From Arundinibacter roseus (GTDB lineage Bacteria > Bacteroidota > Bacteroidia > Cytophagales > Spirosomataceae): a stretch of 64,000 nucleotides of DNA. The translations under genes and the position numbers were made by a program. Location: contig NZ_SMJU01000002.1 in NCBI RefSeq assembly GCF_004348825.1, forward strand, positions 62,001-126,000, read 5' to 3'. Shown here one piece after another: positions 1 to 64,000 of the stretch (position 1 is its first letter; each line of letters opens with the position of its first letter). The notes beneath the pieces were generated by a model that was not told the origin of the DNA, ran no database searches, and saw nothing but the letters and a program-made list of their open reading frames with translations.

Positions 1-680
1 TCGCCCAGGTCGTATGCGAATTTTATAAGGGAAGGTGCTTTTTGAGCATTGCTTGCTGATACGATACGAAGATTAATCTGCGAAAGGACGGGTGCATTGC
101 TGTTTACGGAAGGAGCCTGATCCGGGCGAACGAAAAAATAGGCCGTGAGCGAGGCCAAAAACCAGGTGACGGCCAAAAGCCCCCAAATCCAGTTTTGAGA
201 TTTAGATTCCGTGGGGATCGGTAAAGGCGGAGCGGGTATTTCTTCCGTTGCTACTTCCACAGGCGGGGGCGGAATACTGCTTGCGGAGCTTTTGTCTACA
301 AAATCTTTCCAGGAATCGTAGCCCGCAAAAACGGCAAAAAGGTCTTTATTTTGTTCGTAAAATTTGCCGGTATAATTATCAAGTAAAAAACGACGTACCG
401 TATCGCGGCTTATCGTTCGTTCGCCAGCTGATGTGTTTGGGTAGCGTGCGTGATACACGACAAGGAGTGTGTTGCTAAGGGCTTCATAAAATTTCGTTTT
501 TTGCGTAACTGTGGCATAACTCGGACCAAAAGAACTCCATTCGTTGATCCATTGTTTTTGAAGCACGGCTTCTACTTTCTTGCGCAGGGAACCTTCCAGA
601 TAGTGATTTCTTGATTCATCAAATGAAGGATTTGATGCAAAGCTCCTTTGTGCAATTTTTTTATATCCAAACGATTTCAT
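1..680 (-). CDS. Partial single-pass membrane protein, function unknown (C-terminus beyond left edge)
   Basis: An open minus-strand frame runs from an ATG at 678-680 to the window edge without a stop, giving 226 visible residues. Residues 1-130 look cytoplasmic and end in a segment (TISRDTVRRFLL, then FAVFAGYDSWKDFV) of a kind I associate with N-terminal HTH-like domains of Bacteroidota membrane proteins. A proline-rich linker follows (about 137-157, with PPPP), then one hydrophobic segment at about 164-184 (WIWGLLAVTWFLASLTAYFF), then the start of an extracytoplasmic domain. The orientation and the idea of a sensor are inference. I recognise no named family, and the domain that might reveal function lies outside the window. 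No partner gene is visible upstream in the same direction; the DMT transporter ends in a hairpin 270 bases away. Confidence 0.7.
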   Translation of the reverse strand, partial: MKSFGYKKIAQRSFASNPSFDESRNHYLEGSLRKKVEAVLQKQWINEWSSFGPSYATVTQKTKFYEALSNTLLVVYHARYPNTSAGERTISRDTVRRFLLDNYTGKFYEQNKDLFAVFAGYDSWKDFVDKSSASSIPPPPVEVATEEIPAPPLPIPTESKSQNWIWGLLAVTWFLASLTAYFFVRPDQAPSVNSNAPVLSQINLRIVSASNAQKAPSLIKFAYDLG

Positions 681-735
681 ACCTACGCAAATTTTCACCT
701 GACTGATACCCTATCTTCTCAATGCCTCTGCTTTT

Positions 736-841
736 ACATGCAAGTAGGCAGATGTACCAAAAAAGACCAACTTCCTTATTCAGAGATTGCTATCGATTTA
801 GTTGCAAAACTTGCATAATGCAAGTTACTACTTGCATGCAA
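736..841. promoter_or_regulatory. Cluster of ACTTGCAT motifs, possible operator
   Basis: Within about 105 bases upstream of the truncated membrane-protein gene the octamer ACTTGCAT occurs repeatedly. It is present inverted at 736-745 (ACATGCAAGT), as a perfect inverted repeat ACTTGCAT-A-ATGCAAGT at 809-825, and again at 830-837 where it forms the palindrome TTGCATGCAA (832-841). The surrounding 681-979 gap has no credible gene. An operator for the gene starting at 680 is inference; the bound protein is unknown. Confidence 0.35.
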
Positions 842-949
842 ATTTACTAGGCCTGCATTCTGATTAATGGAATATTTGTAGAAAGATTTTATACTATATC
901 CAAGGGCAACGTTTATTCGTTGGAGCTTTCCGGTATTTCTCCGCACCTT

Positions 950-978
950 AGTTCTTCGGGCAACGAACCCGAAGAACT
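950..978 (-). terminator. Hairpin after the DMT transporter gene
   Basis: A perfect 11-bp stem AGTTCTTCGGG / CCCGAAGAACT with a 7-nt loop lies directly after the stop of the minus-strand transporter gene. No clear U-run follows on the minus strand, so termination strength is uncertain. Confidence 0.5.
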
Positions 979-979
979 T

Positions 980-1906
980 TTACTTTAATCCCAATTCCTG
1001 ATAGGAAATTAGTACGATTGCCAGGATCGCTATGAGAAGACCGATTTTGTTTACTGTGTTAAGTCGTTCACGAAACAGCAGAAAGGCGGTAGCTGAGGAA
1101 ACCATCATTGTGAGGATATTATAAATAGGAAAAACGAAGGCTGCACTATTGCCAAAAGCTGCCAGGGCTTTTAATAAAAAGTAAAAGGATAGGAAATTTG
1201 GTATACCCAAAATCAAACCTCCTACGACACTGCGAACTGCAACCTGATCACCTTGTACTCTTACACGAATTAGTAGTAAAAGGGTACTGACGAGGGCAGC
1301 ACCTATGCATGAAATAATCATAAAAAGAGTTACTTCTTTGGGTTCATAATACTTCATGCTTAGAAAATTGATGAGCGTATTATTTGCACCCGTCGCCAAA
1401 AAGGTGAGCATCGGTAAGGCGAGGGTTAACAGGCTTACAGATGAGCCAGCTCCCTCGCCCGATGCGGTGGCAGGAGCCGTTGTTCGCTTCTGAATAGCGC
1501 CTAGCGCCAGGGCAAGCAGCGCTAGAAACAGCCCCAAATAATTCCAGAATGTGAATATTTTGTTGGCGTTTTTAAAGATAAATAGGCCAAACAAAACCGG
1601 AATGATGAGCGACATATTTGCCGATAGGGAAGTCGCCGTGACGCTAACCTTCTGCGTTGTTTGACCAATCAATACAAAAGCAAGCACAAAAAGAGTCCCT
1701 AGCGCAAGCGTAAGCAGCGTAGCGGGTGACTGCCACTCCACCTGTTTGAGTTGTTCCAAATCTTCTGAAAGTACCAGGCCCGTAGCTACACAGGCATAAT
1801 AATTGAAAACAATTGCATGGAAGGAATCCACTTTGTAGGCCGGATAAGCCCGCATGATGAGATAGAGGGCAACCGTAAAGATGACGGCGAGCAGGAAGTA
1901 AAGCAT
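980..1906 (-). CDS. EamA/DMT-superfamily membrane transporter
   Basis: This 308-residue protein is almost entirely hydrophobic, with about ten predicted membrane segments in two similar halves separated near residues 140-155 by a short polar linker (TTAPATASGEGAGSS). That size and plan fit drug/metabolite transporters with two EamA repeats in the inner membrane. The substrate cannot be read from the sequence; relatives export amino acids, sugars or small metabolites. It starts at ATG 1904-1906, is divergent from the methyltransferase at 2029, and ends in a hairpin, so it is probably monocistronic. The family assignment rests on topology rather than a unique motif. Confidence 0.8.
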   Translation of the reverse strand: MLYFLLAVIFTVALYLIMRAYPAYKVDSFHAIVFNYYACVATGLVLSEDLEQLKQVEWQSPATLLTLALGTLFVLAFVLIGQTTQKVSVTATSLSANMSLIIPVLFGLFIFKNANKIFTFWNYLGLFLALLALALGAIQKRTTAPATASGEGAGSSVSLLTLALPMLTFLATGANNTLINFLSMKYYEPKEVTLFMIISCIGAALVSTLLLLIRVRVQGDQVAVRSVVGGLILGIPNFLSFYFLLKALAAFGNSAAFVFPIYNILTMMVSSATAFLLFRERLNTVNKIGLLIAILAIVLISYQELGLK

Positions 1907-2028
1907 GTAACGTAAACTAAATCAAGTTGGTAATTTTTTTTCTTCCGACAAGAGCAGGCTATATTCGACCGCCGGATACGATCGTCGCTTCGGGTTGCAA
2001 TGTAAATAGTAATGCCTAAATTTTTTGT

Positions 2029-2823
2029 ATGGGAACACTTAAAGACACACTAAGTTTATACGCAGGCGTAGTTCGGCGCGTAGGATACACACTTACCGTT
2101 GGGCTTGGCAATGCGCAGGAGCGCAACCGGTTGCTTGCGCTTTATCAGGTATATGCACAACCGACAACTTTGGAGGATCCCACTCCTGATGATCCGCATA
2201 TTCTGCCAAAAACAGATATTTTGGAATTATTAAAAAATGATGAAGCGGTTTACGAAGGGGTAAATGAGTGCGGGTTTGGTCATACCACCGAGTTTGAACT
2301 GAAAGTGATCAGCAATTTGGTGCGAATGAAGCAACCGAAACGAATTTTTGAGATTGGTACTTTTCAGGGAAGAACTACCCTGAATATGGCGCTTAATTCG
2401 CCCGCTGATGCCCAAATTGTGACTTTGGACCTTCCCGGCAGCGAATTGGACAATACACAAATGAAAATTGCCGTAGGCGAAGCACGCTATGTAAAGAAAG
2501 ATCGCTCCGGTGAGCGTTTTCTTGAACATCCGCTGCGTTCAAAAATTCAACAGGTGTTTGGTGACTCGGCCACGTTTGACTTTTCGCCGTATAAAGCTTC
2601 TATGGATTTGATTTTCATTGATGCCTCACACGCGTATGAGTATGTACTGAATGATACACAAAAGGCGTTGGAAATGATTCGTCCCGGAGGCATTATTTTA
2701 TGGCATGATTATACCAATTGGGAGGGCGTAAGAAATGCACTGAATGAACTTTATCAAAAAAATCCGAGCTGTCGAAATCTGCGCCATATCGGCGGAACAA
2801 GCATTGCGCTGCTACAATTGTAA
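2029..2823 (+). CDS. Class I SAM-dependent methyltransferase
   Basis: A 264-residue soluble protein. The Rossmann glycine motif is IFEIGTFQGRTTLNMAL near residues 104-120, followed by an acidic strand end (TLDLPG, about 134), DLIFIDASHAYEY (about 193-205) and RPGGIILWHDY (about 222-232). The IDASH and HDY pair resembles the Methyltransf_24 / O-methyltransferase-like group often found with glycan or macrolide modification genes. The first 90 residues are an additional helical region. The acceptor is unknown. It is divergent from the DMT gene and followed by a bidirectional terminator, so it stands alone. Confidence 0.8.
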   Translation: MGTLKDTLSLYAGVVRRVGYTLTVGLGNAQERNRLLALYQVYAQPTTLEDPTPDDPHILPKTDILELLKNDEAVYEGVNECGFGHTTEFELKVISNLVRMKQPKRIFEIGTFQGRTTLNMALNSPADAQIVTLDLPGSELDNTQMKIAVGEARYVKKDRSGERFLEHPLRSKIQQVFGDSATFDFSPYKASMDLIFIDASHAYEYVLNDTQKALEMIRPGGIILWHDYTNWEGVRNALNELYQKNPSCRNLRHIGGTSIALLQL

Positions 2824-2847
2824 GAGTAGATAGATGTAGATACGCAC

Positions 2848-2891
2848 AAAAATCCCCCGGTGAAGATTTCTTCCGAACCGGGGGATTTTTA
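2848..2891. terminator. Bidirectional terminator between methyltransferase and NDH-2 genes
   Basis: The arms AAAATCCCCCGGT and ACCGGGGGATTTTT enclose about 15 bases and lie between two convergent genes. T-runs on both sides suit termination from either direction. Confidence 0.85.
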
Positions 2892-2892
2892 C

Positions 2893-4221
2893 TTATACTT
2901 CCAGAAGTTCCTGCGATTCCCTCTTCTCGGTCTTTTCGATTGCCAAAGGCTTGGGTTTAATGATCAGGCGTAGCGACTGATCGTAGGTAATGTAGTTCCA
3001 AAGCCAGTTTATAAAAATCATAATTCGATTTTTGACACCCACAATTGACATGAGGTGAACGAACATCCAGGTAAGCCAGGCAAAAAAGCCCTGAAATTTC
3101 CAGAAAGGTAAATCAACTACGGCAAGATTGCGACCAATTGTGGCCATAGAACCCAGGTCTTTGTAGCGAAACGGTTTCAACGGTTTGCCATCCAACTTGT
3201 TGATCATGTTTTTTGCCAGATTCTTAGCCTGCTGAATAGCCGGTTGGGCCAACTGCGGATGCCCCTCGGGGCTTTTTTCATCGCCCTGCATAATGGCTAC
3301 GTCGCCTAATGCATAGATCGAAGAATAGCCTTCTACCTCATTCATGGCATTTACTTTCAGACGACCGCCACGACCCAGCGTTTGTGCATCGAAGCCTTCC
3401 AATACGCTTGCTTTGACGCCGGCGGCCCACACCAGATTTTTGGTTAGTAAGGTAAGTCCCTGTTTGGTTTGAACAACATCACCATCAAATGAAGTAACCA
3501 TTTGTTCGGTCAGGACAATTACACCCAAATTTTCAAGATATTCCCTTGCTTTTGCTGACGACTCGTCGGACATCGCCGCCAATACCTCGCTCATGCCTTC
3601 CAAAAGGTAAATCTGCATGGAGTCGAAGTTAAGATCGGGATAGTCTTTGGGCAAAATACAACGCTTCATTTCTGCCAGGGTTCCTGCCAGTTCAACACCC
3701 GTAGGGCCACCGCCAACTACCACCACGTTCATCAGCGCAATCCGCTCTTCTTCGGTTTCGGCGGTAAGTGCATCTTCAAAGTTTTGCAAAATACGGTTCC
3801 GAAGGGCCAGCGCCTCAGCCACAGATTTCATCGGGATGGCCTTTTCTTCAATTTCCTTCATGCCGTAGTACGTAGTGTCGGCGCCGGTTGCAATAATCAG
3901 CTCGTCATACGTAATTTCTCCCAATCCTGTCACCACAGTTTTACGCTCAGGAATGACCCGCTTGACGTCGGTAATTCGGATGTGGACGTTTTTACGCGAT
4001 TGAAAAATTTTGCGTAACGGAAAAGAAATTGAGCTGGGTTCCAGCCCGGCCATCGCCACCTGATAAAACAGGGGCTGAAACTGATGGTAATTATTTTTAT
4101 CTAATAAAACTATCTGTAATTCAGGTCGTTTTGAAAGTCTTTGCGCTATTTCCAAACCCGCAAAACCTGCGCCAACAATTACGATTCTCTTCTTGCTATT
4201 TTTTGGGATGTTCGGAGTCAT
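2893..4221 (-). CDS. ndh: Type II NADH:quinone oxidoreductase (NDH-2)
   Basis: A 442-residue FAD/NAD(P)-dependent oxidoreductase. The FAD-binding motif GAGFAG is at residues 17-22 and the second dinucleotide fold VVVGGGPTGVELAG is near 165-180. The FAD-contacting segment YALGDVAIM lies near 305. The C-terminal 80 residues hold hydrophobic and aromatic stretches (WKFQGFFAWLTWMFVHLMSIVG) of the kind that anchor NDH-2 to the inner face of the membrane. The expected reaction is NADH oxidation with electron transfer to menaquinone without proton pumping. Length and motif order match the family. It converges on the methyltransferase gene with a shared terminator. The quinone type is inference. Confidence 0.88.
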   Translation of the reverse strand: MTPNIPKNSKKRIVIVGAGFAGLEIAQRLSKRPELQIVLLDKNNYHQFQPLFYQVAMAGLEPSSISFPLRKIFQSRKNVHIRITDVKRVIPERKTVVTGLGEITYDELIIATGADTTYYGMKEIEEKAIPMKSVAEALALRNRILQNFEDALTAETEEERIALMNVVVVGGGPTGVELAGTLAEMKRCILPKDYPDLNFDSMQIYLLEGMSEVLAAMSDESSAKAREYLENLGVIVLTEQMVTSFDGDVVQTKQGLTLLTKNLVWAAGVKASVLEGFDAQTLGRGGRLKVNAMNEVEGYSSIYALGDVAIMQGDEKSPEGHPQLAQPAIQQAKNLAKNMINKLDGKPLKPFRYKDLGSMATIGRNLAVVDLPFWKFQGFFAWLTWMFVHLMSIVGVKNRIMIFINWLWNYITYDQSLRLIIKPKPLAIEKTEKRESQELLEV

Positions 4222-4305
4222 AGTTTTCAGGGGTTACCAGTAAATCTCTTATTAAGTAACATCCTTATACTACTAAATGTTCGTGCCAGAACAACCAAAA
4301 AGGGA

Positions 4306-4337
4306 ACAGTATCTGCTATTTTCAGACAACTGTTCCC
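4306..4337 (-). terminator. Rho-independent terminator of bshA
   Basis: On the minus strand a 9-bp stem GGGAACAGT / ACTGTTCCC contains an inner TCTG/CAGA stem and is followed by TTTTT (plus-strand A-run at 4307-4311). It lies about 30 bases after the bshA stop. Confidence 0.85.
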
Positions 4338-4366
4338 ATGATTTATATAACTGAAAGTATATTATT

Positions 4367-5503
4367 TCAGTGCGCAGAGTGGCTTGCTTCCAGAATGCGT
4401 TCGTAATAGTTTTCGTAAGCAGGCAAAATCCGCGTAATATCAAACTCGCGGGCACGTGCCAGGGCATTTTCTTTAAACTTTGGCAGGTTTTCATCCTGCA
4501 AAACCACCACCGCTTTGGCTACCATATCGTCCACATCGCCCAAATTGCTCAGAAAACCTGTCACCCCCTGAATATTCAGTTCGGGTAGGCCACCCACGTT
4601 AGTCGTAATCAGGGGCACTTCGCAGGCGAGCGCTTCGAGAGCGGCCAATCCAAAACTTTCGGACTCAGAAGGCATCAAAAATAAGTCGGCTACGGACAAT
4701 ACTTCCTCAATTGCGTCTAATTTCCCCAGAAAACGGACATCAGGATACATGTCCAATTCCATGCAAAGCCGTTCAATGCGGGCACGCTCGGGACCGTCGC
4801 CAACGAGCAAGAGCTTGCTCGGAATCTGCTTTCTTAGTTTATGGAAAATCATAATCACGTCGTCGATCCGTTTTACCTTCCGGAAATTAGACGTGTGAAC
4901 GACCAACTTTTCGCCATTTGGGCAAATCGCCAATTTGAAATGTTCTTTCTTTTGGCGTTTGAACCGTTCGAGATCAATGAAGTTTGGAATGACTTCTATG
5001 TCCTTAGTTATCGCAAAGTGACGGTACGTATCGCTTTTCAAAAATTCTGAAACGGCTGTAATTCCATCCGATTGATTTATGCTAAATGTAACTACGGGCT
5101 CATAGGAGGAATCTTTTCCGACAAGCGTGATATCCGTTCCGTGCAGAGTCGTGATTACAGGAATATGAATGCCCTGCGCAGCCAAAATCTGTTTGGCCAA
5201 ATAGGCCGACGATGCATGCGGAATGGCATAATGCACATGCAGCAAGTCGAGTTTCATATACTGCGCTACGTGTACCATTTCGCTCGACAGCGCTGACTCG
5301 TAGGGCGGGTATTGAAACAACGGATACGCCGGAATATTGACTTCGTGGTAGTACAGATTCTCGTTAAAAAAATCCAGTCGGGGCGGTTGGGAATACGTAA
5401 TAAAATGAACCTGATGACCAACTTTTGCCAACGCTTTTCCTAATTCTGTGGCTACAACACCACTCCCGCCAAATGTGGGGTAACAAACAATGCCAATTTT
5501 CAT
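4367..5503 (-). CDS. bshA: N-acetyl-alpha-D-glucosaminyl L-malate synthase (bacillithiol biosynthesis)
   Basis: I place the start at the ATG at 5501-5503, giving 378 residues beginning MKIGIVCYPTFGGSGVVATE. This is the characteristic BshA N-terminus, and the 28 residues read upstream of it are not protein-like. The fold is a GT4 glycosyltransferase: GGSG near residue 12, a second Rossmann domain starting near the conserved HTSNFRKVKR, and the donor-binding ESESFGLAALEALAC with the E-x7-E spacing. BshA joins UDP-GlcNAc and L-malate in the first step of bacillithiol synthesis. bshB and bshC are not in the window. A strong terminator follows, so the gene is probably transcribed alone. Confidence 0.92.
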   Translation of the reverse strand: MKIGIVCYPTFGGSGVVATELGKALAKVGHQVHFITYSQPPRLDFFNENLYYHEVNIPAYPLFQYPPYESALSSEMVHVAQYMKLDLLHVHYAIPHASSAYLAKQILAAQGIHIPVITTLHGTDITLVGKDSSYEPVVTFSINQSDGITAVSEFLKSDTYRHFAITKDIEVIPNFIDLERFKRQKKEHFKLAICPNGEKLVVHTSNFRKVKRIDDVIMIFHKLRKQIPSKLLLVGDGPERARIERLCMELDMYPDVRFLGKLDAIEEVLSVADLFLMPSESESFGLAALEALACEVPLITTNVGGLPELNIQGVTGFLSNLGDVDDMVAKAVVVLQDENLPKFKENALARAREFDITRILPAYENYYERILEASHSAH

Positions 5504-5704
5504 GTGTAGTTTTAAAAAAGACAGTGGGAAAAAGCAGTTTTTTCTCGCAATGTCGAACTTGTTTGACTGGTTTTGGATTAGTAACACAAAAACAAGTCTT
5601 TTTTATTCCAAAAGTTTGTATAAAGATTTTATTAAGAAGCGTAAAGCGGTCATTTGTATCGAAATAGATTATTTTTCTCTGACTAATTCATCTCTCATCT
5701 CCTT

Positions 5705-6580
5705 GTGACGATCCACCGAAAACCCACTTCCCGCGCTATTTTCGGCGGCTTGCTTCGTCTGATTCGGATCCGGAATTTGGTCATCATCGTCCTTACCCAA
5801 TACCTTGCCCGCATCCTGCTGATTGGCCCGCGTCACGAATGGAGAGAGCAACTTTTCGATCCGAAAATGCTGCTGCTGAGTATTTCTACCGTATTCATTG
5901 CGGCAGCGGGATATATTATTAATGATTATTTTGATGTAAAAATCGACATTGTAAACAAGCCCGAACGTGTCATTATCGGACGCTATCTCAAACGCCGTGT
6001 TGCGATGGGAGCCCATCAGTTTTTGAACGTTGCGGGGGTATTTCTGGGTTTGCTAGTCAGCAAATGGGTTTTTATAGTCAATGTTTTTTCGGTAACGCTC
6101 CTGTGGTTTTATTCTGAGCGCTTCAAACGATTGCCCTTTGTAGGTAACGCCGTTGTTTCCATTCTTACGGCCCTGAGCCTGATTGTGGTTTCGGTGGTAT
6201 TTCCTGAAAATCGGCACCTCGTGTATATCTATGCCTTATTTTCGTTTTTCATTACGCTCGTTCGGGAGATAATCAAAGACATGGAAGATGTTCGCGGCGA
6301 TCAGGCCCACCGCTGTCGCACGCTGCCTATCGTGTGGGGAATCCGTCGTACCAAACTGTTTTTGTATGTTCTGATTGCTGCGTTTATCGTGTTGCTGTAC
6401 CTGATGGCGCACTCGCTGAACAACCTCATGCTTGGTTGGCTTTTTACTTTTTTACTTCTCCCCATAGCCCTGCTTGTTTATCGGCTCGTGATGGCCGACA
6501 CCCGGCGGGAGTTTGCCCGGCTAAGTGGCCTGTGCAAGATCATTATGCTGCTCGGACTGACCACTATGCTTTGGGCCTGA
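5705..6580 (+). CDS. UbiA-family prenyltransferase (geranylgeranylglycerol-phosphate GGTase-like)
   Basis: A 291-residue protein with eight or nine hydrophobic helices. The first aspartate-rich motif is NDYFDVKIDIVNKPERV near residue 77 and the second is DMEDVRGDQAHRCRTLP near residue 194. Together they bind the Mg2+-prenyl-diphosphate as in the UbiA superfamily. Bacteroidota members of this branch are usually annotated as geranylgeranylglycerol-phosphate geranylgeranyltransferase, although other acceptors such as quinone precursors cannot be excluded. The start is a GTG at 5705; no ATG lies nearby in frame, and the region upstream is AT-rich and noncoding. It is divergent from bshA. Confidence 0.85.
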   Translation: MTIHRKPTSRAIFGGLLRLIRIRNLVIIVLTQYLARILLIGPRHEWREQLFDPKMLLLSISTVFIAAAGYIINDYFDVKIDIVNKPERVIIGRYLKRRVAMGAHQFLNVAGVFLGLLVSKWVFIVNVFSVTLLWFYSERFKRLPFVGNAVVSILTALSLIVVSVVFPENRHLVYIYALFSFFITLVREIIKDMEDVRGDQAHRCRTLPIVWGIRRTKLFLYVLIAAFIVLLYLMAHSLNNLMLGWLFTFLLLPIALLVYRLVMADTRREFARLSGLCKIIMLLGLTTMLWA

Positions 6581-6638
6581 TCACTCAGTAATTGGTGCCG
6601 TTTACTGGTTATGATGTGCAATGTATAGCGTGATTTAG

Positions 6639-6646
6639 TATTTTTG
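6639..6646 (+). promoter_or_regulatory. Possible Bacteroidota -7 promoter element
   Basis: TATTTTTG fits the Bacteroidota -7 consensus TAnnTTTG and lies 29 bases before the ATG of the TapB-like gene. The -33 TTTG box is not clear, so this is tentative. Confidence 0.3.
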
Positions 6647-6675
6647 ATTCTTTCCCAAACAGTAATCTTAATCCG

Positions 6676-7380
6676 ATGAACAGCATGAAAAAACTAGTAA
6701 TTGCCCTTCTTTTGTTGGCCTCCTGGACAACCAATTTTACATATGCTCAGGAGTGTATGGGCGTGGCTCTGAAAGTAGGTGGCGGATTTGAAATGATAAC
6801 TTATGATGGCAGAGGCAAAGAATCAGGTAGGTTAACCTACGTCATCAAGAATATAAGTAAACAAGGCGCTGATACAAAAATCGACATGGAGTTTGAGTCT
6901 ATGGACAAAAAGGGAAAATCAGAAATGAAAACTACCTACACGATGCTTTGCAATGGCAATGAACTTCGGGTAGATGCCAACGCATTTTTGGGCGAAGAGC
7001 AGCGCAAATCCTTCCAAAGCTTTGAGATGACATTTACTTCCAAAGACATTGTTTATCCCGGAAATCTATCCGTCGGTCAAAAACTGCCGGACGGTTCGTT
7101 GAGTGGTGAAGGCGCCACCGGACCGATGGCCATAGAAGTAGATATGGTTATGAATAACCGTAAAGTGGAAGCAAAGGAAAAAATTACGGTGCCGGCCGGG
7201 ACCTTTGATACCCACAAAATTACCTCGGACATGAACGTTTCTACAAAAACAATCATGAAAATGGCATTCGATTTTCAGACGGTTTCGTACCGTGCCAATG
7301 GGGTTTTGTGGGACGTTAAAACAGAAACCTACCGCAAAGGAAAATTGATAAGTTCTACTGTTTTGAGCAAGTTGTTTTGA
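6676..7380 (+). CDS. Exported TapB-like / DUF3108-like protein
   Basis: A 234-residue protein with a Sec signal peptide (KKLVIALLLLASWTTNFTYA, cleavage probably after TYA before QECMG). The mature part is beta-rich. It has VKNISKQGADTKIDMEFES-like alternation in the N-half and the segment VPAGTFDTHKITSDMNVST near residues 173-191, typical of the DUF3108/TapB-like beta-sandwich whose members are periplasmic or surface-associated with no defined activity. The ATG at 6676 is used; an alternative ATG at 6685 would give a more standard signal peptide (MKKLVI). It stands alone between a candidate promoter and a terminator. Family membership is by pattern recognition. Confidence 0.6.
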   Translation: MNSMKKLVIALLLLASWTTNFTYAQECMGVALKVGGGFEMITYDGRGKESGRLTYVIKNISKQGADTKIDMEFESMDKKGKSEMKTTYTMLCNGNELRVDANAFLGEEQRKSFQSFEMTFTSKDIVYPGNLSVGQKLPDGSLSGEGATGPMAIEVDMVMNNRKVEAKEKITVPAGTFDTHKITSDMNVSTKTIMKMAFDFQTVSYRANGVLWDVKTETYRKGKLISSTVLSKLF

Positions 7381-7407
7381 TTCGGAAGTAGAAAAAAGTG
7401 TATAACA

Positions 7408-7448
7408 GGAAGCCCGGGTTTTGACTGAAATCCGGACTTCCTTTTTTT
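7408..7448 (+). terminator. Terminator after the TapB-like gene
   Basis: The stem AGGAAGCCCGG / CCGGACTTCCT has one mismatch and a loop of about 13 bases. It is followed by TTTTTTT on the plus strand, 27 bases after the stop. Confidence 0.8.
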
Positions 7449-7523
7449 AATGCCCTTCAGGACCTAGCTTTGTAGCTCATGTTCTTGATTTTCCTTTTTT
7501 GTGCCTCGGTACGCCCTTTTTTA

Positions 7524-8099
7524 ATGAAACGCATTGCCATTTTTGCCTCCGGCTCAGGTACAAACGCCGAGCAGATTTCCCGATATTTTTCAGAACGCTC
7601 TGACGTGCAGGTTGCGCTCATCCTGACCAACAACCCTGGCGCAGGAGTCATTCAGCGGGCCCGCAAATTGCACATCCCGACCTTGATTTTTGATCGAAAA
7701 CTCTTCTACGAAACCGAAACAATCGCCGAATTCCTGACCAATCAGCACATTGACCTTATCGTGTTGGCAGGTTTTATGATGCTTGTGCCGGAATATTTAA
7801 TTAACCGTTTTCCAGATAAAATCCTGAATATTCATCCGGCTTTGCTGCCAAAATATGGCGGCAAAGGAATGTACGGGGAGTTTGTTCATCAGGCGGTAGT
7901 AGCCAACGCAGAAAAAGAATCCGGAATTACGATTCACCTCGTTAATTCCCGCTACGACGAGGGAAAGGTTATTTTTCAGGCAAGTTGCACACTCGATCCA
8001 ACTGACGACCCGGCCGCTGTGGCCGGGAAAATACACCGTCTTGAACACGAACATTACCCCAAAGTCGTTGACGCCTATTTAAGAGAACTTACCGATTGA
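7524..8099 (+). CDS. purN: Phosphoribosylglycinamide formyltransferase
   Basis: I start at ATG 7524, giving 191 residues beginning MKRIAIFASGSGTNAEQI. The open frame extends 15 codons upstream into poor sequence. PurN transfers a formyl group from 10-formyl-tetrahydrofolate to glycinamide ribonucleotide in the third step of purine synthesis. Visible signatures are the phosphate-binding SGSGTN near residue 9, the active-site ILNIHPALLPKYGG with catalytic N and H near residues 104-106, and GITIHLVNSRYDEGKVI with the catalytic Asp near 142. Length is normal for the family. No other purine genes are adjacent. Confidence 0.92.
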   Translation: MKRIAIFASGSGTNAEQISRYFSERSDVQVALILTNNPGAGVIQRARKLHIPTLIFDRKLFYETETIAEFLTNQHIDLIVLAGFMMLVPEYLINRFPDKILNIHPALLPKYGGKGMYGEFVHQAVVANAEKESGITIHLVNSRYDEGKVIFQASCTLDPTDDPAAVAGKIHRLEHEHYPKVVDAYLRELTD

Positions 8100-8247
8100 T
8101 AGGGTAGCAAAGATGGTCAACATCCATTCGAAGCCATTCTTACTGATATGCAACCTTTCTTCCCGGACGAGTGAAACTCAACTTATATTTTTTCGTTATA
8201 TTCGTAGAAACAAAAGTTTTTTTTAGCCGAACCAATGCCTGTCACGT

Positions 8248-8487
8248 ATGAAGATTCTTTTTAACATATTTCTGATATTTTTACTCCTGACTGCTTTTGT
8301 ACCTCCTTTTCGTCGTCTTATTTTCCATTTATTAGTCGGAAGACAGCTCGTGAAAGAGCAAAGGAGGCAGGAAAGAGCCCGGCAACAAGCCCAACGGGAA
8401 GGAAGTATTCGCGTCGATGTCAATCCAAATGCCAATAAATCAAGGTTTAGCGGTGGCGAATATGTCGACTATGAGGATGTAAAGTAG
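8248..8487 (+). CDS. Small DUF4834-family membrane-anchored protein
   Basis: A 79-residue protein with one N-terminal hydrophobic segment (FNIFLIFLLLTAFVPPFRRL), a basic, glutamine-rich middle (KEQRRQERARQQAQR) and a conserved acidic tail ending YVDYEDVK. This layout matches the small DUF4834 proteins of Bacteroidota, whose function is unknown. It lies 148 bases after purN and is followed by two hairpins. The high-quality ATG start and family-like C-terminus argue that it is real despite its size. Confidence 0.75.
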   Translation: MKILFNIFLIFLLLTAFVPPFRRLIFHLLVGRQLVKEQRRQERARQQAQREGSIRVDVNPNANKSRFSGGEYVDYEDVK

Positions 8488-8520
8488 CGTACTTATCCTT
8501 TCAAAAAACTGCATGCAACG

Positions 8521-8553
8521 AAGGCTGTCTCCAAAGGGCAGCCTTTATTTTTT
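8521..8553 (+). terminator. Terminator of the DUF4834 gene
   Basis: The stem AAGGCTGTC / GGCAGCCTT has a short loop and is followed by TATTTTTTG, 33 bases after the stop codon. Confidence 0.8.
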
Positions 8554-8591
8554 GTAGTAGCATGTGAAATGAAACGTGTATTTACTAAAAT

Positions 8592-8628
8592 AAAAACGGC
8601 CTGTTTCCGCTAAGGAACAGGCCGTTTT
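8592..8628. terminator. Second, bidirectional terminator before the GMC gene end
   Basis: The perfect stem AAAACGGCCTGTT / AACAGGCCGTTTT lies between convergent genes, with A- and T-rich flanks on both strands. It most likely ends the minus-strand GMC transcript. Confidence 0.85.
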
Positions 8629-8647
8629 GGGTATTTCAAATACAACT

Positions 8648-10360
8648 TTACAGATTCTTTTTCTTCATTTCCTTTACTGCATAATCGACCGCCCGCGCTG
8701 TAAAAGCCATGTAGGTGAGCGAAGGATTTTGGGTCGAAGTGGAGGTCATAGAAGCGCCGTCGGTAACGAATACATTAGGCACGGCATGCAGCTGATTCCA
8801 TTTGTTGAGCATTGATGTTTTGGGGTCTTTACCCATGCGAACACCGCCCATTTCGTGAATATCAAGCCCGGCGGCCTGCTTGCTATCACTTGTACGTATA
8901 TTGGTAAAGCCCGCCATCGTGAACATCTCGGTCATTTGTTCAAGATAGTCTTTCACCATTTTTTCGTCGTTGTCGTCATAATCTACCGAAATCCGGAGTT
9001 GCGGAATCCCGAAGGGATCTTTCAGGGAAGGGTCAAGCGCCACAAAGTTACTTTCTTTCGGAATTGTCTCACCCATCATGTGCGAGCCCACATTCCAGTT
9101 GCCGGGCGTCGATTTCAGTAAATTAGCCTTCAATGATTCGCCCGCACCGCTTCGGTCGGTATGTGACGAACGGTTGGCACCAAAACCGGCGGCATAGCCG
9201 CGCAAAAAGTCGGTTTCCTGTTTGTACAAATTCCTGAATCGGGGAATATAGCTGCTATTCGGGCGGCGTCCGTCGGTTGTGGTATCCAGAAAACCTTCGT
9301 ACTGTCCGGATACACGGGCGCGGTAGTTGTGAAAAGCTACATATTTACCCAGCGTTCCGCTATCGTTGCCCAGGCCGTTGGGGAAGCGCGACGAAGTAGA
9401 ATTGAGCAGTACGAGGTTGGTGTTTATGGCGGCGGCATTTACGAAAATTATACGCGCATAAAACTCCATCATTTCTTTTGTTGTGGCGTCAATCACCCGT
9501 ACACCAACGGCTTTTTGTTTTTTCTCGTCGTAAATAATGGAATGTACGACGGATTGTGGGCGAAGGGTCATTTTACCAGTTTTCAATGCCCACGGAATAG
9601 TGGAGGCGTTGCTGCTGAAATATCCACCAAACGGACAGCCCCGCTCGCAAATGCCCCGATGCTGACATTTGGCCCGTCCCTGATCGTAATGAATCTGCTG
9701 AGGATCAGTGATATGGGCCGCCCGGCCAATGATAATGTGCCGGTCTTTGTATTTTTTTGAAACCTGCTCTTTGAAATATTTCTCGACGCAGGTCATTTCG
9801 TGTGGCGTCAAAAATTCCCCATCCGGCAGGGCGTCAATGCCATCTTTATTTCCGGAAATACCGGCAAAACGCTCCACGTGGCTATACCAGGGCGCAATGT
9901 CGTCGTAGCTGATGGGCCACTCCACTGCAAATCCATCGCGGGCGGGGCCTTCAAAATCGTACTTACTCCACCGCTGCGTTTGCCGGGCCCACAGCAGCGA
10001 TTTTCCTCCCACCTGATAGCCCCTGATCCAGTCGAAAGGCTTTTCCTGCACATAGGGATGCTCCTTATCTTTTACAAAAAAGTGCGCCGCCGATTCTTTG
10101 AAATTATAACACTTGCTCACAATCGGATTTTCCTCTACGACTTCGCGCGGCATGCGTTCGCGGTGTTCAAACTCCCACGGCATCATGTTGGTGGTGGGGT
10201 AGTCGATGTTGTGTTTTACATCGCGGCCACGTTCGAGCACCAGCGTTTTCAGACCTTTTTCGGTCAGTTCTTTCGCTGCCCAGCCGCCGCTGATGCCAGA
10301 GCCGATCACGATGGCGTCGTACGTACGAGCTTTTTGGCTATCTATATTAAAATTACTCAT
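8648..10360 (-). CDS. GMC-family FAD oxidoreductase (large subunit)
   Basis: About 570 residues from the ATG at 10358-10360; two further in-frame codons upstream begin with TTG and are less likely. The FAD motif is DAIVIGSGISGGWAAKEL near residue 16 with the flavin-ribose glutamate in TLVLERG. A cysteine-containing segment CQHRGICERGCPFGG lies mid-protein. The C-terminal GMC signature includes HEMGGVRMG and TSTQNPSLTYMAFTARAVDYA, carrying the catalytic His and Asn. With the upstream small-subunit gene it forms the membrane-associated dehydrogenase pair typical of gluconate 2-dehydrogenase or glucoside 3-dehydrogenase. The large subunit lacks its own signal and is probably exported with its Tat-targeted partner (inference). 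The substrate is not determinable. Confidence 0.88.
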   Translation of the reverse strand: MSNFNIDSQKARTYDAIVIGSGISGGWAAKELTEKGLKTLVLERGRDVKHNIDYPTTNMMPWEFEHRERMPREVVEENPIVSKCYNFKESAAHFFVKDKEHPYVQEKPFDWIRGYQVGGKSLLWARQTQRWSKYDFEGPARDGFAVEWPISYDDIAPWYSHVERFAGISGNKDGIDALPDGEFLTPHEMTCVEKYFKEQVSKKYKDRHIIIGRAAHITDPQQIHYDQGRAKCQHRGICERGCPFGGYFSSNASTIPWALKTGKMTLRPQSVVHSIIYDEKKQKAVGVRVIDATTKEMMEFYARIIFVNAAAINTNLVLLNSTSSRFPNGLGNDSGTLGKYVAFHNYRARVSGQYEGFLDTTTDGRRPNSSYIPRFRNLYKQETDFLRGYAAGFGANRSSHTDRSGAGESLKANLLKSTPGNWNVGSHMMGETIPKESNFVALDPSLKDPFGIPQLRISVDYDDNDEKMVKDYLEQMTEMFTMAGFTNIRTSDSKQAAGLDIHEMGGVRMGKDPKTSMLNKWNQLHAVPNVFVTDGASMTSTSTQNPSLTYMAFTARAVDYAVKEMKKKNL

Positions 10361-10429
10361 TTTCAAGTAGTTGATTCAAATGATATTGCCTGCAATCAGG
10401 CTGGAATTTAGAAAAAAGAAAGAGGTAGA

Positions 10430-10951
10430 TCAGGTAGTTTTGACGGGAACACAGCCATGAAAACGCCCCGGAATCATCTCGTAGTGCGTCAGGTTTGTCA
10501 TCACGTATTCAGATGACATATAGCCCTGAATCGTCAGACCTTTCACCATTCCGTAAAACGATTTGCGGGCCGCATCATCGCTCAGTTCCATTCCTTCCAG
10601 AATATGAATGCGCTGTTTGGCGCTGCATGCAGTGAAAGATTTTCCAAAGGTACTTTGACTAAATGCGTCCAGCGAGGCCAAACCTGAGACCAGCGAATCC
10701 TGCGCTTTTTTATCGTAACAATCGGTAATCATTGTTTGTACAAACTGATGTACGCCCAATTCTTTGGCACCGGGTGTGTCCGTTTTTGGAATAATTGTTT
10801 CCACGACTTCGGCCAAAAGGGAGTTTTCTGCCGGATTCAGAAGAGCATTGTTTGAAAGCTGCTGCCGATTCCAACCGTTGGCCCAGGCTGGCAGGGCGAC
10901 AAACGCTCCTATGGTGGACGCTACATTTTTGAGTGCTGTGCGACGTTGCAT
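10430..10951 (-). CDS. Gluconate 2-dehydrogenase subunit 3-family protein
   Basis: A 173-residue protein beginning MQRRTALKNVASTIGAFVAL, a twin-arginine-type leader ending near PAWA. The body contains LLAEVVETIIPKTDTPGAKELG (read in parts near residues 45-66), the usual conserved segment of the small subunit. Known partners are GMC flavoproteins, which the small subunit helps fold and carry through the Tat system. The GMC gene follows 69 bases downstream on the same strand, so the two form an operon with this gene first. No cytochrome subunit is adjacent. Confidence 0.85.
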   Translation of the reverse strand: MQRRTALKNVASTIGAFVALPAWANGWNRQQLSNNALLNPAENSLLAEVVETIIPKTDTPGAKELGVHQFVQTMITDCYDKKAQDSLVSGLASLDAFSQSTFGKSFTACSAKQRIHILEGMELSDDAARKSFYGMVKGLTIQGYMSSEYVMTNLTHYEMIPGRFHGCVPVKTT

Positions 10952-11100
10952 TTTTTGTAGATAAAAAGATTGTTATGATATAAATAAAACCAGAAGTTGG
11001 GGAAATCTAATGATGGTTCAGCGATGTTTCTTATCAGTAAATTGCCTTATAAAACGATTGTAAAACAAATTCCGTACAAAGGTTATTTTTAAAGGCTGTA

Positions 11101-12219
11101 TCAATGAATCGCCACGTAGGTTTCGCCATCTGAAAAAATCTCATGAATATACTGTTTTTCATCGTTAGGAATGGTGTATCGAACCGAATTCCCGACAAAA
11201 AAACCTCTTGACAACGTGATTGTACCCGTACCGATATTTACGATTTTCCAGGTTTGCCCGGCGCGGGTAGGAGCGGGCGGAACTTCAAAAACCGCATCGC
11301 CACCCTTGTGAATATAAAGTTCAATTTCGGGAGAAAGCGTCGTGTTGTCCGTAGTTGTCAGGAAGCTGCGCTGCCCGGAATTTCTCCGATGAACCACGCC
11401 TTTGTCGTCAATCGTCAGGACATCTTCCTGCTCAGCGCCGTAGGTGAGTCCGGTTAGCTGCACCGGATCGGCCGGTGCAGCCACGGTCAGCGCGTGTGCA
11501 ATAACCGTGGTGCCAATGCCTACCTGCCCGGAAAAGTAGTTTTTGAGCTGATTGGGTGCAATGTACACGCCCCAGCCATTTTTGATAATGGCTGGATTTA
11601 CACCCCGAAAATCTTCCAGACGCAGCCCGTAGAAATTTTCGATTTCGGCCATATTCCCGGCAGTGCTACTGTTGAAAAAACGAAGGTTGATTAGGTCAAA
11701 AGCATCCGTTTTGTAATTCCGGCCATTGTTGGCAAAGGTACCCGTTGCCCGAATCGCCGCCACTTTCGAGATATGTCCGCCATCCCGAAAACCAAGCGAA
11801 TCGGGAAAACCGCGCAGGAAATTGAACTCCGAGGTTGTGGTGTGCACATCGGGAAACGTCATTCCCGACTTATAGTTGGCATAATTATTCACAATTAATC
11901 CCTGCGAATTGGCATAGCTTTCGGTGGCCAAACCTACGGTAGTTGAGTCCGGTGATTCGAGGTCATATCGAGGTTCGTTGATTCCGACATAAATTCCGCG
12001 TGAAAGCAAGGTATCGTATTTTGTCGTCACGAGCAGCATATTATTGAACGGAGATGCATACTGTTGCGAGATAGAAACGGCGCCACTTCGCCATACCTTT
12101 GCGGTGTCATTTTGATTAAATAACGTCGTATCAGCTACCGTTTTCCAATTGGATTGTGCCCAACTCCCCATCGAAACAGTCGACAGAACTACCCAAAATA
12201 CTAATCGTATGTACTTCAT
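11101..12219 (-). CDS. Secreted protein with tail-fibre/adhesin-like repeat motif, function unknown
   Basis: About 372 residues from the ATG at 12217-12219; an in-frame TTG two codons upstream is rejected. A signal peptide is clear (IRLVFWVVLSTVSMGSWAQ). The middle contains FSGQVGIGTTVIAHALTV, which resembles the VGIGTT...LHV motif of large Bacteroidota surface and phage tail-fibre-like proteins. The C-terminal 90 residues form a beta-rich region (TLSPEIELYIHKGGDAVFEV). I recognise no enzyme motif. It is the first gene beyond the leader-distal end of the CRISPR array and points the same way, with 145 bases and no obvious terminator between, so array transcripts may read into it. Confidence 0.6.
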   Translation of the reverse strand: MKYIRLVFWVVLSTVSMGSWAQSNWKTVADTTLFNQNDTAKVWRSGAVSISQQYASPFNNMLLVTTKYDTLLSRGIYVGINEPRYDLESPDSTTVGLATESYANSQGLIVNNYANYKSGMTFPDVHTTTSEFNFLRGFPDSLGFRDGGHISKVAAIRATGTFANNGRNYKTDAFDLINLRFFNSSTAGNMAEIENFYGLRLEDFRGVNPAIIKNGWGVYIAPNQLKNYFSGQVGIGTTVIAHALTVAAPADPVQLTGLTYGAEQEDVLTIDDKGVVHRRNSGQRSFLTTTDNTTLSPEIELYIHKGGDAVFEVPPAPTRAGQTWKIVNIGTGTITLSRGFFVGNSVRYTIPNDEKQYIHEIFSDGETYVAIH

Positions 12220-12364
12220 TTCCAATAAATGTTACATGAACTAGTGAAATTAGTGAAAATATGTAGACTTTAAGTCCTGACTGATTGCAGAGAACCAAAG
12301 AGCAACCCAAAATCCCCCCAACTGCTCCCCAAAAACCTCCCATCCGAATTGAGGGAATCATTAT

Positions 12365-15300
12365 TTTTCAATTCCAATAAGGTACGATTAAGGCAAACCT
12401 GCTCGAAACCTTCGACAAAATCTACATTATATTTCAATTCCAATAAGGTACGATTAAGGCGTGTTGGGCGAGAATGATGATGATCTGCCGTTGACGCATT
12501 TCAATTCCAATAAGGTACGATTAAGGCGTTTCCGACCGAAAGCAGCCGTCAGGATACGCACCATATTTCAATTCCAATAAGGTACGATTAAGGCTTGTGA
12601 GCTTCTGTGATTCTAAAACCCCTAAATCTTATTTCAATTCCAATAAGGTACGATTAAGGCTGAAGGCATGATTAACGTAACACGCCTAGAAGTCATATTT
12701 CAATTCCAATAAGGTACGATTAAGGCCCGGGGGTGATTCTTGTTGATTGATATTTATTTCATTATTTCAATTCCAATAAGGTACGATTAAGGCAATCCCG
12801 GCAGACGTTAAGCACCACAAAGCACACTTATTTCAATTCCAATAAGGTACGATTAAGGCATCAACTGCCGCTGCACCTGTGCCTACCTTCCCGCATTTCA
12901 ATTCCAATAAGGTACGATTAAGGCAAGACCTCATCCACGAATTTTTCAGTTGCTACACCGCATTTCAATTCCAATAAGGTACGATTAAGGCAAAGCATAT
13001 TCGACAATATCAAGAGCGATACTTACATTTCAATTCCAATAAGGTACGATTAAGGCCCTCTGTGGCTGATGTGGAGACACGCTTTAAAAACCTATTTCAA
13101 TTCCAATAAGGTACGATTAAGGCGGCCTCTTTTAAACCCTTAATCCTGTCATCCGATTATTTCAATTCCAATAAGGTACGATTAAGGCCTAGAAAAAGCA
13201 TTAAAATCAGGCACGTATTCAGAATTTCAATTCCAATAAGGTACGATTAAGGCAATTTTCACGAAGACTGCATGTATCGAATTAAACCATTTCAATTCCA
13301 ATAAGGTACGATTAAGGCAACGACGTAGCACCTATTACGGTATTCCGAATCCCATTTCAATTCCAATAAGGTACGATTAAGGCACCCTCTAATAAGTTTC
13401 GTAGACTATCTACGTTGTATTTCAATTCCAATAAGGTACGATTAAGGCGCATGCAGCCAACCAACAAAATAGTAGTTCTGAATCTATTTCAATTCCAATA
13501 AGGTACGATTAAGGCCTGCAAAGCCCGCAAAAGCCCCCGCCGCACTTTCTCCATTTCAATTCCAATAAGGTACGATTAAGGCGCTTCTTTGTCCTGTCCG
13601 AAGTGATACCCGCCTTTTTATTTCAATTCCAATAAGGTACGATTAAGGCACTACAATCCTGATGCACACGTCAGGGGAATGGATATTTCAATTCCAATAA
13701 GGTACGATTAAGGCAACTACATTTCACCGAAGCCGAAAAAGCCGAGGTGCATTTCAATTCCAATAAGGTACGATTAAGGCGTAAGGTGTTTTGCCGGAAA
13801 CAGGGTAAGAAAATTGCATTTCAATTCCAATAAGGTACGATTAAGGCGAATCCGCCCGAAAGGAGTTCAAAATAGCGGACATTCATTTCAATTCCAATAA
13901 GGTACGATTAAGGCTTCATCGATAATTACAAGTGTGTAGGAGCCTAAAAGATTTCAATTCCAATAAGGTACGATTAAGGCATGCAATAACCGCAATCAGG
14001 GGCGCTTTGGATAATCTATTTCAATTCCAATAAGGTACGATTAAGGCCCTAAGCGCCCCGGCTCTTGCCCTGCTTAAATCTTTCCATTTCAATTCCAATA
14101 AGGTACGATTAAGGCGCCTGTGCAAGAGCTGCAATCGCATCGGCAAGTTCATTTCAATTCCAATAAGGTACGATTAAGGCTTCCTCAGTGGGAATTGGTG
14201 ATACCTCCATCGGAATCATTTCAATTCCAATAAGGTACGATTAAGGCAGGCGAATGAGGTCCACAGGGTTTTTGTTGGGTCAAATTTCAATTCCAATAAG
14301 GTACGATTAAGGCTTTTAGAGGTTGCATCACTATTCGGAATTACAGAAAAATTTCAATTCCAATAAGGTACGATTAAGGCATCGACCGATTGAGGTCTGA
14401 ATGGTTATACCGCCCATTTCAATTCCAATAAGGTACGATTAAGGCCTCGAAACAGGAAAACTAAATTCGTTTGCTAAACTTATTTCAATTCCAATAAGGT
14501 ACGATTAAGGCTAACAAATCCACAGGTTAGAAGGAACCCTAAGCGCATTTCAATTCCAATAAGGTACGATTAAGGCATACCGGAATAGCTGATGGGTAGA
14601 ACGCCAATTTCATTTCAATTCCAATAAGGTACGATTAAGGCACATGAAAATTCTTGAAGAAATGTGGTTTGATTACCTATTTCAATTCCAATAAGGTACG
14701 ATTAAGGCAACCCGCTACTTGGTCAACGAGCTTTCATCTATTTTATTTCAATTCCAATAAGGTACGATTAAGGCAGGAAGAAAAGGAAGCCCCAAAGGAT
14801 GTAGAGTTATTTCAATTCCAATAAGGTACGATTAAGGCCCAAATACCGCCCGTTCACAGCGCAAGAGGCGCTATTTCAATTCCAATAAGGTACGATTAAG
14901 GCAAAAGCAGGAAGGCGCAGTGAGTAAGGAATGGATACTATTTCAATTCCAATAAGGTACGATTAAGGCCAAGTTGTTGAGATTGAAAAGGTAAACGGCA
15001 GGATATTTCAATTCCAATAAGGTACGATTAAGGCAAAAATATTGCTTCACTTGCAGTCGTTGAATTGTTATTTCAATTCCAATAAGGTACGATTAAGGCT
15101 GTAAAAGGTTATAGGTCGGCCCCGGTACAACTTCATTTCAATTCCAATAAGGTACGATTAAGGCCTTACGAAGTATAAACCATCTTCCCGAACCTCAAAA
15201 TTTCAATTCCAATAAGGTACGATTAAGGCTCTATCAAATTTTGACAAAGCACTTGACAAAGCACTATTTCAATTCCAATAAGGTACGATTAAGGCAAGGA

Positions 15301-16826
15301 TTTAATCCGCAACGCTAAACCCGTACCGATATTTCAATTCCAATAAGGTACGATTAAGGCACGAGTCCGGCAAGGTATATGGCTGTTAGGTAGTTGCATT
15401 TCAATTCCAATAAGGTACGATTAAGGCTCAAATACGACCCTTCAAAGGGAAGGTCAATGTTATTTCAATTCCAATAAGGTACGATTAAGGCTCCCGCTGT
15501 ACTTGCTTTCCGCCCATTCAATTAAATCCATTTCAATTCCAATAAGGTACGATTAAGGCATTGCAGGAACATCAGGACTTCAAGAATTACCAAAAAATTT
15601 CAATTCCAATAAGGTACGATTAAGGCATTAATAAACGCAACAACTACACCCCCAAAGAAAAATTTCAATTCCAATAAGGTACGATTAAGGCTTTGTAGGT
15701 TACGAAATAACCGAACGGCATGCAGAAAATTTCAATTCCAATAAGGTACGATTAAGGCAACTAGGTATTCATCATAATCAAAACCCCAAACAATAATTTC
15801 AATTCCAATAAGGTACGATTAAGGCTTGGAGCAATTCCATTGGACTTATAAACCACTGTGTAATTTCAATTCCAATAAGGTACGATTAAGGCGGGCCAAA
15901 AGCCCCTTTTTTTTGCGTACCTCCAACAAAATTTCAATTCCAATAAGGTACGATTAAGGCGATTTGCGGCAAGTATAATCTAGTCTACGCCCAAATATTT
16001 CAATTCCAATAAGGTACGATTAAGGCCTTAAAAGCTATGCATAAAAACATAATGCCACCCTAATTTCAATTCCAATAAGGTACGATTAAGGCTCAATGTA
16101 CCAGCAGGGGCGTTAAATGTCAGACTATAATTTCAATTCCAATAAGGTACGATTAAGGCTACGCATGCATTAATCAGAATCCAGGAATCGGCTATATTTC
16201 AATTCCAATAAGGTACGATTAAGGCCTAAAATATAGGGCTTATTAATAACCTGACTTGCTATATTTCAATTCCAATAAGGTACGATTAAGGCATCCATAT
16301 CTTTGACCAAAGCCTCTACGCTTTCTTCATTTCAATTCCAATAAGGTACGATTAAGGCGGTGGTAATGGAAAATAGTTGCCGCCCCAAATAATTATTTCA
16401 ATTCCAATAAGGTACGATTAAGGCCTTTCCAATTGCCGCCTTTATCCCGATATTGAACTTCTATTTCAATTCCAATAAGGTACGATTAAGGCGTCCCGTA
16501 ATTTACATCCCAACAAAGGAGCGATACGAATTTCAATTCCAATAAGGTACGATTAAGGCTGGAGCAATTCCATTGGACTTATAAACCACTGTGTAATTTC
16601 AATTCCAATAAGGTACGATTAAGGCTCCCTGCCGTATCCGTCACAACAGCCGCTCCATTAAGATTTCAATTCCAATAAGGTACGATTAAGGCCTAAGCCC
16701 ACGTTCCTTGCCGTTTATGGGGAACTAAATTTCAATTCCAATAAGGTACGATTAAGGCGCTTTAGGTGTAGCACTTTTGCGGGGGTTGATTTACTTATTT
16801 CAATTCCAATAAGGTACGATTAAGGC
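12365..16826 (-). CRISPR. Type I-B CRISPR array: 68 repeats, 67 spacers
   Basis: By reading through I count 68 copies of a 30-bp repeat (plus strand begins ATTTCAATTCC and ends ACGATTAAGGC) with spacers of about 34-38 bp (mean about 36). All copies read identical except the leftmost, whose first base is T instead of A. On the minus strand the repeat ends ATTGAAAT, the 8-nt 5' handle expected after Cas6 cleavage in type I-B. Transcription is therefore right to left, the leader is at the right next to cas2, and the degenerate repeat marks the old, leader-distal end. Spacer numbering in this report counts from the leader. Spacers 4 and 15 are the same sequence apart from one terminal base. Confidence 0.99.
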
Positions 16827-17030
16827 CCGTGATGAAAACGGGCTTTGGAAGCAAAGAAAGCACTTTTTTAGATGATTTTTTGCTTAAATTATCGTCGATC
16901 AGCAATACAAGGATTTTGCCTTTCCTTCGACGACCGTTGATTTTCAGTAAGTTAAAGGCTCTGTGCGCCTGTAAACCCTCTTTTCAACATGTCAAAGAAC
17001 AGGTCCGTAGGACATGCGACGACTCCGTGT
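16827..17030 (-). promoter_or_regulatory. CRISPR leader
   Basis: This 204-base segment between the end of cas2 and the first repeat should carry the pre-crRNA promoter and the integration signals. It has AT-rich tracts (CACTTTTTTAGATGATTTTT at 16861-16880) near the array and a 7-bp inverted repeat TCGTCGA (16892-16898) / TCGACGA (16927-16933). A reading frame overlaps it on the plus strand, but it is not protein-like. Leader identity rests on array orientation and on cas2 adjacency. Confidence 0.75.
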
Positions 17031-17294
17031 CTACAAAAAGTTGTCCGTACTCATGCGTTCCTGACCAATCACTTCCTTTTCCAGCCATCGCTCATCCCGG
17101 CTTTTGAACAGGATCAAACTGTCCTCTTTTTCCTGCATGATCTGCCGCGCACCGTTCAACATTTCCTTCAATTTTACATCTGTAATTTCTCCCTCAAATA
17201 CCGAATTCTGTATCCAATTCAGGTACTTTCGGCAGTGTTTGAGCATTTTTCCTACCCGCTTTTCACCCATATCATACACCAGTATTACATACAT
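17031..17294 (-). CDS. cas2: CRISPR-associated endoribonuclease-fold protein Cas2
   Basis: An 87-residue protein starting MYVILVYDMGEKRVGKMLKH, with the conserved first-strand Asp at residue 8 of the ferredoxin-like fold. Length is typical. Cas2 forms the structural core of the Cas1-Cas2 integrase that inserts new spacers at the leader end. It is the last gene of the minus-strand operon, 36 bases after cas1, and sits next to the leader. Confidence 0.95.
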   Translation of the reverse strand: MYVILVYDMGEKRVGKMLKHCRKYLNWIQNSVFEGEITDVKLKEMLNGARQIMQEKEDSLILFKSRDERWLEKEVIGQERMSTDNFL

Positions 17295-17330
17295 AGCAAA
17301 GTCCGTTTGGTTTGTGTTCTATTGTCTTTT

Positions 17331-18335
17331 TCACCACATCATTTTGAATGGGCGGTAGGTTTCTATGCCCAATAGGTGCTTGCTTAGTTTGTAACATTCC
17401 AGTTTTACCAAATGCCGATAACTGACGTTCCGACCCAACGATCTATGCTTGAAGGTCTCTTTTAACCGATCTTCCAGCGCCTGCACAAATAGTTTGCGCC
17501 CGCCTTCTTTTAAGGTACAGCCGTTTAGCTCCATCCGAAAGTCCGTAGCCTGAATCTGCCGCTTGTTTAATAGGCTGAATATAGTTCGATCGATGAGTAA
17601 GGGCTTGAAGATCTCGGCCAAATCAAGCGCCAGTGAGTACCGCCTTGCCCCCGGTTCGTGTAAAAAACTGATCGTAGGGTTGAGTTGGGTGTGGTAAATT
17701 TGGTCCAGACACACGGTATAGCACATCATATTGCCAAACGATATCAACGCATTGACTTCATTCAGCGGGGGCTGTTTCGTACGATTCCCCATCTCAAAGT
17801 CTGTGATGATCGCCCCGAAGGCCTCGTAGTAAGTTTGCCGGATGTTGCCTTCTATGCCCATCAGCTCGTCAATGCGTTGAGCATTGGGTATGAGCAAAAT
17901 ATACTGACTGATGCGCTCAATCGGAACCGAAAGGTCCCGGCCCCGCGCCTGATAGTATTTCAGATTTCTCAGAATATTGGCAGCAGCGCCTTCCACCAGC
18001 AACCGGGCAATCTCCATGCGCTTTTTGGGTGTCAGGTACGCACGCGTCTGTTCTACCTGCATCTTGCCAGCCAACAAATACTCCTTGGCCATAAACGACC
18101 CGGTATAGTGTTCGTAATAGTCGAAAAAATGCACCGAAACATGATTTTTACCCAGAAAATTGTACATCGCCGAGTTAGCATCCAAACTGCCAAAGCAGTA
18201 CAGATTGTCCACACCCTCAATCGGAATATGGCGCGGTTGCCCTTCGTTGCCGTGTTCATCCACAGGCGTAAAACACAGCGTGTTATCCTTGCGACTCAGT
18301 CGGCCCGGATTGAAAAGATAGTAGCTTTTTTTCAT
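17331..18335 (-). CDS. cas1: CRISPR-associated integrase Cas1 (type I-B)
   Basis: A 334-residue protein starting MKKSYYLFNPGRLSRKDNTL. The N-terminal beta domain precedes the helical catalytic domain. Metal-binding residues are E162 (MGIEGNIRQTYYEAF), H226 (FLHEPGARRYSL) and E241 (DLAEIFKPLLIDR), the standard Cas1 triad. It integrates prespacers together with Cas2, and Cas4 (encoded two genes upstream) normally selects PAM-containing ends. It starts 9 bases after the AAA ATPase gene, implying co-translation. Its base composition is GC-rich (34 of 60 bases in one sampled line), unlike cas3-cas8. Confidence 0.97.
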   Translation of the reverse strand: MKKSYYLFNPGRLSRKDNTLCFTPVDEHGNEGQPRHIPIEGVDNLYCFGSLDANSAMYNFLGKNHVSVHFFDYYEHYTGSFMAKEYLLAGKMQVEQTRAYLTPKKRMEIARLLVEGAAANILRNLKYYQARGRDLSVPIERISQYILLIPNAQRIDELMGIEGNIRQTYYEAFGAIITDFEMGNRTKQPPLNEVNALISFGNMMCYTVCLDQIYHTQLNPTISFLHEPGARRYSLALDLAEIFKPLLIDRTIFSLLNKRQIQATDFRMELNGCTLKEGGRKLFVQALEDRLKETFKHRSLGRNVSYRHLVKLECYKLSKHLLGIETYRPFKMMW

Positions 18336-18344
18336 AGAAAAGGG

Positions 18345-19538
18345 TTAGTAAAGAAATCCAAACAACCAAAGCGGAAGAGTATTCCCAAATCCGGTTTCGC
18401 TGTCATCTTTCACCAAATAAGCGTCTTGAACTCCCTCAATTTGTTTTTTGCCTTTATGTTTTCCTCCCACTTCAAATGTATAGATTCCGTCAACCAAAAA
18501 ATCGCTCACGGCGGACTCCTGTACCGAATGCCCGTAACTTACCTGATTCAAAAAAAAGGTTTCCCGCAGATTTCCGATATCCGGTTTTTGTAGAGATAGC
18601 GCATAGGCTAAATTGGTATTTTCAAGGTAGATTTTTTCAGGTTTTTGCAAAACAGTCATTCCGGTTCCGCCCCGATATAGCAACTTTATCAATTTTGCCT
18701 GCTCCAAAAAATGCAGATAATTGTTGACCGAATTGCGATGAATGCCGCTTTTATCGGCCAATGCGGATACATTGGGCTTGAAGGGCACATTTTCGGCCAA
18801 TACGTAGAGCAATTGGAGCATTTTTTTAGCATTTCGAATATCAAAATCTTTTAGTTCGGCCATATCATACTCCACAATCATCCTGATCAACTGCTGAATG
18901 CGCCGTCCGTAGCCGCCGGTATCTTCCCTGAAAAAGGGGTAATAGCCTGAACGAAGATAGGCTTCAAAATGCGCCAAAGGCCGAAATCCCACCGGAAAGA
19001 AAGATTTCCATCCTTGATTTTCCGAAAGCAATAAAGGCAACGTCAGCGCTTCCACCGTGATGATTCCCTCAAAAGCCAGGTATTCGCGGTACGACATGCC
19101 CGGTAGCTCATACATCAAAACCCGTCGGCTCAGATCCACTTCCTGCCGGGAAATATCAACGATGGACGAGCCCGTAAATACCACCTGCAAATCGGGATAA
19201 AGGTCATAGAGGTTTTTGAGGTGCGTAGCCCAATGAGGGTATTTGTGAACTTCGTCCAAAAACAACACCCTTCCCCCTTTTCGCCGGAATTCTGCGGCGG
19301 TTTCCACCAACGAATGTGTCGTAAAATAGAGGTCGTCCAGGGTAAAATATGCCGCTTCGGTGGCCGACTTACCCAATGATTTCAACCGCTGAAGCAGCAA
19401 GGTAGTTTTGCCGGTTCCGCGTGCGCCTTTGATGCCGATCAGGCGGTTATTCCAATGAATCTGTCCGTAAAGTCCGCGCCGAAAAGAATCCATCGTAAAT
19501 TCCGTCAAACGCTCCGAGGTTGCCAGTAATGTTTCCAT
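18345..19538 (-). CDS. AAA-family ATPase with DUF4143 domain, embedded in the cas operon
   Basis: About 397 residues from the ATG at 19536-19538 (METLLATSERLTEF); 27 further open codons upstream overlap cas4 and are not protein-like. The Walker A motif is GIKGARGTGKTTLLLQRL near residues 36-53, Walker B is GRVLFLDEVHKYPHW, and the sensor is VFTGSSIVDI: an AAA_14-type core. A winged-helix-like segment follows (SALADKSGIHRNSVNNYLHF). The C-terminal DUF4143 part has DFLVDGIYTFEVGGKHKGKK, a PD-(D/E)XK-like arrangement (D...ExGGK). Such ATPases are widespread orphans of unknown function and are not standard Cas proteins. It lies between cas4 and cas1, 9 bases before cas1, so a role in or near adaptation is suggested but unproven. 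Confidence 0.88.
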   Translation of the reverse strand: METLLATSERLTEFTMDSFRRGLYGQIHWNNRLIGIKGARGTGKTTLLLQRLKSLGKSATEAAYFTLDDLYFTTHSLVETAAEFRRKGGRVLFLDEVHKYPHWATHLKNLYDLYPDLQVVFTGSSIVDISRQEVDLSRRVLMYELPGMSYREYLAFEGIITVEALTLPLLLSENQGWKSFFPVGFRPLAHFEAYLRSGYYPFFREDTGGYGRRIQQLIRMIVEYDMAELKDFDIRNAKKMLQLLYVLAENVPFKPNVSALADKSGIHRNSVNNYLHFLEQAKLIKLLYRGGTGMTVLQKPEKIYLENTNLAYALSLQKPDIGNLRETFFLNQVSYGHSVQESAVSDFLVDGIYTFEVGGKHKGKKQIEGVQDAYLVKDDSETGFGNTLPLWLFGFLY

Positions 19539-19592
19539 TTTGCATATTATAAAATGCAAATATAACTTAATTATGCATAACGAAATGTGCAT
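19539..19592 (-). promoter_or_regulatory. TGCAT-rich inverted repeats before the ATPase gene
   Basis: Directly upstream of the ATPase start is the inverted repeat TTTGCAT (19539-19545) - 8 bases - ATGCAAA (19554-19560). The palindrome TTATGCATAA follows (19571-19580), then a further TGTGCAT (19586-19592). This 59-base, very AT-rich gap is the largest inside the kinase-to-cas2 block apart from ordinary spacers. It looks like an operator/promoter giving the ATPase (and cas1-cas2) separate control; that is inference. Confidence 0.4.
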
Positions 19593-19597
19593 TTTCC

Positions 19598-20149
19598 CTA
19601 CTCTTCCCCAATCCAGCAAAAATCAAAATAACTGCATGAGCGGCACTTGCTGACGGGCAATCGCGGCGGACAGTGCTCTTTGGCCAATAGTTCCCCAATT
19701 TCGTGTACCCACAGCTCCATCTGTTTTTCTTCGACTTCGTCCAGCGTTACCCGCTCGGTAAGGCGCAGTTTAGGATACTCGATCAGTCCATGACTGACCG
19801 CTACGCCATTCTTACGCAACAGATACAAGTAAAACTGCACCTGCGCCGTGTGCGCTTTTTCTTTGGCATTCGACTTTTTGGTTTCATGAACAATGCCCTT
19901 TTTAGCGTCGAAAAAATCAATTTTAGCCGTTAGAACTCTCACCACTCCCAACCCGTTAGCGGCGGGCAATTCGTACGAAACCGCCACTTCCTGATTTTTC
20001 TCGGCGCGTTGCGGATAGCTTTCTTCACCAATGAGCTTGCCCTCATACACGATGTCAGACGTATGCTCCATGCGGATCGCGTGGGCGTGCAGCCACATCT
20101 CCCGCTTGCAGATATGGTAAAGGTTGACGAGAGTGGCGTTGATGTTCAT
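19598..20149 (-). CDS. cas4: CRISPR-associated exonuclease Cas4
   Basis: A 183-residue protein with the Cas4/AddB-type iron-sulfur cluster ligands: C14 (YHICKREMWL) and C169, C172 and C178 (CRSCSYFDFC). RecB-like nuclease residues are D78 (KIDFF), E89 and K91 (HETKK), and the Q-x3-Y motif at 105-109. Cas4 trims prespacers and enforces PAM choice with Cas1-Cas2. The start codon is 3 bases beyond the stop of the kinase-like gene, so the two are translationally coupled. An additional Cys at 160 is not a standard ligand. Confidence 0.96.
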   Translation of the reverse strand: MNINATLVNLYHICKREMWLHAHAIRMEHTSDIVYEGKLIGEESYPQRAEKNQEVAVSYELPAANGLGVVRVLTAKIDFFDAKKGIVHETKKSNAKEKAHTAQVQFYLYLLRKNGVAVSHGLIEYPKLRLTERVTLDEVEEKQMELWVHEIGELLAKEHCPPRLPVSKCRSCSYFDFCWIGEE

Positions 20150-20152
20150 AGG

Positions 20153-20671
20153 TCAGCGGTTCAAAAAATACTGCCTGAACTCCTCCATTTCCTGTTTCTC
20201 GATGTCGAGATACTTCTGGAAAATAGTTTCTCCTACCTGTTCTCGAAGGGCCGAAATCCCTACATCAATGAGCCTTAATCCCTTGTCTGTCAAAAGGATA
20301 TTGTCAAAAGCTAAGCCGCCGATTCCCGAAGGACGCTTAATGTCCCGGTGTACAAACCCAGCCTGATGGAGTTGATGAAGCTCATCCTCAAACACATCGA
20401 GCCACAACTCCCTGATACTCTGTTCGTAAGCCCTGAAATCCATTGGTTTGAGCCTTTCCATTACCAGCAGCTCAGCTTGTAAGTTTTCGTCAAAATCCAG
20501 ACGAATAAACCTAGCTACCAGAGAATTAACTTCATTTGCAAATTTCATTTTTGCCGCTTCTGAACCAATATCCGACCGGGTATCGCCCACAAAAAGCTTG
20601 GCAACTTCCGAATCCGAGAGCGCAATGACCACATTGTTTGCACCCGATGATAAGCGATTGGGGTAGTTCAT
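20153..20671 (-). CDS. Miniature protein-kinase-like protein inside the cas operon
   Basis: A 172-residue protein with kinase landmarks in order: a glycine-loop remnant (SSGANNVV, 8-15), the VAVK-like lysine K25 (EVAKLF), a candidate alphaC glutamate E47, hinge VMERL (70-74), catalytic loop HRDIK (108-112), the catalytic-loop Asn at N124 (FDNILL) and DVG (136-138) in place of DFG. Two features are odd. About nine extra residues (RPSGIGGLAF) separate the loop Asp/Lys from Asn124, where canonical kinases have D-x-K-x-x-N. The protein also ends about 34 residues after DVG, lacking most of the C-lobe. It lies 104 bases after cas3 and 3 bases before cas4, in the same operon. It is not a known Cas component; activity and target are unknown. 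Confidence 0.8.
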   Translation of the reverse strand: MNYPNRLSSGANNVVIALSDSEVAKLFVGDTRSDIGSEAAKMKFANEVNSLVARFIRLDFDENLQAELLVMERLKPMDFRAYEQSIRELWLDVFEDELHQLHQAGFVHRDIKRPSGIGGLAFDNILLTDKGLRLIDVGISALREQVGETIFQKYLDIEKQEMEEFRQYFLNR

Positions 20672-20775
20672 AGGGGAATGGGGATTGATGTTTACAGGAT
20701 GATTATAGAAATTGTTAACAAGCTAAGAATAGTCAAGAGATTGATTGGTTCTGTAATCAGAAAAGTAATTAATGA

Positions 20776-23592
20776 TTATAAAAATTGAGTTTCATTACTC
20801 TCGAATTTTTTGTCATCCATACCAAAGTTTACATCATAAAAATCCTTCCAGAAATGAATGTATTTATATCCAAACTCACTTTTAACTTCATCTGAAAAAT
20901 GAACAATTTGCATTTCTATTTTTTTATTTGCAAACAATGAAAAGATGAATTTGGAAAGAATCCCCTGTAATATTTTCTCTCCAATCTTTTGTTTTATAAA
21001 CTCTCGTTTATTTTGAATAAATGATACATACAGGTTGAAGACTTCTTCACCATTAATGCAATAATCAAGAGTTGGTTCTATACCATGAATTTTCAAAAAG
21101 GTTAATTCATTTTTTGAAAAAATCAAATCCTTTGTACCATTGACGATTCCTTCTACTTCAATCGGGATGTTAAGCGGGATAAAACATGAAATATTTTCTT
21201 GGTCTATTAACTTAAAATCCCAATGAATTGATTTGAAATGTAGCTTTTCAATTTTAGAGCGATAAAACTTTAATTGTTCGCTGTGATTTTCATTGCTGAT
21301 TTTATCTGAAGTACCCCAATAGTTTATTTTCGCAAAAACTGAATTATACAAAAAATCAAAGTCCTTATTCTTTAAAATGTTCTGATAATCAGTTGTTTTC
21401 AACTTTTTTGTCTCCTGATAGCGCAAATCCTGCCCATAAATTATTCGCTCTTTGTTATAGTTAAAGAGGTACAAAGTACATTCTTTTTTATTAACATTTC
21501 GATTAATACGACCTGCTAACTGTTCTTCACTGTCAATCATAGAACGGTCCTTAAAGCCTAAGTCCATGTCAATATCTACGCCTGCTTCCACCACTTGCGT
21601 TGTAATCAACAAAACTCGTTTTTGTCGGGTAGCCGGATTTTTCAGGAGATTAATAATTTCTTTTCTCCGATGTTCTAAAATTGTGCCAGAAAGCACCAGT
21701 ATTTCATCAAAGAAGTTGTTATTGATTTTACTTAATTCACCATAAAATTCAGTCGCAGACTTCTTAAAAATGAACTCAACGATACAATACACACTTCCTT
21801 TTGGCTTGGCTTGGCCAAAATCATAAGTAGCATATTCTTTCGATTTTTCTAAAAGCGTTGTTGCAATTTCTGTTAACTCTAAATCGGTACGCTCGAACAA
21901 ATCAAAGTTAAACTTTACTCGCTCACTGAAATTGGGGTTCAGGAAATAATCTTTTTTGGCATTGGGCAGAAGATAAACAAAGTCGCTAACATACTCTTTA
22001 TCAATAACCTGCAAATTTCCTAACTTGGGTAAAGTAGCAGACATCAAGATAAATTTGATGTTGTAAAGCTTGGCATAGTGGGAGATGAAATACAGCATCT
22101 TATCCCAATGGGCGGGGTCATAAGATTGAAGCTCGTCAATCACCACAATTGAATTGGCCAATCGGTGAAGCATATAGTTAGCTTCTTTTTCATTGGTTTT
22201 CAGCAAGTCAAAAAACTTAACGTGCGAAAGTAAGCAGAATGGATAATTGACAAAAAGGTTATCAATATAGTTTTTCTTTTCATCTCCATAAGCTCCATCT
22301 ACTTGTTCTTCCTCTATTTGTTGCTTGTAACCTGCCTTTGAGTGAAGTTGAACTAACTCATTTTCAGTTAGCCCAAGCGTTTCTTTAATTGCGGTATAGG
22401 TTTGCGTGATAAGAGTTGTAAATGGAAAAACATAAAAAACTTTGTTAGTTCTGCCTGCACTGGCTTTTAGTAGTTCAACAGTAGCCAACATAGAAAGATT
22501 AGTTTTACCTCCACCGGTTGGGGCTTCAATGTAAAATAAGTTATTATGGCTATTGGTTCTAATGTTTCTGATTACTTCCAAAGCCATTTCCATTCGCAAC
22601 AAATTCAAATTTTCGTTGCTCTGATCTGTGGGATTTTGCAGTTCATAGCCGATCTCTAATTGTTGGTAAGTAGCTTTGTTGTAGTTCACTTTGCCATTTA
22701 AAAGTGAATTGCTAGAACTTACAAAATTGTACAATTTAGTGATTCTTTCTGGGCTCAAAACACCAAATTCTTTTATTTCAATGCCCGTCATATACTGGCC
22801 TGACGCTAAATAATCAGAAGCTGTGAGCAAAGAAAAACTAAGACGTACTAACGAATAGAGAGAAAAAGGCTTTAACAAATTTGGTACTGTATCAAGTTTT
22901 TCAAAAGCATCTTTCAGATGTAGTGGCAGTAAATCGGTAATCTGAGGTGCTATTTTATACTGATAATTAGCTACGTACACTTTCATGTTAGCGACCTCAT
23001 CGGATGTAAACCCAATCTTTTCTTTATATTCGTCATTCAAATATTTACCATGATGCTTAAAAATAGGATACGAAAGCATTAGTGTAGCCAACATGGCAAT
23101 TGGGTTGAACTGAGATTCTACTTGTACTCTTGCTTCGTCAATGTGCTTGACAATAAATAAATAAGCCCCTAAACTTGAATGATGGGTAGAGAGAACGCTT
23201 TTTGGTTTTTCTTTGCCCCTAAAATGGGGATTATTCATTTTATCAGGGCTTGCCTGAAAGTTCTCGTTGATTTTTCCAAAATCATGGAAGACGACGGTAT
23301 TGACAAAAAGCCGTTTGAGAAAATCACCTAACTTTTCACTTTCTATTTTCTGATTGCCTAGAAAATCATGGATTAGGTTATCAATCACGACATCTAGTCC
23401 ATGATTTTTCGTGAGCAACTCAAATTTTTTTAGCACTAACTCAATATGCTCTTGAAGAGTTTCAGGCGGGAGTGGATTAACCGCATTTTTGGGTGATATG
23501 TGTGCATAATATGAATCTGCATCTATTAGAAAGGTCTTAATAGAAGGCGTTGCATTTAAAATATCGGAAACCGTTTTATAAGAGTTGGACAT
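20776..23592 (-). CDS. cas3: CRISPR-associated helicase-nuclease Cas3 (HD + SF2 helicase)
   Basis: A 938-residue protein. The N-terminal HD nuclease has H49, the H103-D104 pair with K107 (FHDFGKINENF), H137-H138 (THHSSLGAYL) and D260 (LTASDYLAS). The SF2 helicase has Walker A APTGGGKT at 357-364, DELQ at 486-489, SAT at 518-520, and later VEAGVDIDMD and EQLAGRINRN motifs. Cas3 is recruited by target-bound Cascade to unwind and degrade DNA from the displaced strand. All key residues appear intact. Its start overlaps the end of cas5 by 17 bases. It is AT-rich (18 G/C in one sampled 60-base line). Confidence 0.96.
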   Translation of the reverse strand: MSNSYKTVSDILNATPSIKTFLIDADSYYAHISPKNAVNPLPPETLQEHIELVLKKFELLTKNHGLDVVIDNLIHDFLGNQKIESEKLGDFLKRLFVNTVVFHDFGKINENFQASPDKMNNPHFRGKEKPKSVLSTHHSSLGAYLFIVKHIDEARVQVESQFNPIAMLATLMLSYPIFKHHGKYLNDEYKEKIGFTSDEVANMKVYVANYQYKIAPQITDLLPLHLKDAFEKLDTVPNLLKPFSLYSLVRLSFSLLTASDYLASGQYMTGIEIKEFGVLSPERITKLYNFVSSSNSLLNGKVNYNKATYQQLEIGYELQNPTDQSNENLNLLRMEMALEVIRNIRTNSHNNLFYIEAPTGGGKTNLSMLATVELLKASAGRTNKVFYVFPFTTLITQTYTAIKETLGLTENELVQLHSKAGYKQQIEEEQVDGAYGDEKKNYIDNLFVNYPFCLLSHVKFFDLLKTNEKEANYMLHRLANSIVVIDELQSYDPAHWDKMLYFISHYAKLYNIKFILMSATLPKLGNLQVIDKEYVSDFVYLLPNAKKDYFLNPNFSERVKFNFDLFERTDLELTEIATTLLEKSKEYATYDFGQAKPKGSVYCIVEFIFKKSATEFYGELSKINNNFFDEILVLSGTILEHRRKEIINLLKNPATRQKRVLLITTQVVEAGVDIDMDLGFKDRSMIDSEEQLAGRINRNVNKKECTLYLFNYNKERIIYGQDLRYQETKKLKTTDYQNILKNKDFDFLYNSVFAKINYWGTSDKISNENHSEQLKFYRSKIEKLHFKSIHWDFKLIDQENISCFIPLNIPIEVEGIVNGTKDLIFSKNELTFLKIHGIEPTLDYCINGEEVFNLYVSFIQNKREFIKQKIGEKILQGILSKFIFSLFANKKIEMQIVHFSDEVKSEFGYKYIHFWKDFYDVNFGMDDKKFESNETQFL

Positions 23593-24340
23593 AATACTCC
23601 GAACCAGTTAGATGAAATAGATTATCAATATTTGCAGACTGCTTTATGCCAAAAGTAGTAAAAACAGAATCCCCCAAAACGTATTGAAATAAAGTGAGAT
23701 CGAAGCCTCTAGGAAGTCTTTCAAAGTACATGAATGGAGTTTCTTCCTCCCAAAAAGACATGAAATCAAACAATGGAGTAGTTTTCTGTTGATTGATAAT
23801 ATCTTTTTTAATGAAGAGCGTTTTGATTTTGAAAATACCGAATGGGTTTTCAATAGCTTGATAATCATGCTCTTGAAAATTTTCCCACCAAGCGGCAAAT
23901 TCATTTTTACCGAAATAGGGCAAGTATTCAGCCTTACCCTCTTTAAGGTATTCATACAGCAAGTGTTGCTTATCGTTCTCTAAATCCAGCAACGCATAAA
24001 CCCGATAACCGGGTTTAATGAGCGTTGCCTCTTCGGTCAAATAGGTAGAGCCATTATTGGCGTAACCCGCTGTATTTGAGTATTTAATGACAGTTTTTTG
24101 GAAATTTCCTTTTTCGTGATCCAGAGGCTCAATCCCTATTTTCAGGTCTTTAAACTCCTCATAATATTGTGGTACTTCCCCTTTTCTTTTGTAGCCTTCT
24201 AAGCCTACAATAGCCCCAAAAATGCCCAATAGGGCAGGTTTATGGAGCATATTATAGGATAGATTAACAGTATTGTTGGCATCGGGCTTGCGGAAAAAGC
24301 CAAAATCACTTTTTAAATCAATCGATACTAATTTTTCCAT
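23576..24340 (-). CDS. cas5: Type I-B Cascade subunit Cas5
   Basis: A 254-residue protein starting MEKLVSIDLKSDFGFFRKPD, with the Cas5 N-terminal RAMP strand and the following N-rich segment and GIFGAIVGLEGYKR near residues 38-51. Cas5 binds the 5' handle of the crRNA and caps the Cas7 backbone. It lies 14 bases after cas7 and overlaps cas3 by 17 bases, so translation is probably coupled. Length and position agree with Cas5b/Cas5h. Confidence 0.92.
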   Translation of the reverse strand: MEKLVSIDLKSDFGFFRKPDANNTVNLSYNMLHKPALLGIFGAIVGLEGYKRKGEVPQYYEEFKDLKIGIEPLDHEKGNFQKTVIKYSNTAGYANNGSTYLTEEATLIKPGYRVYALLDLENDKQHLLYEYLKEGKAEYLPYFGKNEFAAWWENFQEHDYQAIENPFGIFKIKTLFIKKDIINQQKTTPLFDFMSFWEEETPFMYFERLPRGFDLTLFQYVLGDSVFTTFGIKQSANIDNLFHLTGSEYYVQLL

Positions 24341-24354
24341 TGTGTCTTCCGGAT

Positions 24355-25275
24355 TTATAGTTCCAATTTGATTGCATCCGCAGGTTCATTGACTATTTTG
24401 GTGATACCCGTGTTGTAATACAACTCAATTCTTTCGATTTCTCCTTTCACGTGTTCTTTGGATAATATTTCAGTAACTTTCTGAAAATCAATTGTTTTGT
24501 CATTATTTATAGTAACCAATTCCACGAAAGAAGGAAGCACCAATTTTGAGTTTTCTTTCAACTGAACCCAAAGCAATAGTTCGTTTTCTGTACCCGCTTT
24601 CGCTGCGGAATCATAGTAAGTAACCCCCTTTCTTAGTCCTTCTTTCAATTTCTCAATATCATCAATTGAGATTCCATCCACTCCCACACGCTTTACATCG
24701 TCTTCAATATTTCTAGGATTCACAGAAAAGTGATGCACATAATGCCCTTCTTGAAGCTTTGACTGTGTGCCAAGCGTAGTCATGGTGCTATCGTTATTTT
24801 TCTCACTCGGATTTCTAAATGGCGACATGATTTGTTCAGAATAAATCACATTTTCGCCGAAGCGATTAACACCATGCGTTATTTGACATGCACCATGGAT
24901 TGAAATATTGGTTTTACCTGCATAAGTGCCTCCGAAAAGACGAACATCTATATAGCTCATTATACTTTTAAGTACTTCTATCCTGAGTTTATTCTTATCA
25001 GAAATTTTGAAAATATCTTTTCCAAAGTGGCTTTCAAATGTTTCGTCTAATGTTCTGGGACTCATATTTTCATCAAAGGTCTTTGAATAGAAAACATTAG
25101 AATTGAGATTTTTTTTCCAATAGTTTCTTACCGACCATTTTAAGGTTTTATCAGTCGCATATACTGTTCCATTTGGTAAGGTTCGAGGTTGATGCGAGAA
25201 ATCAGCATTATAGTTTGAATTGATAGATTTGATAATGGCACAGCCAAATACACGATTATTGAACAAGTTGCTCAT
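24355..25275 (-). CDS. cas7: Type I-B Cascade backbone subunit Cas7 (Csh2-like)
   Basis: A 306-residue protein opening with RVFGCAIIKSINSNYNADF and PRTLPNGTVYATDKTLKW, the recognisable Csh2 N-terminus, and containing GACQITHGVNRFGENVIYSE near residues 127-147. Multiple Cas7 copies coat the crRNA spacer. It lies 26 bases after cas8b and 14 before cas5. Composition is AT-rich like its neighbours from cas8b to cas3. Confidence 0.94.
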   Translation of the reverse strand: MSNLFNNRVFGCAIIKSINSNYNADFSHQPRTLPNGTVYATDKTLKWSVRNYWKKNLNSNVFYSKTFDENMSPRTLDETFESHFGKDIFKISDKNKLRIEVLKSIMSYIDVRLFGGTYAGKTNISIHGACQITHGVNRFGENVIYSEQIMSPFRNPSEKNNDSTMTTLGTQSKLQEGHYVHHFSVNPRNIEDDVKRVGVDGISIDDIEKLKEGLRKGVTYYDSAAKAGTENELLLWVQLKENSKLVLPSFVELVTINNDKTIDFQKVTEILSKEHVKGEIERIELYYNTGITKIVNEPADAIKLEL

Positions 25276-25301
25276 GATTGATAAGGTTTGAAAGTTTTTG
25301 A

Positions 25302-27200
25302 TTAGTTATTATCTTTTTGTTTGTCAGCAAAGAGCTGGTTTTCTGAAAAAACGCCTGCAAGTAACTCTGGCATAAAGTCTTTCATGTTAATACTCTGTTC
25401 ATTTTCTTCCCTGTAACTCAATACAAACGCTGCTGCGTTTCTAAATTTTTTAGAGAAGTTTTCATGCCTATATCTATCAAAATCCTTGGCAATAGCCTTT
25501 CTAAATTCTGATAATTTAGACTGTTGCAAATACGGTTCGAGTAGACGATAGCTTGTATCATCAGACCTGCTTTTTCGTAGAATATAGTCTATCACCTGCC
25601 CTGCGGCAAAGGCAAAATCTGCATCAGTAGCGGTGTCAGTGTCGGCTTCGCCCATTGAAAGGCGAGCCACAAATTCTTGATATTGTTTTAGTTTACTGGC
25701 CATTGTTATTTCATTTTTGCGGTTTTTGGGTTGAAAATTTTCGTATAAACTGAACCAGATGTTCAATTTTTCTTTGATGCTATATCCATTGTTCTGCTTT
25801 AAATCGTCTTTGATATGGCTAAAAACCATATCCGAAAAAATGTGCTCATCAATTCCTTGCCTTTTTGATTTATAGACAAAATCATACACAGCTTTTCGGT
25901 ATTTCGAAAATGCTTGAAAAGTATTCCCTAAATGTTCATAATCTTCATTTTTCAAGTCACTGAAATAGTCCAAACGAAGATATTTGTTTTGAAGTAAAGG
26001 TTTAAAAACAGCTTGCTCAAAGGTAAAAATATTATTGATTTTTGGATAAAAAACAAAAGATTTTCCTCCCTTTTCTTGAATTTCAAAAAAATTCTCAATT
26101 TGTGCATCAAGCTCATATTCAAACTTACTTACAAAATCGAAGTCTTTGAAAACTATATCTTTTCCAACATACCAGTTTATTAAATAGTAGTTGTTGAAAT
26201 CCTTTTTATAGTTTTCCCAAAGTGAATTGATTATTTCTGTGAAGGTAAGCAATCTATTTTGGTTGTAGAGAGCAATGACTTTCTCTTGAAGTTCTTCTTG
26301 GTAAATAAATAAAGGGAAGGGATTTGGTATTACTTTGGGTTTTGCACTTACAACGTCTTTGAATTGCTTCAAAATATTTGCATCTACACCGTTTATCTTG
26401 TATGTCTCAAAAGTTGCTGTTTTGTGAGACATAAAGGGTTTCTTATCAGGAAAAGTTGAAATAAAATCGTTATCGTTAAATTCATTAGGTGGATATTCTC
26501 CCATGTAATATCTTTCATAAGCATCTTTCCACTCATCTAATGGAATATCTGTGAGATAAACTCTTATATAGTCTTTTTCCTTTAATTCTGATAATATAGA
26601 AACATCAATAATTTCTTGGACATCTTTTTTCTTTGAAATATCTTTTTTAATTTTCATTTTAGGTATTTCTTCAAAAATTTGGTTTAAGCAAAATTTTTCA
26701 AAATTAGTAATTTTGCTTTCTAAATCTTGGTTAATCACATCCAAGCAAAGTTTCTGAGCATTTATAAAGTAAGCAGGTATGCTTTCTTTAACTAACCCCA
26801 TTTTATATAATTTAATTTGTAGTTCAAGTTCATCTTTATCATTTGGATCATCCATTTTACTTTTGATCTCTCTAATGATGGTTTCAATCTTTTGCTTATC
26901 GCTTCCCAAGCTAAAATTAAAAGCTATTGAAAATGGTGACGCAGAATGAATTTTTTGCTTTTTGTCGAATTTTTGTTGCTGATTCATAGATATATATGAA
27001 CTATATCTCTCAAATGACAATATTTGTGATAGGTCTTCATCCAATTCAGCGACGCCATCATAGTAGACATATTTTTCTATTCGTGAATCTCCTTCCTGTG
27101 CGATATTAGTTAGTATGTGTAACCCTTTGCTTGGTCTGTAAGCAAGATTCTTAAAATCCTCACCAAGGTTTTGCGTAAAGTTGACTATTTCTTTTATCAT
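25302..27200 (-). CDS. cas8b: Type I-B Cascade large subunit Cas8b (Csh1-like)
   Basis: A 632-residue protein beginning MIKEIVNFTQNLGEDFKNLA, typical of Csh1/Cas8b. The sequence is otherwise poorly conserved, as is usual for large subunits, which recognise the PAM and help recruit Cas3. The C-terminal 130 residues are helical and could serve the small-subunit role often fused to, or produced from, Cas8b (inference). It follows cas6 after a 112-base AT-rich gap and precedes cas7. GC is low (19 of 60 in one sampled line). Confidence 0.9.
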   Translation of the reverse strand: MIKEIVNFTQNLGEDFKNLAYRPSKGLHILTNIAQEGDSRIEKYVYYDGVAELDEDLSQILSFERYSSYISMNQQQKFDKKQKIHSASPFSIAFNFSLGSDKQKIETIIREIKSKMDDPNDKDELELQIKLYKMGLVKESIPAYFINAQKLCLDVINQDLESKITNFEKFCLNQIFEEIPKMKIKKDISKKKDVQEIIDVSILSELKEKDYIRVYLTDIPLDEWKDAYERYYMGEYPPNEFNDNDFISTFPDKKPFMSHKTATFETYKINGVDANILKQFKDVVSAKPKVIPNPFPLFIYQEELQEKVIALYNQNRLLTFTEIINSLWENYKKDFNNYYLINWYVGKDIVFKDFDFVSKFEYELDAQIENFFEIQEKGGKSFVFYPKINNIFTFEQAVFKPLLQNKYLRLDYFSDLKNEDYEHLGNTFQAFSKYRKAVYDFVYKSKRQGIDEHIFSDMVFSHIKDDLKQNNGYSIKEKLNIWFSLYENFQPKNRKNEITMASKLKQYQEFVARLSMGEADTDTATDADFAFAAGQVIDYILRKSRSDDTSYRLLEPYLQQSKLSEFRKAIAKDFDRYRHENFSKKFRNAAAFVLSYREENEQSINMKDFMPELLAGVFSENQLFADKQKDNN

Positions 27201-27312
27201 AGTTTTATAGATTCTGTGGTGTTCAAATTAAATTTAACAGCAAGTGAATTTTCATTTGGGTTGGAAATTTTAAGTAAAAATAAAAGAGATCATTTAGTCA
27301 ATAGTCTCGGTT

Positions 27313-28134
27313 TCACCCACTCCCCATCACCTCACAGCACCCATTTCCCATAGAAGAAAACCGCCCAAACCCACCCAGATACCCCACTTCCAGCAGTTCG
27401 GCGGGGGCCGTGAGTTCAAACTGAAAGTTGTGGTAGCCTACTACCTTTGTTTCGGCGTCCTTATTTTCCTTTACCTTCATTTTGCGGACTTTCAGCCGCT
27501 CGGGCTCCGTCAATAGCCTGAACCTGACCAGGCGTTCGGCCAGGTGAGCGTCCATTTCGGGCAGGGCGTTGGGGGCTATTGAGCGGTATTTGTCTACCAG
27601 ATTCAGGGCAAAAAGTCCGGCAAAGGCCTCGTCGTCAGGGCGCAGGTATTGATCCAGGCCATTGTGCTTGTCGGCCACTATCATCGGCGACAGTGTCCGA
27701 AAGGTAGCCGTAGTTGTACCCATCCATGTAGTATCTGTGGGTAACGTTTCAACGCGCTCTACTACAAAATCTGCCTGATGTTCGTGGTTGTACAAGCTCA
27801 GCCGCTGATCCTGAAACAATCCAACAATGAAATGTTCGGCGGCTTCTTCTACATAAAAGGATAGTACGACTGTACAGATTTCTGAACGGATAGTCATATA
27901 CGTATCGCCCGGACGAATCCGATCCATGCGGGGAATGTGCAGCGATGAGAAGGTAAAATGTTTAAAACTCTTGGTGCTTTGTGCCGGGCTGTATCCGGTC
28001 TGATGCAAAAAGGTAGCGTAGGCTTCGTCGGCCTGCCGTAAAAGCCCGTAGAGCCAGCTTTGCAGGGGATACTGATAGTTGAAGAGCAAGGGCTGACGGT
28101 CACGAAGGGGGCGGAGGTAAAGTTTAAAGCGCAT
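27313..28134 (-). CDS. cas6: CRISPR pre-crRNA endoribonuclease Cas6
   Basis: I use the ATG at 28132-28134 (MRFKLYLRPLRDRQPLLFNY), giving 273 residues; an upstream ATG at 28158 adds eight residues. The protein has the paired RAMP folds and ends with the glycine-rich loop GYLGGFGRFSSMGNGCCEV that defines Cas6. It cuts each repeat to leave the AUUGAAAU 5' handle. It is the first gene of the minus-strand cas operon, divergent from the WYL regulator. It is GC-rich (35 of 60 in one line), contrasting sharply with cas8b just downstream. Confidence 0.93.
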   Translation of the reverse strand: MRFKLYLRPLRDRQPLLFNYQYPLQSWLYGLLRQADEAYATFLHQTGYSPAQSTKSFKHFTFSSLHIPRMDRIRPGDTYMTIRSEICTVVLSFYVEEAAEHFIVGLFQDQRLSLYNHEHQADFVVERVETLPTDTTWMGTTTATFRTLSPMIVADKHNGLDQYLRPDDEAFAGLFALNLVDKYRSIAPNALPEMDAHLAERLVRFRLLTEPERLKVRKMKVKENKDAETKVVGYHNFQFELTAPAELLEVGYLGGFGRFSSMGNGCCEVMGSG

Positions 28135-28222
28135 AGAGTATGGATTTGTCGGGAGCATAGTTACAGTTTTTACAAGATAAGTACAATTAATTTGTGCCTT
28201 ATTTTTAAAATATTATTCTTAT

Positions 28223-28269
28223 TTTGACACGTCAAAGTTCACACCCTCCCGTGCAATCCACTTGCACGG
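28223..28269. promoter_or_regulatory. Two inverted repeats in the cas6-WYL divergent promoter region
   Basis: In the 131-156 base divergent gap are TTTGAC-AC-GTCAAA (28223-28236) and a perfect CCGTGCAA-5 nt-TTGCACGG (28249-28269), the latter ending 21 bases before the WYL start codon. Their symmetry suits binding by a dimeric HTH-WYL regulator controlling itself and cas6. That role is inference from position. Confidence 0.5.
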
Positions 28270-28290
28270 AATAAACTTTTCTAAAAAAAA

Positions 28291-29271
28291 ATGACAACCC
28301 CTCAGTACGATCGCCTGAAAAGGCTCAACGAACGCCTCAACCAATGGGGCGGGCGTCCTGTTCCCAAAGCCGAACTGCTCCGGCTAACCTCCGTGTCCGA
28401 ACGGACTTTCAAAGAAGACCTCGCGCTGATGCGAGAGGAGTTTCAGGCACCCATTCAGTATTGTCGCCGCACCAAAGGTTTTTACTACGCCTCACAATTT
28501 GATCTGATGGCCTCAGTTGCTCTCAACGACCGGGACGTGCAAACGCTCGAAACGGCCGTAGCTGCTTTGGCACAGTTTAAAGACCTGCCGCTTTTTGCCG
28601 AGCTGCGCGGAACCGTCGATAAAATTGAAAGTGCGGTGCGGTTTCGGGTGCGGCCTTCTCCACAGGCTCAGCGCATTCAGTTTGAATCGGTGCCGTATTT
28701 CCAAAATATTGAGCTCATTGAGCCGCTGCTCCACTGCATCGTTCAGCAGCAGGTCGTCGAGTTTGACTACCAAAAGCACGATCAGGCGCAGGCCGAGCGC
28801 TACGACCTGCATCCCTATCTCATAAAAGAGTACCGCAACCGATGGTATGTGTTGGGACACTGTCCCAAACGACACAGTTTGCGGATTTTTGGGCTGGATC
28901 GCATCGTGGCCAACAGCCTTCAATCGACCGGGGCATTTTTTGATGAGCCTGATTTTGATGCCTCGCAGTATTTTGCCTACACGCTTGGCATTGCGGTCTA
29001 TGATCAGCAGCCCGAAGAAGTTGTTTTATCCATGACTCCCGGTCACGGACGGTTCTTTAAATCACAGCCTTTTTTTGCGTTTCAGCCCGACGATATTCTG
29101 ATGGACACACCCAAAGAATTCAGGATTCGGTTTCCGCGCATTAGTATCAACAAAGAGCTTGTGATGGAGCTCGTGCGCTGGGGAAATCAGATTCGGGTAG
29201 TTTCGCCGGAATCTTTGCGGCAGAAAGTAGTGGAGTATTTGCAGCGGGCATTGAATCAGTACGAAACATAA
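28291..29271 (+). CDS. HTH-WYL transcriptional regulator (probable CRISPR-Cas regulator)
   Basis: A 326-residue protein. The N-terminal winged HTH (about 1-65) includes LLRLTSVSERTFKEDLALM. A linker region follows, then a WYL domain at about 145-215 with YLIKEYRNRWYVLGHC and SLRIFGLDRI carrying the conserved W-Y and the ligand-contacting Arg. A C-terminal WCX-like extension completes it. WYL proteins respond to nucleic-acid or nucleotide ligands and commonly regulate phage-defence loci. It is divergent from cas6 with palindromes between, which supports local control. Whether it represses or activates cannot be read. Confidence 0.9.
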   Translation: MTTPQYDRLKRLNERLNQWGGRPVPKAELLRLTSVSERTFKEDLALMREEFQAPIQYCRRTKGFYYASQFDLMASVALNDRDVQTLETAVAALAQFKDLPLFAELRGTVDKIESAVRFRVRPSPQAQRIQFESVPYFQNIELIEPLLHCIVQQQVVEFDYQKHDQAQAERYDLHPYLIKEYRNRWYVLGHCPKRHSLRIFGLDRIVANSLQSTGAFFDEPDFDASQYFAYTLGIAVYDQQPEEVVLSMTPGHGRFFKSQPFFAFQPDDILMDTPKEFRIRFPRISINKELVMELVRWGNQIRVVSPESLRQKVVEYLQRALNQYET

Positions 29272-29387
29272 CTGCCAATAGTTTTTGGTTGTGCGAAACA
29301 GTTCAAATAGCGTTGCATGTCACACGTACACAACTTTTTTGCACGCATGTATATGGTGCGTTCTGTTTGCAATAGCTGTGGTTTCTC

Positions 29388-29512
29388 CTCAATCCTGATG
29401 AGCTCCCCCACACGCTGCAAAGGGGTCGCTCCCAGGGGAGCTCAAAAGGATGAATATTCTGGATGACTGGCTACAAACAGGCAGCTCCTCCGGAGCATTT
29501 TTGGGTGTTTCG
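29388..29512. repeat. REP-like palindromic element, copy A
   Basis: This element contains GAGCTCCC...GGGAGCTC arms (about 29400-29443), then GGCTACAAACAGGC (29469-29482) and the hairpin GCTCCTCCGGAGCATTT (29483-29500 region). The second half matches copies B and D. It lies in the 645-base gene-free gap 29272-29916, which otherwise holds AT-rich sequence and no credible gene. Confidence 0.55.
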
Positions 29513-29656
29513 GAAAAACTCCTGTTTGATAGGCTTTATTTAAGGAGATTTGTGGTATAAATGTCTATAAATAAAGATTTTGTATAAGTAATTAAGCAAA
29601 CTTAGTTTAGAGTATAATTTTTTAATGGGCATCTCTTGAATACTAGTACTACTTAT

Positions 29657-29836
29657 GCCTCGTAGAGGCTTACCGTTAGTAGAATAATGTCCATTTATCT
29701 CTCATGAGCTCCGTTAGGAGCGGCCCGTGGGGGCTGCTGATGATTCGCTCTTAACGGAGCTAGTTATACTCATTATCAACAAATTGGCTACAAACCGTTA
29801 GCCCGGCATGGAATGCTCCTGCGGAGCATTTGAGAG
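29657..29836. repeat. REP-like palindromic elements, copy B and GCCTC-type copy
   Basis: GCCTCGTAGAGGCTTA (29657-29672) is a short palindrome related to copies near 39900 and 39978. Next comes GCTCCGTTAGGAGCGGCCC (29708-29726), its complement-like TTAACGGAGCTAG, GGCTACAAAC, and the hairpin GCTCCTGCGGAGCATTTGAG (29816-29835). The same blocks recur at 40029-40047 and 45238-45256. Confidence 0.6.
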
Positions 29837-29916
29837 ATCATATTTTAAAAATATAATCTAATTCTGCTTGATTACTTATCTATTGTGGCTGTTAACCAGT
29901 AGCTAGCAGTTATAAT

Positions 29917-31305
29917 TTACTGCACCTGCTGTTTCCAGGCCGCATATTTGGTCCGCATAGTGGCGAGCCGGGTTTTGTAGGCAGGATCGGCCACTACATT
30001 TTTGGTTTCAGAAGGATCTTTTTTCAGGTCAAATAATTCCTCGTAGCCGTGTTCCGTGTAAGTCATGTACTTAAAGGGTGGCTGTACAATGCCTTCTACT
30101 TTCGGGATTTTGGGGCTGCCCATGAACGTGTGTTCATAAAAAAACTCCTGCCGGTTGGCCTTGGACTTTTTTGGTGCACTTACTTCCTTCACCAGGTCAA
30201 TTCCCTGCATCTGAGCGGGGATTTCCAACCCGGCAAGCTGCAAAATGGTTGGCGCAATGTCGATATTGAGCGCAATGTTTTCTTCTTTCTTGCCCTTAAT
30301 TTTAGCATTTCGGGGATCATACACAATCAGCGGCACGCGAATCGACTCCTCGTGGCCGTACCATTTTCCGGCGAGGCCGTACTCGCCCAGGTAAAAACCA
30401 TTGTCGCCCATGAAAATAATGACCGTGTTGTCGGCCAATCCTTTTTCTTCTAATTTCTTCACCAGATTTCCTACTACTTCATCTACGCCGCTAATCAGGC
30501 GGTAGTAATTGCGGACGCTTTCCTGATACATCCGGTTGTTTTCAAACCGCAGGTGCCAGCGTTCACGGGCGATGTTCTGTTCGGTACGGAAAAAATCCGG
30601 GAACGAATTCCAGTATTTTGGGTCTGCCTTGGGCGACTCCGCGATAGAATCCGCCGCATACATCGGTTTGTAGCGAGGCTGAATAATGAACTGCCGGGGG
30701 TCGTTGTCCTGCACGTGTGGAGCCTTAAAACTCACCGACAGGCAAAAAGGCTGATCCGTAGAGCCGTCAATAAATTTCAGGATGTCTTTGTTGACCTGAT
30801 CCGTATTGTGAATATCGTTTCCGTTTTCGTCCTTCATCTCGTAGTCCGGCTGACTTTTGTTGGTGCAGGCCCAGAAATCAAAGGCGCTTTGTGGCTGATC
30901 TTTGGGAGCGCCCACGCCATATTTCCCCACAAAACCAATGCGGTAGCCCGCTTTTTTGAGCAGCATCGGATAGGTTTGGGCCAGGGCTTCGGGTTTAAAA
31001 CTCGTGTTAAAATCTTCAATCCCGTGCCGCGACATATATTGTCCGCTCAGCATTGTGGCCCGGCTCACGCAGCAAATGGACGTAGTGACGTAGGCATTTT
31101 TGAAAAGTGTACCCTGCCTTGCCAGCTGATCGAGGTTAGGGGTTTTAATCAATGGATTTCCCATAATTCCCAAAGCATCAGCTCGTTGGTCGTCCGTAAG
31201 CAGATAAATAATGTTGGGTTTGGCGGGTGGTGCGGTTTTCTGGGTCAGATAAAAACCTGTACTTATTACTACCACAAAAAAGGAAACGATCAGGGTACGT
31301 ATCAT
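29917..31305 (-). CDS. Sulfatase (CCVSR active-site type)
   Basis: A 462-residue exported sulfatase of the S1/alkaline-phosphatase superfamily. A signal peptide or anchor occupies residues 1-20. Metal residues start at D38-D39 (LLTDDQRADALG). The formylglycine motif is C78-C-V-S-R82, with C78 the expected converted residue; Val replaces the usual Pro at +2. A distal metal/substrate block GDNGFYLGEYGLAGKW lies near residue 300. It hydrolyses a sulfate ester on glycans, probably in the periplasm. It is the last gene of PUL1, 70 bases after another sulfatase. The exact sulfated sugar is unknown. Cys conversion needs a formylglycine-generating enzyme not present here. Confidence 0.9.
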   Translation of the reverse strand: MIRTLIVSFFVVVISTGFYLTQKTAPPAKPNIIYLLTDDQRADALGIMGNPLIKTPNLDQLARQGTLFKNAYVTTSICCVSRATMLSGQYMSRHGIEDFNTSFKPEALAQTYPMLLKKAGYRIGFVGKYGVGAPKDQPQSAFDFWACTNKSQPDYEMKDENGNDIHNTDQVNKDILKFIDGSTDQPFCLSVSFKAPHVQDNDPRQFIIQPRYKPMYAADSIAESPKADPKYWNSFPDFFRTEQNIARERWHLRFENNRMYQESVRNYYRLISGVDEVVGNLVKKLEEKGLADNTVIIFMGDNGFYLGEYGLAGKWYGHEESIRVPLIVYDPRNAKIKGKKEENIALNIDIAPTILQLAGLEIPAQMQGIDLVKEVSAPKKSKANRQEFFYEHTFMGSPKIPKVEGIVQPPFKYMTYTEHGYEELFDLKKDPSETKNVVADPAYKTRLATMRTKYAAWKQQVQ

Positions 31306-31375
31306 GGGTAAAAAATAAAAATGGCTTAACTCTATTCTATTAACTTCGTCGGCGGTGTAAACAGCAGCGGCGACT

Positions 31376-32830
31376 TCATTCCAAAATGGGTTTACCTTCG
31401 TAATTTACCGTACGGTAAGGCACGGTTTCGGTTTCATCAATAAGGTACTTCCACTGCTTTACATACTCTAATCCGGGCTTAAAAGCATCCTTCCGTTTCT
31501 TCAACTCACGTACAAGCGCTTTTTCCATCGTGGCCTGTAATTTTGCAAACTCAGGCTTTCCCACCAGATTATTGAGTTGATACGGATCTTCCTGATTGTC
31601 AAAAAGTACCCACGGACCTTTCAGGTCGCGGGCGTAGGTATAGCGCTTCGACACCACGCCCCGGTATTCTTTGCCGCCCATTTTTCGGGCCCATTGACCA
31701 AAAGGCTGAACGCAGGAAATCAGCGTGTATTCGACAGTATTTTTCTTAAATTCCCGCAAAACGTCCGAATAATCAATACCCTCAACCGACGCCGGAATTG
31801 GCAGCTTACACATGCCCAGGAGCGTAGGCATGATGTCGGGCGTATTGAGCAGAACGTCTGATTTCCACTGCGTGTTTTTTCCAAATAGTTTAGGATAATG
31901 CAATAGAAATGGTACCCGAATACTTTCCTCGTAAGGTTGTTGTTTGTTCCAGAATCCATGTGCACCCAGCAGATCGCCGTGGTCGGAGGTAAAAACCAGA
32001 ATCGTGTTTTCCTCAATCCCTGTATCTTTCAGCGTTTGCCAGAGCTTGTCCACCGACTCGTCAATGGCAGCCATGTGGGCGTAGTAGCCTCTCAGGTCGC
32101 GGGTTGCTTTTTCGCGGTTGGCTTCGGGAATATTCGGATTGAGAATCATCGGTTTATTCTCAAACATCTTTTTGTATTTTTCAGGAGCCGTCTGATACGG
32201 ATCGTGTGGGGCACCCATGGAAATAAACAGCACAAAAGGCTTTTCCTTTGTCGCCTGATCTTTAATGTACGTGATGGCGTCGTCAGTTTGGGCAATGACA
32301 TCATAGCCCGGCCATTTCAGTTTCACATCCGAGTCGCCGGCGTAGTAGGCCGAGTTGTTGTAATCGTGGGTGCATTCCAGCGCTTTCCAGTAGCCAAATC
32401 CCTGCTGCCGGGTCGGCGGAATGTAGCTATTGCGCCCGTGGCCGTCGAGGTGCCATTTACCAATGTAGCCCGTGGTGTAGCCGTTTTGGTTAAAAACTTT
32501 GGGTAGCGTGATCCGGTCGATGCCCAACAGCACGTCGTTCATGAAGACTCCGTGCGTCAGCGGATATTGTCCGGTAAGCAGCGAAGCCCGGTGCGGCGAA
32601 CAAACAGGCATGCCCGAAACCGCATTTCGTACGTGCATACTTTCTTTCCTGAGGCGGTCGAGGGTAGGGGTGTGGGCGTTTTTATCTCCCAAAAAACCCA
32701 TCGCCTGCGACCGCCACTGATCTACCAGTACGTACACAATGTTGGGTTTTTTGTCCTGCGCAAAGCCGTTGGTTACAAGGCCAGCTACGAAAAGTATTGT
32801 ACAAAATAATCTCTGTGATAAATTCTTCAT
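31376..32830 (-). CDS. Sulfatase (CSPHR active-site type)
   Basis: A 484-residue S1-type sulfatase with a signal peptide (residues 1-24, ending GFAQ). Metal Asp is in VLVDQWRSQAMG (D37). The formylglycine motif is C77-S-P-H-R81 in VCSPHRASLLTGQY, the canonical C-x-P-x-R. The second metal block is VFTSDHGDLLGAHGFW near residue 285. It lies between the PUL1 susD hairpin and the other PUL1 sulfatase, so the two probably act on different sulfate positions of the same imported glycan (inference). The long C-terminus is normal for the family. Confidence 0.92.
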   Translation of the reverse strand: MKNLSQRLFCTILFVAGLVTNGFAQDKKPNIVYVLVDQWRSQAMGFLGDKNAHTPTLDRLRKESMHVRNAVSGMPVCSPHRASLLTGQYPLTHGVFMNDVLLGIDRITLPKVFNQNGYTTGYIGKWHLDGHGRNSYIPPTRQQGFGYWKALECTHDYNNSAYYAGDSDVKLKWPGYDVIAQTDDAITYIKDQATKEKPFVLFISMGAPHDPYQTAPEKYKKMFENKPMILNPNIPEANREKATRDLRGYYAHMAAIDESVDKLWQTLKDTGIEENTILVFTSDHGDLLGAHGFWNKQQPYEESIRVPFLLHYPKLFGKNTQWKSDVLLNTPDIMPTLLGMCKLPIPASVEGIDYSDVLREFKKNTVEYTLISCVQPFGQWARKMGGKEYRGVVSKRYTYARDLKGPWVLFDNQEDPYQLNNLVGKPEFAKLQATMEKALVRELKKRKDAFKPGLEYVKQWKYLIDETETVPYRTVNYEGKPILE

Positions 32831-32849
32831 GAGAAATAATTTTAAAAGA

Positions 32850-32898
32850 ACGCTGAGCAGAAATTGATTAAAGAATCGATCTTATTTCCACTCAGCGT
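32850..32898 (-). terminator. Stem-loop between susD1 and the sulfatase gene
   Basis: A perfect 8-bp outer stem ACGCTGAG / CTCAGCGT has inner pairings GAAAT/ATTTC and GATT/AATC. On the minus strand it is followed by TCTTTTAAAATT. It starts 61 bases after the susD1 stop and may attenuate or protect the upstream susCD message. Confidence 0.65.
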
Positions 32899-32959
32899 CA
32901 GGTGTTTGCTATGTTTTTGTGAGGTTTGGCTTTCATAAAAAGACAAAAGCCAGGCCAAC

Positions 32960-34438
32960 CTAATATCCGGGATTTTGGGTCAGTTTGTTTACCAGGATTT
33001 CATTGTTCGGAATGGGCGCCAGCAGCTTATTCGGTGTGAGCGTATAGGCACCATCGTACAGATACGGTTTTTTGGCAATTTCGCGCTGTCCGTGGGCGGT
33101 CATCACTTCGATGGCCTTTCCGGTACGTTTCAGATCGTACCAACGGTGATTTTCAAAACACAACTCCACGCGTCGTTCGTTGGCAATGAGGTCTTGCAGC
33201 TCAGTCTTAGACAGCCCCGAAAGCGGTGAAGTAAGTCCGGCGCGGTTGCGAACCAGTTGCACATAGGGAAGTGCTTCACTTGCTTTTCCCTGCTCGTTGA
33301 GCACTTCGGCATACATCAGCAGCACATCGGCGTAGCGCAGCACGGGCAGGTTGTCGCCCGCACGGTTGTCGGGGGCTGTTAGTGGTGGCTTGTACTTGGC
33401 GCAGTAGGGTATTGGCCGTACCTGATTGTCCCAGTCAAGGCCGGTCCAGTAGCCAATCGCCACATCTTTGCGGGTATCGCCGGGCTCAAAGGCATTGATC
33501 AGATCATCCGTTGGCTGATTCCAGCCTGCACCCACAATGTTGATGTTGGGCCGCTTCGTAACAGCGCCGCCGGAGGTGTGCGGTGCAAACAAAAAGATAA
33601 ACTGATTGGCCACTTCGGCGCTGCTTTCTGAATACTGAATGGCGAAAATGGTCTCTTTGTAATCTTTTTTAGAAGGATCAAACAAATCTGCATAGGAGGG
33701 TAGCAGCTGATACTTCCCCGCCGAAATGACCGCCGAAAGGGCTTGCTGTGCTTCGGTAAATTGCTTGCGGGTCAGGTATACTTTTCCCAGCATACCCTGA
33801 GCCGCCCATTGGTTGGCGCGGCCGGCTTCTTCCACGTCCGAGGCTTTGGAAAAATGCGTAACGGCTTCCTGTAAATCTTTAATAATCAGTGCGTAAATCT
33901 CGTCCTCGGTGGCCCGTTGAATGTTCACCGCTTCCTGCGAAGTGATGGGTTTATCTACCAGCGGCACTCCGCCAAACTGTCTGACGAGGTTGAAGTAGTA
34001 AAGGGCCCGCAGAAAACGTGCTTCGCCGGCACAGCGATCTTTGTACGATTGCTTCGAGAAAGTCACACCCTCCCGGTCCAGTTCACTGAGCAGCTTGTTG
34101 CAGCGGGTGATGCCCCGGTAGGAAAGATTCCAGAAGTCGCGGTAGGCGGCGTTGTCTGAGCCCAGAATAAACTGATCAATTACTCCGCGGGAGGCTTCGC
34201 CGGTACGGATGTTGTTTTGCTGTGTACCATTGTCCGAGCTGAGTTCGGCAAGTACCCAATGCTGGTTTTTTTCGTAGTCGCGCATGGGCAGGTAGCAGCC
34301 GTTGGCCAGGAGAATAAATTCTACCTCGGATTTATAAAAGTTGCCTTCATTCAGGGAGTCTTCGGGATACAGTTCCAGGAAATCGTTGGAGCAGGACGTC
34401 ATCAGACAGATGAGTAAAATACTGGCTATTTTTTTCAT
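32960..34438 (-). CDS. SusD/RagB-family outer-membrane lipoprotein (PUL1)
   Basis: A 492-residue protein with a lipoprotein signal (KKIASILLICLMTSC, lipid Cys16). The mature N-terminus FLELYPEDSLNEGNFY and the C-terminal ELCFENHRWYDLKRTGKAIE and LLAPIPNNEILVNKLTQNPGY are classic SusD signatures. SusD caps the SusC barrel on the cell surface and captures glycan. It is paired with susC1, 39 bases upstream. Tetratricopeptide-like helices fill the body. Ligand unknown. Confidence 0.95.
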   Translation of the reverse strand: MKKIASILLICLMTSCSNDFLELYPEDSLNEGNFYKSEVEFILLANGCYLPMRDYEKNQHWVLAELSSDNGTQQNNIRTGEASRGVIDQFILGSDNAAYRDFWNLSYRGITRCNKLLSELDREGVTFSKQSYKDRCAGEARFLRALYYFNLVRQFGGVPLVDKPITSQEAVNIQRATEDEIYALIIKDLQEAVTHFSKASDVEEAGRANQWAAQGMLGKVYLTRKQFTEAQQALSAVISAGKYQLLPSYADLFDPSKKDYKETIFAIQYSESSAEVANQFIFLFAPHTSGGAVTKRPNINIVGAGWNQPTDDLINAFEPGDTRKDVAIGYWTGLDWDNQVRPIPYCAKYKPPLTAPDNRAGDNLPVLRYADVLLMYAEVLNEQGKASEALPYVQLVRNRAGLTSPLSGLSKTELQDLIANERRVELCFENHRWYDLKRTGKAIEVMTAHGQREIAKKPYLYDGAYTLTPNKLLAPIPNNEILVNKLTQNPGY

Positions 34439-34477
34439 TATAATTTCATTTAGAGATAGATAGCTTAAAAATTTTCA

Positions 34478-37400
34478 TCAAAACGAAACATTGATTCCGA
34501 TGGAGGAAGTCCGTGAAAGCGGGTACGACGACATATCAAAACCCGGCGAGAGCGTATTGTCAATGTTGCGCGACTGAGCTTCGGGATTTGCGCCTTCGTA
34601 GTTCGTAAACATCGCCAGGTTTTGGACCGTGGCGTAGATGCGGCAACTGCTGATAAATCCGGTTTTTTTCAACAGTGTTTCAGGAATGGAATACCCGAAA
34701 TTGAGGTTGGCGATCCGGAGAAAGGAAGCATCTTCTACCCATAGCGTATTGACGCGGTGGCCCCAGCTTGGAGTGAGTTTGGGCACGCCCGAAAGCATGC
34801 CATCGCCGGGGTTGTCTGAGCTTCTCCATCGATTTACCCACTCCTGACGCACGTTAAAAAAGCCCTGTAAGTTATCCACCGACTGCCGTAGGCCGTTCAT
34901 GACCTGTCCGCCCTGCTGCCCGTTGATGATGACTCCCAGCGTAAAACGTTTGTAGGAAAAATTATTGGACAAGCCAAAAATGAAGTTGGGTTGTGGGTTA
35001 CCGATAATGGCGTAATCCAGAAGGTCGCTCACGATGCCGTCGCCGTTGGTATCCCGGTATTTGGGGTTGCCTTCGTACACCTGCGGAGTTTTGACAATAT
35101 CCGGGTTTGCGATATCGGCAGCGCTATACACTCCGTCGTTAATGAAACCAAAAAACTGCCCGATGGGCTTGCCTACCACGCTGATGTGGGTCGGATTGCC
35201 ATCGTTATTCCCCGACAAAATCCGGTCGCTGTTATCATTCAGCGAAAGAACGGTGTTGCGGTTGAACGCAATATTTGCGTTAATATCCCAGCGCACGGCC
35301 CGCACGAGCGGACTGCCTCCCAGCGAAATTTCAAGACCCCGGTTGCGAACATTTCCTTTGTTCACAATCTGAGAATTGAATCCTGTGATTGCCGGAATAA
35401 TATCGTTCAGGAGCATGTTCTGGCTTTTGCGGTTATAGAAATCTACCGTCAGCAGGAGGTTGCTTTTGAACAATTCCAGGTCAATACCGGCGTCAATTTG
35501 GCTGGATTCTTCCCAGGTTAGAAAAGGGTTGGACAAGCCCACAAACGAAGCCGTGACGAGGTTGTTGGCAAATACATAGGAGTTGGCGTTAATGGATGCC
35601 AAATGGGAGTAATTTCCGATGTTGTTGTTTCCGCTTGTGCCGTAGCTTGCCCGAAGCTTGAGCGAACTTATTGCCTTGCTGTTTGCCAGAAAACGTTCTT
35701 TTGACACCCGCCATGCGCCCGCAATGGACGGGAAAGTTGCGTAGCGGTTGTTGGCGCCAAAGCGTGAAGATCCGTCGGAACGGATGGTGGCCGTCAGCAG
35801 GTATTTATCCTGAAAGTTATAGTTGATCCTTCCCAAATACGATATAATGCTCCATTCGTTTACGTTCTGATCCCAGGTGCTGATCGCCTGTGCGGCGTTG
35901 ATGGTTTCGATGAGGTCGTTGGAGTACGGACTGGCGTTGAGGCTGATGCTGTTGCCGGTACTTTTCTGTGTGGTGTAGCCACCCAATACGTTGATCCGGT
36001 GATTGCCAAAGGCTTTGTTGTAGGTAATGGTATTTTCAATGAGCCAGTTAAAATTTTCGGCTCGTGAGTTGGACGACATACCCGTTCCGGCAACCGGCGG
36101 ACGGTTGGAGCCGCCGACGGTACTTGGGGTAAAGCTCGAAAATTTTGAGGTTGACCAAATAGTATTTAATGACGTTTTGGCCGTCAGCCCCGGCAGAATG
36201 TCCCATTGCAGGTAGGCCGAACCCAGGTTTTGAAATTGTTCCTGGGTTTGGCTCGTTTCCCGCAGCACAAAAAGCGGGTTTGCAAAGCTCCACGCGGAGT
36301 GATATTTACTTTGGGGAGAGCGTACGTAGGGTACCAATTCTCCGTTGGCATCATAGGGCGTTGTGAGCGGATTGGCCCAGGTAGCCACGCCAATGACGTC
36401 TTCCCGGTTGGAGTTGGTGTTGGTTCTATTTTGTTTAATAAACGTTGGCTGAATCGTGGCACCCGCCGTTACGGCACGACCGAGGTTCGTTTCCATGCTC
36501 AGTTTGCTGCTATACCGCTCCACACCGGTATATTTCAGCACGCCATCCTGTTTAAAATAACCCAGACTAAAATCCATCCTCGAATCTTCCGAGCCTTTTT
36601 GTACGCTTACGTTGTAGTCGCGAATGGCGGCATCGCGCAGCAGCAGATCATACCAATCGGTGCCGTCGCCCTGCAATTGATCCAGATTGCGGTATTCTAC
36701 CGGGTAGTCGTCGAGGGTAGAAGCACGGTTTTCGGCTCTGCGCACCGCAATGTCGATTTTATTGCGCTGATAGTCAGCAAAATCACGCTGATTCATCATG
36801 TTCGGACGCCCTTTTTGGGGCACCTGCTGCACGCCCATCATGGTCGAAAACTGCACTTGCGTACGATTGAACGTGCCTTTTTTAGTATTAATTAAAATAA
36901 CTCCATTGGCTCCCCGCGAGCCGTAAATGGCCGTCGAAGAAGCATCTTTCAAAACCGTAATCGATTCAATATCATTGGGGTTAATCAGCATGAGCGGGTT
37001 GAGGTTTTGGTTCAAACCTGCTGAGTAAGGCATGCCGTCTACTACGTACAAAGGCTCATTGCCCGCTCCCAGCGAGCCACTGCCCCTGATCCGAATGGAA
37101 GTACCGCCGCCCGGAGAGCCGGACGGCTGCGTGATTTGTACCCCCGCTACCTGCCCGATCATTTTTTGATCGAGCGTAGCTACCGGCCAATCTTTCACCA
37201 AATCCTGATTGATCGTAGAAACAGCTCCGGTCAGGTCTTTGGCTTTTTGAGTGCCATAGCCCACCACCACTACTTCGTTGAGCGCTTTGCTTTCGGGCAC
37301 CATGACCACGGACAGTATGGAGCGTGTGCCTACGAGTATTTCCTGACATTTATACCCCACAAAACTAAAAACCAGAATATCCGAATCGTTGGGTACATCG

Positions 37401-37984
37401 AGTTCAAAAGCGCCTTCCGAATCGGAAGTGGTGCCACGCGTGGTGCCTTTGATCACCACGCTGACGCCCGGAAGTCCGCCGCCCGTTTCGTCGCGGACGG
37501 TGCCATTGACGAGCCGGCGGGGAGCCACGGTTTTTGCGCTTTCCGTTGGGTTTGTCAGTTCTTCTTTTCCGGTTGGAACAGAAGATTGTTCGCGTATGGG
37601 GTTGGTAATGGATTCTTCACGGGGTGTTTGCCGGGGTTCTTCTTTGGTGATGACGAGGTAAGCACCCGACTTGGTTTTTTTGAACCGCAACCCATGAGGC
37701 CGCAAAACGGCATCCAGATTTTTTTCGAGTTTTTGCCGGGTATCGACCTGATCCGTAGTTGCTTCCAGATTCCGAACCACGGTATCAAAGTACAGAATAT
37801 CAACTCCGTAAAATTCCTTCAACTCGTTCAGAATTGTGGTCAATTGCTTTTTGGCTACCGTTGGCGCCGACCTGCCCAGGGGAGCGCTCTTTTGGTTTCG
37901 GGCAAATACCTGCGATTGAGCAAATCGAGGAAAATAGCCCAGCACCAGGGTCACCAGTAAAAATAGTAGTACTCGATTTTTCAT
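34478..37984 (-). CDS. SusC/RagA-family TonB-dependent transporter with STN domain (PUL1)
   Basis: A 1168-residue protein in this order: signal peptide (1-24), an STN secretin/TonB short N-terminal domain (about 40-115), a carboxypeptidase-like regulatory domain (NGTVRDETGGGLPGVSVVIK, about 157-235), a TonB-box region (ALNEVVVVGYGTQ), the plug (DQKMIGQVAGVQITQPSG, VYVVDGMP-like motif) and a C-terminal beta-barrel ending in Phe (SIGINVSF). It imports oligosaccharides across the outer membrane using TonB energy. The STN domain lets it signal to the FecR anti-sigma factor encoded 21 bases upstream, forming a trans-envelope switch. Confidence 0.96.
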   Translation of the reverse strand: MKNRVLLFLLVTLVLGYFPRFAQSQVFARNQKSAPLGRSAPTVAKKQLTTILNELKEFYGVDILYFDTVVRNLEATTDQVDTRQKLEKNLDAVLRPHGLRFKKTKSGAYLVITKEEPRQTPREESITNPIREQSSVPTGKEELTNPTESAKTVAPRRLVNGTVRDETGGGLPGVSVVIKGTTRGTTSDSEGAFELDVPNDSDILVFSFVGYKCQEILVGTRSILSVVMVPESKALNEVVVVGYGTQKAKDLTGAVSTINQDLVKDWPVATLDQKMIGQVAGVQITQPSGSPGGGTSIRIRGSGSLGAGNEPLYVVDGMPYSAGLNQNLNPLMLINPNDIESITVLKDASSTAIYGSRGANGVILINTKKGTFNRTQVQFSTMMGVQQVPQKGRPNMMNQRDFADYQRNKIDIAVRRAENRASTLDDYPVEYRNLDQLQGDGTDWYDLLLRDAAIRDYNVSVQKGSEDSRMDFSLGYFKQDGVLKYTGVERYSSKLSMETNLGRAVTAGATIQPTFIKQNRTNTNSNREDVIGVATWANPLTTPYDANGELVPYVRSPQSKYHSAWSFANPLFVLRETSQTQEQFQNLGSAYLQWDILPGLTAKTSLNTIWSTSKFSSFTPSTVGGSNRPPVAGTGMSSNSRAENFNWLIENTITYNKAFGNHRINVLGGYTTQKSTGNSISLNASPYSNDLIETINAAQAISTWDQNVNEWSIISYLGRINYNFQDKYLLTATIRSDGSSRFGANNRYATFPSIAGAWRVSKERFLANSKAISSLKLRASYGTSGNNNIGNYSHLASINANSYVFANNLVTASFVGLSNPFLTWEESSQIDAGIDLELFKSNLLLTVDFYNRKSQNMLLNDIIPAITGFNSQIVNKGNVRNRGLEISLGGSPLVRAVRWDINANIAFNRNTVLSLNDNSDRILSGNNDGNPTHISVVGKPIGQFFGFINDGVYSAADIANPDIVKTPQVYEGNPKYRDTNGDGIVSDLLDYAIIGNPQPNFIFGLSNNFSYKRFTLGVIINGQQGGQVMNGLRQSVDNLQGFFNVRQEWVNRWRSSDNPGDGMLSGVPKLTPSWGHRVNTLWVEDASFLRIANLNFGYSIPETLLKKTGFISSCRIYATVQNLAMFTNYEGANPEAQSRNIDNTLSPGFDMSSYPLSRTSSIGINVSF

Positions 37985-38005
37985 ATACTTATGGGTTTAG
38001 GATGA

Positions 38006-39010
38006 TCAGTTAACTTTGGATTGAAGTATTATTTTCCGCTTTTCTTTTTGATAGGTTAGCGTAGAAGCTTCCGAAAGTGTTTGAATAAGTTCCTCAGCCG
38101 AGTGAGCCGTAAATGAGCCCGAAACGGTCATTTGGGCTACCTGCTGTTCGGGGATAATGACTTTCACGCCAAAAACCTCGTCGAGCATCAAAGCAATTTC
38201 GGAAAGCGGCGTTGCCGAAAACACGAAGCGATGGTCTTTCCAGGCAGAAAGATCTTCGATGGTGGCTATACGTTTGATGTCGATATGTCCTTCCGGGTCC
38301 AGGGTCGCTACCTGACCGGGTTCCATAAATTTTTCCTCCGAACGACGGTCTTTCAAGTGCGACAGCAGCTGTACCTTTCCGCTGTTGAGCGCTACCCGGG
38401 TCGCCCGGCTTCGTGCCAGAACGGTAAAATTTGTCCCCAGCACAATCACATCGAGCGAGGTGGGCGTTTTTACAATAAATCGTTTATCCTGTGGGGTGTG
38501 AGTCACCTGAAACTGCGCTTCACCTTCCAGAAAGACGGTTCTTGACTCATTATCGAATCCAAAACGAGGTATTTTTAAGGTAGAATTGGCATTCAATGTC
38601 ACCTGACTGCCGTCCGGCAGGCTCAGCGAAAGCGTTTGGCCGTACTCGGTTGCGAAGGTTTTATATTTCAAAATGCTTTGGTACATCCAGCCCGCCGCCA
38701 GCAAAAAAAGCGCAACCGAAGCGGCAGTCAGCCAACGAACGGGAAATCGCCGCCGAGCTGATTCCGGATAGGCCAGATACTCAGTCTCTTCTGGCAAAGT
38801 ACGCGCCATTCGCTCCTGATGACGGCCAATGGCCACCAACGGATCGGCGTAGTATTGCAGGTTGTTTTTCTCCCAGTTGGCTAAGGCATGGTAAAACATT
38901 TCCAGGTTTTTTTCGTCTTTCGCCCATTCTTCAATTTGTTTTTTTTGAAAACTGCTGGAATGTCCCGAGAAGTATTGATAGAGTTGTTCGTATGTGATGG
39001 ATGATTGCAT
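38006..39010 (-). CDS. FecR-family anti-sigma factor (PUL1)
   Basis: A 334-residue protein: an N-terminal cytoplasmic anti-sigma region (1-90), one membrane helix at about 92-112 (WLTAASVALFLLAAGWMY), a FecR beta domain (LSLSLPDGSQVTLNANSTLK, FLEGEAQFQVTH, VLGTNFTV) and a C-terminal STN-like segment (FSATPLSEIALMLDEVFGV...SGSFTAHSAEELIQTL) that meets the SusC STN domain. It lies between its sigma factor (25 bases) and susC1 (21 bases). It probably holds the sigma factor inactive until glycan is transported. Confidence 0.94.
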   Translation of the reverse strand: MQSSITYEQLYQYFSGHSSSFQKKQIEEWAKDEKNLEMFYHALANWEKNNLQYYADPLVAIGRHQERMARTLPEETEYLAYPESARRRFPVRWLTAASVALFLLAAGWMYQSILKYKTFATEYGQTLSLSLPDGSQVTLNANSTLKIPRFGFDNESRTVFLEGEAQFQVTHTPQDKRFIVKTPTSLDVIVLGTNFTVLARSRATRVALNSGKVQLLSHLKDRRSEEKFMEPGQVATLDPEGHIDIKRIATIEDLSAWKDHRFVFSATPLSEIALMLDEVFGVKVIIPEQQVAQMTVSGSFTAHSAEELIQTLSEASTLTYQKEKRKIILQSKVN

Positions 39011-39035
39011 GGAAGTTCAGTGAAAGTGGAAGAAA

Positions 39036-39698
39036 CTAATCCAGAAAAAACAGAAGGAGCATAAACCATTTGGCACTCAGTTGATTCTTAATTTGCCGTA
39101 ACGCCTGGTACAGATGCGCCTCAACGGTACGTACTGAAATACCTAATTCGGCGGCAATTTCCTGACTTTTTCGGCCATCAAATCGGTGCATGATGTAAAT
39201 CTGCCGCCTTTTGATGGGCATTGAATCAATGGCGCTTTCTACGTCGTGATAGAGATCTTCGTACTGCGTAATCGAATCAGGCTCCTGCCCCGGCTGAATA
39301 GTGACGTGTGACGCGTGTTCCAGGGAGTTGCTGCGCTGCATTTCCCGACGGACATAGTCAAAAGCCCGGTTGCGAACGGCGGTAAACAGGTAGGCGCGAA
39401 ACGAAATAGTGATGGTTTGATACAAATCGCGGGAATGGAATTCATAAAAAATATCGGAAACGATATCCTCCGCAATTGCTCGTGACGAAACGAACCTTAC
39501 GGCGTGGCTGCACAGCAAAGCATGATAGCAATGAAACAGACACAAAATGCCATCGTTGGGATTAGCCTGAAACGCTTTTCGGATCATGGATTCAGATAAG
39601 TCCGTCTCTTCCGAATCATTTTTTCGCTGATCCAAAAGCGGCTCCCGTATTTTTTGAAATACGCTTTCATTCAACGGTTGGTAGGATTTCTTCGGCAT
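39036..39698 (-). CDS. ECF RNA polymerase sigma-70 factor (PUL1)
   Basis: A 220-residue protein with sigma region 2 (around residues 55-125, including AIAEDIVSDIFYEFH and VRNRAFDYVRRE) and region 4 HTH (KSQEIAAELGISVRTVEAHLYQALR, read in parts near 178-205). It has a longer N-terminus than usual, about 35 residues. It begins PUL1 and should drive transcription of the susCD-sulfatase operon when released by FecR. The upstream 605-base gap contains REP-like elements and presumably its promoter. Confidence 0.93.
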   Translation of the reverse strand: MPKKSYQPLNESVFQKIREPLLDQRKNDSEETDLSESMIRKAFQANPNDGILCLFHCYHALLCSHAVRFVSSRAIAEDIVSDIFYEFHSRDLYQTITISFRAYLFTAVRNRAFDYVRREMQRSNSLEHASHVTIQPGQEPDSITQYEDLYHDVESAIDSMPIKRRQIYIMHRFDGRKSQEIAAELGISVRTVEAHLYQALRQIKNQLSAKWFMLLLFFLD

Positions 39699-39899
39699 TT
39701 TTCTACCTCTTTATTTAAAAATGAAAATAAAATACATGAATAGTATTATTTCAGGTCTTTTAATGAGAGACGATTTAGAGAGGCTAATTACTTAGTGCCG
39801 AGAGGAAAAAGATTGAAAATAAAAAATAGCAGCTGTTTTGGAGTTTGTATTAATCGGAAATTCAATGATCATTCGGTAAATAAATCAATCCACCTGTAA

Positions 39900-40140
39900 C
39901 CTCGTGAGGCTTAGAATCGCAACAATAGGCCACCTGTTTTTCCCACAAAACACAGGATACTAAATTTTCATAAAATAGCCTCAGCGAGGCGGCCTGTTTG
40001 TAGAGATGTTGACGCCAAAAATGCGCTAGCTCCGTCAGGAGCGGCCCATTGGCAGAAGGCAGTTTGTACGTTCCTGACAGAGCTGCTGTTTATTCAATCT
40101 ATGAATATCTTACAAACAGGCCCGCCCGTCATGAAATGTC
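39900..40140. repeat. REP-like palindromic elements, copy C
   Basis: The gene-free gap 39699-40303 holds CCTCGTGAGGCTTA (39900-39913), GCCTCAGCGAGGCGGCCTG (39978-39996), GCTCCGTCAGGAGCGGCCC (40029-40047) and TTACAAACAGGCCCGCCCG (about 40110-40130). They share cores with copies A, B and D. The rest of the gap is AT-rich promoter-like sequence for the divergent sigma and oxidoreductase genes, without a further gene. Confidence 0.55.
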
Positions 40141-40303
40141 TCTACAATGCTTTTTCAATGGACTGTATCCATGTTCAATTAGATTCATTTTGGGATAGAG
40201 TACTACTTTGTAAATTTATCTCTTTGCATTAATGCCATTATAGTGAGGTGCATATCGTCCTTTTGTCGTCACATGATTAGGTAAAGGAAAAAATCAATAA
40301 AAA

Positions 40304-41713
40304 ATGAATAGGAGAAATTTTGTAAAAATGGGCGCACTTGGCGCCGCCGCGGGCGTGTCGGTAGTGCCGTCGCGTGTGTTGGGTAAATCCCTGGGACACG
40401 TAGCTCCCAGGGACAAGGTGAATCTGGCATGTATCGGAATTGGCAACCGGGGCGGCGAAATTACACGTGCGCTGCACGCCACCGGACTGGCGAATATCGT
40501 TGCGTTTTGCGACGTAGACATGGGCGCTCCGCACACACAAGCGGTTTTGAAGCAATTCCCGGACGTTCCGCGTTTTCAGGATTTTCGGGAAATGTTTGAT
40601 AAAATGGGAAGTAAAATCGAGGCCGTAAGTGTTGGTACGCCCGATTTTTCGCACTTTCCCATTACCATGCTGGCGATGTCGCTGGGCAAACATGTGTACG
40701 TAGAAAAGCCCATGGCCCGCACATTTAAGGAAGTGGAGCTGATGATGAAAGGGGCAGAAAAATACAAGGTCGCTACCCAAATGGGTAATCAGGGCCACTC
40801 GGATGCCAATTATTTTCAGTTCAAAGCCTGGACAGAAGCCGGAATTATCAAAGACGTAACGTCCATTACAGCCCACATGAACAGCCGCCGCCGCTGGCAT
40901 GACTGGGACCCGAAAATGACGAGCTACCCCGCCAAACAACCGATTCCCGATACGCTGGACTGGGACCTATGGCTCATGACGGCGCAGCCGCACGACTACC
41001 AGAAAGATTTTGTAAACGGACAGTGGCGCTGTTGGTACGACTTCGGAATGGGCACTTTGGGCGATTGGGGCGCGCACATCATCGACACGGCGCATCAGTT
41101 TCTGAACCTGGGATTGCCCTACGAAATTGATCCGGTCTATCTGGAAAGTCACAACCCATTTTTCTTCCCGATGTCCACCACGCTTTCGTTCAAGTTTCCG
41201 GAGCGTGGAAACATGCCGCCGCTGGAAATCAAATGGTTCGACGGCCTCACCAATATCCCGGCGGTTCCGGCCGGCTACGGCGTTTCGGAGCTTGACCCCA
41301 ACATTCCACCGCCAAGCAACGGTACCATGCAACCGGCCAAGCTGAATCCCGGAAAAATTATTTATGGCAAAGACCTGACCTTCAAAGGCGGCTCGCACGG
41401 AAGTACGCTCTCCATAATTCCGGCGGATAAAGCCAAAGATATGGCGTCCAAACTGCCCGAAGTGCTGGCGAGTCCATCCAACCACTTTGCCAATTTTCTG
41501 AAAGGCTGCAAAGGAGAAGAAAAATGCCGCTCTTCTTTTGACATCGCCGGACCGCTCAGTCAGGTATTTTCATTAGGCGTACTGGCACAACGCCTCAATA
41601 CAAAACTGCTGTTTGACCGTGAAACGCAGCGCATTACCAATAATCCTTTGGCTAATTTCCTATTAGAAGGCGCCACCCCGCGCAAGGGTTGGGAAGAGTA
41701 CTATTTGTTGTAA
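40304..41713 (+). CDS. Tat-exported Gfo/Idh/MocA-family oxidoreductase
   Basis: A 469-residue protein starting MNRRNFVKMGALGAAAGVSV, a twin-arginine signal with RRNF. The Rossmann NAD(P) motif follows at about 47 (CIGIGNRGGEI), and the EKP catalytic motif is HVYVEKPMARTF near residue 131. The C-terminal half has the extended form typical of periplasmic family members in Bacteroidota and Planctomycetes. It probably oxidises or epimerises a sugar or 3-keto-glycoside with tightly bound cofactor (inference). It is transcribed alone, away from PUL1, and ends in a perfect palindromic terminator. Confidence 0.9.
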   Translation: MNRRNFVKMGALGAAAGVSVVPSRVLGKSLGHVAPRDKVNLACIGIGNRGGEITRALHATGLANIVAFCDVDMGAPHTQAVLKQFPDVPRFQDFREMFDKMGSKIEAVSVGTPDFSHFPITMLAMSLGKHVYVEKPMARTFKEVELMMKGAEKYKVATQMGNQGHSDANYFQFKAWTEAGIIKDVTSITAHMNSRRRWHDWDPKMTSYPAKQPIPDTLDWDLWLMTAQPHDYQKDFVNGQWRCWYDFGMGTLGDWGAHIIDTAHQFLNLGLPYEIDPVYLESHNPFFFPMSTTLSFKFPERGNMPPLEIKWFDGLTNIPAVPAGYGVSELDPNIPPPSNGTMQPAKLNPGKIIYGKDLTFKGGSHGSTLSIIPADKAKDMASKLPEVLASPSNHFANFLKGCKGEEKCRSSFDIAGPLSQVFSLGVLAQRLNTKLLFDRETQRITNNPLANFLLEGATPRKGWEEYYLL

Positions 41714-41718
41714 AAAAA

Positions 41719-41756
41719 ACGTGGTAGCTACGCAAAATTTTGCGTAGCTACCACGT
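41719..41756. terminator. 38-bp perfect palindrome, bidirectional terminator
   Basis: ACGTGGTAGCTACGCAAAA at 41719-41737 is followed immediately by its exact reverse complement at 41738-41756. It lies 5 bases after the oxidoreductase stop and 29 bases before the end of the convergent haem-protein gene, so it can terminate both. Confidence 0.75.
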
Positions 41757-41785
41757 AAATATAGAGACGTAATATACCCTCTCTA

Positions 41786-44700
41786 CTATTCCATGGGATA
41801 TTCTTTCAGTAATTTCTCGGGATTATAAAACATTCCGTCTTTACTGGTTTTGGCCCGTACCTGTTTTACTTTTTCGGGTGTAATCGCTGAGGCTTTGTTG
41901 CCAAAGGAATTACGTACATAGGTAAGCACGGCAGCGACTTCCTGATCGTTGAGCATACCCCCGAAAGGCGTCATCGGCACTTGCCCCGAATACTCTTTTC
42001 CGTTGACGGTCATCGGTCCCATCAATCCTTTCAGCACGATTTTTATCAGGCGTTCTTCGTTGCCCGTCACCCACTTGGTGCCGGCAAGCGGCGGGAAACC
42101 CGAAGCTGTAAGTCCCTGACCATCGGGCTGATGACAGGTATTGCAGAAGCCGTCGCGGGCATAAATTTCTTTTCCGGTCTTGAAGAGTTCCAATTCATTG
42201 CCCGTGAGGGTAGTTTTGGCTACAAACTCTTTTTTCTTTTGCACAAACTCCCCATTCAGGTGGGCTTCGGTGGTTTCGTAGGCTTTTTCCATCCAATCGT
42301 CGATGGGCATTTTTTTAGCTTCGGCCAAAATCGCCAGCCCTTTGTCTTTTTCAAGCCACGAAGCCGCTACAACTGCTTCCAGCCGCACCCGACCATGCGG
42401 ATCTTTTGCCGCCTGAGCCAGCAACGCTGCCTGATTGGGCAGCTGATGTCCCGTATACCGAACCACCCGTACGGCTGCCGCCCGGGCGTGGTAATCTTTG
42501 GCCGTAAGCATTTGGTTGAGCAGTTTCTGATCTACTTTGTTTAGTCCCCAGGTAGCCCACATCGCTTCCAGGACGTGGTGTTCGTAGCGGGGATCTTTCT
42601 TGTCGAGACCGGCTACCCATTTGGTGATTTTGGGTAGTACTTCGCTTGCTTTACGTCCACGGAGTTCGCGTTGGGTCCGGTAGCGGGTGCGATATTCGGG
42701 CAATTTCAGGTTTTCCAGCAGCTGCTCCACGGTTGCGCCGTCAACTTTGGCGGGCGTCACGAGCGGGCGGGAAGGGTACGTAATCCGATAAATACGACCA
42801 TGCACGTGGTCACGCAGGGGGTCGCGGGCGTTGTGCTGCATGTGACCAATCAGAACGTTGTGCCAGTCAATAAAATACAGCGAGCCATCGGGTGCAAACT
42901 CCATGTCCACGGGCCGGAAGTTGCGGTCTTCACCTTTGACAAGATCCATCACAAAATTGCTCTTATAACCCGTGCCGTCATCTTTCAGCGTATGCATTTT
43001 CATGCCCAAAAATCCAATGGTATTGTTGATCAGGAAGGAGCCCTGCACGTCGTCAGGAAAGTGACGGCTCGACACAAATTCCAGACCCGACGTAGGCCGT
43101 ACCCGGTGCTTATCTTCAATCAGTTGCTTCGATTTGTCCATGGATTCACCGTACATAGGTTTTACGCTGCCGGGCAGCATCCACCGCACGTCCGGGCCGG
43201 AGGTTTCGGCAAAAATCTGCTGTCCCCATTCATCAAAGGCAATTCCCCAGGGATTGGGAATCGGCAATTGCGCTACGCGTTCGAGCTTGTGAAGCTGCGG
43301 TGCATAGCGGTAAAACCCGCCGTTGGTAGCCCGGACGGTTCCGTACGAAGTTTCTACGTTGGTGTGCAAAAACACGCCTTCACCCATATAAATGGCACCG
43401 GACGGATCGGCTACGTACGCACTGATTTCGTGGTGCGTATCGTGGTCATCAAATCCGCTCATGATAATCACCTCTTTATCCGCTTTGTCGTCTCCGTTGG
43501 TGTCGGTATACAGCATCAGATTTGTTCCCTGCGAAACATACACGCCTTCGGGCGTTATCTCAAACCCAACGGGAACGTGCAGGCCATCCTTAAAAATGGT
43601 TTGCTTATCGGCTTTGCCATCGTTGTTGGTGTCTTCAAAGATGATAATCTTGTCGTTGGGTTTTGAATCACCCGGTTTATAGTGCGGATAGGAAGGCATG
43701 GTTACGACCCACAGGCGGCCCTTGTTGTCGAAGGTCATTTGTACCGGATTGGCCAAATCGGGAAATTCCTTTTCTGAGGCAAAAAGGTCAATCTTGTAGC
43801 CCGGGGGTGTTTGCAGTTTGGCAAGTGCCTCTTTGCCGTACAGGTACGTGAGGCTGCCGTTAGCTTCGGGGTTATAATTTGTCTTTACCGATGGTAAATC
43901 CCGGGTGCGCTGATCTGCCGCTGCCAGGTTAAAGCTCTGATTTTCGCAGTTGCAGGCCGTGACCCACACCAACGTATCGCGGTTGGCGGTCATTTGCCGG
44001 ATTTTCTCAATTTCTGCGGGATAGTTATCCGGCCCAAACGGATTGAACCGACGGCCCCAGGCGTGTACTCCGTTGGGGATTTTATAGTCATTTTGCCAAA
44101 ACCAGTTTTTCTCCTGCACTGCCTCATGCACAGCAGTCCGGTTTACGCCCGATTTTGGTCGCTCTTTGCCAAAAAGCTGATCTGCCAGAAAAGCACCAAA
44201 AATTTCGTAGCCTTTATCGGTCAACTGCGTTCCGTCAATTGTCAGGGGCTCATCGTTTTCGGCATACCATTTTTGAGAAGGCGTAAACGCATCGACAAAC
44301 AGCACGTTGTTTTTGTCGGCTACCTCTTTCATGGCTTTTGTGTAAAGCGCCAGGTTGATATTTTCTTTCTTGCCATTGGGCACATCTACTTTGTCAGAAA
44401 TATCCTCGTAGGCAATCGGCGAGACCAACGCCAGTTGGGGGGCAGATTTGCCATTGTAGCGCTGTGCCTTTGAATGTTTAACAAAGGCATCCAGTTCGGC
44501 TTTGAAATTCTCCACTCCGGCGGGGCCTTCAAAGGATTCACTAAAACCAAAAAAACCGATGACAATATCAGCTTTCAGGGTGGTGAGCCATTCGTCGTCA
44601 CTAGGAAAAAAACCTTCGCTTGCGGAAGGATTGGCAAGTTCTGTCTGGAAATTTTCGGCACCCGGAAAAGCCCAGGGTGTATTACGGGCCGAGCGGGGAC

Positions 44701-44959
44701 GGAATCCGGGCGTGTCGCCGGGATCGCACATGTTTCTGATAAAAAGTTGATTATCAGGGTAGCGTATCTGCATTTCAGTTTCGAAATGATCGTAATTCAG
44801 CATACGAGAACCGAGGTTTCCGCCTACCATAAAAATACGGGAGCCTTGCTCGATTTTCAGCGTTTCGGTTTCTACAAGATTAAAGGCACTAAATAGCAGA
44901 AATACAACTGCGAAAAGGCCGAGCAATCCTCCAAGGCCTCTTTTGACGGGTTTAGACAT
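41786..44959 (-). CDS. Multidomain PVC-type protein: SGNH-like, beta-propeller, HEAT and cytochrome c
   Basis: A 1057-residue secreted or anchored protein. An N-terminal membrane segment (GLLGLFAVVFLLFSAF) is followed by an SGNH-hydrolase-like domain (about 40-275), a membrane-bound-dehydrogenase/NHL-like propeller (about 370-755, with FEDTNNDGKADKQT and YTDTNGDDKADKE repeats), HEAT-like repeats (about 760-900) and a C-terminal class I cytochrome c with CNTCH near residue 961 and a downstream Met (MTPFGGML). The SGNH block that usually reads DxxH is DGTQLTDKGY, so the catalytic His seems absent. Such proteins in Bacteroidota and Planctomycetes couple carbohydrate oxidation to the periplasmic electron chain (inference). 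It is transcribed singly. Confidence 0.85.
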   Translation of the reverse strand: MSKPVKRGLGGLLGLFAVVFLLFSAFNLVETETLKIEQGSRIFMVGGNLGSRMLNYDHFETEMQIRYPDNQLFIRNMCDPGDTPGFRPRSARNTPWAFPGAENFQTELANPSASEGFFPSDDEWLTTLKADIVIGFFGFSESFEGPAGVENFKAELDAFVKHSKAQRYNGKSAPQLALVSPIAYEDISDKVDVPNGKKENINLALYTKAMKEVADKNNVLFVDAFTPSQKWYAENDEPLTIDGTQLTDKGYEIFGAFLADQLFGKERPKSGVNRTAVHEAVQEKNWFWQNDYKIPNGVHAWGRRFNPFGPDNYPAEIEKIRQMTANRDTLVWVTACNCENQSFNLAAADQRTRDLPSVKTNYNPEANGSLTYLYGKEALAKLQTPPGYKIDLFASEKEFPDLANPVQMTFDNKGRLWVVTMPSYPHYKPGDSKPNDKIIIFEDTNNDGKADKQTIFKDGLHVPVGFEITPEGVYVSQGTNLMLYTDTNGDDKADKEVIIMSGFDDHDTHHEISAYVADPSGAIYMGEGVFLHTNVETSYGTVRATNGGFYRYAPQLHKLERVAQLPIPNPWGIAFDEWGQQIFAETSGPDVRWMLPGSVKPMYGESMDKSKQLIEDKHRVRPTSGLEFVSSRHFPDDVQGSFLINNTIGFLGMKMHTLKDDGTGYKSNFVMDLVKGEDRNFRPVDMEFAPDGSLYFIDWHNVLIGHMQHNARDPLRDHVHGRIYRITYPSRPLVTPAKVDGATVEQLLENLKLPEYRTRYRTQRELRGRKASEVLPKITKWVAGLDKKDPRYEHHVLEAMWATWGLNKVDQKLLNQMLTAKDYHARAAAVRVVRYTGHQLPNQAALLAQAAKDPHGRVRLEAVVAASWLEKDKGLAILAEAKKMPIDDWMEKAYETTEAHLNGEFVQKKKEFVAKTTLTGNELELFKTGKEIYARDGFCNTCHQPDGQGLTASGFPPLAGTKWVTGNEERLIKIVLKGLMGPMTVNGKEYSGQVPMTPFGGMLNDQEVAAVLTYVRNSFGNKASAITPEKVKQVRAKTSKDGMFYNPEKLLKEYPME

Positions 44960-45159
44960 AGTGTTTGTACTGAATTTTATAGGGTAAACTGCTTAATTCA
45001 AATGACTTGTAAATTACGAAAGTAAAAAGAAGTTTTTCGGAAATTTATACCCCAAAAGTAGGTTGGAATGCATGGCAAGCAGTAGTTTTTTTGATGGATT
45101 TGAAGATATGAATAAAAATATATTGGTGTTTATAGGTTCAAAAAATTCAAGAATTTAAG

Positions 45160-45262
45160 CCATGTATAGGGGCCTACACGGTACGCTCCTAACGGAGCTA
45201 GCGAAATAGAATAATTGGCATCAACTATAAACAGTTAGCTCCTACGGAGCATTTGGAGGTAC
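45160..45262. repeat. REP-like palindromic element, copy D
   Basis: GGGGCCTACACGGTACGCTCC and its neighbouring TAACGGAGCTAG (to 45201), then AACAGTTAGCTCC and the hairpin GCTCCTACGGAGCATTTGG (45238-45256), match the blocks of copy B. The surrounding gap 44960-45408 holds no gene; a terminator lies at its right end. Confidence 0.55.
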
Positions 45263-45332
45263 CTGCTGTATTATTACAATGGACTAAAAAAAGCCTTAAA
45301 GTCCCAAATATGCCTGATTTTTACAAGAAAAT

Positions 45333-45377
45333 AAAACCACCCGAACTTTCCCTAAATGAGAAACCGCAGGTGGTTTT
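45333..45377 (-). terminator. Terminator of the PUL2 operon
   Basis: The stem AAAACCACC / GGTGGTTTT encloses 27 bases with partial inner pairing. On the minus strand TTTTATTTTC follows. It starts 31 bases after the stop of the last PUL2 sulfatase. Confidence 0.7.
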
Positions 45378-45408
45378 GAAGAATAGAAATATGTAAATTA
45401 ATTTTTCC

Positions 45409-46824
45409 TTACTTCTTTTTTGCTAAAGGAAAAATTTCAGATTTGACGTGCGCTTCTTTCAGGACATTTTCCATTTTTGAAACAACTGCCGGGTTGGCCG
45501 CTGCGACGTCTTTGCTTTCCTGAATATCGGTTTTCATGTTATAAAGCTCAATTTTGCCTCCATTTTGGCTACGCTTTACGGCTTTCCAGTCGCCCATGCG
45601 AACGGCCTGATCAAAACCCCGCTCGTAAAATTCCCAGTACAGGTACTCATGTTTGGGCTGATTTTTTTGTAGCAGAGTAGGTACAAACGAAACTCCATCG
45701 GTATCTTTTGTGGCAGGCAGTCCGGCCAATTCGTAGGCCGTTGCGGCTACATCCCAAAACGCACCGACGTGATTGGTCGTGCTGGCGGGAGCAATTTTAC
45801 TTTTCCACTGCACCAGAAATGGCGTCCGGATGCCGCCGTCGTACATATCCCGTTTCACGCCCTTCAAAGGACCGCTACTGGCAAAAAATTCTACGTCCTG
45901 TAAGTTGCGGCCACCTTCCAGGTGGGTGCCATTGTCGCTCGCAAACATCACGATGGTATTTTCGGCCATCCCCATTTCTTCAAGTTTCATCAAAACCAGC
46001 CCTACATAATCGTCTACGGCAGTAACCAAACCTGCGTACGCAGCTTTCGGATTGGGCTGTCCTCCATAGTGCTGCCCGTCTTTCCAGGGTTTTTCGGGGG
46101 CAAAAACGCTTTTCCCGGACCCATCCATGTAAGCATTCAGTACGCGTTGTGGCCCCCGCAGCTCCGCATGAGGAATCGTAAAAGCCAGGTACATAAAAAA
46201 CGGTTGTTCCGATTTTTCCTGCATAAATGTTAAAGCATGCTGCGTAAAAAGCTCATTGGCAAAAGCTTTGGCAGGATTGGGCACCGGAACCAGCGCTTTA
46301 TTTTTGATTTGCCAAAGCGTATCGGGCTGTTGGAAATGCGCATCCACATGATGCGTCAGTCCAAAATAGCTATCCCAGCCTTTGAGGTTGGGGGCGCCGG
46401 GTGTACCGGCTACGCCGAGGCCCCACTTGCCAAACATGCCGGTGCGGTAGCCTGCCGTTTTGAGTTTTTGAGCAATGATGACATCTTCGGCCCGCAGCGG
46501 AATCTCGCCATTGCCGCGGATGTAGGCATGTCCCATGTGCTTACCCGTCATGAGCGCACAGCGTGACGGTGCGCAAACGGTATTCCCGGTATAAAAATCG
46601 GTGAATTTCATGCCGTTGGCGGCCATTTTGTCCAGATTTGGCGTTTTGATTTTTTTCTGTCCATAGGCTCCCAAATCGCCATACCCGAGGTCATCTGCGA
46701 GGATAAAAATGATATTCGGTTTTTCTGCCGCCGGAGTTGAAACCTGTGTACTCATCATGAAGCCGCAAAGGCTCAACGGGACGCTCAGTAGCAGCAGGAT
46801 TTTTTTTTGCTTGTTAAAAGTCAT
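45409..46824 (-). CDS. Arylsulfatase (CAPSR type, PUL2)
   Basis: A 471-residue exported S1 sulfatase. Signal peptide is at 1-30. Metal residues are D44-D45 (ILADDLGYGDLG). The formylglycine motif is C84-A-P-S-R88 followed by GKHMGHAYIRGNGE, and the distal block is MFASDNGTHLEGG near residue 285. The GHAYIRGN segment is shared with the adjacent PUL2 sulfatase, showing that both belong to one subfamily distinct from the PUL1 sulfatases. It is the final PUL2 gene, followed by a terminator. Substrate sugar unknown. Confidence 0.92.
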   Translation of the reverse strand: MTFNKQKKILLLLSVPLSLCGFMMSTQVSTPAAEKPNIIFILADDLGYGDLGAYGQKKIKTPNLDKMAANGMKFTDFYTGNTVCAPSRCALMTGKHMGHAYIRGNGEIPLRAEDVIIAQKLKTAGYRTGMFGKWGLGVAGTPGAPNLKGWDSYFGLTHHVDAHFQQPDTLWQIKNKALVPVPNPAKAFANELFTQHALTFMQEKSEQPFFMYLAFTIPHAELRGPQRVLNAYMDGSGKSVFAPEKPWKDGQHYGGQPNPKAAYAGLVTAVDDYVGLVLMKLEEMGMAENTIVMFASDNGTHLEGGRNLQDVEFFASSGPLKGVKRDMYDGGIRTPFLVQWKSKIAPASTTNHVGAFWDVAATAYELAGLPATKDTDGVSFVPTLLQKNQPKHEYLYWEFYERGFDQAVRMGDWKAVKRSQNGGKIELYNMKTDIQESKDVAAANPAVVSKMENVLKEAHVKSEIFPLAKKK

Positions 46825-46925
46825 TTTCTTTTACTTTAAGTGGCTGAAATAGAACGATTTATTTTAGAATAAGAGTTTAGGAATAGTATTGTAAAAATGG
46901 TTGATTAGAAAATTAAAAACCCCGA

Positions 46926-48413
46926 CTACCTCACAAATTCCCAGGCCGACACATGCGAAGGGCGGTGCTCCGTTTGGACAATCTGATCCATACGATTGAT
47001 GATTTCTGGATGTTGAGCGGCAAGGTTAGCTGTTTCAGAAGCGTCTTTTTCCAGGTCATAAAGTTCCCAGGCTGCTTGCTGATTTTTCTTCATATCAACT
47101 TTCACACCTTTCCATTTTCCCAGCCGCACAGCCACCTGACCGCCTTTTTCGGGGTATTCCCAGTAAAGAAATTCGTGTTTTTTCTGATTTTTACGTCCCA
47201 GCAGCGTTGGTAAAAACGAAATCCCGTCGCCAGGTACCGGCTTCTTTTGGAGTAAATCGACCATAGTGGCCAGTACATCATAGTGTGCACCCACGTGGTC
47301 GGTGACGCTCCCGGGAGCGATTTTTCCCGGCCATCGGGCCAGCATCGGCATTCGGATGCCGCCTTCGTACACGTCCATTTTTAACCCTCGAAAGGCACCA
47401 ACACTTTCAAAAAAAGCGGCGTCAACGCCTCCATTGAAGGTAGTTCCATTGTCGGATGTAAAAATAACCAGCGTGTTTTCGTCCAGTCCCTGTTCTTTGA
47501 GCAGTGCCATCACTTCCCCGATTTTTTTATCCATGTACGTGATCATCGCTGCGTAGGTAGCTCGCGGGTAGGGTGTAGAAGCATAGCCATTTTGGCCATA
47601 GTAAGGCGTTTCCTCAAATTGCCCTTTATACTCCGCTACGGCCGCATCCGGTGCTTGCAGCGATACGTGCGGTATGGTAAACGGCAGGTACAAAAAGAAC
47701 GGTTTTTCTTTGTTCTGCCGGATGAAATTCAACGCTTTTTCGGCCATTTTATCAATGGCGAAATCCTTGCCTTTGAAGTAAGCGAAGTCCGCCTCCGTAG
47801 CAGTTTCGGCGTTGAGCCGACGATGAACGTCCATGACCGGATTTTGGAGCGTGTCCCACTGTCCGTTTTCCCAGAGATGTGTAGGGTAGTAGTTGTGGGA
47901 TTGCTTTTGGTCATAGTAGCCATAAAAATAGTCGAATCCCTGCTTGTTGGGACTTCCCGAGCTATAACCCATGCCCAGTCCCCACTTCCCGATGCAGGCC
48001 GTTTTGTAGCCCGCCTCCTGGAAAATTTTACCGAGCGTGAGCGTATTTTCGGGCAGGGGCATTTGTCCCCGTTCGGTGGAGTCAGGGAAGCCACCTAGTT
48101 CAAAATTGCCCCGAATGTACGAATGTCCCGCGTGCAGGCCCGTCATGAGTTGGCAGCGTGAAGGCGCACAAACAGGCGTGCCGGTATAGTAATTCGTAAA
48201 TTTGATCCCTTCTTTGGCCAGTAGATCAAGGTGGGGCGTGCGAATTTTCTTTTGACCGTATGCGCCCAGTTCCGCATAGCCGAGGTCGTCGGCAAAGATG
48301 TAGACCACGTTGGGGCGGTGGGGCTTTGCCTGATTAGTAAACCAGTCAAAGCCCCAAAGGCCAGTAGTTAATGTGTAAAAAAGAAGAATCAGAAAGCTGC
48401 AAAATTGGATCAT
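46926..48413 (-). CDS. Arylsulfatase (CAPSR type, PUL2)
   Basis: A 495-residue S1 sulfatase with an N-terminal hydrophobic signal (FCSFLILLFYTLTTGLWGF). Metal site is D42-D43 (FADDLGYAELG). The formylglycine motif is C82-A-P-S-R86, then GLHAGHSYIRGNFE, and the distal block is IFTSDNGTTFNGG. It is a close paralogue of the sulfatase 101 bases downstream; the pair may be a duplication that diverged in regiospecificity (inference). It lies after the susD2 stem-loop. Confidence 0.92.
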   Translation of the reverse strand: MIQFCSFLILLFYTLTTGLWGFDWFTNQAKPHRPNVVYIFADDLGYAELGAYGQKKIRTPHLDLLAKEGIKFTNYYTGTPVCAPSRCQLMTGLHAGHSYIRGNFELGGFPDSTERGQMPLPENTLTLGKIFQEAGYKTACIGKWGLGMGYSSGSPNKQGFDYFYGYYDQKQSHNYYPTHLWENGQWDTLQNPVMDVHRRLNAETATEADFAYFKGKDFAIDKMAEKALNFIRQNKEKPFFLYLPFTIPHVSLQAPDAAVAEYKGQFEETPYYGQNGYASTPYPRATYAAMITYMDKKIGEVMALLKEQGLDENTLVIFTSDNGTTFNGGVDAAFFESVGAFRGLKMDVYEGGIRMPMLARWPGKIAPGSVTDHVGAHYDVLATMVDLLQKKPVPGDGISFLPTLLGRKNQKKHEFLYWEYPEKGGQVAVRLGKWKGVKVDMKKNQQAAWELYDLEKDASETANLAAQHPEIINRMDQIVQTEHRPSHVSAWEFVR

Positions 48414-48451
48414 CAGAAAAAAGAAATTGTTTATCGGGAAAAGCCCTTCCT

Positions 48452-48490
48452 GTGTATAATCTCATGAGCGGCTCTTCCTGGTATACACAA
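48452..48490 (-). terminator. Stem-loop directly after susD2
   Basis: The perfect 8-bp arms TGTGTATA (48452-48459) and TATACACA (48483-48490) lie 4 bases beyond the susD2 stop and before the sulfatase gene. No long U-run follows, so attenuation or mRNA protection is as likely as termination. Confidence 0.5.
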
Positions 48491-48494
48491 CGAA

Positions 48495-49997
48495 TCACTG
48501 ATTATACCCCGGATTTTGCGTCAAATTCTGATTGAGTTGCGTGGCAGTCGTTGGAATTGGCCACAGATAGTCCCGTGCGGGGTCGAAGGTTCGGGTATCT
48601 ACCCGATTTCCCAGCCAGTTTTTTGCCTCGCTGTTCATGACCACCTCAGCGATTCGCCAGCGTCGGATGTCAAAATAATACAAACCTTCGCCCGCCGTTT
48701 CGATGCGCCGTTCGTGGCGTATTTCCTGGCGCATTTGATCCTTGGACAATCCGGCCGGAAAGGCAGGCATACCCGCCCGCGCCCGAAGGAGATTCAGCGC
48801 TTCGTAAACAGAAGCGTCGGGGCCGGTGGCCTCGTTTTGGGCTTCGGCGTAGTTGAGGAGTACTTCCCCATAGCGCAGCACAATATTATTTAGATCCGAA
48901 ATATTATCCACTTTTCCCGCTGGAGGGGCTTCGTTGTCTTTATAGGTAGTGCCTTTTTTAAGACCAAAGCCCGTTTGGGGATAGGTAGTGGCAATTACCG
49001 GTCTGCCTTTAAACATACTTCCCACAGTCATGATGGTAGCATTGAGCCGGGGGTCGCGGTTTTCGTAGGGCTTTGCAGGGTTATATAGTGGCGAACTTGT
49101 AATCGGTTTACCATCAATCATATAAAAATCATTGACAAGATCCAGCACAGGAGCAAAGCCATTGAACTGATCATAATTGATGTCGTTGCCATGTACATAT
49201 TCAGGGTTTTTGTACTGAACATCAAAAATTACCTCCGTATTACCTTCGTTTTCCTGCATAAAAAGCCCCCTGAAATCGGGAAAAAGCGTGTACGTTTTGG
49301 CGTCCATCACACTTTTGGCCGCTGCCGCTGCTTCGGCCCAGCGGCTGGCGTAAAGTAAGGTGCGGGCTTTAAGGGCCAGCGCTGCACCCGAAGTGGCTCG
49401 TCCCCGGTCATTGCCGCTATACGTTTTTGGGAGGTCTGCCGCTGCTTCGTCAAGGTCTTTCAGGATCTGAGCCAACACTTCATCGGCAGAATTCCGGGGA
49501 AGCGTTCCCTGCTCAGCATCGGGCGCTGACACGATGACCGGAACACCGCCATATACCGACCACAGGTCAAAATAGTACAAGGCGCGCAGGAATTTTGCCT
49601 CCCCGATGTATCGCTTTTTGTTTGTTTCGGACATCTGAATGGCCGGAATTCGTTCGAGCAGCGTATTGGCCCGGCCAATGCCAGCGTAGGCCTGATTCCA
49701 CCGGGTATTGATAATCGGTGTGTTGCTTGCATCATGAATGCCCCGGGCAATGTTGCCGGTTGCACTTTGGTAGGCGTAGGCATTGGGCGTAGCGGCTTCG
49801 AGCTCACCCATAATTTGGCCGCCGTGCAGTGAACCGCCAAACAGCGAGTTATAAATGGCATTGAGACCCGCTACGGCATGTTCTTCGGTTTGCCAGAACG
49901 TCTGATCGGTAAAACGATCGGTGGGGTTTACATCAAGAATGGATTGGCTGCATGCGTTCAATAGAAAGCTGAGCAGGAGTAGGCTGTATTTTTTCAT
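48495..49997 (-). CDS. SusD/RagB-family outer-membrane lipoprotein (PUL2)
   Basis: Start taken at ATG 49995-49997 (MKKYSLLLLSFLLNAC), giving 500 residues with lipid Cys16; a start four codons upstream is also possible. SusD features are ILDVNPTDRFTDQTFWQTEE at the mature N-terminus, IRHERRIETAGEGLYYFDIR near the C-terminus and LWPIPTTATQLNQNLTQNPGY at the end. It forms the surface lid for SusC2, whose stop lies 12 bases upstream. The glycan is unknown. Confidence 0.94.
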   Translation of the reverse strand: MKKYSLLLLSFLLNACSQSILDVNPTDRFTDQTFWQTEEHAVAGLNAIYNSLFGGSLHGGQIMGELEAATPNAYAYQSATGNIARGIHDASNTPIINTRWNQAYAGIGRANTLLERIPAIQMSETNKKRYIGEAKFLRALYYFDLWSVYGGVPVIVSAPDAEQGTLPRNSADEVLAQILKDLDEAAADLPKTYSGNDRGRATSGAALALKARTLLYASRWAEAAAAAKSVMDAKTYTLFPDFRGLFMQENEGNTEVIFDVQYKNPEYVHGNDINYDQFNGFAPVLDLVNDFYMIDGKPITSSPLYNPAKPYENRDPRLNATIMTVGSMFKGRPVIATTYPQTGFGLKKGTTYKDNEAPPAGKVDNISDLNNIVLRYGEVLLNYAEAQNEATGPDASVYEALNLLRARAGMPAFPAGLSKDQMRQEIRHERRIETAGEGLYYFDIRRWRIAEVVMNSEAKNWLGNRVDTRTFDPARDYLWPIPTTATQLNQNLTQNPGYNQ

Positions 49998-50009
49998 GAG
50001 TAGGTTCAA

Positions 50010-53000
50010 TTAAAAAGTGGCGGTAATTCCTCCCGAAACAATTTTGGCAATTGGATAGGCAATGATGCCGCGTTGGTTGGCGTCACGCTCCGGGTCTCCA
50101 TCTCTGAACTTGGTGAAAGTCAGCAGGTTTTGTCCATTGACAAACACCCTCAACTTGCTCAACCCTACCTTTTTGATTGCTGTTGCCGGCAGGGTATAGC
50201 CCAGCTGAATATTTTTCAGGCGGAGGTAGGATAAATCCTGCAACCAGAAATCCGAGAAAACGAAGTTTTGCGGGTAACCCGTCGCAGTGGTCAGGCGGGG
50301 TAGGGGAGCATTGGGATTTTCGGGTGTCCACGAGTCCGTAAGCCAATCGCGGGTAACGCCGGCGCCATTTTTATAGGGCTGTGCCAGGTTGGAAGTAACA
50401 TTGGTATTGATGCCTTCAACTCCCTGAAAAAATATGGCGAGATCGAACGCTTTAAAATCGCCACCGGCCGTAAAACTGTACGTGTAGCGCGGAACGGAAC
50501 GGCCAATGACTACCCGGTCGTTGTTGTCAATAATGCCGTCGTTGTTCTGATCTTTATAGCGCAGATCGCCCGGATTGAGTACCCGATTTTGGAAAGGCGC
50601 ATTAGTAATTTCTTCCGTAGACTGAAAGATGCCAATGGCTTCCAGACCAAAAAAGGAGTTGAGCGGTTGGCCTTCCTGTGTGATTCGCATTCCACCATCG
50701 GCAAAAATGATTTCACCGTTGGTGTTTTCTACTAAATTTTTCAGGTAAGTTACATTAGCACCCACGTTGTAGTTGAGCTGACCAATTCGGTTTCGGTAGC
50801 CCAGGGTCAATTCAACGCCTTTGTTAGAAACCGAGCCAATGTTGCGAAGCGGACCGCCGAGGTTGCCCACCTGACTGGGCAGGTTTACCCGTGCCAGAAT
50901 ACCGTCGGTGAATTTGGAAAACAGATCTACCTCAAAAGTTAAGGTATTGTTGAAAAAACCTCCATCCAAACCGATGTTAGAGGTTGTCGTCGTTTCCCAG
51001 GATACGTTCGGGTCGGCCAGCTGCGTTATCGCTGCGCCACTCACGAGCGCATTATTAAAATTGTAATTTGTACCCAACGTGATGCCGTTGATGTAGCTAA
51101 ACAAAGGAATATTCTGATTGCCAAGCTGTCCCCAGCTCGCCCGAAGTTTGAGGTTGGAAATTGCCCGTACATCTTTCAGGAAATTTTCTTCGTTGATGCG
51201 CCAGCCGACCGATACAGACGGGAAAAAGCCCCAGCGGTTTTCGGGTGCAAAGCGGGACGATCCATCAAAACGGAAGTTGCTTTCAAACAAATATTTATCA
51301 TTCAGAACATAATTTACCCGCCCAAAGTAGGACATAATACGCGAGCGTGCGGACGATCCACTTACGAGCGGATTAATGGTACCCCCGCTTAATTCGGTGA
51401 TTTCATTGCCCAGATACCCCTGATTTTGGGCGCTGAAATTGGAATTATAAAAATATTCGACGCTCGTTCCGACCAGAAGATTGAGGTAATGGCGCTCCGC
51501 AAGGGTTTTCTCCCAGTTTAAGGTCTGGAAGTTGGTGAAGTTAAACGTCTCAAAACCGCCCTGCCGCACGCCCCGAGCCGGAATGTTGCCCATCGGTACA
51601 CGATCGCCGGTTTTGGGATGCGTCAATAAAATGACCGGATAGTTGTATTTCTCGGACGAGAAACTGACATTGGGAGCCGCCGTGATTTTGTAGATAATTC
51701 CCAATGGCAGATTAACCTGTGCGTACAGATTCAGGATCGTGCGCAGCTGCTTGTTGAGCCGGTCTCCTTCAAAAGATAAGGCGTAGGGATTTCTGAAAAA
51801 ATTGTGACCCGGCACCCGAATCCACTGATCCGCATAGGAGCCATCGGCCGCAATCGCCGTTTGCATCGGCAAGCCGCGGTACGTTAGGCCCATAATGCCG
51901 CCTTCGCCATTGCCTTCGTCGGCGCTGTAAGCACTTTCCCGATCCTGCGAAAAAGTACCCAACAGGCTGCTGCCAATTTTGAGCCACGGAGTCACGTCTG
52001 AGTCAATGCTCGTGCTCAGCGTATACCGGTTAGCGTTTGTGTTGGGCATAATTCCCTTTTGATCCATAAATCCCAGGGAAAGCGAATAGGCAGTTTTGTC
52101 GCTGCCCCCGGCAAGCCGAACATTGTGCTGCTGAATCGGGGCGGGGTTAAACATGATGTCAAACCAGTTGGTATTGGCATAAATAAATGGATCCGTTCCG
52201 GCCCGGTATTCATCCATCAGGGCCTGCGAGTATTCGGGTTGACGCCCCTCGTTGGCCAATGCCCGGTTTTTTCCTTCCATGTATTCCAGCGAATTCCAGA
52301 CCACGTTTTGAGGAAGTCGCGAGACAGTCTGCACGCCGTAGTAGCCATTGTAATCCACGGTCATTTTTTTATTGCGCTGCCCTGATTTTGTCTTTACCAG
52401 AACCACGCCATTTTGCGCCCGGCTTCCGTAAATAGCCGCCGAAGCCGCATCTTTTAATACCGTAATACTCTCAATATCATTGGGGTTTACATCCGATAAA
52501 GGGAACTCAATACCGTCTACCAGCACAAGCGGTGCGGAGCCCGAAAAATACGAATTAGCCCCGCGGATCGTGATGGAAGCGCCATCGGCGCCCGGCCGTC
52601 CTTTGTTCATATTCACAAACACGCCCGGCAGTCCCTGCAAGGCCTGCGAAGAGTTGGTGATGGGACGATCAGCCAGAAACTTGGCATCAATGGTTGCTAC
52701 CGAGCCCGTCAGGTTTACCTTTTTCTGCGTACCGTAACCTACGACGACCAGTTCATCGAGACTTTTGTCTTCCGGCACCATCGCTATTTCCAGCGTGGAC
52801 CGATTGCCCACAACCAATTCCTGACTCACATACCCCACAAAACTTAACACGAGCACAGATTCGGGGCTCGGTACATCAAGTTGAAACGCGCCTTCTCCGT
52901 TGGTGGTGGTGCCTCGGGTGGTGCCTTTGATGACCACACTCACCCCCGGAAGCCCGGTCCCGGTTTCATCAACCACCTTCCCATTCAGGATTTGTTTGGG

Positions 53001-53411
53001 AACTGTTACCCGAATTTCCTCCACCCAACTCGACTGCCGGGGCGATGCCGATTGGGCTGGTGAAAGGATAATTTTGCGGCCTTCCAGTTCATACGATATT
53101 TTGAGGGGTTTTAGCAAATTGTCTAAAATCTCGCCCAAAGTAACGTTGGTTTTCTGGATCGACACCCGCAGCGAACTTCCCACGACCTGCGAGCTGTACA
53201 CAAAACGAACATCCGTAGCTTTCTCAATGTCAGTAAGTACCGTTTTTATTTCCTGATTGTACACTTTCAGGCTGAGCCTCTTGTCCAGGTACTCCTGGGC
53301 TTTGGTCGGCAGGGCGTAAGAAATACCCGCCATGACTAGCATAACTAAACCTTGGGCTAATGTAAACTTCATGAGTTCAACCCAGAATTGTCTGGTAGCG
53401 TGTTTTTTCAT
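50010..53411 (-). CDS. SusC/RagA-family TonB-dependent transporter with STN domain (PUL2)
   Basis: I use ATG 53409-53411 (MKKHATRQFWVELMKFTLAQ), giving 1133 residues; a longer reading from 53453 adds 14 weak residues. Order: long signal peptide (to about 38, TKAQ), STN domain (about 40-110), carboxypeptidase-like domain (LNGKVVDETGTGLPGVSVVI), TonB-box region (LDELVVVGYGTQKK), plug (QALQGLPGVFVNMNKGRPGA, PLVLVDGIEF) and a barrel ending VSGGITATF. It is preceded by a 262-base leader holding stem-loops after fecR2. It imports oligosaccharide with SusD2. Confidence 0.95.
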   Translation of the reverse strand: MKKHATRQFWVELMKFTLAQGLVMLVMAGISYALPTKAQEYLDKRLSLKVYNQEIKTVLTDIEKATDVRFVYSSQVVGSSLRVSIQKTNVTLGEILDNLLKPLKISYELEGRKIILSPAQSASPRQSSWVEEIRVTVPKQILNGKVVDETGTGLPGVSVVIKGTTRGTTTNGEGAFQLDVPSPESVLVLSFVGYVSQELVVGNRSTLEIAMVPEDKSLDELVVVGYGTQKKVNLTGSVATIDAKFLADRPITNSSQALQGLPGVFVNMNKGRPGADGASITIRGANSYFSGSAPLVLVDGIEFPLSDVNPNDIESITVLKDAASAAIYGSRAQNGVVLVKTKSGQRNKKMTVDYNGYYGVQTVSRLPQNVVWNSLEYMEGKNRALANEGRQPEYSQALMDEYRAGTDPFIYANTNWFDIMFNPAPIQQHNVRLAGGSDKTAYSLSLGFMDQKGIMPNTNANRYTLSTSIDSDVTPWLKIGSSLLGTFSQDRESAYSADEGNGEGGIMGLTYRGLPMQTAIAADGSYADQWIRVPGHNFFRNPYALSFEGDRLNKQLRTILNLYAQVNLPLGIIYKITAAPNVSFSSEKYNYPVILLTHPKTGDRVPMGNIPARGVRQGGFETFNFTNFQTLNWEKTLAERHYLNLLVGTSVEYFYNSNFSAQNQGYLGNEITELSGGTINPLVSGSSARSRIMSYFGRVNYVLNDKYLFESNFRFDGSSRFAPENRWGFFPSVSVGWRINEENFLKDVRAISNLKLRASWGQLGNQNIPLFSYINGITLGTNYNFNNALVSGAAITQLADPNVSWETTTTSNIGLDGGFFNNTLTFEVDLFSKFTDGILARVNLPSQVGNLGGPLRNIGSVSNKGVELTLGYRNRIGQLNYNVGANVTYLKNLVENTNGEIIFADGGMRITQEGQPLNSFFGLEAIGIFQSTEEITNAPFQNRVLNPGDLRYKDQNNDGIIDNNDRVVIGRSVPRYTYSFTAGGDFKAFDLAIFFQGVEGINTNVTSNLAQPYKNGAGVTRDWLTDSWTPENPNAPLPRLTTATGYPQNFVFSDFWLQDLSYLRLKNIQLGYTLPATAIKKVGLSKLRVFVNGQNLLTFTKFRDGDPERDANQRGIIAYPIAKIVSGGITATF

Positions 53412-53499
53412 AAATTTGTAAAAGGTTAATGATTCTTTTTGAGGAACATACATCCCTGAGAAATACCTTTGGCGAGCGATGTCTCAGTGGATAAACCTG

Positions 53500-53531
53500 T
53501 CGGTAGTGGCCTGGCCTCTACCGATTTTTTT
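53500..53531. other. Stem-loop in the fecR2-susC2 gap
   Basis: TCGGTAG / CTACCGA arms (53500-53506, 53518-53524) with inner GGCC/GGCC pairing are followed by seven T on the plus strand. A further inverted repeat CTGAGA/TCTCAG lies at 53456-53487. In the sense (minus) direction the hairpin is preceded by an A-run, so it is not a normal terminator for fecR2; it may end antisense transcripts or structure the susC2 5' leader. Confidence 0.5.
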
Positions 53532-53673
53532 GCGGTAGCGGGCGTTTGCTAGGATTTATACGTCATAAATTTTTGGGTTAAAATTTAATACTCTATAAAG
53601 TTGATAGACAAAGTAAGCTATTATTTTTTTGATTCACAAAAATCTATTGTAACCGGCGATAAAAATCAGGCGT

Positions 53674-54777
53674 TCAGCTGCATCCCCTTCCACTGATGAC
53701 GATTTGCCCATCCACAATTTCGTAGCTTGATGCAATCGTCCTACACAGTACGTCCAGCTTTTCATAGAGTGTTTCGGTTGAAAAAGTGGCGGTTATTTTA
53801 CAGGAGCGCAGATTTTGCTCATCAAACACGATGGCAATGCCGTAGTTTTTTTCAAATTCGTGCAGCAGCACCGGCAGTGGTACTTCGTCGTAGCGCTGTT
53901 CCATCAGGGGAGCCTGCGTGTCGAGTAAAACCGGATTGGCCACGAGGGTTTTGGATAATGTTTGTTGCTTTTTCTCAAAAATTGCCGCCTGATTGGCCGT
54001 CAAAATTACCCCGGCGACTTCCTTATTTTCGGGCTTTCGGTTGGGATCTACGCGATAAACCGACACCTTGCCGGAAAGTACCTGTACCGTCATTTTTTTG
54101 TCCTGCTCGTAGGCGCTCACTACAAATCGCGTACCCAGTACTTTGGTTACCATTTCGCCGGTTTGTACCATAAACGGTCGCTGTTGGCGATTGACCGAAA
54201 AAATGGCCTCACCCGACAAATACACCTGCCGAAAATTGCCTGTAAACTGAGAAGGATACCTCAAATTACTCTTTGGCAACAGCATGACCTCCGTTCCGTC
54301 GCTTAGCCGCAGCCGCAGCGGTTGCTGCGTCGGATTGTGGGTTTCTACCAGCCGATTGTTCAGTGATGTGGCAGGAAAATGACCCGAAAAGTCGGATGTT
54401 TGGCGAGGCGACAACCCCCAATACAAGCCTGCGGCAAGTGCAAGCATCGCGGCAAGTCCGGTCAGGTAGCGCACAAGCGGGCGACTGTTGCTGCTGTTGC
54501 TGTCATCCTCCGGTGATTCTTCGGTAGTAAATTCACTCGTTGCCCGGCTCAGAAAAGTTTCCACTTCCTGACGAATCTCGCGGACGCTCAGCGGCTCTTC
54601 GGCTACGTGTGCCGCCCGAATGAGCTGCTCGGCCCGCTCAAATTCTTCTTTTCGTTCAGGATATTTTTCAAGAAAATTAAGCCAGAAAGTCTCGTGAGAC
54701 GCCTGCCCCTGCACCCAGGCACGAAAATCTTCGTTCTGCACAAAGTCTTCTATGGTGTAGTCTTCGTAATTTCTCAT
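53674..54777 (-). CDS. FecR-family anti-sigma factor (PUL2)
   Basis: A 367-residue protein: a cytoplasmic N-terminal region to about 115, one membrane helix (LTGLAAMLALAAGLYWGL, about 110-127), a FecR domain (LRLSDGTEVMLLPKSNLRYP, YLSGEAIFSV, VLGTRFVVSAY) and a C-terminal STN-like end (YEKLDVLCRTIASSYEIVDG). The end closely resembles that of the PUL3 FecR and differs from PUL1, so PUL2 and PUL3 regulators are nearer relatives. It lies 65 bases after its sigma gene. Confidence 0.94.
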   Translation of the reverse strand: MRNYEDYTIEDFVQNEDFRAWVQGQASHETFWLNFLEKYPERKEEFERAEQLIRAAHVAEEPLSVREIRQEVETFLSRATSEFTTEESPEDDSNSSNSRPLVRYLTGLAAMLALAAGLYWGLSPRQTSDFSGHFPATSLNNRLVETHNPTQQPLRLRLSDGTEVMLLPKSNLRYPSQFTGNFRQVYLSGEAIFSVNRQQRPFMVQTGEMVTKVLGTRFVVSAYEQDKKMTVQVLSGKVSVYRVDPNRKPENKEVAGVILTANQAAIFEKKQQTLSKTLVANPVLLDTQAPLMEQRYDEVPLPVLLHEFEKNYGIAIVFDEQNLRSCKITATFSTETLYEKLDVLCRTIASSYEIVDGQIVISGRGCS

Positions 54778-54842
54778 GGGTTGTGTTTCTTTCTTAGTTT
54801 ACCTGCCAGTATGATCCATTTCCGGCTTTTTTATACCCCATT

Positions 54843-55430
54843 TTACCAACTATAAAAAAAATATAAAAGACTCACAAGCCACTGTTTGCGCAGACTTTGC
54901 AGCGATTTTTGCATCAAATTATAGACCGATTGTCGGCCAAGATTCATCACCTCGGCGATTTGTTCAAAGCTTAGATTTTGATAGAACCGAAGGTAAATCA
55001 GTTCTTTTTGGCGAGCCGGAAGCTGATTCATGCCCTGTTCGAGTTTTCGCAACTGATAGACTTCATGCTCTTCGTCGATGAGGCGGAGGTCGGACGAGAA
55101 CTCTACCGAAAAGCAGTAGTCTTCGGATAGGTCATGATTGAAGAAATGGCTTTGCTGTGTTTTTTCGCGCAGGATTTTATTTTTCAAAATTACCAGCAAA
55201 TAGGAGCGCACATTTTCAACGGGCCGAATGGTATCCTGAATTTTCCAGAGCGTCAAAAATGTTTCCTGAATACAATCTTTCACAAATTCCCGGTCGGAAT
55301 GCAGCCGCATGCCCCAGTGAAATAAATCAGGATAAAACGCCTGCATGAGACTTGCCAGAGCGTAAATGTCTCCGTTGCGATATTCCTGCCATAACTTTTG
55401 TGTTTCCTCCGTTGACAGTCTTTTGGGCAT
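54843..55430 (-). CDS. ECF RNA polymerase sigma-70 factor (PUL2)
   Basis: A 195-residue protein with region 2 (FVKDCIQETFLTLWKIQDTI, VRSYLLVILKNKILRE) and region 4 HTH (LSFEQIAEVMNLGRQSVYNLMQKSLQSL, read in parts near 152-180). The C-terminus ends in an aromatic tail (LLYFFYSW). It opens PUL2 and should respond to FecR2. The terminator of the PUL3 lyase gene lies just upstream. Confidence 0.93.
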   Translation of the reverse strand: MPKRLSTEETQKLWQEYRNGDIYALASLMQAFYPDLFHWGMRLHSDREFVKDCIQETFLTLWKIQDTIRPVENVRSYLLVILKNKILREKTQQSHFFNHDLSEDYCFSVEFSSDLRLIDEEHEVYQLRKLEQGMNQLPARQKELIYLRFYQNLSFEQIAEVMNLGRQSVYNLMQKSLQSLRKQWLVSLLYFFYSW

Positions 55431-55528
55431 ACCGTTTCAATTCTGTGTATAGGTATGAGAGGGATTTTTTGGAAACTTAACCCATGGATTTAAAAATTTT
55501 TTCATAAAAAATAGAAATATAAAATGAA

Positions 55529-55567
55529 ATCGGCCCGAATCACAGGGCTGAGTCGGGCCGATCTTTT
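55529..55567 (-). terminator. Terminator of the heparinase-like lyase gene
   Basis: The perfect stem ATCGGCCCGA / TCGGGCCGAT has a 14-base loop. CTTTTT follows on the plus strand and TTTCATTTT on the minus. It lies about 30 bases after the lyase stop. Confidence 0.8.
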
Positions 55568-55591
55568 TAAATGAGAATGATTTTCAGGCAA

Positions 55592-57523
55592 CTACATGCC
55601 TGCAATCGTGAAGGAAACTTTGTCTTTTGCTTTCAAAGTTTTGCTCGTCAGGATGATCCGCTGCACGGGGTGGCTGTCCCATTTGGTTTTGAAACTTCGG
55701 TATTCCATGCCTTCGGTAGAAGGGAAATCGCTGCTCGCCGTCCATTTTTTAGGATCATAGCGCAGCGCAAATACCTGCTTGCCAGGCGTAGTGATGCGCA
55801 CGAGTCCGGGGTTGGACACATCCACTTCGCTGATGGTCATAAAAATCTGCTGCAACGATTGGGGCGCCTGCGTGAGGCTATATTCATCGGAAATTTCAAC
55901 TTGATTTTTTGCACGGTTCAACGTTACCGTTCGGTTCCAGGTGCTTAGTCCGGCCTCGGGCGGGTACGCTTTTGCAATGTTCATGCGCAGCGAAGCCGCC
56001 TGATTGGTGATGCTGCTACGTACATCGGTGGCTTCAAAAGTGCGGCCTGCTTTTTGACCTATACCGTTGATAATGGGTAAATTATGATAGTTTGACTGCG
56101 TAAACCAGAGCTCGTAACGCTTCGCCGAAAACGTGCGGGCGGTGTAGTTGCCCCGACCGGCGTCAATAATGACCGGCTCGCCTTTGGAGTACAGCAAAAA
56201 ATCGCCCACATCGTTATGGTTATGGCTTTCGGCATTATGTCCGCCATGCGTGGCCAGAAACAAATCCGTGTCCACATCGCGGGCGGTCAGCACCTGAATA
56301 TCCGCCAGCCACGCATCCGGCACTTTGTCGTATGCAGGTAGCGGTGCACCAATTTTGCTGGCAGTCAGCAGATTTTCGATGGATCTGAATCGGTGAAAAC
56401 CCGTGACGGCAGTCGCCCGTTCGGGAAACTTTCCGACGGCCCATTTGGCCATTGTCACCATCCGCTCGTCGCCAAGGGCTTTGCCAAAGCGATAGAGCAA
56501 CAGGCCATCCGGAATAAGTTTTGGGTCGGCGTCGGCGAAGTTTACGAAGTAATTTCCATCAATATGTACTTTGTAAAAATACGCGCCCATGTTCTGAATG
56601 AGCGGGTGGTCGTAAATTGCAATCTTGTTTTTGGTAGCCGCACTGAGTAATTCCAGGCAGTCGAACACACTTGCCCCGGCGGCGGTCCAGTAGCTTGGGC
56701 CTTCGTCGCAGCCGCCGTCATCGCCCAGGCTGTTGAGGTAGCGATCCATATTTACCATTGATGTATGAATCATCATCGCGCGGCGGTTGGCGTCTTTTTC
56801 CAGTAGAAGCGTAGCCGACATCCAGTTCGACATAATCCACGGATTCCAGTTGTTGACTGGGTTTTTCTGACTGTTCCAGCCGTAGTCATCCCCATGCGTG
56901 AGCATCGGGGTAAACAGCCGTTGATTGGTTTCGTGGTAGATTCGTTTGCGAATCAGCGGGTTGATTTTATCCAGTTTTGCGCCCATAAAATAATCGGCCA
57001 AACCCAGCACCGCGGCGGTTTCGGCAGCAAACAGATCGACCCGGTGGTTTTGGACATCGGGCAGGCCCGTACCCGAAATATGCGCCGGTACGCCCCAAAA
57101 GCTTTCTTCACAAATGGACCAGATTCCGTTGAGAATTGCTTCTGTAAAACGCCCTTTGTCTTCCATACTTTCGGCAAGGAGCAGTTCCATCAGAGTATTT
57201 CGTTTGTCAAAAGAAATACCGCTGTGGCGCTCGCGGTCGCCGGAACGAACGTAATCCAGCGAAACCGACGCCGAAATAGGTTCAAAAACATAGCTCAGGC
57301 GTTGCTCTCCGGTCTGAATAATTTTTTTAATAATTGAATCCGGCACTGCCGCACGCCATTCTGCTGCCGTAGCAGGGTAGGGCTTGTAGTCTTCCCGGGC
57401 CGTGAGTGATTGCTTAACCTGATCCAGCGAATATTTCTGAGCCAGGATGTTGCGCGGGGTGATTTGGGCCTGTGCAAAAGAGCCAAACAGGATCAGCAGG
57501 AGTAGAATTGAATACTTTTTCAT
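55592..57523 (-). CDS. Heparinase II/III-family polysaccharide lyase (PUL3)
   Basis: A 643-residue exported protein (signal peptide 1-19, ending FAQAQ). An (alpha/alpha) toroid domain occupies about 60-370 and includes HGDDYGWNSQKNPVNNWNPW and DDGGCDEGPSYW. A beta-sandwich follows with the heparinase II/III signature HGGHNAESHNHNDVGDF near residues 428-444 and VIIDAGRGNYT. Enzymes of this group cleave uronic-acid polysaccharides (heparan-, alginate- or exopolysaccharide-type) by beta-elimination. Family number and substrate cannot be fixed by eye. It follows susD3 but is separated from it by a strong terminator, so it may have its own promoter. Confidence 0.88.
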   Translation of the reverse strand: MKKYSILLLLILFGSFAQAQITPRNILAQKYSLDQVKQSLTAREDYKPYPATAAEWRAAVPDSIIKKIIQTGEQRLSYVFEPISASVSLDYVRSGDRERHSGISFDKRNTLMELLLAESMEDKGRFTEAILNGIWSICEESFWGVPAHISGTGLPDVQNHRVDLFAAETAAVLGLADYFMGAKLDKINPLIRKRIYHETNQRLFTPMLTHGDDYGWNSQKNPVNNWNPWIMSNWMSATLLLEKDANRRAMMIHTSMVNMDRYLNSLGDDGGCDEGPSYWTAAGASVFDCLELLSAATKNKIAIYDHPLIQNMGAYFYKVHIDGNYFVNFADADPKLIPDGLLLYRFGKALGDERMVTMAKWAVGKFPERATAVTGFHRFRSIENLLTASKIGAPLPAYDKVPDAWLADIQVLTARDVDTDLFLATHGGHNAESHNHNDVGDFLLYSKGEPVIIDAGRGNYTARTFSAKRYELWFTQSNYHNLPIINGIGQKAGRTFEATDVRSSITNQAASLRMNIAKAYPPEAGLSTWNRTVTLNRAKNQVEISDEYSLTQAPQSLQQIFMTISEVDVSNPGLVRITTPGKQVFALRYDPKKWTASSDFPSTEGMEYRSFKTKWDSHPVQRIILTSKTLKAKDKVSFTIAGM

Positions 57524-57639
57524 TAAAAATCAGGGGTTAGGAAAAGGAGTTTTTATTGAAAATGACGAACTGAAATTCTGGATTAAGAGGCTTATAATTC
57601 CAGTAAAATATCAGTTACATTAGAAAGTAATTTCACTAA

Positions 57640-57683
57640 AAAAGCTACCCAAAAATCCAGAACACTGGTTTTGAGTAGCTTTT
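57640..57683 (-). terminator. Terminator directly after susD3
   Basis: The arms AAAAGCTAC / GTAGCTTTT have an inner CCAG/CTGG stem; on the minus strand TTTTTTAGTG follows. It lies 18 bases after the susD3 stop. Confidence 0.8.
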
Positions 57684-57700
57684 ATTAAATCAGGAAAGTG

Positions 57701-59485
57701 CTATTCCCAGCCGGGGTTTTGTTTGATGGCTGGATTTTGCGCCAAAGGACCGAGCGGAATGGGCCACAGGTAATGCTTTGCTTCGTCGAATACAGGATTA
57801 TCCCAGTCTGTGCCTTTGTATACGTCGATATACTCCTTACCTGAGACAGGGTCGATAGAAGATTGCATGGTTGTTGGGCTAAACCGGGCCTTGTTGGCCT
57901 CACTCCACCGCATGCCGTAATCTTTCTTCACCAGCTTTTTACCCATTTTCCAGCGTTGCAGGTCCTGATAGCGTAGTCCTTCGACGGCCATCTCGATCCG
58001 GCGTTCGCGGCGAATCTCAGCAATGAGCGGTGAAATACCATCTTCTACATAACGGGGATCCACAGGGATATTGCCCAGGATCATGGGAGGCATAGCTACG
58101 CGGTCGCGCAACCTATTGATTGACATATCCAAATCAGCCTGAGAGATGGTTCCCAGTTCGGCCATTGCTTCTGCATAAATCAGCATGCCCTCCGCTAAAC
58201 GCAAAATGACGGCAGGCGATTCACCTTGATTGAAGGCTTTACCAATTAGATCATCTGCGTTATAATTTTTGATAATGTGATAGCCCGTTGACGTTTTTAC
58301 GCCACCTCCTGGAAAACCTTCCAGTCGAGGGTAGGTGCGTCCATCATTCTGGTCAAAACGATACTTTGCGGTTTCAGCAGGATTCAATACGGTTTGACTG
58401 AGACGTGGGTCACGATTTTCAAATACATCTTCCAATTTCTCGTCGCCCTTATATAAAGGTGAAAGTGAAATGGGCAGCCCGTCAGTACATAGGTAATCGT
58501 CTACAAGACTTTTGGTAGCTCCGCCGGAATATTCGCGGAAATAGCTCTGCACGTGGTTGTTCAAAACGCCATTTTTATATCTCCGCCAGGCGATTACCTC
58601 CGGATTTCCCGTCAGATCCAGCGCTCGATGATACGCATTATAGTCATTCTGAGGATCACCGGTTTTGTACAAACGATATGGTCCTTTTTCTATTAATTCT
58701 TTTGAAGCTTTGGCGGCTTCTTCCAGCCACATCTTCGAGTCGCCGATGTTATGATACTTATTAAAAGTACCTTCAAACAGACAGATGCGTGCCTTTACGA
58801 GCAAAGCCGCCCAGCGATTCAAGCGGCCGGGTGCATTGCCATCGCCCCAGTTGGCGGGAAGGTTTTCAGTAGCAAAGGTCAGGTCGGCCAGTACTTTTTG
58901 CATAGCTTCCGCACGAGGGGTGCGGGCGGCAAAAAGCTCTTCGGAGTCGACGTTCAGTTCACGATCTACCCAGGGCACATCGCCGAACTTGGTAACTTTT
59001 TCTCCATAAAACCATCCCCGCATCAATCGGGCTTCGGCAATGTACTTATTCTTGGTTGCCTGCGGAATAGCCGCCTTGTCGTAGTTGGCCAAACCCACGT
59101 TAATGGCCCGCACGAAGTTCCAGCCGCTGTAAGAAAACCACTGCTCGCCGGAGTTTGGCTGATGCTTGCCTGCCCGGACCTGCTGGAAACGATTGTGGCG
59201 GGGATGTCGCGGAGCGAGGTTATCTGTAAATTCATCCTGACTCCAAATGGTGCCAAAGTGACTATTGAAGCCGTCGGCATGCCCATGCAAGATAGGCACA
59301 TTTATATCATCCCGAATGATGTTATACAAGCTATTGTTGTATACGGCCAGGTCATTTTCTGTATTCCAGAAGGTTTCGTTCGTAATTCGATCCAGCGGGT
59401 ATCTTTCCAAAAACTCATCATTGCAGCCGCTTACCAAAAAGGTAATTACCAGTGCGAAACTGAATTTTAATAGGTTCGTTTTCAT
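57701..59485 (-). CDS. SusD/RagB-family outer-membrane lipoprotein (PUL3)
   Basis: A 594-residue protein, longer than the two other SusD proteins here. Lipoprotein signal is LKFSFALVITFLVSGC (Cys21). SusD signatures are FLERYPLDRITNETFWNTEN, EIRRERRIEMAVEGLRYQDL and YLWPIPLGPLAQNPAIKQNPGW. It caps SusC3 (67 bases upstream). The extra length suggests added loops in the binding face (inference). Confidence 0.94.
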   Translation of the reverse strand: MKTNLLKFSFALVITFLVSGCNDEFLERYPLDRITNETFWNTENDLAVYNNSLYNIIRDDINVPILHGHADGFNSHFGTIWSQDEFTDNLAPRHPRHNRFQQVRAGKHQPNSGEQWFSYSGWNFVRAINVGLANYDKAAIPQATKNKYIAEARLMRGWFYGEKVTKFGDVPWVDRELNVDSEELFAARTPRAEAMQKVLADLTFATENLPANWGDGNAPGRLNRWAALLVKARICLFEGTFNKYHNIGDSKMWLEEAAKASKELIEKGPYRLYKTGDPQNDYNAYHRALDLTGNPEVIAWRRYKNGVLNNHVQSYFREYSGGATKSLVDDYLCTDGLPISLSPLYKGDEKLEDVFENRDPRLSQTVLNPAETAKYRFDQNDGRTYPRLEGFPGGGVKTSTGYHIIKNYNADDLIGKAFNQGESPAVILRLAEGMLIYAEAMAELGTISQADLDMSINRLRDRVAMPPMILGNIPVDPRYVEDGISPLIAEIRRERRIEMAVEGLRYQDLQRWKMGKKLVKKDYGMRWSEANKARFSPTTMQSSIDPVSGKEYIDVYKGTDWDNPVFDEAKHYLWPIPLGPLAQNPAIKQNPGWE

Positions 59486-59552
59486 AGAGTATTTTAGTTA
59501 TTTATTGATTCAGTTATCTTCCAATAAAAGTCTGATAGCCAATCATATATAT

Positions 59553-62500
59553 TTAAAATGACACATTAATTCCCACGGTGCCAATCCGCTGCATGGGGTA
59601 CTCAATTACCTGAGTTTGGATGGTTTCAGGGTCCAGTGGTTTACGGATTTTGGAGAACTCAAACAGGTTCATTCCCGCAACAAATACCTGGGCTCTGCTC
59701 ATACCAATTTTACTGAGCAGGCTCGTTGGCAAATCATAGCTCAGGGTGATGTTCTTGGCCCGCAGATAGGCCGCATTTTGTACGTAACGAGATTGCGGCT
59801 GAACATTTTTCTTGTCATTGGTCGAGATGTGGGCTGCCGGGAAATACGCATTAGGATTCTCCGGTGTCCAGGTATCTGTAATATAGTAGCGCTCTACGTG
59901 CCCTGCATTGTAGGGGTAAAACCAGGTCCAGTTGCCATTATCAGGCAGGTAATCAACCTGGCCAATGCCCTGGAAGAAGGCCGTGAGCCGGAAATCCTTG
60001 TAAGACAGGCTTGTGTTGATACCAAAGGTAAACCGTGGAGTTGAATTGCCGATGATTCTCCGATCTCCGGGATCGGCCAACGTGCCAGCACCGGGGGTGA
60101 TTCTGCCATCGCCATTCAGGTCGGCATATTTAATATCTCCGGCCCGCCAGTTGTTCCCCAGTGCCGACTGATTGGCATGATTGGTTACTTCGTCGGCGGT
60201 CTGGAAAATGCCTGCTGTTTCGTATCCCCAAATTTCACCCAATTTCTGGCCTACATAGTAGCGATTGCCGGTGGGCAGCGCTCCTGATGGATTTTCAAAC
60301 TTGGTAATAGTTGCCTGAGCATCAGCCAAAGCCAGCGTGACGTCATAGTTCCAGTCAGCGTTTATTTTATCACGCCAGGTTAGTGAGAGTTCCCAACCTT
60401 TTGTTCGCAAGTCAGCAGCGTTTTCTCTTGGTGCTGATGTGCCCAGAATGTCTGGATACGTAACGTTCATGAGCATGTCCTTGGTGTCACGCGTGTAGAG
60501 GTCAAAGGACATATCCAACCGGCTTCTCAGCATTGTAAGGTCGATTCCAATGTTTTGAGAAGTCACAGATTCCCACGTCAAAGAGGGACTGACGAGGCCG
60601 GCGGCTGAAACAAACGGGATACGCACATCGGCAAACATATAGGGAGATTGCCCGGTGCCCATAGAAGATACATAGGGATAAAAATCGTTTCCAAGGAGTT
60701 GGTTACCCAAAGTTCCATACGATGCCCGAATTTTCAGGTTGTCCAGCCATCCATTGGTTGCTGACATGAATTTTTCATTGCTGATACGCCAGCCTGCCGA
60801 AAAAGAAGGAAAGAAACCAAAACGGCTATCTTTTGGAAAACGGGACGTACCATCGTAGCGGCCGTTGGCTTCAAATAGATACCGATCGTCGTAGTTGTAG
60901 GTTAAGCGATAGAATACACCGCGCAAGGATACATGTGATTTGGCACCACCGGTTTCCTGCACACCTGTGGTGGCATTAATATCGGTAATAAGAGGTGTGA
61001 TCAACTGACGTGCCCGGGCAAATACCTGCCGGTTCAGGCCTTGCTCCTGATTAAATCCAACCATTGCCGAAATAGTGTTCTTACCAATCTTTGGCAGATC
61101 GTACTGCGCGTAGGCATTCAGAACGTAGTATTGATCATACCGATTTTGGTTTGCAATCCAGTCGTCTCCACTAAACCCGTTACTAATTGGATTTGCCGCT
61201 TTCAGGTCATTGGATACAATGTTTATCTTGCTCTGTACATCCTGATACATCTCGTTAAAGATGTTGTAGGAGAAATTTGACACTACCTTAAAACCAGTAA
61301 AAGGTGTGAGCGTGAGCCCCTGAGAAAGCCAAACGTCATTTCGGGTGAAGGTTTCCCGTCCACCATCTTCAAGGTATGGGAAGAAGTTTGTTCCCCCAAA
61401 ATACATCCCGATGTATTGCGCATATTGGTCGCGGTCGCCGGGGGTGTTGTAGTAGGGCAGGTCAGGAAACTGAATGGGCTGAATGGGATTGACCCGGGCA
61501 AGAGAATTGATATTCACATCCCAGTTGTAGAAGTGCGGTTTGTCGCTATTCTGTGAGTTAAAGACAACTCTGTTGTCGAGACTTAACCATTTGTTAACCG
61601 CAAAATCGGCCTTTGCCAGAAAGTTATAACGCTTAAAGGTTTCGTTATTCGTTCGGAGGTAACCGTCCTTGCTGAAACGACCGAGCGAGACCAAAAACTT
61701 TGCCTTATCACTACCACCCGATACAGAAAGATCCTGCTGATTGGTAGGTGCATAATCAGTCATGATTCTGTTCTGATAGTTATTGAAACCATAGTATTGC
61801 AGCGCACCATTGACTACGCCCCACTCATTGGCGGGGATGGGGTTTTCAGAGAATTTCTTCACTGCCTCCACAAACGTAGGATCGTACGAAGGGTTGCCGC
61901 TTGTACGAATGTTGGCTGCATTCCGGGCCTGCACAAACTCGTACGGATCGGTAACAACGTCCATGTTAAAAATGGGCTTAGCCATGGAAAGCTGAGAGCT
62001 GAAATTGACGTTTACTTTACCTGCTTTCCCACTTTTGGTAGTAACGAGTACCACGCCAAAAGCTGCCCGGGCGCCGTACACAGCAGCCGCTGATGCGTCT
62101 TTGAGCACACTGATACTTTCGATGTCATTTGGATTGATCCGGTTAATATCCATCGGTACATTGTCTACCAAAATCAGCGGCGAACCACCATTAATCGATT
62201 GAAAGCCACGGATGTTGAAAGTTGTTGCCTGAGCCGGATCGCCATTACGGATGCCTATGTTCAGGTTAGGAATCACGCCTTGTAGCCCCTCGCCGGCATT
62301 GGCGATTGGTCGATTTTGCAGCCGTTCGGCTCCCGCAACGCCTACCGCACCCGTCAAATTTACTTTTTGCTGAGTACCATAGCCTACAACCACCACCTCA
62401 CTTAGAACCTTATCTTCAATAGTCAGGCTTACATTGACAATGTCCTGACTACCCACTACTATCTCTTTTGATGCATAGCCTACAAAACTAAAAACAAGGG

Positions 62501-63053
62501 TGGTGTTATCATTAGGAACGTCTAATTGAAACTGTCCTTCCGAATTAGAGGTCGTTCCACGGGTGGTTCCTTTAATTACGACACTTACTCCGGGAAGACC
62601 ATCGCCATTTTCGTCACTGACTTTTCCCCGAATCATTCGCTTGGGGTCAGGGGCTGAAAAAACATTGTCCCTATTGGAAGCCTCTGTTTTACTTCTACTA
62701 AGCACAATCACCTGACTGGAAGTAGCCTCAAAGCTAATATTCAAAGGGGTGAGCAATTCGGTAAGCACAGCAGAAAAAGACTTGTTTCGGGCCGAAATTG
62801 AGACCGTGCGATTGGCCTGAATCAATTTGGAACTAAATACAAATTTTACATCTACCTGCTTTTCAAGTTGGGTCAGGACCTTACTGATCTCAACATTCTG
62901 CATTCTCAACGAGATCTTTTGATTGAGAATATTTTGCGCTGCGATTTCGGTTGCGTAGGAACTTCCCAAAACCAAAATCGATAGCATAAACTGAGTGGCT
63001 GTCAGACGCATGATCCTTCGAAAATTTTCAAAGTCGTGTACTTGTTTTTTCAT
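59553..63053 (-). CDS. SusC/RagA-family TonB-dependent transporter with STN domain (PUL3)
   Basis: Start set at ATG 63051-63053 (MKKQVHDFENFRRIMRLTAT), giving 1166 residues; 23 open codons upstream are not signal-like. Order: signal peptide (to about 40), STN domain (about 42-110), carboxypeptidase-like domain (RGKVSDENGDGLPGVSVVIK), TonB box (LSEVVVVGYGTQQK), plug (GEGLQGVIPNLNIGIRNGDP, LILVDNVPMD) and a barrel ending VGINVSF. It probably feeds oligosaccharides for the downstream lyase. A stem-loop lies between it and fecR3. Confidence 0.95.
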   Translation of the reverse strand: MKKQVHDFENFRRIMRLTATQFMLSILVLGSSYATEIAAQNILNQKISLRMQNVEISKVLTQLEKQVDVKFVFSSKLIQANRTVSISARNKSFSAVLTELLTPLNISFEATSSQVIVLSRSKTEASNRDNVFSAPDPKRMIRGKVSDENGDGLPGVSVVIKGTTRGTTSNSEGQFQLDVPNDNTTLVFSFVGYASKEIVVGSQDIVNVSLTIEDKVLSEVVVVGYGTQQKVNLTGAVGVAGAERLQNRPIANAGEGLQGVIPNLNIGIRNGDPAQATTFNIRGFQSINGGSPLILVDNVPMDINRINPNDIESISVLKDASAAAVYGARAAFGVVLVTTKSGKAGKVNVNFSSQLSMAKPIFNMDVVTDPYEFVQARNAANIRTSGNPSYDPTFVEAVKKFSENPIPANEWGVVNGALQYYGFNNYQNRIMTDYAPTNQQDLSVSGGSDKAKFLVSLGRFSKDGYLRTNNETFKRYNFLAKADFAVNKWLSLDNRVVFNSQNSDKPHFYNWDVNINSLARVNPIQPIQFPDLPYYNTPGDRDQYAQYIGMYFGGTNFFPYLEDGGRETFTRNDVWLSQGLTLTPFTGFKVVSNFSYNIFNEMYQDVQSKINIVSNDLKAANPISNGFSGDDWIANQNRYDQYYVLNAYAQYDLPKIGKNTISAMVGFNQEQGLNRQVFARARQLITPLITDINATTGVQETGGAKSHVSLRGVFYRLTYNYDDRYLFEANGRYDGTSRFPKDSRFGFFPSFSAGWRISNEKFMSATNGWLDNLKIRASYGTLGNQLLGNDFYPYVSSMGTGQSPYMFADVRIPFVSAAGLVSPSLTWESVTSQNIGIDLTMLRSRLDMSFDLYTRDTKDMLMNVTYPDILGTSAPRENAADLRTKGWELSLTWRDKINADWNYDVTLALADAQATITKFENPSGALPTGNRYYVGQKLGEIWGYETAGIFQTADEVTNHANQSALGNNWRAGDIKYADLNGDGRITPGAGTLADPGDRRIIGNSTPRFTFGINTSLSYKDFRLTAFFQGIGQVDYLPDNGNWTWFYPYNAGHVERYYITDTWTPENPNAYFPAAHISTNDKKNVQPQSRYVQNAAYLRAKNITLSYDLPTSLLSKIGMSRAQVFVAGMNLFEFSKIRKPLDPETIQTQVIEYPMQRIGTVGINVSF

Positions 63054-63141
63054 AATTTTGATCGTTTTGTTAAGAGTTAGAAATGCTGGCAAAACATCCC
63101 TTTCTGATGCTGGTATAGGCACCGGGAAGTTTCGTTTTTAG

Positions 63142-63175
63142 GAGTCGGTAATGCGGGAACATTACCGGCTCTTTT
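63142..63175. other. Stem-loop in the fecR3-susC3 gap
   Basis: The arms GAGTCGGTAATG (63142-63153) and CATTACCGGCTC (63160-63171) pair with one wobble and are followed by TTTTTG on the plus strand. Position and polarity match the 53500 element: the T-run faces fecR, opposite to the genes. Confidence 0.5.
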
Positions 63176-63221
63176 TGTTTTTTACTACCTGTTCAAGTTA
63201 AGTTTTAGATGAAACATTAAA

Positions 63222-64000
63222 CTAGCTTTTACAACCGGTTCCGTGGATAACTATTTGACCATCAATTATTTCGTATTCCGACTCTACGGCTTTGCAGATC
63301 ACGTCCAATTTTTGATACAGCGAAAGCCCGTTTAAATTGGCAGTAAGCGGACACGAAAACATCAAATCTTCATTGTAAATAATATCGACTCCGTAGGCTT
63401 TTTTTAGCAGGAAAAAAACCTCACTTACAGGCCGATCCTCAAATTCAAATTGTTGAAATACCGGATTGGATGTGATGATCGTAGGTTCTTTTACCAGGCT
63501 CTTTACCATTCGAATTTCACTGCGGCTAAAAACAATCTGTTGATTAGGCGTTAAGATAACTCCCTGACGTTCTCTGATATTGGTGCGTTTTTTTTGTGGT
63601 TTGTTGCCTTCCATTGAAAATACCGATACTCGTCCGGTTTTTACTTTCACCACAATCTCTTTTGATTCATCGTAGGCCCTGATCCAGAAGCTTGTCCCTA
63701 ATACTTTGGTCACGAGCTCCTGCGTATAGACCCAAAACGGACGTTCCGGATTTTTGGCAACTTCAAAAAAAGCTTCGCCCTGTAAATGTATCTCCCGGAG
63801 ATTTTTTGCGAAAGGTTCAGGATATCGAATTCGACTTCCTTTTTGAAGATGAATTTTTGATCCGTCTTCAAGATTAATGACAAGAGGTTTTTCCGTAAAA
63901 TTTGATTTTTCCACCAATCGCCCTTCCTGAAATAAAGGCAGATTAGTTTGTACAGAGCCATCTGTTTTCTGAGGATTAACAGGCGCAGTAAAAAACCAAA
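63222..64000 (-). CDS. FecR-family anti-sigma factor, partial (PUL3; N-terminus beyond right edge)
   Basis: The frame stays open to the window edge, so about 259 residues are visible and the cytoplasmic and membrane parts are missing. The TTG at 63917 is an internal codon, not a start: in-frame residues FTAPVNPQKTDGSVQTNLPL precede it. FecR motifs are INLEDGSKIHLQKGSRIRYP, HLQGEAFFEVAKN and VLGTSFWIRAY, and the C-terminus YQKLDVICKAVESEYEIIDG parallels FecR2. It should regulate a sigma factor just outside the window. Confidence 0.92.
   Translation of the reverse strand, partial: WFFTAPVNPQKTDGSVQTNLPLFQEGRLVEKSNFTEKPLVINLEDGSKIHLQKGSRIRYPEPFAKNLREIHLQGEAFFEVAKNPERPFWVYTQELVTKVLGTSFWIRAYDESKEIVVKVKTGRVSVFSMEGNKPQKKRTNIRERQGVILTPNQQIVFSRSEIRMVKSLVKEPTIITSNPVFQQFEFEDRPVSEVFFLLKKAYGVDIIYNEDLMFSCPLTANLNGLSLYQKLDVICKAVESEYEIIDGQIVIHGTGCKS

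Follow-up and report, generated by a model that had tools for sequence, protein, structure and literature searches.

Small genes beside cas4 have a precedent: 23S_rRNA_IVP genes were reported in 2013 to lie near cas4 as single-gene passengers (PMC3936711), in an account whose main text does not contain the word "kinase". Among the literature matches listed, no title or abstract opening reports a kinase among the adaptation genes of a type I-B system. In the window (the whole analyzed stretch of DNA, 64,000 nucleotides), the type I-B operon has the order cas6-cas8b-cas7-cas5-cas3-kin-cas4-AAA_14-cas1-cas2, followed by the array (68 repeats); it contains two extra genes, one on either side of cas4, i.e. 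the kinase-like gene here termed kin and a gene for an AAA_14/DUF4143 ATPase (see Table 1). With a probability of roughly 0.75, kin is an independent single-gene passenger of the Bacteroidota that changes its genomic address and was caught in an accessory slot beside cas4. The observations on which this reading is based are the predicted fold, the conserved residues, the scattered loci, the empty or swapped sites, and the separate survival of kin and cas genes.

Table 1. Features of the type I-B region in the window (positions counted from the first nucleotide of the window).
Feature	Position	Strand	Evidence or remark
CRISPR array, 68 copies of a 30-nt repeat	12365..16826	+	repeat detection
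cas2	17031..17294	-	PF09827, E 2.5e-21
cas1 (type I-B)	17331..18335	-	TIGR03641, 439.2 bits versus cut-off 304.1
AAA_14/DUF4143 ATPase, second extra gene	18345..19538	-	PF13173, E 2.6e-27
cas4	19598..20149	-	PF01930, E 1.8e-43
kin, minimal kinase-like protein, 172 aa	20153..20671	-	ORF; weak Pkinase match, E 5.7e-4, under cut-off; AlphaFold2 kinase fold
non-coding stretch 5' of kin, 104 nt	20672..20775	-	missing at the empty cas3-cas4 site of Runella L168
cas3 (type I-B)	20776..23592	-	PADLOC Cas3b, E 1.6e-241
cas5	23576..24340	-	TIGR02592, 93.7 bits versus cut-off 97; PADLOC Cas5b, E 3.6e-27
cas7	24355..25275	-	PF05107, E 1.6e-35
cas8b	25302..27200	-	PADLOC Cas8b, E 7e-67
cas6	27313..28158	-	PF01881, E 6.3e-20

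The first-pass annotation of the window had described a protein-kinase-like reading frame between cas3 and cas4 that ends three bases from cas4 in a type I-B operon and carries the landmarks K25, HRDIK, N124 and DVG; all of this was confirmed, the gene being located on the minus strand. The frame starts with ATG and ends with TGA, the spacing to cas4 is exactly 3 nt (TGA CCT ATG) and that between cas3 and kin 104 nt; from the 3-nt gap, co-transcription of kin with cas4 is plausible. Since full-length relatives with approximately 60-80% identity occur across the Bacteroidota, kin is not a chance reading frame. Within the 104-nt stretch, TAGCTTG can be read as a relaxed match of the TAnnTTG type. 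The AAA_14/DUF4143 gene of the window, for which the ATG at 19538 is the likely start rather than that of the listed frame (18345-19619), apparently has a box of its own: just 5' of it lies TATATTTG, which we take to be a promoter-type motif. As to base composition, the block cas8b-cas7-cas5-cas3 (20776-27200) has a GC content of 31-37% versus 45-52% for cas6, kin, cas4, AAA_14 and cas1, and the same step is found in Rhabdobacter (L004); kin looks as if it were located at the seam of an exchanged effector module.

Structure prediction, by which the annotation had proposed to judge the kinase assignment, returned a kinase fold: the AlphaFold2 model (pLDDT 87.8, pTM 0.83; alignment of 31 rows, with L006 and L033 not included and L025 and L030 dropped for a stop in the stretch) matched kinases with a Foldseek probability of 1.00 and aligned with the RNase L kinase domain over 154 residues at 2.4 Å (VIA-align Z 15.1). 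The two-lobed fold with the N-lobe Lys-Glu pair is present, the C-lobe in part: the protein comprises the N-lobe and the start of the C-lobe (HRDIK at 108-112, DVG at 136-138) to just past DVG, where the remaining 34 residues end in one long helix (23 residues, 148-170). Neither an activation segment ending in an APE-like motif nor helices F-I follow DVG in the sequence or in the model. The sequence models all stayed below their cut-offs, PF00069 with 19.8 bits versus 31.7 (E <= 0.01 in 16 of the 31 family members scanned, best 7.8e-5), PrkT and Bud32 by far. Bud32, RIO and APH chains were not among the best 50 VIA rows, which were drawn from the Foldseek top 1000, and their absence there counts nothing against them.

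Among the relatives, Lys25, Glu38, Asn124, Asp136 and Gly138 are invariant (85/85; the 86 aligned sequences minus the divergent L129). The window copy and 80 of the 85 relatives retain the catalytic Asp of HRD, and the other five, to which the cas-embedded Rhabdobacter protein belongs (HRS), have H, S or E instead; the Lys position of DxK is occupied by K in 38, R in 24 and Q in 12 of the 85. Three distant paralogues (L096, L123 and L129; 30-41% identity) were also encountered, two of which (L096 and L123) have FVFND in place of FVHRD and keep the Asn and an Asp-Thr-Gly. To judge from the conserved residues, kin likely binds ATP, and we infer catalysis; as the chain ends without anything to form an activation segment or helices F-I, its phosphate acceptor would more likely be a small molecule, or one docked partner protein, than a broad range of proteins.

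Matches to kin were obtained in 52 of 200 family genomes, 54 of 390 genomes of the order sample and 12 of 395 genomes of the phylum sample (the samples overlap, and a few matches are fragments); the 34 named loci include those of Dyadobacter, Runella, Emticicia, Fibrella, Rudanella and Rhabdobacter. When clustered by shared neighbours, the 107 distinct loci (two duplicates, the three distant paralogues and one fragment, L167, left out) fell into 55 contexts, a number that may be over-split given that 10 of the 43 singleton contexts had less than 2 kb on one side. The cas operon is one of these contexts and accounts for 8 loci; the other 99 lie outside standing cas operons, in 54 clusters. Within the flanks examined, no cas gene (E < 1e-6) or array was found at any other kin locus, with flanks of varying length and cas queries taken from one family alone.

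The eight cas-linked loci belong to type I-B operons of four genera of one family and show two arrangements, both of which touch cas4: cas3-kin-cas4 in the window, in Rhabdobacter (L004; no array detected within about 8 kb after cas2) and in L094 (genus g29), and cas4-kin-cas1 in L092, L095, L107 and L108 and, as a remnant, in L125 (all genus g5). Cas operons are over-represented among the kin loci by position, and eight of 107 in one kind of operon, at two positions adjoining the same gene, is far above random placement. It is this distribution, together with the 3-nt spacing in the window, that speaks for a true accessory role of kin in CRISPR adaptation, in which the kinase or its ATP-bound state would tune Cas4-Cas1-Cas2 and GxxExxY and AAA_14 proteins would be alternative modulators in the same slot. 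The reading, which is considered unlikely, draws on two further features. In the kin tree, for which 86 of the 113 oriented loci were used (two duplicates and copies with frameshifts, stops or less than 145 aa left out), the cas-embedded copies are confined to two groups. Moreover, the strict box TAnnTTTG, presumably a promoter box of the Bacteroidota type, precedes none of seven cas-embedded copies (the relaxed form, three of seven), as compared with 18 of 91 other copies at a distance of up to 80 nt (5/91 antisense, 3/91 further upstream, shuffle expectation 3.1); the embedded copies may in consequence depend on the operon. Conversely, most members of a cas gene family would be found in cas loci, and only 8 of 107 kin loci are; 99 lie elsewhere, and 38 same-family cas1 loci were examined that are without kin.

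What the gaps beside cas4 accept was tabulated in 46 loci (the eight chosen for kin and 38 from part of the hits of a cas1 search; cas3 was not located in 12). Between cas4 and cas1, kin is present in four and as a remnant in one, a GxxExxY (PDDEXK_3) gene in five (L183, L185, L188, L190 and L199), an AAA_14-type ATPase gene in four, a 23S_rRNA_IVP gene in one (L192) and PRiA4_ORF3 in one; 30 have no extra reading frame of 80 aa. Between cas3 and cas4, kin is found in three and elsewhere an AAA_14, DUF1016, Y1_Tnp or AbiEi-like gene, whereas the gap between cas1 and cas2 does not exceed about 120 nt in the 44 loci with both genes seen and has no room for an extra gene. Eight representative occupants were run against Pfam and the others assigned by resemblance, the AbiEi-like protein having no Pfam match; the names GxxExxY and AbiEi are our presumptive labels. 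The AAA_14-type genes of the cas4-side gaps were recognized by Pfam (L173, L177), similarity (L180, L203) or resemblance (L192, L195, L197). Hairpin-like AATCCTGT/ACAGGATT repeats surround the aligned GxxExxY genes (L183, L185, L188, L199), and no AATCCTGT repeats were seen beside the kin copies aligned with GxxExxY copies of the same slot. A Y1_Tnp gene occupies the cas3-cas4 gap of L200, and L201 and L171 have genes resembling it; such gap cassettes may perhaps be mobilized in a REP-type manner.

Close relatives show the slot empty or swapped. In Runella L168, whose Cas3 is 86% identical to that of the window over 331 residues, cas3 and cas4 overlap (TAATG) with nothing in between; in the window, the boundaries of the two genes are the same, but kin and a 104-nt stretch lie between them. 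The cas4-cas1 gap of genus g5 holds kin, a GxxExxY gene or nothing: L095 (kin) and L185 (GxxExxY) share 96.8% nucleotide identity in cas4 and 93.1% in cas1-cas2, and the gene between them is swapped. The cas1 tree contains three sister pairs of kin versus GxxExxY loci (SH-aLRT 90-92), one of them via a kin remnant, and implies seven changes of kin presence over 46 rows and eight of the cas4-cas1 occupant over 17. All trees being quick searches with many weak branches, the number of independent kin insertions is uncertain; there may have been a single capture with later moves around cas4. In the pair L107/L108, kin has a dS of 0.059 versus 0.40 for cas1 and 0.46 for cas2, so that it appears, on the basis of the sequences, to have a partly separate recent history; the raised identity reaches beyond kin into the last (3') part of cas4 and the beginning of cas1, a pattern that flanking recombination would produce. 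A passenger of cas loci is expected to be present at a given gap in some operons while their close relatives have this gap empty or filled by another gene, and this is what was found for kin.

Moreover, kin and the cas genes survive apart. In L106, an intact kin lies between remnants of cas4 (19 aa, 79%, E 1.7e-5) and cas1 (16 aa; weak when taken alone, E 0.045), and its genome (G135) is absent from the 57 genomes with a cas1 match: the operon was lost around a surviving passenger. L125 shows the reverse, as full-length cas4, cas1 and cas2 are present and kin is reduced to residues 114-172. Both cases speak against an adaptation accessory, as does the co-occurrence with cas1, which does not go beyond linkage: of the 200 family genomes, 18 carry both kin and cas1 at E <= 1e-20 (counted by hand; some kin matches are fragments or a distant paralogue and some cas1 matches are 46-49% identical), which is not significant (p 0.29), and without the eight linked genomes 10 have both versus 34, 39 and 109 (p 0.70).

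Of the 19 kin pairs tried for dN/dS, dS was saturated in eight, including all three with the window copy, so that the figures on selection concern other copies: ten non-cas pairs with estimable dS gave 0.017-0.094 (0.020-0.094 in the four with dS below 1; the six with dS above 1 are rough), and one cas-embedded pair 0.43, from few changes.

A partnership of kin with CRISPR-Cas, which the first-pass annotation had brought up as unusual, is therefore unlikely: 99 of 107 loci are elsewhere, the slot is swapped or empty in close relatives, and each side persists without the other. The tabulation of genomic neighbours suggested in that annotation gave a divided answer, as the scatter of the loci weighs against an association, but the over-representation of cas operons weighs for it. 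Indeed, the passenger explanation is thin at this point, since tolerance of the gaps alone would not predict one family beside cas4 so often. An extension of the accessory idea regards the cas4-side gaps as an exchangeable cartridge slot, in which the truncated kinase, the GxxExxY nuclease-like protein and the AAA_14 ATPase act as alternative modulators of spacer acquisition; if true, it would mean a kinase wired into CRISPR adaptation, but it is considered very unlikely.

Similarly improbable is the view that kin acts on its own in defence or abortive infection, as PD-T4-6 kinases do, and is found together with CRISPR in defence loci. Such a role would agree with the kinase fold, with weak local matches to models of PD-T4-6, the best of which has E 2e-5 and extends over 47 residues, and with the type I methyltransferase gene adjoining the copy L009; the PD-T4-6 matches, however, span 34-82 residues around the catalytic loop. 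The near neighbours (105 proteins) were matched by 197 PADLOC models and the far controls (80 proteins, at least 4.5 kb away) by 29, tallies in which one protein can match dozens of models and of which the best 25 are listed. Against a defence role, no model was found on more than three of the 105 near proteins among the matches listed, and the far controls also matched pAgo, Gabija and other models; the two tallies reveal no clear difference, and kin may have a mild defence link. The Pfam families of the near neighbours are largely metabolic or structural (best 25 of 153 listed), which likewise does not favour defence. The 105 immediate neighbours come from 60 of the 99 non-cas loci; among the matches listed, no Pfam family was shared by more than three of these proteins. 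A partner gene for kin was rejected, as no neighbour recurs across contexts.

Phage or plasmid cargo is dismissed because kin had no match in the plasmid, phage and viral collections (the viral scan was prefiltered on six short peptides), a result that speaks against the defence reading as well. A kin element with conserved flanks or terminal repeats was rejected because, as judged by eye, similarity does not extend past the reading frame, and neither a target-site duplication nor a mobilizing enzyme was found at kin.

In the kin tree, the copies of Dyadobacter, Emticicia, Runella and Fibrella group largely by genus and those of g5 form two separate groups; the grouping points to a change of address mainly within lineages with some older split, and the history of kin looks chiefly like this and not like rampant transfer. 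In Dyadobacter G192, kin is located close behind a tRNA-Leu gene; in G165 and G119 the two sides of this site adjoin with no kin between them, and G165 has its kin elsewhere. Relocation of kin is thus seen inside this genus. The two flanks of the G192 site are apart in most of the 48 Dyadobacter genomes, so gene order is fluid there anyway. In L024 (1326-2160), a partial second kin (residues 122-170) lies directly 5' of the full copy, possibly a tandem duplication or a decayed copy.

According to the passenger reading, kin would encode a truncated, ATP-binding protein-kinase-like protein with a cellular role of its own; purifying selection would maintain the gene for this role, and it would change its genomic address as one gene. 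In the family of the window, the gaps on either side of cas4 take up unrelated single genes, and kin would have been captured there, probably on two or more occasions; the embedded copies are probably read with the operon. In genus g5, kin would be exchanged for a GxxExxY gene, the probable route being recombination within cas4 and cas1, the conserved genes on its two sides.

Compared with known systems, kin shares the fold class of the PF00069 eukaryotic-like Ser/Thr kinases and of the RNase L/IRE1 kinase domains, which are among its nearest folds. Like these it has a beta-rich N-lobe (Lys25, Glu38), a hinge, the HRD catalytic loop, Asn124, and DVG in the place of DFG; it differs from canonical kinases by its 172 residues, the lack of APE, the single long helix after DVG, and the 11 residues between HRDxK and Asn, where canonical kinases have two. 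The Bud32/KEOPS kinase (TIGR03724, 193 positions) is also short, but the local match is weak (kin residues 63-148) and scores 22 bits versus a cut-off of 125. PD-T4-6 has the catalytic-loop motif in common with kin, but its models comprise 292-564 positions, of which kin covers short pieces (e.g. 119-156 of 415) rather than the full profile. What emerges is a well-conserved minimal kinase family of the Bacteroidota that remains under the cut-off of every curated model matched and moves as one gene. It also cautions that one operon is not enough to name a cas-embedded gene a CRISPR component, while the fast turnover of the cas4-side slot yields, in nature, pairs of operons that agree in their cas genes and differ in the extra gene, which suits them to showing whether such passengers affect spacer acquisition. 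A parallel is found in the 23S_rRNA_IVP passengers: according to that account (PMC3936711), these too are small single genes beside cas4 that also occur outside cas loci, from which kin differs by its kinase fold. Passenger genes beside cas4 are already on record for 23S_rRNA_IVP, and kin adds a further member to that kind.
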